A stretch of DNA of 38,208 nucleotides from Candidatus Absconditabacterales bacterium (GTDB taxonomy: Bacteria; Patescibacteriota; Gracilibacteria; Absconditabacterales; Absconditicoccaceae): NCBI GenBank assembly GCA_937930555.1, contig CALHCH010000081.1, positions 1 through 38,208 on the forward strand, in the 5' to 3' direction. The position numbers and the translations under genes are program-made. Shown here piece after piece: positions 1 to 38,208 of this stretch. How positions within the stretch are numbered: the first letter of the stretch is position 1; each line of letters starts with the position of its first letter. Below the pieces are notes generated by a model that did not search any database, was not told the DNA's origin, and saw nothing but the letters and a program-made list of their open reading frames with translations.

Positions 1-460
1 ATACACTACATCAGCCGCTTTTTACGTCTACTACCGTGAGACTCACACCGTTGATCACGATACTTCATTTGGGTATGATCAATGGATCAAAACGCTCATC
101 AAAAGCTATACTCACCTTCAACGAACCATCCTCCTGAGTGAGGAGATCGGTGACCGTGCCAGTGGTGTCTATATGTCCGGTCACCACATGACCATCTAGT
201 CTCTCTCACATCTGCATACCCAGCTCCATATTGCAGTGATCTCAGATCTGCTTGGATCATAGTGTCGTGAGATCCAGACTCTCCTGCATAGCAAAAAAAC
301 CATATCTCTCATCCTCTATCATCTCTACCGTCATACATGCACCATCGTGCGAGACACTCTGTCAGATATGCAATACCACATCATCAGGCTTACTCAACAC
401 AAAATGTCCACCATCTCTATCCAATATCTCCACTTGGTGTGTCACAATACCCGTAAACAT
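1..460 (-). CDS. ribE: Riboflavin synthase alpha chain (partial, 3' end outside window)
   Basis: Riboflavin synthase dismutates two 6,7-dimethyl-8-ribityllumazine molecules into riboflavin. The translation begins with the canonical MFTGIV start and continues with GQSVSHDGACMTV, a LxxTTLG segment, DGHVVTGHIDTTG and INGVSLTV, the signatures of the first lumazine-binding barrel and the start of the second. UGA must be read as glycine (five codons, e.g. in IGQSV and MGERLDGH). About 153 residues are visible; the usual length is about 200, so the C-terminus lies beyond base 1. The start is fixed by the family's invariant N-terminus. No other rib gene is visible. CPR genomes mostly lack riboflavin synthesis, so the gene is notable; it may be a remnant pathway or a lone salvage step. 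Confidence 0.93.
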
Positions 461-716
461 CCGTATATCATCATACAAATAAAAATGTAGTAATATTAGT
501 CAAAGTATCTGTACAATACTCATACTTGTCTAAGATACAAGCACCTACAAAAGACAAAGCACACAAAACGTAAAGTAGAACATCAAAAATACTCACAAGT
601 CAACTCAAGCACACAAAACACGTCTTGATTTCTGACAGCGTATGAGTAAAAATCGTGATATGAAGCAGTCGCAAGACTCATATTCATACACAAACTATCA
701 ACACTGGTACGAACAT
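417..716 (-). CDS. Possible small membrane protein ORF (doubtful)
   Basis: With only TAA/TAG as stops there is a 99-codon frame on the minus strand, opening with ATG at 716 and ending inside the ribE start region (44-nt overlap). The translation is very hydrophobic, with two or three potential membrane segments and several cysteines. The region is rich in T on this strand, which produces hydrophobic translations by chance, and I recognise no family. Because two of the three stops remain, a chance frame of this length is unlikely but not excluded. Treat as a hypothesis. Confidence 0.2.
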
Positions 717-894
717 GGAACACATAAATCTAAACCTCCGATAGCTTGAACACCTATCGGTCGTACACAAAGAATCCCGGACTCCTTATAGGCCAGGATT
801 TTTTGTTTGTACAAAAAAAACACTAAACGCATGCCAACGGCTGTCATCTCGACCGTAGCGAAGAACACAGTGATGAGTGGAGTGGAGGGATCCA

Positions 895-1070
895 TTGTGA
901 AAGTACACAAACACAGTACTAGACTATACCCTAAAGGGCATAGTTGTACATCACAACTGACTGCTTTAGCTGTCAGTATATGGTAGATACGTCATCCAGA
1001 GGGAGGAACGACCGAAGGATCCAGGCAGGTAGCATCTAGCGATGAAGAGGCAATATTCAATAAGAGGTTG
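895..1070. repeat. 176-bp direct repeat, copy 1
   Basis: Nearly identical to 1083-1258 (offset 188 bases, only scattered substitutions). Each unit holds a run of small hairpins: ccctaaaggg, an agttgt...acaact stem, and ctgactgctttagctgtcag. A REP-like tail follows (gtcatccagagggaggaacg). The 12-base spacer between the copies differs. No coding frame spans the unit. The region just upstream (about 829-894) contains another REP-like segment starting gtcatctcgaccgtagcgaag. Confidence 0.85.
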
Positions 1071-1082
1071 TGGTATTGCCGC

Positions 1083-1258
1083 TTGTGAGAGTGCACAAAC
1101 ACAGTACTAGACTATACCCTAAAGGGCATAGTTGTGCATCACAACTGACTGCTTTAGCTGTCAGTATATAATAGATACGTCATCCAGAGGGAGGAACGAC
1201 CGAAGGATCCAGGCAGGTAGCATCTAGCGATGAACAGGCAATATACAATAAGAGGTTG
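1083..1258. repeat. 176-bp direct repeat, copy 2
   Basis: Second copy of the unit at 895-1070. Differences include tatatgg versus tatataa in the middle and gatgaagagg versus gatgaacagg near the end; the hairpin-forming bases are unchanged. Together with the rest of 461-1501 this is a roughly 1-kb stretch without a convincing gene between ribE and the small protein at 1502. Confidence 0.85.
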
Positions 1259-1458
1259 GGATATACGCTGAGGGAGATTATTTTTGTCATCGAATTTTTG
1301 TCACATCTCTCTTGCATCACCCAACCATATCCCTATCTTCATCTCCAGTAAAACGTGGTTTTGACTCATATACTATATATGTATCTACACAAGCACTGAG
1401 CCGACTCTCTCATCATCATAGCCCAGCTATGATGTAGCTGTCGTCCTCATGTTGTTGT

Positions 1459-1484
1459 ACTCTAGTTTGTTCTAGAGTTTTTTT
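1459..1484 (+). terminator. Intrinsic terminator or attenuator hairpin 17 nt before the next start codon
   Basis: A 7-bp stem actctag/ctagagt with a 6-nt loop is followed directly by T7. It lies immediately upstream of the ATG at 1502 on the same strand. Just 5' of it (about 1425-1440) two short stems are mutually exclusive: catagc/gctatg and cagcta/tagctg. It may end a short upstream RNA or act as a leader attenuator for the downstream gene. Confidence 0.7.
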
Positions 1485-1501
1485 ATTGTTTATTATTTGT
1501 C

Positions 1502-1924
1502 ATGAATCAAAAACTCCTAGAATGCAAACATCGTAAAATAACTACAAATCCGATACTAGGTAAAATAACAAATAATACCTGAATGATCAACGATATCGTA
1601 AAAAAAACGACTGAAAATAGTCTCTCAAGCACACTCATGGTGCTAGAAAAATATGTTGATGATCTGGAAAATAAGACAGAGCGATCAAGCTTTTTGTCAA
1701 AAATGAAGTTACTTCCAAAAAAAGATCAGGTGCATATCCTCAAAAAATGACATCTCTATCCTCACTTGATAGATGCCCCAACTGACATAAAATCTCATCA
1801 AGAGTTTGTTGCACAAAAAGGATTTCAAACCTTGCAAGAAATAATAGATGTATTTAGCCTGGAAAAGAGAAATATACCTATCGTAAATTCTATCAAAAAA
1901 GAACAGGAGGCTTTAGTTGCTTAA
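1502..1924 (+). CDS. Hypothetical 140-residue protein
   Basis: Intact frame with two UGA glycines, ending in TAA two bases before the TAG of the converging RND gene. The protein is hydrophilic and Lys/Glu-rich, with no signal peptide or membrane segment, and probably mostly helical. It begins MNQKLLECKH and ends KKEQEALVA. I do not recognise a family. The start is the first ATG after the terminator-like hairpin at 1459-1484. Codon use (UGA for Gly) matches its neighbours, which supports real coding. It could be a small regulatory or structural protein; no function is proposed. Confidence 0.65.
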
Positions 1925-1926
1925 AA

Positions 1927-4900
1927 CTACCTCACTCTCCTCCTCCAAAACTGCCACCATCTCTTTCTTCTCACGATCTGAGATCCGTCTCAGATTGGGG
2001 TTTTGGGTACAAATACCATATAGTACAGACTCGGTATCACAAACAACGTCATCGCCGATCCGGCAAACAATCCAAAGATCATCGTATACCCCAGTCCAGC
2101 CCAAAACTCATCCTGGAGTGCAATAGGCAGTACTCAGAGTAAGGTCGTAAGCGTAGTGAGAATAATCGGCTGAAGCCTAGATCTCCCTGCCTCTATGATA
2201 GACTCAAACGTATCTACTCAGTGGCTCAAGTTTTTATTGATCTTGTCGATAAAAATAATCGCATCATTGACCACAATACCCGTGAGGGCGATAAATCATA
2301 TCCCAAACGGCATAGAGTATGGGTTGCCTGTTGCTCGTAGTCATATATTGACTCACAGGAGAGCGAGTACCACCGAGTACAATATGATCGCAGGCTTGCG
2401 AAACGAGTTGAACTGCAGTACCAATATCACCAACATCAAAAATAGCGCTATCACGAGTCATTTGACTGCCGCAGCGATCAGCTCGGCGTTTTCGTCACTC
2501 TCACCCGCCGCATCAAAACTCAATCCATCTGGGAAATTGTACTCTTGGGCTCGATCTGCAAATTCGTTTTGGATCACTGTCCCTTGTCTGATGTATTCTG
2601 GTTCTAGATCAGCATCGACCTTAATAGCGATCTTGGTCTCAGCTCTAGAGATCTCACCTACAGAGTTGTCTACACTATAGTCCATCACCTCACTCACCGG
2701 GATCAGTCCGTTGGGCGTGATGATCATAGTATTGGTGATATCAGAGGGACTCACCTGATCCACAAAACTATCATACAAGACCTTGATATCCGCATCGATA
2801 CTATCTATTGTGATCGACCCAGCATTGGCACCATTGAGTGCTACTCATAGCTGACTGGTCACATCGCTAGGCGATATACCCAGTGTAGAGAGCTTGGCAC
2901 TATCAAACGCAAAAATAAACTGACCTGGCGTATCTTTGGAAGAGATGGACACATTTTTGGTCCCGTCCACCCCACGCAGATGAGCGGCAAATTCTTTTGA
3001 TACCTGGACGAGTTGAGAAAACTTTGTATTGTCGTCTGCGGTGAGTCTGAGTCATACAGGCTTGCCTGCTGGAGGTCAGCCTTGCTCTACCACTGTCTCC
3101 ACTACCAGTCACTCTCTGGTGAGGGCAGATAGATTTTCTAGCGTCTCTTTTTCTATATCAAACACCTCTCTCATTCATCTAGATCTCCTCTCATCTAGAT
3201 CTATCAGCTCGATGGTGGCATTGAGTGTGTTGCCAGCTACACTGAGTGAGTACTGATCTAGCTCTGGTATCTGAGAGAGCTGTGACTCCACCAGTGGTAT
3301 ATACTCAGCAGTCTGTTCCGTCGTCGCGCCAGGCACGTTTTCTACACGTATCACAAACACCCCTTGATCACCACCAGGAAACAAGGTAAATCATATCTGA
3401 GGCGACAGCACAAAAAATGTCGCAAACAACGCCACGATAGGCAGTATCACGCTCAGTATCCTAGTTTTTTTGCTACTCAAAAATTTTCTGAGGACTTTTT
3501 CGTATCGTCTACTTAGGCTATCTAATGCACGTTGACGGAGTGATTTGGTAGCGTGTCATCTCTCCACCTTACCTTGTCTCTCGAGAGTGAGTATCGCCAA
3601 GTCTTGCTCTGAGAGAAACTTCTCAGCAGTCTCCTCGCGCACATACCAGGTTTTTGGTTTTGATAATTTGTAAAAAAACGCAGAGTTGACGGTGAGTGAG
3701 ATAAACAATGCCGCAAGCAAAGTAATAAATACCGTAATAGGGATATATGCCAAAAACTTACCCAAGATCCCAGGGAGCACCATCATCGGTATAAACACCA
3801 CCAGAGTCGTCGTAGTGCCCGCTATCAACGGTGCCTTAAAATCCCTCACGGCCATCAGGACGGCCGTCTTGGGGTTATATCACATCTTAAGGTTTTCGTA
3901 CGCTCATTCGATGATCACGATGGTGGTATCTATGGCGATACCCAGGGTCAGTACGAGAGAAAAATTGGTCAAAAAATTGAGCGTATATCCTATCTCATTC
4001 AATACAATAAACGTGATCATAAACGCAAGGGGTATCGCAAAGGTCGCAATACTTGCTTCCTTGAGTCACACAAACAGTAGCAGACACGCAAATACTCATA
4101 CCAGGGTAAGGATACCACTCTGAGCCAGATCTGCGTAGTCTTGCTTGATAGTCTCAGAGAGATCTAGACTATACACATACTGCAGACCATCATATGTAGG
4201 AGTAGCGAGCAGATTTTCCAATGCTTCCTTGGCACTAGCAGAAGCAGCAAAAATATTGCCTCCGTCGGCTTTATTGATACTCAAGGTGGTGACCCCATAG
4301 CCCTGCTCCTCATAGCGACCAAATGTTTTTTGTGCTTCATCATCATACGTGCGGGTCACAGTAGCTATATCACGGAGCTTGATACCAGCACTCAGCGGCA
4401 CATCTAGCAATTCCTGCTCGCTAGCGAGTTCTCCATCTATACGAAAATCATACTGCAAACTATCTATCTCAAAATTTCCCAATGGGGTATTGGTATTGTA
4501 GCTACGGATGGCATTGGAGATCTGAGCGAGTGTGAGTCAGAGCTGCTCCGCGATTCATTGGTCGACCTGTACTTGTAGCTCAAAATCCGCTCCTCCGTCT
4601 ATATCTATACTCACTATCCCATTTTTTCATTCTAGGGTATTTTTGATACTTTGTGATGCTTGCTTGAGCCTGCTAGGGGGAAATGTCGTCCTATCACCAT
4701 ACAACAATACCTGAAACATCAACTGATTGTCGGTCGAGATCTCAGTCACATTGGGATCTTCGGCGTCTGCTGGGAGACGGACCTTGTCTACCTCAGCCTT
4801 GACGTCCGTGAGTACCTCTCTAGTGTTGGCATCGTTCTTCAATGTTAGGGTGGTACTCGCTATCCCTACTCTGGAGCTGGAGTCTATCTTGTCTATCCCA

Positions 4901-5157
4901 TCTATATCCTTGACCGCTGCCTCTATCTCTTCAGTCACCAGCGAGTCCATATCCACAGGATTTACCCCTGGATACACGGTCGTGATACTGATGATCCCAA
5001 ACTCGATCGTCGGACTAGACTCCTTGGGTATCGCCATCAGTGATACCGCACCCAGTCCAGCTATCAAAGCAATCACCAAAAATGAGATCCTCCAGTTTTT
5101 TACCCAAAAACCAAAAAAACCTGATTCGAGACGTGCGTATGTTTGGTCGATGTTCAT
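1927..5157 (-). CDS. RND-family efflux transporter (AcrB/HAE1-like), 1076 aa
   Basis: Proton-driven inner-membrane pump of the resistance-nodulation-division superfamily. Length matches AcrB-type proteins (about 1050). Visible features: N-terminal membrane segment after KNWRISF, the periplasmic porter start YPGVNPVDMDSLVTEEIE, a TM4 segment LGIAIDTTIVIIEG near residue 410, the TM11 motif GIGFIALTGIVVNDAIIFID, and a C-terminal LFVIPSLYY. All breaks in the standard reading are UGA glycines. In TM4 the usual Asp-Asp proton-relay pair reads Asp410-Thr411. The gene is last in the minus-strand set abrB-type regulator, fusion protein, SGNH hydrolase, RND. No outer-membrane TolC partner is seen. Substrate unknown. 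Confidence 0.95.
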
Positions 5158-5160
5158 AAT

Positions 5161-5283
5161 AGAAATAAGGAGTTAGGAAGTAAGAATTAGGAAGGAGTAA
5201 TTAGCAATTCGTCATTGCGAGTGAGATATGTCATCCTGAGCGGAGTCGAAGGGTCGACATATCGATCGTGGCAATCTCGTGAC
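5161..5283. repeat. Intergenic repeat block left of SGNH gene (purine-rich arm plus REP-like palindrome)
   Basis: Bases 5161-5206 are a ggagttaggaagtaagaatt-type purine-rich arm. Bases 5209-5283 form a REP-like palindrome beginning cgtcattgcgag, with inner arms gatatgtc/gacatatc. Matching sequence in opposite orientation lies on the far side of the SGNH hydrolase gene (5946-6085). No gene fits the block. Confidence 0.7.
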
Positions 5284-5287
5284 GGGA

Positions 5288-5902
5288 CTAGATTCATAAG
5301 GTATCAATATATGACTTTACTTGATTATAGATCTTTATGTGTCCCAAATCATTAGGGTGTATACCATCATCAAAATCTGTTTGAGTATCAAGTGTATCAT
5401 GCATATCTAGATAGTGTACTCATTGAGCATCAACCGTCTCATGTAATATCTTATTATACTCATCAATGCGTTGCATACTGTAACATAGCTGTGCATCTCG
5501 ACTTACAGGCATTGTTCTAGATTCATCCACATTTAGGATGCTGAGAAAAACAATATGATCAACATGAGATTTTGCCATATCTATCAAGGCATCGATATTT
5601 CTCCTAAAATCATTTTGAGAAACATTAGATTTTCATGTTGTAGGATTATATCAGCTGTCATTTGCTCACATAGCAAACACAATAAGAGAGTTGGAAGAAT
5701 TACATCTTATAGCGAGTTCATTTTCAAATCTAGTAATCAAGTCTTGCGTTGTATTGCCAGATATGCTTAGATTGTACACAGAATGCTCCCATCATTCTTG
5801 TCATCAAGACATATATACCGCCTTCAATCTCTCTGATCGTCATCATCACTGGTCATCAAAAGCTCACCATGCAATACTTGCACCAAAAATAAATATTCTC
5901 AT
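5288..5902 (-). CDS. SGNH/GDSL-family hydrolase, 204 aa
   Basis: Predicted esterase/lipase-type hydrolase. All SGNH blocks are present: block I FGASIAWG near residue 6 (catalytic Ser), block II glycine in NLSISGNTT, block III FAMGANDSG, and block V DGIHPNDLGH with the Asp-x-x-His pair. Many of the glycines, including three in a row near residue 19, are UGA. A CGA codon at residue 22 follows them where SGNH proteins commonly have GGW, in line with CGA=Trp. No signal peptide is evident. The gene sits inside the efflux operon between the fusion protein and the RND pump but is bracketed by inverted repeats, suggesting later insertion. Substrate unknown. Confidence 0.9.
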
Positions 5903-5945
5903 CGCTACATGTAAGAAAAAAATAAAAGACCCTATCTCATGTCTC

Positions 5946-6085
5946 GCTTATAACCTCCCGAGATTCCACGACGCTAACATTCATCCCGTATACACGGGAG
6001 AATGTAACCGTCTCTGAATGACGTGTTGTCTATACTTACTACAGTTCCCTATTTCTTTTTTCCTTACTCCTAACTCTTAATTCTA
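5946..6085. repeat. Intergenic repeat block right of SGNH gene (inverted relative to 5161-5283)
   Basis: Contains a REP-like segment with the hairpin cattc-a-tcccgt/acggga-gaatg (about 5978-6005), an end tgaatgacgtg resembling the inverse of the left block's cgtcatt, and the pyrimidine-rich arm ttccttactcctaactctta (about 6060-6079), the complement of the purine-rich left arm. The block touches the stop codon of the fusion-protein gene. Confidence 0.65.
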
Positions 6086-8296
6086 TTCTATCTCATCCGC
6101 TACCTTAGCTCTCTTATCCTCTTTTAGCTCTTGTATATTAAGCGTCTTTGGTTCTTTGCTTGCGTCATGGATACTTGCATCGTAGCTATTCATAGCTGAA
6201 GTAATGATTTCGAGTCAGCTTCATATGGTAGATCTGATCTCGATGGAGGTACCTCGCACATCACCTAGCTCTACTTGCATTTTTTCTGGTTGTGCTCAGT
6301 TTCGTACCCATATGGAGCCTGACTCACTCGTGAGCATATCTACTGCCTGGAGCGGGAGGAGGGTATATGGAGAGCTGAGTGGTATCTGCACTCTCACCAC
6401 CTCACCGAGTCTATCAGAGAGCTGATCGAGCTTGATAGTAGTCTTGTACAGGAGCTGCGCATCAGCTATATCCGATACCGAAGCCACTATACCGTTGTAT
6501 GTTTTGTCTCACTGGAGGACGGTCACATTTTTGCCTACTCATATTTGATCTTTTTCGGTTGAGCTTAGAGATATGACTACTTCTTGGTCGTTTGTATTGG
6601 TCAGCCCAAACAACGGTGTCCCTGGATTTACTTCTTCTCCCACATCCACAAACACATCTGAGATACTGCCCTGGATAGGAGCGGTGACAGTGAGTTTGGA
6701 CGCATTTGCCACTGCTTCATTGTATGATACTTGTGCTTGGTCTATAGCGTTTTGGAGCGAAGCAAGCGTGACTGACTTGGTTTTTTGATTTGCTGCTAGG
6801 GCATTTTTTGCTGACTCTAGAGCTAGCTCTGCAGCTGTTACTGCATTTTGGATTTGGAGATTGGATCTTTCGAGTCATATCTTGGTCCTTTCTATGGCTA
6901 TGTCAGATCTTGTAGATCAGATTTCTGTTCTTTGGACTGCTATGTCCGTTCTTTCTCATCAGATTTTTGCTCTATTTGCTGCTATCTCAGCATTTACTGC
7001 TGCATCCTGGAGTTGCTGTGCTGTGATATCACGTTGTTCCTTGAGTATTTCGATATTTTTTGCCAGTGATTGTTGATTTTGGACAAACGTCGCCAAAAAT
7101 GAGTCTATCCCATTGATCTGACTCACGATACCTCCAGACTGACTATTTACCTGAGCCTGCAGACCATTAATCTGAGCGATCAGTCCATCCAGCTGGGTTT
7201 GAGGAAAAGTGTTTCAAGTAGTAGAATTTAGCAGTACACGATCCATCAGCACCAGGATCCTATCTAGACCATCTAGACTAGTATCTAGTGTAGTGAGTGC
7301 AGCTGGTATCTGATCGACCTCCTCTACCACAAACGGAAGAGATCACAATTGAAACTGAACAGGGAGCAATGTCCTGAGAGTATTTTCTGCTTCACGCAAT
7401 ATACTTGTATTTTGTACACTCAGATATTGTTCATAACTATCATTGAGCAACTTGTTTGCATCTGTGACGCCCAGTATCTTGTCCACACTATCTAGTACAT
7501 CACTATATAGTGTCACCACCTGATCTTGGAGCACCTGAGCAGAATTTACAAATCACTGAAGTGTCTGCCTATCAGCATCTAGTCTTGTTTGGTAGTCAAA
7601 CTCTGCTTTTTGTATGTCACTATCAAACTTTTGCAACTGGAGATTTGCGGAGCCTGATGCGGCAGGATCATTGGCCTGTGCTGCATACTCTGCTTGGATA
7701 CGCTGTTGTTCTGCATCAGCTATTTGCTGTTTTGCATCCAACAACTGCTGCTCATTGTCGAGTTGTTGTTGTCTAGCATCACGTAGTTGTTGTTCGTTGT
7801 CTTTGAGCTGTGCTGCAGCATCTGCTCTGGCTACATCATATTGTTGTTGGGCATTTTTGAGATTTAGCTCGAGATCTACGAGTGTATTTTCTAGATTCAC
7901 TCTGGATGATTCATAATTGAGTTTTGCTGATTGGAGTCATTCTCTCGCTCTTTGTGCAGAAAAATTAAATTGATTGTTGCTATCATCCATCACCATCACC
8001 ACCGCACCCTTGGCCAGGGTGTCTCACTCTGCAAATGATATGGTCCTCACCCTGCCTCCTGCCTGTGCAGTCACTGATACATCACTTTGACCGACCAATT
8101 TACCTGTTTTGGTGATAGAGGGCGTGAGTCCTATCTCATTGATTTTTTGGGTCTGTACGATGTATGGTGATTTTTGTGCAGCTTCTATATTATCAGTATC
8201 TTGCTCATCACCTGTAGGTCATCCTGGACGTCAGCATCCAGAGATGATTAGCATCATACAGAGTCACAGTATTCATATATGCTTACTCGATATCAT
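6083..8296 (-). CDS. HlyD/AcrA-type membrane-fusion lipoprotein with long coiled coil, 737 aa
   Basis: Periplasmic adaptor expected to work with the RND pump at 1927-5157. The start at 8296 is chosen because it gives a lipoprotein signal peptide with lipobox LIISGC (Cys about residue 19). After it come the first half of the lipoyl/barrel domain (VRTISFAEGDTLAKG), a very long Gln/Ala/Asp-rich coiled coil (about residues 115-520), and the second half (LTVTAPIQGSISDVFVDVG, then VGKNVTVLQG). At 737 residues it is nearly twice the usual length, because of the coiled coil. This implies a long reach, possibly across an unusual envelope. It ends AKVADEIE. It is 37 bases downstream of the AbrB-type regulator. 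Confidence 0.9.
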
Positions 8297-8333
8297 AGTA
8301 TATGGTGGTATATAGTATAAAATTAATCAAAAA

Positions 8334-8600
8334 TTATGCTGCCAGGCGGACATCCTCTTCTATCTCTTGCTGCATATACGAGAGAAACTCTGGTACATTG
8401 TCGCTCTTGATAAGACCAATAGCCATACCATGCTTGGTGAGTACCATCAACTTATCTCACTCGTTGATATCCAGCTCTTTCCTTACCTCTTTGGGTATGA
8501 CTACTTGTCCCTTGGATCACACAGTCACTGTGCCCACCAGAGCGGTATTGAAGTCTTGCTGTTTTCTTTGGAGGAGTTTTTCCTTATTTAGTGTATGCAT
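8334..8600 (-). CDS. AbrB/SpoVT-type DNA-binding regulator, 88 aa
   Basis: Small swapped-hairpin (SpoVT-AbrB/MazE fold) transcription factor. The motif GTVTVGSKGQVVIPKEVRKE followed by LDINEGDKLMVL is diagnostic; two glycines are UGA. The start at 8600 has an N-terminal helical extension rich in Lys/Gln. It is first in the minus-strand efflux set and 37 bases from the fusion-protein gene, so it probably regulates the operon including itself. Upstream (about 8660-8672) an imperfect palindrome tgattgaaaaatca could be its operator. It could also be an antitoxin-like protein, but no toxin gene is adjacent. Confidence 0.9.
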
Positions 8601-8719
8601 CACATCACAAAAATATAAAAGTGAAATGTATCAAAAAACACACTTTTCATACCTATTATGATTGAAAAATCAAGAACAGCAGCGCACATCTTGCAAAGAT
8701 GAGCAAAAAAATATCAAAC

Positions 8720-8741
8720 AAAAAACTCAACATAAGTTGAG
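8720..8741 (-). terminator. Intrinsic terminator after rpsI
   Basis: On the minus strand the stem ctcaac-ttat-gttgag is followed by T6. It lies 45 bases past the rpsI stop and closes the ribosomal-protein cluster before the efflux regulator. Confidence 0.85.
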
Positions 8742-8785
8742 CATTTGCATAATCTTGTCTCTTGAGTCAGTATTCTGTTTCTGCT

Positions 8786-9208
8786 TTATCTCTTACTCCA
8801 TTGAGGGCTTTTACGCGCTTTCTTGAGACCTGGTTTCTTTCTTTCCTTGATTCTAGGATCTCTTTTCATCAGCCCATATGGTTTGAGAAGCTTTCTATTG
8901 TCTTCGTTTTGTTCTACGAGTCATCTAGCGATACCTAGTCTGATAGCTTCCGCCTGACCCATCAGTCATCCTCCTTTTACAGAGATCTGTATATCATACT
9001 CTTTGGATGCCTTAGGTCCTAGGATAGCAAAAGGGTACATGATATCCTCTATCATATATGCGTGACCACCAAAATACTCTTTGAGCGTCACCTCTTTGTC
9101 TCCTTTTTTGATAGTAGCTTTTCCTGATCCTTTTGGAAACAGTTTGACCACTGCGCTAGACATTTTTCTTCTTCATACAGTACCATAGTACTTAGTAGAT
9201 GTTGCCAT
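8786..9208 (-). CDS. rpsI: 30S ribosomal protein S9
   Basis: uS9, part of the small-subunit head, whose C-terminal tail reaches the P-site tRNA. The start at 9208 recovers the family's N-terminal YYGTVGRRK block; the next methionine at 9163 would lose it. The C-terminus [12 protein letters not shown] is the conserved tail. One hundred and forty residues, UGA glycines in the GRRK and SVKGGLMG regions. Last gene of the cluster, 52 bases after rplM. Confidence 0.97.
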
Positions 9209-9260
9209 GTGCCTTGATAGTTTCAAGAATAAAATACATATATTATTTCTATTGTTTGTA

Positions 9261-9776
9261 TTATTGTTGTTGCTGTTCTTGCTCTGCTGATGATGCAGGA
9301 GCAGATACTGTAGTGTCAGAAGCATACAGAGCGAGAGGATTTTTGTCTGCGTACGGATGCTGATCATCAGCGTACAATTTCATTCTCTTCATTCTTAGCT
9401 TTCTTAACTTGTTTTTTGGGAGCATACCTCTTACAGCTAGCTCTAGGACTCTGAGTGGTTTGTGTTCCATCATCCACTTGAGCGTAAAGGTTTTTAGATT
9501 ACCTTTGTAACCACTATATCTATAATACTTTTTGGTAGCCAGCTTGTTTCAGGTTGTGACTATCTTGTCAGCATTGGTCACAATCACATAGTCACCAGTA
9601 TCTCGATGATCTGCATAGTGAGGCTTGTGCTTACCTTGTAGTTTTTTGGCGATCTCTACAGCTAGCCTACCTAGCGTCTTGCCAGTAGCATCTACGATCC
9701 ATCGCTGTCTATTTTCTTTTTGCCAGTCTGGATGTACCCATACTGTCTTATTTAGATCTTGAGTTGTAAATTGCAT
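9261..9776 (-). CDS. rplM: 50S ribosomal protein L13
   Basis: uL13 with [31 protein letters not shown] and a conserved [11 protein letters not shown] motif. One UGA glycine ([12 protein letters not shown]) explains the break in the standard reading. At 171 residues it carries a C-terminal extension of about 25 residues, Ala/Ser then Gln-rich, beyond the usual end. Followed by rpsI, the usual rplM-rpsI pair. Confidence 0.97.
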
Positions 9777-9877
9777 ATGTAAAAATTAAGAATTAAGAAT
9801 AACAGGGGATTAGGAGTTAGGAGTTAGGAGTTAGGAAGTTACTATTCCTTATTCTTTACTCTTTTTTCCTAATTCGT
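9777..9877. repeat. Palindromic purine/pyrimidine intergenic repeat
   Basis: The left half contains tandem ggagtta units (attaggagttaggagttagg) and the right half is the pyrimidine complement type (ccttattctttactc...cctaattc), so the RNA can fold into one long AU-rich hairpin. The same family is at 12053-12140 and, as split arms, around the SGNH gene. Confidence 0.6.
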
Positions 9878-10267
9878 TTAGATAAGTCTTACGAGTACTT
9901 TTTCTGCTGCATCACCATGTCTAAATCACATCTTGTAGTTTGACACAAAACCTGATTTTTTACCTTCTTCTAGGTATTTTGGCAATATTTCATTGATTAC
10001 TTTTTTGCCAGCTGACTCTGTATACAGCATAGATTTGATATAACTGATAGCTTGTCTCTTTGCATTGACTGCGTCAGAGTTGGCACCATATATGCGGACC
10101 AAACGAGAAAAGAAAGAATCTGCAAAAGCCTTGAGAACTCTCGATTTCTTGCCTGTGGTCTCGATCTTGCCACTCTCGATCAGACTTGTGAGCATGTTTC
10201 TCAATACAGAAGTTGTTTTCACAATACCTGTATTCATCTCCAGTACTCTTTTGTGCTTATGTCTCAT
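9878..10267 (-). CDS. rplQ: 50S ribosomal protein L17
   Basis: bL17 lines the polypeptide exit tunnel outer surface. The start MRHKHKRVLEM, LRNMLTSLIESGKI and the C-terminus FRHGDAAEKVLVRLI are conserved. The final 15 residues are recovered only by reading UGA as glycine. Length 129. It follows rpoA as in the standard alpha operon. Confidence 0.97.
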
Positions 10268-10352
10268 TTGCTAAAATTTAAAATTTAAAATTTAAAATTT
10301 AAAACACTGTATTCTCACTTTATGCTTTAAACTTTATACTTTTCACCTTAGT
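10268..10352. repeat. AT-rich tandem/palindromic spacer between rplQ and rpoA
   Basis: Contains tandem aaatttaaaatttaaaattt units followed by tcactttatgctttaaactttatactttt. A related spacer is found at 14203-14286 (aaggtgtaaagtataaagtg...ttaaacttta). These look like members of a repeat family in spacers of the translation cluster. Confidence 0.5.
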
Positions 10353-11348
10353 TTATCCTTCAAGACTTCTTCCCATATTTTCCAATGAGTCGATAATCTC
10401 ATCTACCGCTTTTCTACCAATACCTTTCATACTCAATAGCTCCGATTTTCTCTTTTTTTCGAGATCTTCTACATACAATACCTCGTTTTTGATCAAAGCA
10501 TTTCTTGTTCTTTCACTCAATGGTAGTGCGTCGATAGGGATTGTTTTGATATTCATGTCTTCCACCATCTTGTCGGTGGTCTCTGCGATGTCATAGTAGT
10601 CTACAAGCAGTGATTTGTCGATATATACATCATCAAATATGAAGAGTTTTGCGTACGAAGCAACCACTTCACCAGCAAAAGAAATAACCTCCTGTGGTTT
10701 GATATCTGGAGAGATTGTTTTTACCTCTATGATGAGTTTGTCTTTTGAGTTTCCTGAGAAATCATCAATTACATCCTCTACATCATATTTTACATAGTCT
10801 ACCGCCTTGAAGTCATTGTCTATAAGTAAGATGTTGATTTCTTGTTGATCTGCTTTTTCTTCGCGAGATCTAAGGAAATCTAGTGAGTAGTATCCATATC
10901 ATTTTTCTAGTCTATACTCTACGACCAACTCCACTGATGCATCCGAAAGTTCCAAGAGGTATTCGTCTGCATTGAGTAGTTCTACACCACTCGGGAGATT
11001 GAGATCCTTACCAGTATACTGACTAGCTCCTTTAAATCTTTGTGAGATCCATTGTGATTTTTCTACATTTTCATCAGCCTTGAAGCGTAGTTTTTTGAAG
11101 TTTAGCATCAAATCAATAATAGACTCCTTGAGTCCATCCATACTATGGTACTCGTGAGATGCTCCATTGATCTTGAGACCAGTGATAGCTCCACCAGCAC
11201 TATATCACAAGATAGCTCTCCTAAGAGCGTTACCTAATGTGTGTCCAAATCATCTTGGGAGATACTGCAATTCAAATACGGTTGTCATTGCATCTACCTC
11301 GTTTACCACGATTTTTGGAGTTCAGATAAATTTTTGTATATCTAGCAT
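10353..11348 (-). CDS. rpoA: RNA polymerase alpha subunit
   Basis: The alpha dimer nucleates RNA polymerase assembly. Visible: the N-terminal domain with PRGFGHTLGNALRRAIL (two UGA glycines) and GAAITGLKI-like strand, and a C-terminal alpha-CTD with two helix-hairpin-helix segments, LPLSERTRNALIKNEVLYVE and SMKGIGRKAVDEIIDSL. Length 331, typical. Start MLDIQKFIG at 11348. It lies between rpsD and rplQ as usual. Confidence 0.98.
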
Positions 11349-11428
11349 AAGTCAGAAATAAGCAAGTAAAATGAGAGAGAAATGAAAAGTATGATGTTAG
11401 CTTTCAACTTTCAGTTTTAGCTTTTTTC

Positions 11429-12052
11429 TTACGCTCTAGCGTAGAATTCTACCACCTTCAAGATATCTACTGGAGTAGATATTTCGTCAGGATTTGGGAG
11501 ATCAAGAACTTCTACCTCATATTTTTTCTTGTTTACTTTGAGCCATCCTGGAGTATTGGTATCACCAACGCTGATAGGAGCTATACTATACAATGGAGAA
11601 GATTGTAGTTTTGTTCTGATGCTGATCACATCACCTGGATTGACATAGGTAGACGGGACATTATGTTTTTTGCCATTGAGCAAAAAGTGTCCATGTACCA
11701 CAATCTGTCTAGCCTGCATGATCGTATGAGCAAATCCAGCTCTGAGTACAATCACATCCAGTCTTCTTTCCAAGAATTGGAGTACTGCCTTATCGTGTGC
11801 CATACCCTTGTTTTTTGCATGACGAGAAGCAGTTTTTACCACGATTCTTTTAAACTGTTTTTCTGTAAGAAGATACATCCTTTTTAGAACCTGCTTGTTT
11901 CTCAGTAATTTTCCGTATTCAGAGAGTCTTACATTGGCAGCACCATGCTGTCCTGGTACAGACCTTCTTTTTCTTACGTCATATTTTGCAGGACCAAACA
12001 AGTTGATACCTTCTCTTCTACAGAGCTTAAACTTAGGTCAGTTGTATTTCAT
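11429..12052 (-). CDS. rpsD: 30S ribosomal protein S4
   Basis: uS4 is a primary 16S rRNA binder. The start at 12052 gives MKYNGPKFKLCRREGINLFG, the conserved N-terminal block, with one UGA glycine; starting at 12001 would delete it. The S4 RNA-binding domain is visible as RRLDVIVLRAGFAHTIMQAR. Length 207. The single UGA among about 14 glycines shows how strongly UGA use varies between genes here. Confidence 0.98.
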
Positions 12053-12140
12053 TATATAAGAATTATGAATAAAGAGTCAGGAGTAAGGAGATAGAAAAAG
12101 GTGATCCCTAATTCATTATTCCTCTTTCCTAATTCTAGTT
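12053..12140. repeat. Palindromic purine/pyrimidine intergenic repeat
   Basis: Same family as 9777-9877: gagtcaggagtaaggagata on the left and ccctaattcattattcct on the right can pair into an AU-rich hairpin. It fills the rpsK-rpsD spacer. Confidence 0.5.
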
Positions 12141-12524
12141 TTAGTTTCTCTTCTGTCTCTTTCATTTGCATCAACCATGTTGTATACCTGTTGCTTCTTT
12201 GATCCAAAGAATATCAACACCTCCAATATCATTGATTCATTTGAAAGTACCATCTCTTCATAGTCACGTTCATCTTGCGATGACTCAGATCTCCTGAAGT
12301 CACATACTATCTTTAGCTTCCTGGACAATACTCTTGGTGAGTTGTTCAGCAGCATATGGCGTGCTTTTTTTGGCACCCTTAAATCACAATGATCCAGTAC
12401 CTCAACCCAAAATTTTGTTTCACTGTTTGTCAGTGAGGGTGATATGAGTATTATTGGAAGTTGTTTTTATATGAAGAATACCCGAAGATATTTTCACATT
12501 TTTTTTCTTCTTTTTTACTGCCAT
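12141..12524 (-). CDS. rpsK: 30S ribosomal protein S11
   Basis: uS11 of the platform. It is invisible in a standard reading because 11 of its glycine codons are UGA. With UGA=Gly the translation is continuous: KTTSNNTHITLTD, GGGTGSLGFKGAKKSTPYAA, GLQEIGVIARGTGLGRDG, FKGINDIGGVDI and the terminal ATGIQHGGCKGKRQKRN, all at the expected places. Length 127. It is the clearest single demonstration of the code change in the window. Confidence 0.98.
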
Positions 12525-12602
12525 AATCTTAGATAATTAGATGTAAAAGATACTTAGATTTTTAGACAATAATATCTTAAAATCTAAAATTCTATGAATC
12601 TA

Positions 12603-12977
12603 CTATTTCTTCAGCACAGGTCTCACTCTAGATCTACCTAGTAGTTTTTTGGCTGTAGCACCACGTTTTCTGGTGTTTTGACCTCTTACAGGTAGTCAAA
12701 GATTGTGTCTCATACCTCTATAGCATTTGATTTCCTTGAGTCTCTTGATATTACTCGCTACCTCTCTTCTTAGATCGTTTTCCAACAACATTTCTTTGAG
12801 ATGATTGGTGAGTGTTTTTTGTTCATCCTCAGAGATATCAGCCACTTTTTTTTCTAGTGGTATATTGTATTGTTCCAGTATTTTTCTACTTGTAGAAAGA
12901 CCAATACCAAAAACATACGTCAATCCGATTCGAATTGATTTATTGTCAGGTATTACGTGTCCTTGAAGTCTAAACAT
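12603..12977 (-). CDS. rpsM: 30S ribosomal protein S13
   Basis: uS13 contacts the P-site tRNA and the B1 bridge. Motifs: ALTYVYGIG equivalent GLTYVFGIGLSTSRKIL, REVASNIKRLKEI, YRGMRHNLGLPVRGQNTRKR and a basic tail ending RVRPVLKK. One UGA glycine in the RHNLGLPV motif. Length 124. Followed by rpsK as in the alpha operon. Confidence 0.98.
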
Positions 12978-13011
12978 GCGGTAGTAAGTTAAATGAATAA
13001 ATATCAGGAAA

Positions 13012-13164
13012 TTATCCTTGTCTTGCCTTCACTCTTGCATCCTTTCTTCCGGTCTTCTTTCTGTTTTTTTGCACCAAATACAGTCTACACTTGGTGCGAG
13101 ACTTATTTCGTCTTTTTACAACTACGTATCCTTTTTTTGCTTTTATAGATGATCCAACTTTCAT
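13012..13164 (-). CDS. rpmJ: 50S ribosomal protein L36, zinc-less long variant
   Basis: bL36, the smallest large-subunit protein, begins MKVGSSIKAKKGYVVVKR and ends KARQG, matching the family's MKV...RQG ends. At 50 residues it is longer than the usual 37-38. Only one cysteine remains, so the zinc ribbon (three Cys and one His) is absent: a C-minus type. Start chosen at 13164 over the upstream in-frame methionine because MKV is the family start. It lies between infA and rpsM, the classic position. Confidence 0.88.
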   Translation of the reverse strand: MKVGSSIKAKKGYVVVKRRNKSRTKCRLYLVQKNRKKTGRKDARVKARQG

Positions 13165-13196
13165 CAATAGTGTAATAAATAAGTAAATATAAGCGT

Positions 13197-13520
13197 TTAT
13201 TTGGTTTGGGTCGAGGTGGTAGCATCTCCGGACTGATGTCATATTGCTTCATCTTGAGAGACAATATCGCTACCAGAATGAGATTTTTTTGATTCTTTGT
13301 TGATCGTTCTGTATACAATACGTCATTTGGTAGGTTCGTATGGATTGAGCTCTACTGTGACGAGATCTCCAGGGATGATCTTGATACGAAACTTCTTCAT
13401 CTTGCCGGCTGCATATGCCTCTACTTCCATATCCATATCCATCAGCTGCACCTTGTACTTACCTCATCACAAAATCTCTACCACGAGACCTTCTACTTCT
13501 ATTGCTTCTGCTTTTGCCAT
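13197..13520 (-). CDS. infA: Translation initiation factor IF-1 with C-terminal extension
   Basis: OB-fold factor that blocks the A site during initiation. Motifs: AIEVEGLVVEILGGGKYKVQ, AYAAGKMKKFRIKIIPGD and VTVELNPYEPTKGRIVYR. Three or more glycines are UGA. The core of about 72 residues is followed by about 33 residues rich in Ser/Thr/Gln not seen in typical IF-1. Total 107. Immediately upstream of rpmJ. Confidence 0.97.
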
Positions 13521-13555
13521 ATAATTAATTAGATTAAATGTCCTGCATGGATTAA

Positions 13556-13876
13556 TTATGCAGCGACTTTTTCTATAGATAGCACTGTCTGATGTGGTCT
13601 AAATCATTTTATTCTTTGGTATCTCTTTTTTGATTGAAATTTCAATACTCTCGTTTTCTTTCATTTGTTGTTCGCTACCACTTTAGCAGTTACTTTTGCT
13701 CATGTTACATATGGTGTACCTACAGAGACTTTTTTGCCTGCTTCATCAAACGCACACAACACAGTATCAAAAGAAACTGAAGCTCCTTCAGCTGCGTCCT
13801 GTAGTCTATCCACAGTGATTTCTGTACCTTCCTGTACTATATATTGGTGTCCTTGTATTGCGATTACTGCATACAT
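13556..13876 (-). CDS. rplU: 50S ribosomal protein L21
   Basis: bL21. Motifs: MYAVIAIQGHQYIVQEG at the start, VGTPYVTGAKVTAKVV in the middle, and KKRYQRIKGFRPHQTVLSIEKV at the end, the family's KKRRRRxxGHRQ region. Three UGA glycines. Length 106. The usual partner rpmA (L27) is not next to it; instead it sits 35 bases upstream of infA, an unusual arrangement. Confidence 0.96.
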
Positions 13877-13938
13877 TATTGCTGTATATTTATGATAAGT
13901 AAAGATGTATCTCTATTTGGTAGTATTATGACACACAA

Positions 13939-14202
13939 TTAGATCTTCATACCAAGATGAGAAAGCGTGTTGTACTTTTTCTTCAATGATCTATATGTGT
14001 GAGATACGATAGCTTTTGTTCTTTGGTATCTCCTAGCAGCAGGAAAATTGAATGAAACAAATCTTCTATACCATTTGGTATTGTAGTGTTTCTGTTTTCT
14101 TGCGGTATCTATAATATGAGATGCCTGAAGCTCTTTTTTATAAAAAGCTATCAATCTCTCATTTGTATTTAGATCGCCAGTCTTGTAGATAGTAAATCAC
14201 AT
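13939..14202 (-). CDS. rpsU: Probable 30S ribosomal protein S21 (bS21-like), 87 aa
   Basis: A short basic protein in the translation cluster. The segment NERLIAFYKKELQASHII followed by RKQKHYNTKWYRR resembles bS21 (ENESLEKALRRFKRKVxKSGIL, then RKREYYEKPS). The C-terminal half is a highly basic extension (RRYQRTKAIVSHTYRSLKKK). One UGA glycine directly after the start Met. Assignment rests on position and this pattern; it could be another small ribosome-associated basic protein. Confidence 0.55.
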
Positions 14203-14286
14203 AATCTAAGATATAAGGTGTAAAGTATAAAGTGTAAAGTAGAGATTTTATGTTTTAAAATTTCAACTTTAAACTTTAGATTGAAT
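14203..14286. repeat. AT-rich repeat spacer between rpsU-like gene and tRNA-Leu
   Basis: Contains aaggtgtaaagtataaagtg and, in inverse sense, tttcaactttaaactttaga; the halves can pair. Same family as 10268-10352. Confidence 0.5.
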
Positions 14287-14371
14287 TGCCGGGAACGGGA
14301 CTTGAACCCGTACGAGCTATTAACTCGGCGGATTTTAAGTCCGCTGCGTCTACCAGTTCCGCCATCCCGGC
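14287..14371 (-). tRNA. tRNA-Leu (UAA anticodon)
   Basis: Minus-strand 85-nt cloverleaf. Acceptor GCCGGGA/TCCCGGC-type stem with discriminator A, D arm GCGGAACTGGTAGACGC, anticodon stem-loop with TAA, a long class II variable arm (GAGTTAATAGCTC), and T arm ACGGGTTCAAGTCCCGT. The long variable arm and A discriminator fit leucine. No 3' CCA is encoded. Confidence 0.97.
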
Positions 14372-14401
14372 CTGACTTGGTAGTGTGCAAGACACATCTG
14401 A

Positions 14402-14749
14402 CTAAGATACGACTTCGTCATATATCTTGTCAAACACTTCTGGAAACACAATTGCAATATTTGAGAGCACTTTTCTGTCTAGTTGTACGTCTGCAGCGTT
14501 CATCTGACCGATAAATACGCTATACTTACTTCCTTTTGCTCTCACTGCTGCGGATATTCTTTCTATCCAGAGTCTTCTAAAGTTTCTTTTCTTCTCCTTT
14601 CTACCTATGTATGCGTTTTGTCATTGTTTGACCAGCGCACGTCTTACCTGAGAGTATACGTTTTTTCTACCCAGACGAAATCATTTTGCTGCCTTGATAA
14701 ATCTTTTATGTTTTCTTTGTCTCGCGAGACCATTTGATATTCTTACCAT
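14402..14749 (-). CDS. rplT: 50S ribosomal protein L20
   Basis: bL20, an early 23S rRNA assembly protein. Motifs: [59 protein letters not shown] and YSVFIGQM. All strictly required arginines are AGA or CGT, never CGA, which fits CGA no longer meaning Arg. Length 115. It follows rpmI after a 211-base spacer that holds a cactc/gagtg hairpin near 14802-14815; the spacer may be an autoregulatory leader as in other infC-rpmI-rplT operons. Confidence 0.97.
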
Positions 14750-14960
14750 TGGGACATCGTATTAGATATAAAACAAAAATTCACCACACTCACTCGGGAG
14801 AGTGATTTCATCTTGATTGATTCTATTTCTTTTTTGGTTTGATTGTGGGTGTGCTAGATCTGCCAGGATTGTACACACATCACTATAGATAAAGATGTAA
14901 CGACTAAGTTGATTGGTGGATCGCTGCAAATTGTTGGTGATACAACAATTTGGCCAAGAT

Positions 14961-15155
14961 TTATTTGTACGGTATCATCACCTTCATTCTTTTTACTTCG
15001 ACTTTTGCTACCGCTTTCCCAAACTTATGCTTCTTGGTTGTCTTACCTTTTTTGGTGAGCAAATGACTTCTACAGGTCTTGCTATGTCTGAGCTTACCGC
15101 TTCCAGTCACTTTGATTCTCTTTGCTACTGATCTATTAGTTTTTATCTTTCACAT
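14961..15155 (-). CDS. rpmI: 50S ribosomal protein L35
   Basis: bL35. The translation KIKTNRSVAKRIKVTGSGKL followed by RHSKTCRSHLLTKK matches the family core (KMKTNRSAAKRFKVTGSGK). The second codon is UGA (Gly). Length 64. It lies 53 bases downstream of infC, the conserved infC-rpmI-rplT order. Confidence 0.95.
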
Positions 15156-15208
15156 GATACAATGGGGCAACAAAATATAAAATAGTGGCTAATATACTAG
15201 TTGATTAA

Positions 15209-15943
15209 TTATTTTACTGATTTTTTGGGCACAAATTTTGGAGCTTTTCTTTTGGTGTCTGTCCCTGATCAAGCTGCATCTTTGGCTGATGCGGATGACT
15301 TCTTTGCTTGCTGCTCTTGTTCTTTCTTTTTGGCTGCTGCTCATTTTTCTCTATTGAGCTGTCTTCTTTCTTTCTTGGATTTTTGCTCACCTACAGCTTT
15401 TTGCTTGTATGCTGCGATCACCAATGTAAATCAATAATTTTCTTTTTTGACTCATTGGGTTTTTCCGTGATCTTTGAGTTGTTCTTCTACGCCGTCTAGT
15501 TTGACGCGCACGATATCTCTATACATTTTCTCTCTTCACTTTAGCACAACATTTATTTTTACTGGATGTCACTTATCCAAAAACTGTTTTGCTTTTTTTA
15601 CTTTCATCTCTAGATCGTGATCTCAGATATTGTACCCAAACTTGACCTCTTTTTGCACCTTTGCTTTCATCTTCTTTCTCTTTTCTGACTCTAGCTTTTT
15701 GCTTTCATACTGATGCTTACCAAAATCGATTACTTTAGCGGTACAGATCTTTGTTTTGGGATCATAACTTACTTGCACGAGATCCATTGATTTTTCTGCT
15801 GCAAGTTCTAGGGCTTTTTTTCTAGGCATAGTTCACAGTTTTTCTCAGTGTTCATCTACCACGAGGATAGTAAACGCCTTGATGTCTTCATTCTTGAATA
15901 TTCTCCGAGATTTCTGCTGACTTCACCTCTTGTTAAATGCCAT
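15209..15943 (-). CDS. infC: Translation initiation factor IF-3 with long basic C-terminal tail
   Basis: IF-3 keeps ribosomal subunits apart and proofreads initiator tRNA. N-domain: FKNEDIKAFTILVVDEHGEK and MPRKKALELAAEKSMDLVQV. C-domain: VKFGYNIGDHDLEMKVKKA, FLDKGHPVKINVVLKGREKM. The core of about 185 residues is followed by about 60 residues rich in Lys/Ala/Glu (EKGAAAKKKEQEQQAKK), giving 244. Internal start at 15829 would cut the N-domain; 15943 is preferred. First gene of the minus-strand translation cluster. Confidence 0.97.
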
Positions 15944-16043
15944 AGAATTTCAAATTTAAAAACGTGCTTCAATCCGAAGCTGACAATTTTTAGATATTTT
16001 TGGGAGAAATGCAAGTCGAAATAACATCAAATCGCATATAAAG

Positions 16044-19000
16044 CTATTTCTTCTTCACCTTCCCATTGTCCAATCTCACCACCTTGTCTGCAAACTGAAG
16101 AAGATTCTTTTCGTGTTCTATCATCAATACGGTAGATCCATAGTCTAAGAATTGTTTGAGTACGGATAATAACTTCTCTATATCACTTGGATGAAGTCAG
16201 ACCGTAGGCTCGTCGAGGAAGTATACTGTGTGTCCCCTATATTGTTTCAATAAATGTTTTACAAGCTTGAGTCTCTGAGACTCACCACCCGAAAGGGTAT
16301 GCGCTGGCTGTCACATCTTGAGATATCACAGTCATATATCCATCATCAACTGCAGCTTGTCGTGGATAAACGGAATCTCAGAGAAAAACTCATACGCATC
16401 CATCACATACATCTCCAGTATCTGTGTGATCGTCACATCGTGTCGACGTATGTCTAGTATCTCTGGCTTGTATCTCCTCCCTTTGCATAGGTCGCAGGGC
16501 ACATACGCATCTGGCAAGAACTGTAACTCTACCTTTTTGTACCCATATCACTTACACTCTGGGCAAGCTCATTTGGCAGAGTTGAACGAAAAGTGTCCAG
16601 CGTTGAATCACAACATCTTGGCTTCTGTGACTCCAGCAAACATCTTGCGGATATCATCAAACACACCTACAAAAGTAGCTGGACAAGAACGAGGGGTTTT
16701 TCCGATTGAGGATTGGTCTACATACAGGACATTGTCTATCTCCTCTCGACCCTTGATAGTCTCCACTCATATATGGTCATAAAATTGCTCGAGAGCAAGC
16801 TTTTCGAGATGTTCGTATTTTTTGCGTTGCATGACTGGTGCTTGTATGATATCTTGTCGAGAGAGTCATTCTTTGAGCAGCTGGAGTCTGATCTGGGACT
16901 GTACTCGCTTGCCTTTGTCTTGGAGGAAGTTGTACAATGTATGGTACATCAGCGTGGTCTTACCTGCACCACTAGGTCCAGTGATGATAGTAAAACTCCC
17001 CAACGCTATATCTACATCCACTCATTGGAGATTATGTTTATTTGCTTTTTTGATCTGGAGTATGGCAGAGCTTGGTTTATGATCAAACGATCATTGCACC
17101 TTTTTGCGACCAGTGATATACTGAGCTGTGAGGGTGTCGGTTTTTACAAAATCCTTGTATGGTCCATTGAATACAATATCTCATCCAAAATCACCTGCCC
17201 CAGGTCACACCTCCACGATCCAGTCACTTGCTTTGATAAACGCATCATTGTGCTCGACGACCACGATAGTATTGCCCATCTCCTGGAGTCATCTGATCGC
17301 TTTGATTACCTTCTCGATCTCCTCTTCATGCAGTCATATGGTAGGCTCATCTAGCACATAGATGATTCAGGTCAATTTGTTACCTAGTTGTTTGGCTAGT
17401 CTCAGTCTCTGGATCTCTCATCCACTCAGGGTATCGATCTTGCGAAATGTAGCTAGGTATCACAGACCCAGCTCATCTATCGTACTCGCTCTATCCATCA
17501 GCGGTCAGACGATCCTACGTGCAAGTTCAGCATTTTTGCTTGTTGTTTTGGCAAATTTTTGCATCACCTGGACCAGATCGGCTATAGGGAGTTGCTGGAG
17601 ATCATGGATATTGTATACTTGTTGTAGGTCTGCGATATTGGTGAGTCTGTCGGCGTCCTTGCTTTTTTTGTCCAAGACAATATGTACAGCCAGAGCTTCT
17701 TTGCAGAGTTTGGCACCATCACAAGTCGGACACGGCATCATATCCAGCATAGCTTGGAAATCTACAGTCAGGACTCATTTTTGGTACTGAGAGATGAGGA
17801 CATCCTCCACTCACTTGTAGGTGATCGTGATATATTTGCCTCATCATATACTGAGTCTATACTGCTCCTCATCACCATTGAGCACCACTTCTTTGAAATA
17901 ATCTGGGAGATCTCATCGGCGAGTCTGCACATCTATATCATATACATCTGCAAGTTTTTTTAGTATAGCTTGACCGAGATTGCTATCTCTCCATGGGAGC
18001 ATCGCCTTGAGATACTTGCTATATGGGTCCAATACCTTGTCAAAATCCACCTGTAATATCTCACCCAGACCATGACACTTGTCACACGCACCCTCCTGCC
18101 TATTGGATGAGAAGTGCGCTGGTGTGAGTTCTGGATATTTTATATCGTCCTTGGCACAGTAGTATTTGTCGGTATATCGAGTGGTCTCATCTGATACATC
18201 TCCACTGACTCATATAGCAGATCATCATAGATTATCTCAGAGAAACGATGATATAGCATCAAACAGCTCTCACTCCTGAGCTCATATATAGTGATTTTCT
18301 TCTGATGCAGGTGTGACCAATGTTGCATTATATGCCTTACTGAGTTTGTTGGCTTGTGTTTTAGAGATTTTTTTGTCTTTAGGGTCATGTATGATCAAGA
18401 TGTTTTCTGCGGTACTCTTGATCTTCATCCCATCAAACTCCCAGTCTGTCGTATCAAAATAGTCTCTCTCCAGACTTCACTTAAGTTTGGGCTCCATCAA
18501 TGATGCTACCAATATCATACCTGCTACTGGATGCTCTAGTCTTTCTACTACTTTTTGGGCTACTACTCATCACGCACTATGTCAGATGATGATAGTTTTT
18601 TCATCAAACGTTCCATTTTTCAACACAAAGCTTACCTGCTTATCTATGTTTGGCTTCTTTGGATTTGGCAATGCTGGAGCTTCTACTGCAAATCACAGCT
18701 CTTCAAGCTGTGTCTGCAACCAAGGCAGTGCATGCTGATTTGGTCATGATTGATACCCATGCAACAACACTACTCTATACCCCTCTCCCATTTTTCTTGT
18801 TTCTTGTTTCTTGTTTCTTGTTTCTTTCTTATCATCTTTCCTCGCGACTTCCCCACTATCCACATATCTTTTTACACCAAATTTTTCTGTCCTACTCAGC
18901 ATCTTGATCACATCGTCCTTGAGTCTCCTATGGATAGACTGACCCACCGTCACACGATCAAACACCCCACTCACTCTCACTGGAAACATCTCATCTGGCA

Positions 19001-19640
19001 CCTGAGGCGTTTCGAGATAGAAGTACTCTATAGACTCTCATTCTAGAGATGACGTATCATCTGCCGTCCCTGCATTCATCTCTACCATGATCCTGGTCAG
19101 CCCTCCGCCATTATCTACTTGTTTCCTATTTCTCGCCACAAATTGTTTCAACGACTTACTATCCTCAAACAATCCAAAATCCTGAAGTAGATAGATCTTC
19201 TGCCCATCAAATCTCATCAATATATCATCCACAATCTGATCAGTGGTCTTGGGTCTGAGAGGGTCGCCACATGTATGGCAGTATACCTCTCACAACTTAC
19301 TCATCATCAGCCTGAGATAATCATCCAGCTCAGTCAGCGTCCCCATCGTAGATCTACTATTGCCCACTCTCTTGTTTTGTTCTATACTCACCGCAGGCGA
19401 GAGTCCAGAGCTATAGTCCAGCTCAGGTCTAGATCCGAGATTGAACATCTGTCTGAGATACGAGCTCAACGACTCGATATAACGAAACTGCCCCTCCTTG
19501 TATATGGTATGAAACGCCAACGAAGACTTACCCGATCACGACACACCCGTCATCGTGATGATCTTATTTTTTGGCAATTCGATATCGATATTTTTGAGAT
19601 TGTTGGTCGAGACCCCCTGCAATACTATCTTATCCTCCAT
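16044..19640 (-). CDS. uvrA: UvrA excinuclease subunit containing an inserted RBBP9/YdeN-type alpha/beta-hydrolase domain, 1198 aa
   Basis: UvrA finds DNA lesions and loads UvrB in nucleotide excision repair. UvrA parts: Walker [20 protein letters not shown] near residue 33, [44 protein letters not shown], an intact zinc module CPEC...CDLC before KGRRYKPE, and a C-terminal ABC signature and Walker B region, ending [18 protein letters not shown]. The usual length is about 940. The extra part is a continuous domain at about residues 284-484: [29 protein letters not shown] (Ser355), HDPKDKKIS (Asp422) and EENHYIG (His450). It sits between the UvrB-binding region and the first zinc module, whose first pair is reduced to CAKD. 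One open frame throughout. Confidence 0.95.
18190..18791 (-). other. Inserted serine-hydrolase domain inside uvrA
   Basis: Codons for UvrA residues about 284-484. The domain starts at an internal ATG preceded by a purine-rich heptamer repeat. It has the order of the RBBP9/YdeN family: strand plus [30 protein letters not shown], nucleophile elbow [15 protein letters not shown], acidic residue in HDPKDK, and catalytic His in EENHYI. The members of this family are normally free-standing serine hydrolases of about 180-200 residues. The neighbouring UvrA sequence before ([16 protein letters not shown]) and after ([16 protein letters not shown]) is contiguous in normal UvrA. Confidence 0.88.
18793..18826. 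repeat. Heptanucleotide tandem repeat inside uvrA
   Basis: Plus strand (tttcttg) x4 plus a partial fifth unit; on the coding strand the unit is caagaaa. It encodes a [12 protein letters not shown] linker between UvrA and the inserted hydrolase, one codon upstream of the domain's internal ATG. Because 7 is not a multiple of 3, gain or loss of one unit would shift the frame. Confidence 0.9.
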
Positions 19641-19710
19641 AGATACTAGATCAAAAATACAAAAATGCCGCCATCACGGACAGACGTCACGCGGTCGACA
19701 GTGGAGCTTA

Positions 19711-19914
19711 CTGTAATATTAAAAACGGGTTGGAATAACAACTCTCAATTGCTATCTAAGCGATTTTTTCTTGAGACCTTCATTCTCTGTATCAAGCAGT
19801 TTTCAATAGATTACAGCGCTAATAAATCAGCTTAAGTTCAAGACACCTCTAAAACGCTAGTTGAATAGCTATCTTTCGAAGATAATTTTGTCTGACCGGT
19901 TTCTGATTTATTAG
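19711..19914 (-). ncRNA. Candidate structured RNA / cis-regulatory leader, copy 1 (upstream of uvrA)
   Basis: A 204-nt element paired with the 205-nt element at 32803-33007. Read on the minus strand: outer stem 1 CTAATAAATCAG/CTGATTTATTAG, inner AGACA/TGTCT, then the shared block ATTAGCGCTGTAAT, and stem 2 CTGTAAT/ATTACAG extended by ATTGAAAAC/GTTTTTAAT. That extension needs a G-U pair only possible on the minus strand, so the minus strand is the likely RNA. It ends 70 nt before the uvrA start codon. No coding frame. Could be a leader element or a separate small RNA. Confidence 0.65.
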
Positions 19915-20062
19915 TATCTCGTACCATATATGGTATATGGTCGCAGATATTCCTAACATTTCATTATTACGGAGTTGTGGCGTTTTTACAAATAGAAAAG
20001 CAGCCTTGATAATATCAAAGCTGCTAGAGAGGTATTTTTTTATAGTTTATATTAGTAATATT

Positions 20063-20887
20063 TTAAAATGTGGTTGAAGTACATTTTTCTATATGAGATT
20101 GCATAGCAGTTTTATCATCTATTAATAGATACTTATAGGTCTCTGTATCATCATATTTTGAGTAAATAACATAATCACCATATTTATCATCATACTGATT
20201 AGAAGTCATATTTTTCCCAAACAGCTCTAATGATAGTTTTGTAGAGTTAGATCTATTTGCTTTTACTTTACCAATTTTAACATCTTCAATCACCTCGCAT
20301 TCATATACCATATGATTGATCGGTAGGCTAGTGGTCATCTCCCTTCCATAGTTTCTTTTAAACAACAAAAGGTATGAATTTCTAAGCCTAAAAATATACA
20401 TATATTCATACTCTCCTTTTGTCTTTTTCTCATTCCCCTTAACATAAAACTTTGACTTATCATGATACCCAACTTTGACTATCTTCCGAGGCGGAGTAAG
20501 AGGCAAATTTGGAAAATGAGTCTCAATAAACATTTTTGGCACACCTACTCTCAACACAAAATTATTAAGATTTGGTCCCCAAGTCCACAAAGAGATAACA
20601 ATAATAATCGGGACAAATGGAGATACTCCTAAAATTTTAATAAAAAGAGATTGTTCTATCCCTGCAAACGTGAAAGCAGCATGAGCAATTGCACTAACAA
20701 TTGCCAGCGTGACAACAGCAACTGCAATTAATTTCTTGTATTTTTTCAAAAACACAAATAGATTTAATAATTTACCAAGTCTGATGATTTTATGAATATT
20801 ATCATTATCATCTTCTAAATCTTGAACTTTCATAATTTTTGTTTTAGACTCAAATTTATTAAATTTGCAAAATCCTTCTAGCAACAT
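20063..20887 (-). CDS. Membrane protein of unknown function, 274 aa
   Basis: Intact frame with two predicted membrane segments (about residues 53-77 KLIAVAVVTLAIVSAIAHAA and about 84-103 LFIKILGVSPFVPIIIVISL) and a C-terminal soluble part of about 150 residues rich in beta strands, Lys and Tyr. I do not recognise a family. An alternative start at MKVQDLEDD, about 18 codons in, is possible. No UGA codon occurs among about 14 glycines, unlike most neighbours, although rpsD is nearly as low. One CGG codon is present. It is convergent with nothing and lies upstream of the uvrA leader. Confidence 0.75.
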   Translation of the reverse strand: MLLEGFCKFNKFESKTKIMKVQDLEDDNDNIHKIIRLGKLLNLFVFLKKYKKLIAVAVVTLAIVSAIAHAAFTFAGIEQSLFIKILGVSPFVPIIIVISLWTWGPNLNNFVLRVGVPKMFIETHFPNLPLTPPRKIVKVGYHDKSKFYVKGNEKKTKGEYEYMYIFRLRNSYLLLFKRNYGREMTTSLPINHMVYECEVIEDVKIGKVKANRSNSTKLSLELFGKNMTSNQYDDKYGDYVIYSKYDDTETYKYLLIDDKTAMQSHIEKCTSTTF

Positions 20888-21080
20888 GTCCAGAGATCAA
20901 TTGATTTTTAATAAATCCTCATCGGTTAATAATTTTAAAGAAAACCTCTCTTATAAAAACATACATATGACAACACCATAGTCAATAGGCATACAAAAAT
21001 ATTCTCCCTCAAACTTCTCACCTCCCCCATTAGACCCATATATGTATAGTCGCATCGTTTATTTTTTGTCATACATACAT

Positions 21081-21803
21081 ATGAAACATCTCTTGATAGC
21101 AGGTATTTTTGGAATTATTGGGTTGGGAGCATATACTCATGGTTTTAGCACACCTAGTACATACTCAGCTACTAGTGCAGATATGGCACTGATACAGAGT
21201 ATCCAGCCATCTATAGATCGTATACTGGTAGCAGACGCTGCTCGTGGTCAGCAGATCTTGACTGCTATACAGGGCTTGAGTACGAGATATAGTGTGGATA
21301 CGAGAGAGTACTATATCCTATGAGCTCTCTATGACTATATGGATAGCAATATCAATAAGGTAAGTCAGCAGGTAGTAAGTACTACTCCTGTAGCACAGAC
21401 CACCACTACCACTACAACCGCACCTACACCTGTCCAAAATCACAGTCAGACTATGACTCAAGACACGAGCAATACAGATACTCTACAGCTAGATACATAT
21501 ATGCTCTACTCGCCCAAGATGCTAGATACAGCGATAGAAGCTGGTCTGCAAGTGGTGATTAACTTCCGTGCAGCACGATGTCCTACATGCAAAGCAACCT
21601 CAGATGATATCATAGACAATCAAGATCTGATACCAGAATGAGTGATCATCCTAGAGGCGGATTATGATAAATATATAGACCTCAAAGACAAATACTGAGT
21701 AACTAGACAGACTACATTTGTGTTTTTGGACAAAAATGGAGAGATGGTCAAGCAAGCAAGACTCACAAGAGGCATAGATCAGCTATTGGAAGAGTTGAAA
21801 TAA
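21081..21803 (+). CDS. Secreted thioredoxin-like protein with WCPTC active site, 240 aa
   Basis: Extracytoplasmic redox protein. The start at 21081 gives a signal peptide (MKHLLIAGIFGIIGLGAYTHG); an in-frame ATG at 21042 would add 13 residues. A Thr-rich linker (TTTTTTTAPTPVQ) leads to a thioredoxin fold: VVINFRAA, then CGA-CPTC where the CGA takes the place of the Trp in WCxxC, then VIILEADYDKY, YGVTRQTTFVFLDKNGE and a C-terminal helix. Three UGA glycines. It is followed 206 bases later by a second protein with a similar C-terminal domain. Likely role: thiol exchange in the envelope. Confidence 0.87.
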
Positions 21804-21977
21804 AGACGTAGATATTTTAGTATATAGGTAATTTTAAACACTGGCTGTAAAAGTCGTTTATAACATTCTGATTTAAACAAATGAGTGATATTTGTTACAT
21901 ACATATAAATACCCCGATTGCTAAGTAAGTAACGAATATAGAAATAGCAACTTTTACTCAAACAGAATGAATCGAAA

Positions 21978-21996
21978 ACCCCGTAGGGGTATTTTA
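21978..21996 (+). terminator. Terminator-like hairpin between the two thioredoxin-fold genes
   Basis: Stem acccc-gta-ggggt followed by attttat, 13 bases before the next ATG. Weak T run; it may end the upstream transcript or be a leader hairpin of the downstream gene. The remaining spacer (21804-21977) is AT-rich with no visible gene. Confidence 0.45.
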
Positions 21997-22009
21997 TCCA
22001 AACCATATT

Positions 22010-22945
22010 ATGACAAAAAAACTTCTCGGAGGATTATTTTTGTTGGTCGGTGTGATCATCAGTAGTACGCTATGGGTGACACGCACTACAGCACAGGTGG
22101 AGGTCACTACGAGCTTCACAGATGTGATCGAGTGGATGCATACTGTCTGACTGACCAAGTATAACTCTGTGGAAGAGTTTAGGCCGTTTGATAGTATCAC
22201 GAGATGAGAGGCGGCGAAGTTTGTGGCTCAGTATGCCAGACTGGCTGTATTGCCCAAGGACTACCTCCAGTGTGAGTTCAATGATATACAGTGATATGAC
22301 AGCACCCTCACCCCACATATCAAGCAAGCCTGCTACTATGGTCTGATGAAATGATCCAATGGTCAGTATAGACCAGAGTGACTTATCACCGAAGCAGAAG
22401 CAATCACCGTCGTGATGAGAAGTGTATATGGATTTTTTGAGGAGACGGCAGATCCTTGGTATATCGCATACTACAATAGATGAGAGGCACTATGACTCAT
22501 CACTGATGAGACCCTAGACTCAGTAGGTACCACCAATATCTCTAGAGAAAAACTCGGTACTCGACTCTATCAGGCCAACCTACTTAATACTCCAGAATGA
22601 GAGTTTTATAGCACCAATCCAGGTCAGGCACATTACCAAAAATACACAAAGCAAAAGTTTGATGATGCGATCGCGAGTGGCAAGCAAGTGGCGATGTTTT
22701 TTCACCTCAAGAGCTGTCCACTATGCCATGGGATGAGAGATATCATCAATGATGGTATAGCTGATGGTGATATACCTAGCGATGTGAGGATATACGAAGT
22801 AGATTTTGAGGACTCAGATGAATTTAAGCAAGCATATAACGTAAAAGGTCAAACCACCTTTGTATTCTTTGACTCAGAGGGTAACGATATAGAGACTACC
22901 AGGAGCATCTTTGGGATTGATCAGCTATTAGAGAGATTTGAGTAG
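22010..22945 (+). CDS. Secreted SLH-domain protein with C-terminal thioredoxin-like domain, 311 aa
   Basis: N-terminal signal peptide (KKLLGGLFLLVGVIISSTLW), then S-layer-homology type segments: SFTDVIEWMHTVGLTKYN with FRPFDSITRGEAAKFVAQYA, and a second, CYYGLMKGSNGQYRPEGLIT. The C-terminal 110 residues form a thioredoxin-like domain with CPLC (FFHLKSCPLCHGM), TTFVFFDSEGN and a final helix, close to the end of the preceding protein (IDQLLE in both). About ten UGA glycines. SLH domains bind secondary cell-wall polymers, so the redox domain is probably held at the cell surface. Unusual fusion; exact role unknown. Confidence 0.83.
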
Positions 22946-22961
22946 GATAAAATTTATAAAC

Positions 22962-22995
22962 AAAAAACTTCTCACTCGACAGTGAGAAGTTTTTT
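22962..22995 (+). terminator. Strong bidirectional intrinsic terminator
   Basis: A 15-bp stem aaaaaacttctcact/agtgagaagtttttt with loop cgac. It serves the SLH-thioredoxin gene on the plus strand and the DUF2188 gene on the minus strand. Confidence 0.93.
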
Positions 22996-23011
22996 GTTGT
23001 TTTGAAAAATA

Positions 23012-23245
23012 CTATCTTCTATCTCTTGGCGGAAAGGGATCTCTGCCATATGAATTACTTTGAGATATTCTTCAATTCTTATTTTGAATTTTTAATTCTG
23101 ATTTGTGATTTCTTGCTATCTCTCTCGCTCTATCAATTGCATCAGACTTAATATCAAGATGTGCAGAATCTCTAGATGATCACGACTTGTGAATTCTCCA
23201 TCATCCATTTTCCTTTGGCGATACCCAAACTTGTCATCTTGCCAT
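23012..23245 (-). CDS. DUF2188 family protein, 77 aa
   Basis: Small conserved protein of unknown function. Motifs: VWVSPKENGGWRIHKSGSS, SDAIDRAREIARNHKSELKI and GRISQSNSYGRDPFPPRD; the SYGxDPFPP end and SELxIHxxxGRI pattern are characteristic of DUF2188. Four or more glycines are UGA, hence no long frame in the standard code. Length is typical. Downstream is the strong terminator at 22962-22995; upstream, 28 bases away, ends the next minus gene, so both may share a transcript. Confidence 0.85.
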
Positions 23246-23273
23246 CTCTCGAAAAGGTTAACATTTAAAATAT

Positions 23274-23858
23274 TTATACTTCTATTGTATCTAATTCTTC
23301 AAATTTTGCAATAATTTCTTTCTTTAAGGGATGATCTGGATCTTCTATGGCGCCTTCAATAAAGTATACTGCTGCTGCAAGATCTTCTTTTTTTGTTTTT
23401 AAACTCCGCTCTTCATAGTAACAGTTTGCCAAATAGAAGTCAAGAGTAGCTCTTTTCCTGTCATCTCTTAATACAAAGCTCTCTGATCTTAGAGAAGAGA
23501 ATGCATCAATTGATTTACGATACTGTCTCGAAAGAAAAAAGCTAGTAGCATACATAAGCTGATTATTAAACTCCAAAGCATCTTGCATCTCTGATTCAAT
23601 CTCTCATAACTCATTCTTTGCTGATACAACTTTTTGTTTAACATCCTCAATCCTAAAGCCAGTATATACAAAGAAAACTGCAAAAATCGTACTCAATATA
23701 GTCATCATTGTCATCCAAAAGTCTGAACGATCAATACTCTGATTATATGGATTTACGACTTGAGGCAATAATTTATTCGATCAATTATCTTGATTAGATA
23801 AAGCTGAAAATCAAAATAATCATAATGGAATTAAAAATACAAGTATAGTCTTTTTCAT
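23274..23858 (-). CDS. Signal-peptide/membrane-anchored helical-repeat protein, 194 aa
   Basis: Hypothetical. The N-terminus MKKTILVFLIPLGLFGFSAL is a signal peptide. A membrane segment follows (MTILSTIFAVFFVYTGF, about residues 52-68), then a coiled-coil stretch (IEDVKQKVVSAKNELGEIE), then TPR-like helices (ATSFFLSRQYRKSIDAFSSL, YLANCYYEE). Four UGA glycines in the first third. I do not recognise a named family; the layout suggests an envelope scaffold or complex-assembly protein. It lies directly upstream of the DUF2188 gene on the same strand. Confidence 0.72.
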
Positions 23859-23884
23859 TTACTAAAACAATAATATAAAAGAAT

Positions 23885-24475
23885 CTAGTATCTCCTCATA
23901 CTTCCTACCACTACCCCAAATATGGATAGCTCTCACTGTGGATAGATGACAGAAAAGTTGGGGTTATCTGGATGGAGCTCTCGTGTATGACCAGTATTGG
24001 TGGCTCATTTTTGGAGTCGTTTGACGGTGTATTCGTTGTCTACCATAGCTATGACCATATCTCACTCAGTGTGAGGTATACTAGTATCTACTGCCACTAC
24101 ATCTCATTCATGCAGACCTGCATCTTTCATACTTTCGCCCTTTACTCTCAGCAGCACTGTCTGAGTAGGATTGTCCACCAGATATTCTTCAATATTGATA
24201 GGTGTAGAGGTGGGATCTGATATATCCACTGGTGTTCATGCCTGCACAGAATCAAACAACGGTATACTCACTAGTCTCTCGCCTGGATAGTAACTACCAT
24301 CTTTTTTGGTTAGATATCATTCGTCCAACATCTGTTGAAAAAAACGGTATACCGCACTCTTGGATTGCACGCCTATGATAGACTTGGATGCTTCGAAGGT
24401 CGGTACCGTACGGTACTCAAAATAAAACTTGCGAAACTTAGTGAGGTAGACCTGAAACAGGGATGGTTTGGACAT
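23885..24475 (-). CDS. lexA: LexA-type SOS repressor (S24 peptidase), 196 aa
   Basis: Transcriptional repressor that self-cleaves after RecA activation. N-terminal winged helix (TVPTFEASKSII...SAVYRFFQQMLDEGYLTKKD), cleavage site Ala-Gly in SVQAGTPVDI, catalytic Ser in RVKGESMKDAG and Lys in EYTVK. The residue after that Lys is CGA, normally Arg but Trp under the code inferred here. Glycines around the active site (HEGDVVAVD, TEGDMVIAMVD) include UGA. Length is typical. Its promoter at 24575-24629 carries two SOS-type boxes, indicating autoregulation. Confidence 0.93.
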
Positions 24476-24574
24476 AGTGAGGAATAGGGAATAAAGAAAT
24501 AAGAGTGAATAAACAACAGTGAAGAGCTAGAAGTAAGCAGCAGAACCAATTACTAATTACTAATTACTACATAA

Positions 24575-24629
24575 AGAACATTAGTTCTTTTATAAACAAT
24601 CAAAACGAGAATGCAAGAACTTTTGTTCT
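24575..24629 (-). promoter_or_regulatory. lexA promoter with two SOS boxes
   Basis: Minus-strand -35 TTGCAT (24611-24616) and -10 TATAAA (24589-24594), spacing 16. Two near-identical palindromes of the Gram-positive SOS-box type (GAAC-N4-GTTC) flank them: agaacattagttct at 24575-24588, just after the -10, and agaacttttgttct at 24616-24629, touching the -35. A LexA dimer at either would block RNA polymerase. Confidence 0.85.
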
Positions 24630-24664
24630 CTTTTGTGCAACAGAGTGGTGCCAAAAAACTCAAA

Positions 24665-24694
24665 CAAAAAACTAAGCAATACAGCTTAGTTTTT
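24665..24694 (-). terminator. Terminator after the YceI-like gene
   Basis: Stem actaagc/gcttagt with a 6-nt loop; A5 on the left and T5 on the right make it usable in both directions. It lies about 20 bases past the stop of the YceI-like gene. Confidence 0.85.
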
Positions 24695-24715
24695 CGGTTT
24701 TTTTGTAAGCAACAA

Positions 24716-25411
24716 TTAGTAAGCAATCATTATATCAAAATCTATATCATCAGCCACAAGAGCTCATTTGATACCATCTCATACATTTCGGTTGCTACTA
24801 TCTATACTAAATGAAGCTGTTGCTCAACCATCCACTGGCTGTATATCAAAAGTAATTGTGTCAGTAACATCTTTGATAGTCAATTCTGCTGTTGCTGTAG
24901 ATCACTCTACAGACTTGATAGCCAATCTTGCTGTAGGATAAGCCTCAACATCAAAAAAGTCGTCTGCCTTGAGGTGATTGTCTAATGAATCGCTATCAAT
25001 ATCCAATGCATTGATACTCTCCATATCCACCACAAATTCACCAGCAACTATATTACCTCACTCAAGCTTGACGCTACCAGACTGTATTGCAACATCTCCA
25101 TTGTGAGATTTGCCTGCTGATCTACCTTCCCACTCGAGTTTTGATGCAGTTGTATTTATTGCAACCAATCCATCAGCATCATCTTCAACTGCTACATCAG
25201 AATCAGCATCATCTTCAACTGCTACATCAGCATCAGCATCATCTTCAACTGCTACATCAGCATCAGCATCAACTGCTACATCAGCATCAGCATCATCTTC
25301 AACTGCTACATCAGCATCAGCAGAGTCATCATTATTCCCCATGCCTAGCGTCCCCCAAGCTAAGATAGCTAAGATCAACAAAAGAAGTGTCCATAGTCGT
25401 GATTTTTTCAT
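24716..25411 (-). CDS. YceI-like secreted protein with acidic DADVAVED repeats, 231 aa
   Basis: YceI proteins are periplasmic lipocalin-like carriers of isoprenoid-type ligands. Here a signal/anchor segment (SRLWTLLLLILAILAWGTLG) is followed by about 55 residues of tandem acidic repeats (unit DADADVAVED), then a YceI-like domain: SKLEWEGRSAGKSHNGDVAI, SGSVKLEGGNIVAGEFVVDM, LDNHLKADDFFDVEAYPTA, LTIKDVTDTITFDI and a C-terminal FDIMIAY. Three or four UGA glycines in the last third. The repeat DNA (30-bp units, 25171-25325) could vary in copy number. Ligand unknown. Confidence 0.85.
25171..25325. repeat. In-frame 30-bp coding tandem repeat
   Basis: About five units of catcagcatcatcttcaact plus gctacatcag within the YceI-like gene, one unit shortened. 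The unit length is a multiple of three, so copy-number change would lengthen or shorten the acidic linker without shifting the frame. Confidence 0.9.
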
Positions 25412-25460
25412 GTGTACAAATAAACAAAGTAAAGTGGAGTATATATAAGAAAGTGTAGTG

Positions 25461-25490
25461 AAAAAAAAAGAGGAGTACTCAATCCTCTTT
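25461..25490 (-). terminator. Terminator after the CPBP protease gene
   Basis: Stem aaagagga/tcctcttt with a run of A9 on the plus strand, i.e. a T run on the minus strand. It follows the stop at 25508 by 18 bases. Confidence 0.85.
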
Positions 25491-25507
25491 ACAATAACTC
25501 ATCTAAT

Positions 25508-26284
25508 CTATATGTCCAATTCGAGTCCATATGCCTGCTCTAGTCGTAGTGCAAGCACGCCCATACCATTGATCAGCAGATGAAACAAAAAACTATATCG
25601 CATACTCTGCGTCTTGTAGTATATCACTCACAATATCATCGCCAAAATAAACAGATTTCGGAATACAGCAAATTCTAAGTGTATCAAAGCAAAAATAAAC
25701 GCCGCTAACACCACTCATCATCGACGTCGACGCTGCATCAGTGCATCGGTGATCAGTCATCTATACACCAATTCTTCTACTATTGGTCACACAATCGCTA
25801 CCATCAAAAACATCATGATCCAGTCCATGGCTCACTCTGTGTTGATCTGCTGGAGCATCTGTACCACTCACTGCTCACCATACAATCCTGGTATCACAAT
25901 CCCCGTACTATCTAGCACTGTATACAGCACTGCATTCAATATCATATAACCAAAAAATCCACCAACCACTCGTTTCCAAAACAAGCCTCGACCTTTTCGC
26001 TGATTTCTCTCGTTCAGATAGTGTACAAAGCTGTCTAGACCATGTCGTCATCACTCTTCCAGGCTCCATCGCAGCACCAATAATGTGAGTAATTGTTGCA
26101 CACCAAATAGTATATACAAGGTAGATCCCTCTAGCATTGCCTCGGGTCCAAATATTCAAGCAAGACCTGCTCCTATCAGTATAAAAAACACCAGCATCAT
26201 CACATAGCCTACCAAGAAAATTCATACAGACGTGAGAGGTTTTTTTGCCACTATATTATCTACATTTATATCCAGCTTTTCCAT
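25508..26284 (-). CDS. CPBP (CAAX) family intramembrane protease, 258 aa
   Basis: Membrane glutamic-type/metal-dependent endopeptidase of the Rce1/CPBP group. Motif 1 GPIVEELVYRGLI (Glu-Glu-x3-Arg), motif 2 FALIHLE (Phe-x3-His) and motif 3 FLFHLLINGMG (His-x3-Asn) are all present, among six or more hydrophobic segments. CGA codons in the SM-CGA-YSFLFH stretch fit the Trp commonly found before motif 3. Eight or more UGA glycines. It is the second gene after the NfeD-like gene (53-base spacer). Bacterial CPBP proteins often act in peptide maturation or immunity; the substrate is unknown. Confidence 0.92.
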
Positions 26285-26337
26285 TTTGTTATATAAAAAT
26301 TCATAAAGCATCTTACAGATATTTGGATTATTGAGGC

Positions 26338-26763
26338 TTATCTTTTTACGTTTACTACATTATCATCCATTGATATGACGCTGACTGTATCTCACACAGC
26401 ATAGTCTGCATCACTATGTATGTTTCGATACATACCTTCATATTTGATCACATCTCTTTTGTTGACATGTTGTACCACAAATTTTTTGCCTATGATGCTA
26501 TCACCACTCATTGGACTAGGCTCATCTATACCACGTATCTTGGGCAACACAAGTAGTCTCGTAAGCAAAATAGCCAATATAGCTGCCGCAAGGAATATAG
26601 CTCCTGACAGGTATCGATTGGTGATATCTATACCAAGCATATAAGACAGAAATGCAGCAACAAAAGCGGCAATGCCCAATGCCAAGAAGTCAAACGACAT
26701 CACAAACATCTCCAAAATCAAAAACACTACTCACAAAGCAATCCAATATAATCGAAAATCCAT
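26338..26763 (-). CDS. NfeD-like membrane protein, 141 aa
   Basis: Short NfeD family member: two to three membrane helices (YWIALGVVFLILEMFVMSF, LALGIAAFVAAFLSYMLG, LSGAIFLAAAILAILLTRLL) followed by a soluble OB-like domain (GDSIIGKKFVVQHV, then GMYRNIHSDADYAVGDTVSV). NfeD proteins cooperate with stomatin/flotillin-type SPFH proteins or membrane proteases; no SPFH gene is visible. It is followed by the CPBP protease, which may be a functional link. Two UGA glycines. Confidence 0.87.
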
Positions 26764-26802
26764 GTCAACAAAAAGAGAGTAAAATATACAAAAGTTTTAC
26801 AC

Positions 26803-26831
26803 AAAAAAACAAAAGTTTTCTAATACTTTTG
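26803..26831 (-). terminator. Terminator after the FecR-like gene
   Basis: Minus-strand stem CAAAAGT/ACTTTTG followed by T7. It lies about 90 bases past the stop at 26920 and separates that gene from the NfeD-CPBP pair. Confidence 0.8.
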
Positions 26832-26919
26832 TTTATAGTGTATTGATGCTAAATGTGAATACGAGTTTGTAGACATAAAACACTCTAGCACAAAATCTTG
26901 TATAAAGTCGCGAGTGCAC

Positions 26920-28719
26920 CTACAACATCAAATATCATCTCTGAGAAGCTGGCACCGCCAAGACGTCATTCACTATACAATCAAAATCACACAATGGATC
27001 CACGCTTCATACTGGGATAGTCTGCACCAAGCGCAATCGAGCAATTACTCACTTAATTTTGTTGATATATACCGGAGGCACAAATCGTTTGGACTCCAAA
27101 GCGGTGATCATTGCTTGGAGTGAATTGGCCAACCCTGCAGGAGAAGATCTATCAAGAGAGATATCTCATATAAGAGTGCTAGATATAGGAGCAAAGGTAT
27201 TGGTAAGCTGTACAAGTCCATTACTAGATGCAGTGGTATTGCCGTGAGCATAGTTTGTTACCACAGCGCGCACACTACTCATTAGTCATCATACATTGGT
27301 TGCTCATTGCAACATTGCGAGATCTGTGCCTCATACCACTCTTTTTTGGGGGACTTGAGGGGCAGTATCGGGCAGTGTAGGCTCAGCTTGCAAGCTCTCT
27401 CACTCGACTTGTGTATCTTCCTGGATGAGCTCAACCAATTCTTGAGGAACACTAGCAATTGGTGCAGTATTTGGTGTAGCTATATCGTCGTTGGTCTTGG
27501 TATCTTGATCAAGATCCAATGATGTATCGATATCATCGGGAGGCAAAATAGGCTGCACACCTCTCACAATAGCATCAGATCCAGCATCAATCTCACTCAA
27601 ATCTTGTTTGACTTCATCAGTATCTTGGTTTTTTTCAATAGTTGATTCTCATTGTTTATCAGGAGCCTGAGCCAGGATAGTAGATTTTGGAGTAGGGCCG
27701 ACAGTGTCAGTAGCGGCTCAGCTTGTGTCTACGATAGCAGGATCTGGCTGTATAGTATATGATATAGAGATATCTTCTTTGAGAGTTGCTGCTAGCTCTT
27801 GAGCTTGCTCATCATTCAATACTATCTGAGGATCTACTGCCACGATATCGGCGATAGTTATCTCACCATTGATAGATGCGGTTTGCTGTGTATCTAGCTG
27901 AGTGACTACCGATTCTTCTTGGATCACTCTAGTGAGAGTAAGCTCTGCACCAGTGTTTTCTATGAGCTGTTTGCCATCATCTTGGGTAGTGATCGTCACA
28001 TCTATCTCACCATCATCGGTATTGGAGCTGATTTCAAGATCTGGAGTCTTTATTACCACTTGGACAGACTTTTTCGGGATATTAATTTTTTGTGTGGGTA
28101 ATGTCGACGATGTTGGCGATGTTGACGTCGGACTTGCTGATGGAGTAGGACTTTCCTCCACTCTCTGTTCTGCCACATCTTCTACAGGATCCATAGACTT
28201 GAGCTCTACAAATTCACCAGAAATCATATTGATCACATAGATATCCCCTACCTTCTCAACCTCAAACTCGGCAGGACCAACAATCTTGGCCTGCACGCCA
28301 TCTTGTACAGAAAACGTCATCTCTGCTCACTCCAACAACAATACCTTGTCAGAACTCACAAGACTATCCGTCTCCTTGATCTCACCATTGCTCGTGATGG
28401 TCACCCCTCATACCGTCTGTATGATAGTCCCGATTTCATCTGCATACGTAAGCGTCTGAGCAGGATCAGCCTTGAATGTAATAAGCCCATCATCAGCTCT
28501 CCACTCCCCAGAATTTTGTCAACCAAAACTACTAAAATACAATATCCCCAACAAACTAATAGCAACTAACGAAAGTGTCGCTACTCTCGAATAATTAGTC
28601 ACCCTAGAAAAGAATCATTTTTGAGATTTTTTTGCTTCAAAACGACGAAAAATCAGCTCTTTGGTCTCAGAGCTGAGCTGGGTAGATTGTATATCTTGTA
28701 AATAGTCTGTAAACTTCAT
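26920..28719 (-). CDS. FecR-like single-pass membrane protein with long acidic low-complexity tail, 599 aa
   Basis: The first about 40 residues are cytoplasmic (MKFTDYLQDIQSTQLSSETK), like anti-sigma regions. One membrane helix follows (YSRVATLSLVAISLLGILYF), then a FecR-type beta domain (residues about 75-150: TYADEIGTIIQTVGGVTITS, SDKVLLLEGAEMTFSV, AKIVGPAEFEVEKVGD). The remaining about 440 residues are Pro/Ser/Thr- and Asp/Glu-rich, with a folded-looking end containing two cysteines. FecR proteins normally signal through an ECF sigma factor; none is adjacent. Eight or more UGA glycines confirm the frame. It may be a surface sensor or scaffold. Confidence 0.8.
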
Positions 28720-28790
28720 TGGTTGGGTAAGTGATTTGTTAGGTGATATAATTTTGATTTGTTGCTAGTTGTACGAATCAACTGGACATA

Positions 28791-28811
28791 TGTGACAAGA
28801 TATTTGACACA
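28791..28811. promoter_or_regulatory. Operator-like inverted repeat upstream of the FecR-like gene
   Basis: tgtgacaagatatttgacaca has arms TGTGnCAA/TTGnCACA, the layout of a CRP/FNR-type dimer site. It lies 72 bases upstream of the start codon. No cognate regulator is visible in the window, so this is suggestive only. Confidence 0.35.
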
Positions 28812-28831
28812 TTTTTGATAATGTGTTATTG

Positions 28832-28861
28832 AAAAATGTGGTGCTAGATATCTAGCACCAC
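28832..28861 (-). terminator. Perfect 24-bp palindrome plus T run: terminator of the candidate ncRNA
   Basis: gtggtgctagat/atctagcaccac is a perfect palindrome (28838-28861), followed on the minus strand by A-T5. It is one of the strongest hairpins of the window and ends the RNA starting near 29125. Confidence 0.85.
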
Positions 28862-29125
28862 GTGTTGCTTAGAGCATTGATTATACACAGTATATAGTAG
28901 GCTGATACAATAATAACAAAACACATTAGTGCGCTTCGCTTGTATTTGCATGTCCTCGCTTTAGTGCCATTACGCAATATACCATGCCACAATACTATGT
29001 GGGGCGCAACCGCCCTTCGAGTCACCACCGCAATATATGAACCATATAGATTTAATACTGTAAAAATGAGGACTCTTAATCCGCCTTATCAATGAACTTC
29101 AAACAACTCTTACATAAAAAGTGTT
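28832..29125 (-). ncRNA. Candidate novel non-coding RNA, about 295 nt
   Basis: A sigma70-type promoter (29132-29160) and a strong terminator (28832-28861) bracket a stretch with no coding frame longer than about 15 codons. The RNA ends can pair: GTTGTTT near the 5' end with AAGCAAC just before the terminator, and GTCCTC with GAGGAC further in. Internal hairpins include GGGC-GGTTG-CGCCC (as GGGCGGTTGCGCCC) and CCACA-TAGTAT-TGTGG. I looked for and did not find signatures of tmRNA, RNase P RNA, SRP RNA or a rod-like 6S RNA. Confidence 0.6.
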
Positions 29126-29131
29126 CAGTTT

Positions 29132-29160
29132 TTTATACTCAATACCACACAATAAGTCAA
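29132..29160 (-). promoter_or_regulatory. Promoter of the candidate ncRNA
   Basis: Minus strand -35 TTGACT (29155-29160), 17-bp spacer, -10 TATAAA (29132-29137). Predicted start near 29125. No start codon follows in a usable frame. Confidence 0.7.
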
Positions 29161-29398
29161 TATAAATTTTAGAAAAAGAAAGACCTCACTCAAAAAGAGA
29201 AAGGTCGACATCTGTAATGTTATGTTGATAGATAAGATCTATCGTCCGAGCTCGCTTTTGCGACTTGTGTGGATAGATCCACTCGGGATTAAAAAGATTT
29301 TTGTTGATACCACTAGGTATCAGTTCCGACATTGCTTGATGCAATAGATTGGGCGGTTGCCGCTCGGATATATGTTTTTTGTGTAGAGTGTATATGAG

Positions 29399-29475
29399 AA
29401 GTGTTTGGGAATCGAACCCAATGATTTCTCATCGGGACCCCCGAGATGGGGTATGCCACAAACTCATCATCTATA
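29399..29475 (-). other. tRNA-like remnant with a clear T arm
   Basis: The minus strand shows TTGGG-TTCGATT-CCCAA, a normal T arm, but the acceptor halves do not pair well, no D arm is evident, and the anticodon region forms CCCC-ATCTC-GGGG or CGGG-GGT-CCCG instead of a 5-bp/7-nt hairpin. It may be a decayed tRNA or part of another structured RNA that extends to about 29220 (several hairpins lie there). It lies just past two intact tRNA genes. Confidence 0.3.
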
Positions 29476-29570
29476 TAGTTAAAATTGAAGTGATTTTCAA
29501 GAGATGTTAATATATGCCTGCAAACAGTTATATAGCAAACAAAAAAAATCTGTAACGAAACAGATCTTAC

Positions 29571-29646
<76 letters not shown>

Positions 29647-29769
29647 GTATATAACCAAGAGAGAGTTTAACGGATGAAGGGATTTGAGCTTTGCATCTGA
29701 ATCCTTCGATTGCTAAGATATTTTGTCATCACCTAGAGTATGACTTACTGTTTTGGTGATATGATAATT

Positions 29770-29843
29770 AGCGGATGAAGGGATTCGAACCCTCGGCCTC
29801 GACCTTGGCAAGGTCACGCTCTAGCCAGCTGAGCTACATCCGC
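29770..29843 (-). tRNA. tRNA-Gly (GCC anticodon)
   Basis: Acceptor GCGGATG/CATCCGC, D arm GCTCAGCTGGCTAGAGC, anticodon loop TTGCCAA (GCC, Gly), T arm GAGGGTTCGAATCCCTT. This species reads GGC/GGU; a tRNA-Gly(UCA) that would read UGA is not in the window. Confidence 0.96.
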
Positions 29844-29913
29844 GTGCAAAAGTTTGTAGTGATAATTATACATTTTTCAACCACAAACTAATCACTAGCA
29901 ACTATACATTGCC

Positions 29914-30381
29914 CTAAACTTCTATAATCTCCACCTCTTCCTCAAACTTCTGCTCTTCGTATTTGCTAGAGAGCAACATTTTGGTCGGTCAGAGGATACA
30001 GAGACTCACTCATACAAGCTTGATGATATCTCTGAGATATATCTGCATCTCTGGCGTGTCTACTAGATAGATATGGCTCGATCGGATGAGTCACATACCT
30101 AGTAGGAGCACTCCTCGTCTATTGTTGGGCAATATAGATTCTTTGAATACTATCGCCAACAAAAATAATCATATCAAGATCACAAAAATAATTGCTATCA
30201 TATTCTGATCAGCGAGAGCGTCTGAGACCACGATGCGTTCGTTGAGATACAACCATATAGTATATCACACAACTCCAGCTCATGCGAGTGTGAGATATCA
30301 TTTTACGAGATAGTCTTTGAGGGTCATTGGTAGGGTCAAAAGTAAAAGGTTGAGTACAATCGAGATAAGATAATTTCTCAC
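29914..30381 (-). CDS. Small multi-pass membrane protein, 155 aa (GTG start) or 137 aa (ATG at 30327)
   Basis: Hypothetical integral membrane protein with four likely helices: ISIVLNLLLLTLPMTL (only with the GTG start), LTLAGAGVVGYTIWLYL, MIAIIFVILIGLFLLAIVF and a segment around IIKLVGVSLCILG. It ends with a charged tail (YEEQKFEEEVEIIEV). The GTG at 30381 lies 13 bases past the argS stop, suggesting co-transcription. Eight UGA glycines. No family recognised. Confidence 0.65.
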
Positions 30382-30393
30382 TTTAGGTTCAGA

Positions 30394-32118
30394 TTACATT
30401 TGATTTGGCGCCTCTATTCATAGCAATCATAAACCTATCTTCAATACTTGTTGAGAGCTAGCCACAAGTGCAACACGAGAATCAGTTGTATACTTGTCAT
30501 CTTCAAGCAAAATTTTTGTAGATTGGTAATAACTATTGAGCATACGAGCCAGATCTAAGACATATCTAGCAATTAAACTTGGCTTATACTCATTAGCAGA
30601 TTTTTGGACAATACCAGGAAATTCACTTAGATGCAAACAAATTAGCCTTTCAGAATCTTGGTTCAATAAATTAAATCTTACAGCTGAATTAACATCATAG
30701 GATCATAAATCGACTATGCTTGCAAATCTTGCATATGTATACTGCAAATACGGACCAGTTTCTCATTCAAATGAGACTGCAGAATCCATGTCCAATCTAA
30801 TTTTTTTGTATGTATCCTGGAGCAAAATACTAAATTTTAACGCAGCAAAAGCTATAGTATTAGCTAAATCATCTTTGTCTACAAACAATGATCTATTTTT
30901 CAGCAAATCCATTGCTTTTTGTACAGCATTATTGCGCCATGTATGATACGGGATAATAGTACCCTTTCTAGATGACATTTTACCATCAGGTAATTCAACC
31001 ATCTCATATCACATATGATGAAGTTTAGAGGTCTCATATCAAGTTAGCTCAAGAGTTTTAAATAGCTGTTCAAAGTGATAATTTTGCTCTGTGGCTACCA
31101 CATACAATGATATGTCAAAATCATATTCTGATTCTTTAAGGTGAGCTAGAGCGATATCTTTTGTAGAGTACAAGGAAGTTCAATTTGATTTTAGCAGCAA
31201 AAATATTCATAAATCAAACTCTTCTAAATCTGCCACAATGGCTCATTCACTTTTTTTTACATAAGATATTGCATCATCTGCCAAATATTTTTTAACCATA
31301 TCTATACCAGACTGCTCAACTTCACTCTCTCGGTAAAATCTCTCTATCTCACATCATAGTTCCTCAAATGCAGATTTTAGTCATAATATACTTAGATCGC
31401 GTGTTTTCTTCCAAATTCATAAAAGTTTCTCATCTCCCTGCTCTAACAATCTTTGAATTTCATGGATTTCATCTTTATATTGCTCGGCTTTTTCATCAGC
31501 CTTACGAGTAGCTTCTTGATATATATTTCCAGACCAGATACCAAATTCCTCAGGATTATTCGGATACGTTTGATCAGTAAAATTAATATAGAACCAAATC
31601 CATTTTGCTACATGTGCACCAATATCTCAACCATATGCTGTCCTGATAACTTTATATCCAGCAAAATCAGCAATAGTACAAACCGATTCACTAACCAAAG
31701 CATTTCTCAAGTGACCTACATGTAGCATTTTATGGGTGTTTGGCGACCATCATTCAACCAGCATTGTTCTATTTTTGTCATCACCTGCACCATATCTGTC
31801 TCACTGAGTTACCACATCTCATATGGTCTGCTGTGCTACTCGTCCAGCGTCCAGTGTGATATTGATATATGGTCAGAGCGCTTCTATCTTGGCTAGGACG
31901 TCCTCCCCTTTCGGAGAGAGGGGCTGGGGGAGAGCTAGCAGCTCATCCGCTATCTCCTGTGCTATCACTGCTGGTGCTTTTTTTAATTTCTTGGCAAACT
32001 GAAAACATGGTAGAGCAAAATCTCCCATACTACGATCCTGCGGGATCTCTAGCAGAGATGGATCTATCTCCACACTCTGTACCTGTGCAAACAACTTTTC
32101 TACTATAGCTCTAAACAT
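30394..32118 (-). CDS. argS: Arginyl-tRNA synthetase, 574 aa
   Basis: Class I synthetase charging tRNA-Arg. HIGH motif appears as SPNTHKMLHVGHLRNALVS (near residue 120), KMSKS as KMSSRKGTIIPYH, and the C-terminus LLGIEAPNQM matches the family's LLGIxAPxRM. Length is typical (about 575). An in-frame palindromic repeat at 31903-31937 encodes LPQPLSPKGED near residue 65, in the N-terminal Add1 domain. Its start codon lies one base after the stop of the upstream serine hydrolase, so the two are probably co-transcribed. Given reassigned CGA, its tRNA set is presumably reduced. Confidence 0.97.
31903..31937. repeat. Palindromic repeat inside argS
   Basis: ctcccctttcggagagaggg followed by gctgggggagagcta. 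Closely related to 37751-37786 in the GH3 gene. Here it is read on the minus strand in frame as LPQPLSPKGE. No stop is introduced. Confidence 0.8.
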
Positions 32119-32119
32119 A

Positions 32120-32746
32120 CTATCTTGTATAAATTCAAATATTATCTAACAACTCTGGAAGTGCCGGCTGCATGAAGTGTCATCTTGTTTCAAATACTTC
32201 GAATATAGCATTTGGCAATAATTCATTTAATCTTTTTGAATGATTGAATGGTACAACTGTATCATCTTTTGAATGGTAGATATATAGATCTTTTGTCGTA
32301 TCACTAATATTCGAAACTCTTGTAAGATCTATAATAAAATCATTAAGTCACAGTAGTTTGCCTGGTCGCTCTCAGTCCTTTATTCATTCTATATCAAGCA
32401 ATGGACACACTAAATGAATTTGATTAATCTTCACAGGAAAAGAGTTTTCACTCAAATACTTGATAATAAATGTGGCTCAAAGTGAATGTCACACAAGAAT
32501 AATCTCGTCTTGTAGGTGTTGAAAATATTTTTCAAACCATATCTTTCGAGCTTTATATTCGGCATTTCGCTTACAAGGCATAGATGGCCTAATGCAATGT
32601 AGTTGTTCTGATACAGCATCACACAACCATCATTTCCAACTTTTTTTTTCTTCAAATAAATCTCGAGGACACTCTTCAAGAAAAGTATGATAATCACTTT
32701 GATTATCGAACAACTCTCAACCATTAATTAAAATCATCTGCTTCAT
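32120..32746 (-). CDS. RBBP9/YdeN-type serine hydrolase, 208 aa
   Basis: Alpha/beta-hydrolase of the small RBBP9/YdeN group. Nucleophile elbow IILVGHSLGATF (Ser88), acid in YHSKDDTVVPF (Asp161 or 162) and His190 in ETRGHFMQPALPEL. Upstream of the elbow, NAEYKA-CGA-KIWFEK fits the group's YxxWKxWFEK pattern if CGA is Trp. UGA glycines include the one in the nucleophile elbow (VGHS). The same fold is inserted in UvrA at 18190-18791. It is one base from argS and 56 bases downstream of a structured RNA element also found before uvrA. Substrate unknown. Confidence 0.92.
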
Positions 32747-32802
32747 ACCACCACTGTATACATATCAATGACAATTTCAGCACCATTTATAAAAAATTGT
32801 TA

Positions 32803-33007
32803 CTGTAATATCGAAAACGGATCGGAATAGCAGTTGGTAAGCAGTGTTTGATCTCTCTCTAGTATAGACCTTGATTAGCTAGATAGAGCTGTTTTCGATT
32901 CATTACAGCGCTAATGTATTGTTTGTATATTGAGACAATCTCCGAAAGTAAGCACATAAGCTAGATTTCAATCGATTCTTTGTCTAACTGGTAATCAATA
33001 CATTAGC
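32803..33007 (-). ncRNA. Candidate structured RNA / cis-regulatory leader, copy 2 (upstream of serine hydrolase-argS)
   Basis: 205-nt partner of 19711-19914. Minus strand: stem 1 GCTAATGTATTG/CAATACATTAGC, inner AGACA/TGTCT, shared ATTAGCGCTGTAAT, stem 2 CTGTAAT/ATTACAG extended by ATCGAAAAC/GTTTTCGAT. Stem sequences differ from copy 1 but pairing is kept. Shared unpaired blocks: ACCxGTxAGACAAA, AAGGTCT and TATTCCxAxCCGTTTT. On the minus strand a T6 run follows stem 2 after about 4 bases, so a stand-alone RNA that terminates there is also possible. It ends 56 nt before the hydrolase start. Confidence 0.65.
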
Positions 33008-33097
33008 ATATCAGCGCATATCTTACAACTCACGATTGCAACACACCCAAACTTACCTATATCTACTATACTTTTTAGTTAGTAATTTTTGTATAAG

Positions 33098-33874
33098 ATG
33101 AAAAAGATTTTGCAGAGTATGATGTGACTGTCAGCACTAGTATTGCTAGCTGGATGCAGCTCTACCACCACACAGACACCACCTACCGAAGGTTGAGCAG
33201 TAGCTGTACCGCAAGTAGAGGCTCCTACAGCACAGCCAAAAGAGGAAATCAAAGAAGAAGCGAAGGAGGAGGTGAAGGAAGAGGTAAAAGAAGAGATAGC
33301 AGCACCTACAGGCACCACTACTGTCGTGATAGAAACAGATATGTGAACAATGGAAGCAGTACTATATGACAGCACTCCAGCACATAGAGACAATTTCGTC
33401 AAGCTAGCCAACGAGTGATACTACGATGATTTGTTGTTTCATAGAGTGATCAAGTGATTTATGATCCAGGGGGGAGATCCTGACTCTCGTGGTGCAGCAG
33501 AGTGAGTGACTCTGGGTAGATGATGACCAGATTACAAGATCGATGCTGAAATCGGAGCACCGCATTTCAAAGGCACGCTCGCAGCAGCTAGGCAATGATG
33601 AGGCATCAATCCTGAAAAAAAATCTAGCGGATCGCAGTTTTATATAGTACAATGACAACCGGTGACAGAAGCACAACTGAGACTGGAATACACTCCAGAA
33701 CAAATCCAAAAATATCTAGAAATCGGAGGGACTCCTATGTTGGATGGAGAGTATACGGTATTTGGTGAGGTGACTGTCTGACTAGATGTGATAGACAAGA
33801 TCGCTGATACCCCTACAGCCAGAGGTGACAGACCAATACAGGATATAAAAATGAAAATACGTGTAAAAGAGTAG
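33098..33874 (+). CDS. Cyclophilin-type peptidyl-prolyl isomerase lipoprotein, 258 aa
   Basis: Envelope-anchored proline isomerase. Signal peptide with lipobox LLAGC, a Lys/Glu-rich linker (KEEIKEEAKEEVKEEVKEE), then the cyclophilin domain: NFVKLANEGYYDDLLFHRVI, KGFMIQGGDPDSRG, ARQGGGINPEKKSSGSQFYI and GEYTVFGEVTVG. Glycines in the invariant KGFMIQGG and FGEV surroundings include UGA; without the code change the gene falls into pieces. Length is typical for a lipoprotein cyclophilin. Followed by a perfect 12-bp-stem terminator. Confidence 0.96.
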
Positions 33875-33891
33875 GATGGGGAAGTAACATC

Positions 33892-33920
33892 AAAGTGAGA
33901 ATACCTATTCTCACTTTTTT
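33892..33920 (+). terminator. Intrinsic terminator after the cyclophilin gene
   Basis: Perfect 12-bp stem aaagtgagaata/tattctcacttt with a 2-base loop and T run. It separates the cyclophilin gene from the photolyase start at 33938. Confidence 0.93.
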
Positions 33921-33937
33921 ATTAAAAATTACCATCT

Positions 33938-35347
33938 ATGCACAAACGCTGACTCCATATATTTCGTCAAGATCTCCGCACGATCGACAATACTGCTTTA
34001 AGCAAAGCATGTCGTGAATGTAAAGAAGTGATACCACTTTTTGTCCTAGACACGGAGGTATTTTCTCGTTTTCCCACACACGATCCGAGACAGTGATTTC
34101 AGCGAGAGGCCTTACAGTTTTTGGAATCTGATATCCAAAAAATATGATGACAGCTATATGTAGTGTATGGTCAAGCAAGTAAAGTGATCCCAAAAATACT
34201 GGAGACTCAGGAGATAGATGCTATATACATCAATAGATCCTACGGGCACGGATCCGTCACCAGAGACAAAGCGATACAAAATTTTTGTGAGAGCAAAGAC
34301 ATCATCTATCATCAATGTACAGATTATCTGATGCTGGAGATCGATGTCGTCCCGACCAGGAAAGTATTTACTCCGTTTTTCAAAAAACGACTCCCGATAG
34401 TACAGCAGAAATATCAAGCTGGAGAGTATACTTCAGACACACCTAGCAAGATCACTACACCAAAAATCGATCTCCCGACTCTCTCAGATCATGAAGATCA
34501 AATAAAGTGTCACTCACATCCTGCATGGAAGATTTGATGAATCAGAAAGCATCTTGATGAGTTAAGTTTGACAGACTACGACACGACCAGAAATCTCCCA
34601 GCAGACACCTCTGGTACCACCAAGCTCAGTCCCTACCTCACGTTTGGGATACTCAGTCCTAGAGAGGTGTTTGGACAGTTTGTAAAAAAAATGTCTACTC
34701 AAGATAGCTTCCCAAAAGAAAAAAATCGAGCAGATGTCATCGTAAGTGAGCTAGCCTGGAGAGAATTTTGGCAGCACATCTCATATCGATTTCCAGCAAC
34801 GACCTATGGTGACTATCAAGCATTTCAAGATAAAAGAAAATGAATCGTACGAGAAAATAACAAAGAACGATACGAAAGACGAAAAAATGGAACAACCTGA
34901 TATCCTATCGTAGATGCAGGTATGAGACAACTCAAAGCAGAAAACCGAATGCACAATCGTGTGAGGATGATTGTCGCGAGTTTTTTGACCAAGGATCTCC
35001 TGATAGACTGGAGGCGAGGAGAAAAGCATTTTGCAGATCTCCTGATAGACTATGATCGCAATGTAAATATCGGCAATCGACAGCGATCCGCATCCGTGTG
35101 AGCTGATCCCAAACCCTTACGTATATTTAATCCCATCCTTCAGTCTGGGAGATACGACCCTCTCGCTGAGTATATCCTGAGACGAGTCCCAGAACTAGCC
35201 TGACAACCTATCCCCGCCATACACGATCCTATCAAATATGTGTTGGACTACCATACTCCCGTAGTAGATCACTACGAGTGGAGCAAGATAGCAAGGGTTA
35301 GATATAATAAAGCGAAGGTGAGGTATGAAGAGTGACTTGATATATAA
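33938..35347 (+). CDS. phrB: Deoxyribodipyrimidine photolyase, 469 aa
   Basis: Light-driven repair of UV photoproducts with FAD. N-terminal alpha/beta antenna domain ([20 protein letters not shown]), FAD domain with [56 protein letters not shown] and [17 protein letters not shown] codons at 34850, 34880, 34946, 35078 and 35084 fall exactly on conserved tryptophans (xIVW, WKNGTTG, GWMHNR, and the WQW of NIGNWQWSASVG). Read as Arg they would destroy the Trp electron-transfer chain; read as Trp the protein is normal. Length is typical. Confidence 0.96.
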
Positions 35348-35403
35348 ATTCAAAATTGGTAGATAAGGAGATATTTTATAGGGTGGGGGCTTAAAATTTA
35401 CAT

Positions 35404-35476
35404 CTCGTCATTCAGAATCGGATGGCTTCAGACGAACGAAGTGAGGCTAGAAGATATGCGATGAAGAATCCAGTCA
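35404..35476. repeat. Left arm of inverted repeat around the GIY-YIG gene
   Basis: Starts ctcgtcattcagaa and ends gaagaatccagtca. Both ends match the inverse of the right arm (35787-35860) perfectly over 14 bases, and the middle is similar (gaacgaagtgag versus gaacgtagtgaa). It is a REP-like sequence of the cgtcattc...gaagaatcc type. Confidence 0.88.
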
Positions 35477-35478
35477 AT

Positions 35479-35763
35479 CTACATATACCAATCCTTAGCG
35501 AGATCAGCTCGATGTTGATTTTTTTCTTCGATAAGCTGTATTTTATATGCCCTACTTTTTCATTTCATTTTCTTTTCACAAAGTATTGCCTCATCTATGG
35601 TTACAAATTCTTGATACCATACAAGTTGATTGACTCAATGTTTTTTGGTAAATCATGCTGTTTCTCAATATTTATGTTGATACACCCTCTTGCGCATGTC
35701 AGAGGTGACTCAGACATATAATGTCCCATTTCTCTTGCTGGCGAGTATATAGGTAGTTCACAT
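35479..35763 (-). CDS. GIY-YIG nuclease domain protein, 94 aa
   Basis: Small single-domain nuclease of the UvrC-N/UPF0213-like group. TTYILASKRNGTLYVGVTSD (the GIY-YIG strands), MRKRVYQHKYGE, TAGFTKKHGVNQLVWYQEF, IDEAILCEKKMKGKSRAYKI with the catalytic Glu, and C-terminal NQH-CGA-ADLAKDWYM, where the family has W before xDL, again CGA=Trp. Six UGA glycines. Start at 35763 gives the full first strand. The gene fills the loop between two 73-base inverted repeat arms, ending 3 bases from the left arm and starting 24 bases from the right arm. Confidence 0.9.
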
Positions 35764-35786
35764 TGCTATGTAGTGAGTTTATAAAA

Positions 35787-35860
35787 TGACTGGATTCTTC
35801 ACCTACAAGATTCAATCATTCACTACGTTCATAAAGAATCTTGTGGTTCTGAATGACGAG
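35787..35860. repeat. Right arm of inverted repeat around the GIY-YIG gene
   Basis: Starts tgactggattcttc and ends ttctgaatgacgag, the inverse of the left arm's ends. The arms enclose 310 bases holding only the GIY-YIG gene. Confidence 0.88.
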
Positions 35861-35879
35861 AAGTTAAAGTCTAAAATCT

Positions 35880-36593
35880 CTACACCCCATGCCTCCCTAC
35901 CACAACACCCCACACCTTCACCGTCGGGTGTTTTTCTTTGATTTGATGAGCGACGTGGATGAGGGTAGATCAGGTGGTGGTGATATCATCCACGATGAGT
36001 ATGGTCTCGTCTCAGGCTATATCTCGCTCCTGCTGTGATCCAAACACTCATATCAGATTGCTCAGTCTCTTTTTTCTGTTTAGCTTGGTCTGAGATCTAG
36101 TGTATTTGACTCTGCGTGTGAGACGAGCCACGGGAGTGTCGAGCAATACTCCCAGCTCCTGAGCGAGAAGTTCGGATTGATTATACCCTTTGACTCGATA
36201 CTTCCTGATCCAGTGGGATGGGACGTATGTCAGCAGCAATTTTTGTGATTGCATTGCCTGACTCAACTGTGGATGTGATTGGATGAGCAGACTTAGTCTC
36301 TGCGAGAGAAATCACGCAATATGTGATCTATGACCAAACTTGAGTGCCAGGATCAGCTTCTTGATCGTCTCGGCATAGCTAAATCATATCACAATCCCCT
36401 CCAACGGAAAATCCTCATCGCTCGCACGACATCCCAGACAGACCTGATAGTCAGGACTCGCAGACTGACATATCGGACACATCTCCGAGTGTGGCTTGAG
36501 ATCTTTTTTGCAGGTGTTGCATAGATACTCACCCTGCTGATCACATCACACACATCTGGGAGGAAACAAAAAATCTAATAGCTCATCAAACAT
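35880..36593 (-). CDS. comF: ComF-family phosphoribosyltransferase-like protein, 237 aa
   Basis: ComF proteins act in DNA uptake/competence and carry a PRT fold. N-terminal zinc ribbon: PPRCVGCDQQ, YLCNTCKKDL, CPICQ and CLGC. Middle: SYAETIKKLILALKFGH. C-terminal: VKGYNQSELLAQELG, RSQTKLNRKKRLSNL, and the PRPP loop ILIVDDITTTGSTL with UGA for the key Gly. CGA precedes VKGYNQ where W or R is common. Length is typical. No other competence genes in the window; transformation is one way small genomes acquire DNA. Confidence 0.93.
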
Positions 36594-36623
36594 ATCACAA
36601 AAGTATCTATCAAATCGCACATC

Positions 36624-37124
36624 CTACTCACCATGCACATCAAAACCAATCGGTCTAGAGTCATCACACTCATCATCTAGTGAGAGTTTTTGAAGTTCAA
36701 ACCATATACTGCGTATCTCTGCCTGATTTTCAAACACGAGAGCTTTTAGTTGTTCGTGTGTGGCAAGTGTCTTTCTCATATGGTTAAATACCCTAATGAT
36801 CGCAATACTCACCTCCTTTGCCATTTCACTATTGAGCACATTTGCCGCCTGCAATGTACCATGCTCGGTAAACGCATAGGGTAAGTACCTAGTTCCTCAA
36901 TGACTTAAACTTGAGGTGCCAAAATGTCACCTCACAGTCTCAAACTCCTGTTTGGTGAGTTCAAACATAAAATCTTCAGGAAAACGGTCAATATTTCTTT
37001 TGACCTGTCTTTTAAGATATTTTGTCTCTACACCATACAACGCTGCTAGATCTCTATCTAGGATTATCTTCTGTCATCTCAGGACGATGATCTTGTCTTG
37101 TATAGACTCTATGGGCACCAACAT
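36624..37124 (-). CDS. ORF6N-domain (KilA-N-type) DNA-binding protein, 166 aa
   Basis: Phage-antirepressor-like domain also common in CPR chromosomes. VPIESIQDKIIVLRGQKIIL, DRDLAALYGVETKYLKRQVK, RNIDRFPEDFMFELTKQEF and PYAFTEHGTLQAANVL are hallmarks of ORF6N. The C-terminal part is helical (RVFNHMRKTLATHEQLKAL). Three UGA glycines. An alternative start six bases upstream (37130) adds two residues. No phage genes are adjacent, so this is a stand-alone regulator or a prophage relic. Confidence 0.9.
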
Positions 37125-37191
37125 ACCCATATATTATCTATCAAATCGTTGAGTGCAAGAGAGGATTTTGGGAATAAAAAAGCAACTTTAT

Positions 37192-37482
37192 TTAAAAGTC
37201 GCTTATTGAAAATTGATTTAATTTTCACTGAATAGGAACAGTCCATTTATGGTGTCCAATTAGATGTTTTACTTGAACAAAGGACACTTCTTCCTCAACC
37301 CTGCAAATGGCATTTTGTGTGACTGGATCTTCTTGGGATGATGCGTCTTGAAGCACAAATAAGTATCCAGAATGTTTAATGGTATCTATTAATGGTTGAC
37401 CTAAATCCAATTTTTTTTCAAAAATAGATGGAGTATTTGAATCAGGATTGGTAAAAATTAATGTTAAATTCAGTGTATACAT
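37192..37482 (-). CDS. Hypothetical 96-residue protein
   Basis: Intact frame with one UGA glycine near the C-terminus (PIQGKLNQFSI). No signal peptide or membrane segment; mixed alpha/beta composition with LTLIFTNPDSNTPSIFEKKL and VEEEVSFVQVKHLIG. No family recognised. A good sigma70-type promoter lies upstream (37524-37551), supporting expression. Confidence 0.68.
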
Positions 37483-37523
37483 ACCTATATTTTTAAATTT
37501 TATTTTATAATTATCCTAATAAA

Positions 37524-37551
37524 ACTATAGTAAAAACAAAACACTTGTCAA
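37524..37551 (-). promoter_or_regulatory. Promoter of the hypothetical gene at 37192
   Basis: Minus-strand -35 TTGACA (37546-37551), 16-bp spacer, -10 TATAGT (37524-37529). Predicted start near 37517, about 35 nt before the start codon. Confidence 0.7.
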
Positions 37552-37591
37552 CCCCATTGACACAGAAAGTGATATCCGTACATTGTCAGCT

Positions 37592-38208
37592 ATGAAAAAG
37601 ATCATCTCTCTCGTGATATTTATACTACTCATCCTTTGACTCGGCTATAGCTGGAGAGCATTTCAACATCAGCAGATTTCAGAGCGTTTTGCTCAGCAGG
37701 CCACTCCTCTAGTGCAGCAGATGGAGACATACGATATGCTTGATCTCGACCTCCCCTCTCTCAGAGAGGGGGTAGGGGGAGAGCTATTTTCAAACATAGA
37801 TATCGAGACCAAAAAAGACCCAACTCAGTATATGGCCCAACTCCAGCAAAAATTTCAATCTGCACTGGAGGTATATAACGCCACGTATGGTATATGGTCA
37901 CAGCAATGACTCCCCGTCCAGCTAGATATGTCATCCCTAATCCAGTCACTATCTCTAGAGGAGAAGGTCGCTCAATTGTTTTTGTTTGGATTTGATGGGA
38001 CACAGTTAGATAGTGATACCAAGGAGCGACTCACTACCTACCAGCCAGGTGGGATCATCCTAATGGGCAAAAACATCTCCCCACAACTCTCCACACTCAT
38101 AGATGATCTCCAATCTACTCAGCAAGACCTACCATTGTTTGTCTCCATAGATCAGGAGTGAGGGCTCGTCGCTAGACTAGATGAGACGCTCCCGAGTCAG
38201 TCTCAAGT
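37592..38208 (+). CDS. GH3 family beta-N-acetylhexosaminidase-like protein (partial, 3' end outside window)
   Basis: Probable NagZ-like glycosidase acting on peptidoglycan-type sugars. An N-terminal signal anchor (IISLVIFILLILGLGYSW) points to an extracytoplasmic location. After a linker region the GH3 fold starts: QSLSLEEKVAQLFLFGF, YQPGGIILMGKNI and VSIDQEGGLVARL, the GH3 substrate-binding signature (UGA in the EGG). The catalytic Asp region lies beyond the window. An in-frame palindromic repeat at 37751-37786 encodes LPSLREGVGGEL in the linker, related to the one in argS. Confidence 0.9.
37751..37786. repeat. Palindromic repeat inside the GH3 gene
   Basis: ctcccctctctcagagaggg followed by ggtagggggagagcta. 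Same element as 31903-31937, here read on the plus strand as LPSLREGVGGEL. It adds about 12 residues to the linker without interrupting the frame. Confidence 0.8.

Follow-up and report, generated by a model that had tools for sequence, protein, structure and literature searches.

The window, by which we mean the whole analysed stretch of 38,208 nt, holds a uvrA gene with an inserted Ser_hydrolase domain as well as a stand-alone Ser_hydrolase gene with a divergent neighbour. Upstream of each of these two hydrolase-encoding genes lies one copy of a structured element of about 204 nt, which we refer to as the twin-hairpin element. The features considered in the present study are as follows.

16044..19640, minus strand: uvrA with inserted Ser_hydrolase (PF06821) domain, start codon 70 nt downstream of copy 1
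19711..19914, minus strand: copy 1 (c81a), element core of about 204 nt, with TA on both sides (GATA precedes the first bases CTAAT, TA follows the last bases CAG)
19819..19914, minus strand: copy 1 hairpin 1, 11-bp stem CTAATAAATCA/TGATTTATTAG around an AGACA/TGTCT stem
19711..19816, minus strand: copy 1 hairpin 2, CTGTAAT..ATTGAAAAC / GTTTTTAATATTACAG, 16 bp
19963..19991, minus strand: promoter-like TTGTAA-17-AATAAT upstream of copy 1
32120..32746, minus strand: stand-alone Ser_hydrolase gene (RBBP9/YdeN-type, PF06821), 56 nt downstream of copy 2
32803..33006, minus strand: copy 2 (c81b), element core
32911..33006, minus strand: copy 2 hairpin 1, CTAATGTATTG/CAATACATTAG
32803..32908, minus strand: copy 2 hairpin 2, CTGTAATGAATCGAAAAC/GTTTTCGATATTACAG
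33098..33874, plus strand: cyclophilin-type lipoprotein gene, divergent neighbour of copy 2

Read on the minus strand, the element consists of two adjacent hairpins 2 nt apart, in the plan CTAAT...ATTAG-CG-CTGTAAT...ATTACAG. The original prediction had described two homologous elements of about 205 nt at these positions, 70 and 56 nt before the start codons of genes with an RBBP9/YdeN hydrolase domain; the elements were confirmed with the cores given above, and the distances were correct, as was the shared domain, which is Ser_hydrolase PF06821 in both genes. The idea that the two hairpins arose as tandem duplicates was unsupported (shuffle p 0.38-0.98), and a search for a conserved small ORF within the element found no reading frame open across all copies.

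The UvrA proteins of this genus (window 16044-19640, minus strand; L036, L037, L038, L055) are interrupted around residues 290-480 by an additional enzyme domain. This insert is a Ser_hydrolase (PF06821) here and in G002-G004, in genus-mate G001 its position is taken by a NUDIX domain (PF00293), and the UvrA of G010 and G007, from other genera, has neither. Such swappable enzyme inserts in a DNA-repair ATPase merit a separate study. The 70-nt stretch that separates copy 1 from uvrA (19641-19710, minus strand) includes an unusually GC-rich run, GTCGACCGCGTGACGTCTGTCCGTGATGGCGGC, that was not seen upstream of uvrA in genus-mates.

Copies in the source genome and searches of other genomes

The source genome is a draft MAG of 1.2 Mb in 89 contigs and translates TGA as glycine (code 25), as do SR1/Absconditabacteria and Gracilibacteria. 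BLAST, a 20-base end pattern and covariance model R1 returned the identical set of five copies, namely the two in the window and three further ones, named here after their contigs.

C75 copy, 15844-16047, plus strand: full copy
C31 copy, 11743-11945, minus strand: full copy
C44 copy, 1-148, plus strand: incomplete at the contig start

With copy 1 as blastn query against its own genome the E-values were 9e-13 for C44, 2e-8 for C75 and 1.9e-5 for both copy 2 and C31, and copy 2 matched C75 at 85% identity (E=2e-62) and C31 at 84% (E=1e-59). The copies form two subfamilies, one of copy 2, C75 and C31 (84-90% identity) and one of copy 1 and C44. The two window copies stand as predicted, but the family is not limited to them.

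All five copies are intergenic, as far as the contigs extend. The C31 copy follows an NYN-domain-like gene and precedes by 34 nt a DNA-methyltransferase/R-M-like gene (its similarity to NF047738 is weak and below cut-off), and the C44 copy is located 36 nt upstream of a DsbA-like gene, the NYN and DsbA names being given from sequence alone. The C75 copy takes up all of the space between two long convergent ORFs, its ends being 6 and 3 nt away from their stop codons. Orientation is informative for three copies only, all of them sense to the downstream gene (chance 1/8).

The proposed link to hydrolase genes was removed by this genome-wide census. It fails because no hydrolase gene is found near three of the five copies, one of which has convergent genes on either side, and because the orthologues that carry a hydrolase in other members of the genus do not have the element. 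Homologues do occur at positions unlinked to these genes, which the original prediction had named as a refuting outcome, and a hydrolase-linked regulon was rejected from the contexts of the C75, C31 and C44 copies. From the original interpretation we retain a lineage-specific structured repeat family and drop the link to hydrolase genes; a riboswitch-like RNA is disfavoured by the loop divergence and the absence in relatives. It should be noted that two similar leaders beside similar genes in one window are insufficient to infer a riboswitch.

In four members of the genus we also observed a conserved region of about 100 nt directly 3' of the NYN-like gene, AAAGGGACGGCCTAAAGCAC...TTCGGAATCC...GCAAG (L019 7960-8060, minus strand; L062, L063, L064). 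It has no credible Rfam match and is possibly an unannotated structured RNA.

The element was not found in the four other genomes of the genus, in 48 further genomes that make up the remainder of the order or in about 287 other genomes of the class, and the covariance-model search of relatives gave no true homologue outside the source genome. The single covariance-model match in a distant genome, G255 (32.5 bits), lies inside an NAD-dependent DNA ligase-like gene and was attributed to chance, and matches in G010 and G065 were at noise level. Pattern scans of GTDB and viral contigs, which detect exact motifs and would miss diverged relatives, gave nothing real; none of four GTDB pattern matches scores as the element, and the one from Patescibacteria appears coding-like by eye. 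BLAST against phages and plasmids likewise gave nothing real. The Rfam comparison assigned the element to no family, as no match exceeded the gathering score and E<=10 gave a single chance snoRNA match only; a known RNA family was hence rejected.

Stem pairing, loop divergence and probable insertion sites

When all genome copies were compared, the 32 stem pairs were formed in 98.6% of cells, against only 33-42% in slid registers. Both-sided changes were present at 6 stem pairs, which 0 of 500 shuffles equalled. The predicted replacement of AAATCAG/CTGATTT by GTATTG/CAATAC was borne out with four compensatory pairs (4 of the 6 double changes), as was the alternation of G-U and G-C in stem 2. 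It had also been argued that the G-U pairs point to the minus strand as the sense strand; G-U is indeed found on this strand in five cells, but the asymmetry is not significant, since two C-A cells stand against these five. The minus-strand fold beats its shuffles with z of -2.8 (copy 1) and -3.9 (copy 2), and the plus-strand fold is weaker (z -2.1 and -3.0).

Compared with the other full copies, copy 1 differs at 49-51% of unpaired and 17-19% of paired positions; among the close copies the divergence is 12-22% in loops and 2-5% in stems. Unpaired conservation across the subfamilies is confined to short blocks (AGACAAA, AAGG, TTATTCC). As loops diverge by about 50% and stems by 17-19%, stem sequence and pairing are constrained, in contrast to the greater part of the loops. 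Such a pattern fits better with protein recognition of the hairpins, by a recombinase or transposase or in an RNase III-like or structural RNA role, than with a ligand-binding aptamer. On the other hand, loop length is near constant although loop sequence diverges, which hints at a constraint on the whole fold that a purely passive repeat does not fully explain.

No element was found in genus-mates upstream of the orthologues or relatives of uvrA, DsbA, the hydrolase and the cyclophilin; presence and absence thus vary at orthologous sites, to which the 5' breakpoint of the C31 copy adds a further case. The uvrA genes of G002-G004 have 69-78% identity over the aligned length, and the block TTGTAAA...CCGTAATAATG upstream of uvrA recurs in G003 and, less clearly, in G002. 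From the TTGTAAA block to the uvrA start there are about 40 nt in G003 and G002 and about 320 nt here, with copy 1 between. Because the promoter-like context is conserved upstream of uvrA in these two genus-mates, we infer that copy 1 is located in the uvrA 5' UTR. It is most likely transcribed within the uvrA leader, and a putative RNA-level effect on uvrA is hence plausible. Downstream of copy 1 there is a weak hairpin resembling a terminator (19683-19668), and no equivalent was found 3' of copy 2. A repeat that inserts between uvrA and its promoter would suggest that such elements are still taken up by ultra-small, streamlined genomes, which may gain new 5' UTRs from them.

At the C31 copy, homology to G002 and G003 after the NYN-like gene ends at GATA, directly before CTAAT and thus at the element's first base. 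Only this 5' junction is informative, because the following gene differs from that of the relatives, and no clean two-sided empty site was obtained. The neighbours of the C75 copy were not found in genus-mates with a query of about 590 genuine residues preceded by about 60 stray letters. TA is found 3' of the core in 5/5 copies and 5' of it in 3/4 (copy 2 has TG). A 2-bp duplication is weak evidence, and the outer ends are not clear inverted repeats of each other; the inverted repeats of the element form its two separate hairpins.

These data bear on several explanations. The element could act in cis as a leader RNA, be it a riboswitch, an attenuator or a protein-bound leader, for a small regulon of uvrA-hydrolase, hydrolase, DNA methyltransferase and DsbA, to which we give a low chance. 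Four of the five copies lie sense and 34-70 nt upstream of a start codon, copy 1 separates the conserved uvrA promoter from the ORF and is followed by the terminator-like hairpin, and the stems are kept by compensatory changes. However, the C75 copy leads no gene, so that a sense position upstream of a gene is not general; the orientation speaks in three copies only; a terminator or expression platform shared by the copies was not seen after the element; and the same genes occur in genus-mates without it, leaving no same-gene association across relatives. A riboswitch in particular is disfavoured, because the loops diverge about three times as much as the stems, so that the unpaired core is the less constrained part, and because a shared expression platform and the element in relatives are both lacking, although copy 1, with its position between the conserved promoter and uvrA, may still act in this way.

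A family of small RNAs that act in trans and are each transcribed from a promoter of their own would agree with the discrete length, the stable fold, the multiple copies and a C75 copy that leads no gene. Yet the window copies share neither a promoter-like site immediately upstream nor an intrinsic terminator at the 3' end, no single-stranded seed is conserved across subfamilies beyond the short blocks, and the element is lineage-restricted without synteny, hence we regard this explanation as improbable.

Three REP-associated tyrosine transposase (RAYT)-like genes were observed in the genome (G000; NF047646, below cut-off) at C89:21461 (L099), C25:8255 (L100) and C22:23080 (L101). A different palindrome set precedes each of them, which suggests RAYT/REPIN systems in Absconditabacteria. 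With these genes present, and with two adjacent intergenic hairpins resembling a REPIN plan, the element might be an outsized REPIN-like palindrome pair serving as RAYT substrate. The palindromes before each RAYT gene are, however, its own and mostly GC-rich, and not the element, which has AT-rich stems and at least five times the length of a REP; we therefore find this very doubtful.

Finally, the draft state of the MAG and one copy cut by a contig end might raise the thought of an assembly or binning artefact or of chance similarity, but with inter-copy E-values down to 1e-60, compensatory changes, and flanks that are single-copy, differ between the copies and contain genes with orthologues in the genus, this can practically be dismissed, and the copy statistics already refute it.

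A probable mobile-type intergenic repeat and its known counterparts

We think it rather likely that the twin-hairpin element is a non-autonomous intergenic repeat of mobile type, specific to its lineage and comparable to bcr1, BOX and ERIC, about 204 bp long and built of two back-to-back imperfect hairpins. The grounds are the five copies dispersed between genes of one genome, the two subfamilies, the compensated stems, the unrelated neighbours and the absence from tested relatives, and the constraint on the stems favours this reading as it fits protein recognition better than an aptamer. The element would have spread to at least five intergenic sites in one Absconditabacteria (SR1)-like genome, presumably moved in trans by a recombinase or transposase recognising the hairpin stems, and would survive mainly in gaps between genes. 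Copy 1 may have landed downstream of a promoter and so be passively transcribed in a 5' UTR, where it may influence mRNA stability or translation.

Against the mobile-type repeat speak the low copy number, the uniform sense orientation of the three informative copies, the near-constant loop length, the poor inverted repeats at the outer ends, the short TA duplication and the one-sided junction at C31. Further, neither an enzyme that could mobilise the element nor an autonomous, full-length relative was found, and the 3' end motif, used as a query, returned only the five copies. Because no related autonomous transposon was found, we limit the claim to an element that works like a mobile intergenic repeat, and do not call it a MITE of a named IS. 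We also speculate, as an unlikely extension, that these repeats represent a new class of mobile element with a twin-hairpin plan, restricted to a single Absconditabacteria lineage; an enzyme recognising tandem hairpins instead of terminal inverted repeats would mobilise it, and it would have been domesticated to regulate DNA-repair and DNA-modification genes from their 5' UTRs. Small intergenic repeats of such kind did not turn up for the phylum in the literature searched.

With Rfam cis-regulatory RNAs and riboswitches the element shares the 5' UTR position in most copies and the compensatory stems, but it differs in having no Rfam match, loops less conserved than stems, and a copy, C75, flanked by convergent genes. 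REPs have a length of 20-40 bp (PMC3733652). The element resembles REPIN/RAYT systems in its paired palindromes in intergenic space and in the RAYT genes of the genome, but it is about 204 bp and AT-rich and has no RAYT neighbour, whereas the REPs beside RAYTs here are mostly GC-rich.

BOX of Streptococcus pneumoniae and ERIC are intergenic repeats without their own transposase and with possible secondary effects on mRNA (PMC10969869). Unlike these, the twin-hairpin element has neither boxA/B/C modules nor a single long palindrome; the sequence comparison here consists of the plasmid, phage and GTDB searches.

For repeats of the bcr1, BOX and ERIC sort, transcription as an incidental part of UTRs is documented (PMC3446304; PMC10969869), and structured repeat families have precedent (PMC2267715). 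In the Bacillus cereus group, bcr1 and its relatives are intergenic, lineage-specific, about 150-170 bp long and conserved in secondary structure (PMC3446304; PMC2267715). They are MITE-like and often transcribed in 5' or 3' UTRs (PMC3446304), and bcr10 and bcr18 have been proposed as RNA regulators (PMC3446304; PMC2267715). Whereas the twin-hairpin element differs from bcr1 in its two tandem hairpins, its five copies, its code-25 Absconditabacteria-like host and a sequence that is unrelated as far as searched, it is, like bcr1, intergenic, lineage-specific and structured.

Follow-up and report, generated by a model that had tools for sequence, protein, structure and literature searches.

Small RNAs encoded in the intergenic regions of bacteria form a general class of elements that carry their own promoter and intrinsic terminator and are poorly conserved between genera. 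The stretch of DNA analyzed here (38,208 nt, referred to as the window) contains a unit on the minus strand, designated the candidate RNA, that resembles this class in size, in having a promoter and a terminator of its own, in not coding for protein, and in its poor conservation between genera. It differs from the described intergenic small RNAs in that it comes from a recoded genome known from its assembly only, and is a candidate by sequence. We favor, with moderate confidence, the interpretation that the unit, about 290 nt long and on the minus strand, forms a small RNA gene of its own that is specific to this lineage, reaching from a promoter at 29160–29132 to a terminator at 28861–28838.

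The window corresponds to contig 81, one of 89 in a genome that totals 1,206,404 bases and is 85.5% complete. TGA is read as glycine (NCBI table 25) in this genome: long frames were visible only under that reading, and in 12 gene-like frames TGA made up 2.5% of the codons. No Shine-Dalgarno sequence was consistent across these 12 frames (by eye). The genus comprises five genomes, namely that of the window and four congeners (G001 to G004), of which G001 is 65% complete. Orthologous proteins among the congeners were 30 to 46% identical. The relatives searched were 118 genomes, 49 genomes of the family and 353 genomes of the class. At the gathering cut-offs, Rfam gave three tRNAs in the window and no other family. 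The features of the locus are collected in the table.

Table. Features of the locus in the order of transcription on the minus strand (coordinates are those of the window)
Feature	Position	Strand	Basis or remarks
T-loop RNA, promoter region TCTCTTGAAAA	29470..29504	-	identical in four genomes
T-loop RNA, conserved 5′ module	29394..29454	-	C-rich/G-rich hairpin, then T-loop hairpin; helix counted by script
T-loop RNA, variable 3′ part	29165..29393	-	strongly structured, z -5.6 and -5.1
Candidate RNA, promoter TTGACT-N17-TATAAA	29132..29160	-	TTGACW-N16-18-TATAAW search
Candidate RNA, body with multi-branched predicted fold	28862..29125	-	codon usage, fold, homologue searches
Candidate RNA, intrinsic terminator (24-bp perfect palindrome and A-T5)	28832..28861	-	terminator scan
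Downstream gene, own promoter TTGTCACA...TCGTAC	28770..28799	-	after the terminator of the candidate RNA
Downstream gene, 599 aa (table 25), no Pfam match	26920..28719	-	orthologues in G002, G003, G004

The TTGACW-N16-18-TATAAW search gave a single match on both strands of the window, against a mean of 0.067 expected from 30 dinucleotide shuffles. A simple promoter scan misses this site, the TATAAA being without the final T. Transcription would be expected to start near 29125. The terminator palindrome (28838–28861) was the only perfect palindrome of at least 16 bp in the window. The core pattern of this palindrome also matched 11 stretches in viral contigs, which were judged to be chance. The two elements, taken as sequence matches, lie on the same strand and in the correct order, and they exceed chance. 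The near-consensus promoter and the 24-bp perfect palindrome with a T run, on which the preliminary description was built, were therefore both present, the former being unique in the window and the latter followed by A-T5 on the minus strand.

A cmscan search of 28700–29570, with E values up to 10, gave seven matches, each weak and below the cut-off, with 0.35 as the lowest E value and none to tmRNA, RNase P RNA, 6S RNA or SRP RNA. The candidate RNA matches no Rfam family. The statement that the conventional housekeeping RNAs do not fit was thus borne out. The further option in the preliminary description, a divergent tmRNA, RNase P RNA or 6S RNA, was rejected on the basis of the Rfam searches and of those in the genome itself, as follows.

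RNase P RNA (RF00010) is similar to the candidate RNA in its length of about 300 nt and in the end pairing that had been proposed for the latter. It was not found in the candidate stretch, and differs in that the genome carries it elsewhere, on contig 17, where the full-length model scored 99.7 bits against a cut-off of 100. 6S RNA (RF00013) is like the candidate RNA as a stable non-coding RNA; it gave no match in the stretch or in the window genome. Matches resembling 6S RNA were present below the cut-off of 46.4 bits in G002 (L062, 37.5 bits) and G003 (L063, 32.4 bits), at other places. The 10-mers common to the candidate locus and the 6S-like locus of G003 did not turn out to be a copy of the palindrome. 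SRP RNA (RF00169) had no match in the stretch or anywhere in the window genome.

The candidate RNA differs from tmRNA (RF00023) in having no tRNA-like part, and neither Rfam nor ARAGORN detected a tmRNA in the stretch. The search for tmRNA in the window genome gave three matches, all overlapping tRNA genes, and found no tmRNA gene. In the family, tmRNA was above the cut-off in 28 of 40 genomes, and ARAGORN confirmed it in the three genomes examined, G001 among them. The tmRNA gene of G002 (L039, at the end of contig 1) was cut off by the contig end and adjoins a recombinase-looking frame (by eye). G000, G003 and G004 yielded no tmRNA, perhaps likewise because of breakage at contig ends.

Searches for homologues of the candidate RNA returned little beyond itself. 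At the DNA level, three of the 118 relatives were hit at E <= 0.001 (the sequence itself and stretches of 23 and 37 nt), and three of the 49 family genomes at E <= 0.01 (again itself and two short stretches). The 353 class genomes gave the sequence itself alone at E <= 0.0001. The short matches in G006, G079 and G005 (22 to 38 nt) were judged to be chance; the one in G079 sits within a ComF-like frame (by eye). A covariance model built from the one sequence (R1) was run against the 49 family genomes under strict filters and recovered only its source, so that the covariance search suggested in the preliminary description yielded no second member. There was no match in the phage and plasmid collections. 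At least two members with compensatory changes, as expected of a conserved family, were not found in these searches.

Because no homologue was found, selection on the candidate RNA cannot be shown. These negative results argue only weakly for absence: the T-loop RNA (see below) also shares just short identical blocks between congeners, and orthologous proteins have diverged to the extent given above. A non-coding unit of unknown family, as it was first described, fits the evidence; its designation as a new family goes beyond the evidence, no second member having been found.

The whole candidate unit had a folding energy of -91.3 kcal/mol (z -4.1), and this z score was largely the contribution of the terminator. 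With the terminator removed, the minus strand gave z -2.16, a value that 4 of 200 shuffles equalled or bettered, and the plus strand z +0.44. In a scan of 508 segments of 150 nt, the segment containing the terminator (28801–28950, minus) ranked second, and the adjacent one (28951–29100, minus) ranked 364th with z +0.27. About 8 to 11% of the 508 segments scored as low as the fold without the terminator. The duplex formed by the two ends (-10.3 kcal/mol) was equalled by 166 of 2000 mononucleotide shuffles, and the pairing of the ends put forward earlier is unremarkable. Because of these ranks and the shuffle-matched end pairing, the predicted folding outside the terminator lends the unit only weak support.

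The most stable fold in the same scan (z -9.8) was on the minus strand at 22951–23100. It is a long hairpin with A-T flanks, and is probably a two-way terminator.

The modest fold once the terminator is removed, the lack of conservation in any relative searched, and the presence of other material at the same spot in G002 would all be expected of a remnant, whether of a decayed gene or of leftover intergenic DNA, that retains its promoter and terminator and yields a functionless product. On the other hand, the promoter and the terminator are both near-perfect and rightly oriented, and the body is richer in G+C (0.38) than its two flanks (0.26 and 0.31). We regard a remnant as possible, if doubtful.

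According to the preferred interpretation of a separate small RNA gene, the unit would be transcribed from its promoter to its terminator, and the non-coding product would most likely act through base pairing to other RNAs. Pairing is suggested rather than a catalytic or protein-assembled housekeeping role, because outside the terminator the RNA folds only modestly and shows no conserved core.

The region had been described as without ORFs, which appears to have rested on the standard code. Under table 25, three frames cross it: 166 aa (29470–28970, minus), 58 aa (29028–28852, minus) and 71 aa (28940–29155, plus). The codon-usage scores of the first two were -0.237 and -0.250, respectively, at about the median of 198 non-coding stretches (-0.258), and those of the 12 gene-like frames ranged from 0.046 to 0.330. 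The 71-aa frame scored -0.026, slightly above the 95% quantile of the null (-0.052) and below every gene-like frame. The 166-aa frame had no Pfam match, and a search of 59 genomes at E <= 0.1 returned itself and seven others, of which the highest-scoring reached 18 bits across 48 residues. Open frames are therefore present, contrary to the first description, and they do not look coding. By codon usage the unit has no protein-coding frame, and a coding reading under table 25 was unsupported by the Pfam, homologue, codon-usage and viral-contig searches.

The 58-aa frame deserves separate mention, since the unit might be the mRNA of a small membrane protein. The frame is open throughout from a GTG start, and in its translation a hydrophobic segment comes after a basic one. 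Lack of a Shine-Dalgarno sequence would not count against it, given the gene-like frames without a consistent one. Its codon usage is that of non-coding DNA, it had no relative in the viral contigs, and its stop codon falls within the terminator stem. Moreover, a frame of this size would often be expected where TAA and TAG alone stop translation. We consider this protein unlikely.

Directly upstream of the candidate RNA lies a separate putative RNA unit on the minus strand (about 29504–29165), the T-loop RNA, which the preliminary description had not flagged. It is a better supported find than the candidate RNA itself. In the window, a -10 box (TATATA) was seen by eye 17 nt past TTGAAA, and across four genomes a -10-like box lies 16 or 17 nt past it, with the C-rich/G-rich hairpin and then the T-loop hairpin coming next in each. 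The T-loop hairpin, GGTTCGATTCC, has a loop like that of the tRNA T-arm. In the window it consists of an inner stem (TTGGG/CCCAA), the loop TTCGATT, and an outer helix of 7 bp (ATGAGAA/TTCTCAT).

The inner stem was fully paired in all four genomes (TTGGG/CCCAA twice, TGTGG/CCACA and GTTGG/CCAAC). The outer helix, which was counted by script and is left unaligned in alignment A5, was 7, 5, 5 and 6 bp long in differing sequences, and was equalled by 4, 115, 124 and 35 of 3000 flank shuffles, respectively. The four members thus keep the helix in differing sequence. When the longer transcripts of G003 and G002 were folded freely, the T-loop hairpin was not chosen, which would count either against the hairpin or against a plain energy model. 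With its terminator removed, the window copy gave z -5.1. Its 3′ end is a terminator-like hairpin (GACCT...AGGTC) followed by a T-rich run. The terminator scan listed the terminators of G002 and G003; those of G004 and the window, unlisted by the scan, were recognized by eye and from the folds.

The T-loop RNA pattern occurred once per genome in 4 of the 49 family genomes, all of them in the genus of the window (L036, 2521–2717; L037, 2426–2785; L038, complement of about 250–400; and the window). It was absent from the fifth member of the genus, G001, and from the 44 other family genomes. A longer version of the pattern, searched in 84,980 species genomes, matched nine stretches, three of them in the congeners and the other six overlapping tRNA genes; it matched none in the viral contigs. 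No Rfam family was found for the window copy.

Likeness to tmRNA was confined to the T-loop RNA and its T-arm. It differs from tmRNA in that the T-arm is near the 5′ end and in its length, which is about 115 to 320 nt among the congeners. A split or permuted tmRNA, made up of the T-loop unit and the candidate unit, was considered since the window genome showed no tmRNA. It was ruled out: the T-loop unit of G004 is only about 115 nt long, the candidate unit has no tRNA-like part, and G002 carries a T-loop RNA besides an ordinary tmRNA 3′ end (by eye).

The T-loop RNA sits upstream of the 599-aa gene or its orthologue in the window, G002, G003 and G004. In G003 and G004, the promoter of this gene comes almost immediately after the T-loop RNA terminator. 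In G002, the two are separated by a frame of 102 aa on the opposite strand. In the window it is the candidate RNA that lies there, making two putative promoter-terminator units in tandem. The candidate RNA was absent from the corresponding site of the three congeners. From this four-genome arrangement, therefore, it is either an addition in the lineage of the window or a loss in the other congeners, and not a leader. Of the elements at this locus, the T-loop RNA is probably the older.

The TGTCACA and CGTA elements of the downstream gene's promoter were identical in the four genomes. This promoter looks like an alternative sigma factor site. The 599-aa protein is reminiscent, judged by eye, of FecR-like anti-sigma regulators, but Pfam gave no match.

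That the candidate unit is a leader or attenuator of this gene, as the common strand and a terminator about 120 nt ahead of the start codon might suggest, is barely credible, because the gene keeps its own conserved promoter between that terminator and the start codon, and the three congeners carry the gene without the candidate RNA.

The separate small RNA gene that we prefer might also be part of a two-RNA system, in which the genus-specific T-loop RNA and the newly gained candidate RNA would pair and control the downstream gene or something near translation. The candidate RNA (29015–29006) is complementary to the T-loop RNA (29360–29351) over 10 nt, with GUUG and CAAC in predicted hairpin loops. 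A match of this length was reached by 29 of 300 shuffles, and the energy of the whole duplex by 6 of 300. Pairing between the candidate RNA and the 5′ part of the downstream gene was equalled by 108 of 300. The GUUG/CAAC complementarity is suggestive and not enough to build on, and we consider such a system very unlikely.

In the part of the literature covered by our search, nothing on point turned up on small RNAs of recoded candidate phyla, which seem hardly to have been described. The candidate RNA alone would be an ordinary kind of element. The T-loop RNA, with one site per genome and a fold kept rather than a sequence, may represent a new RNA family of small size. Its case indicates that sequence searches alone can miss RNA genes in these bacteria.
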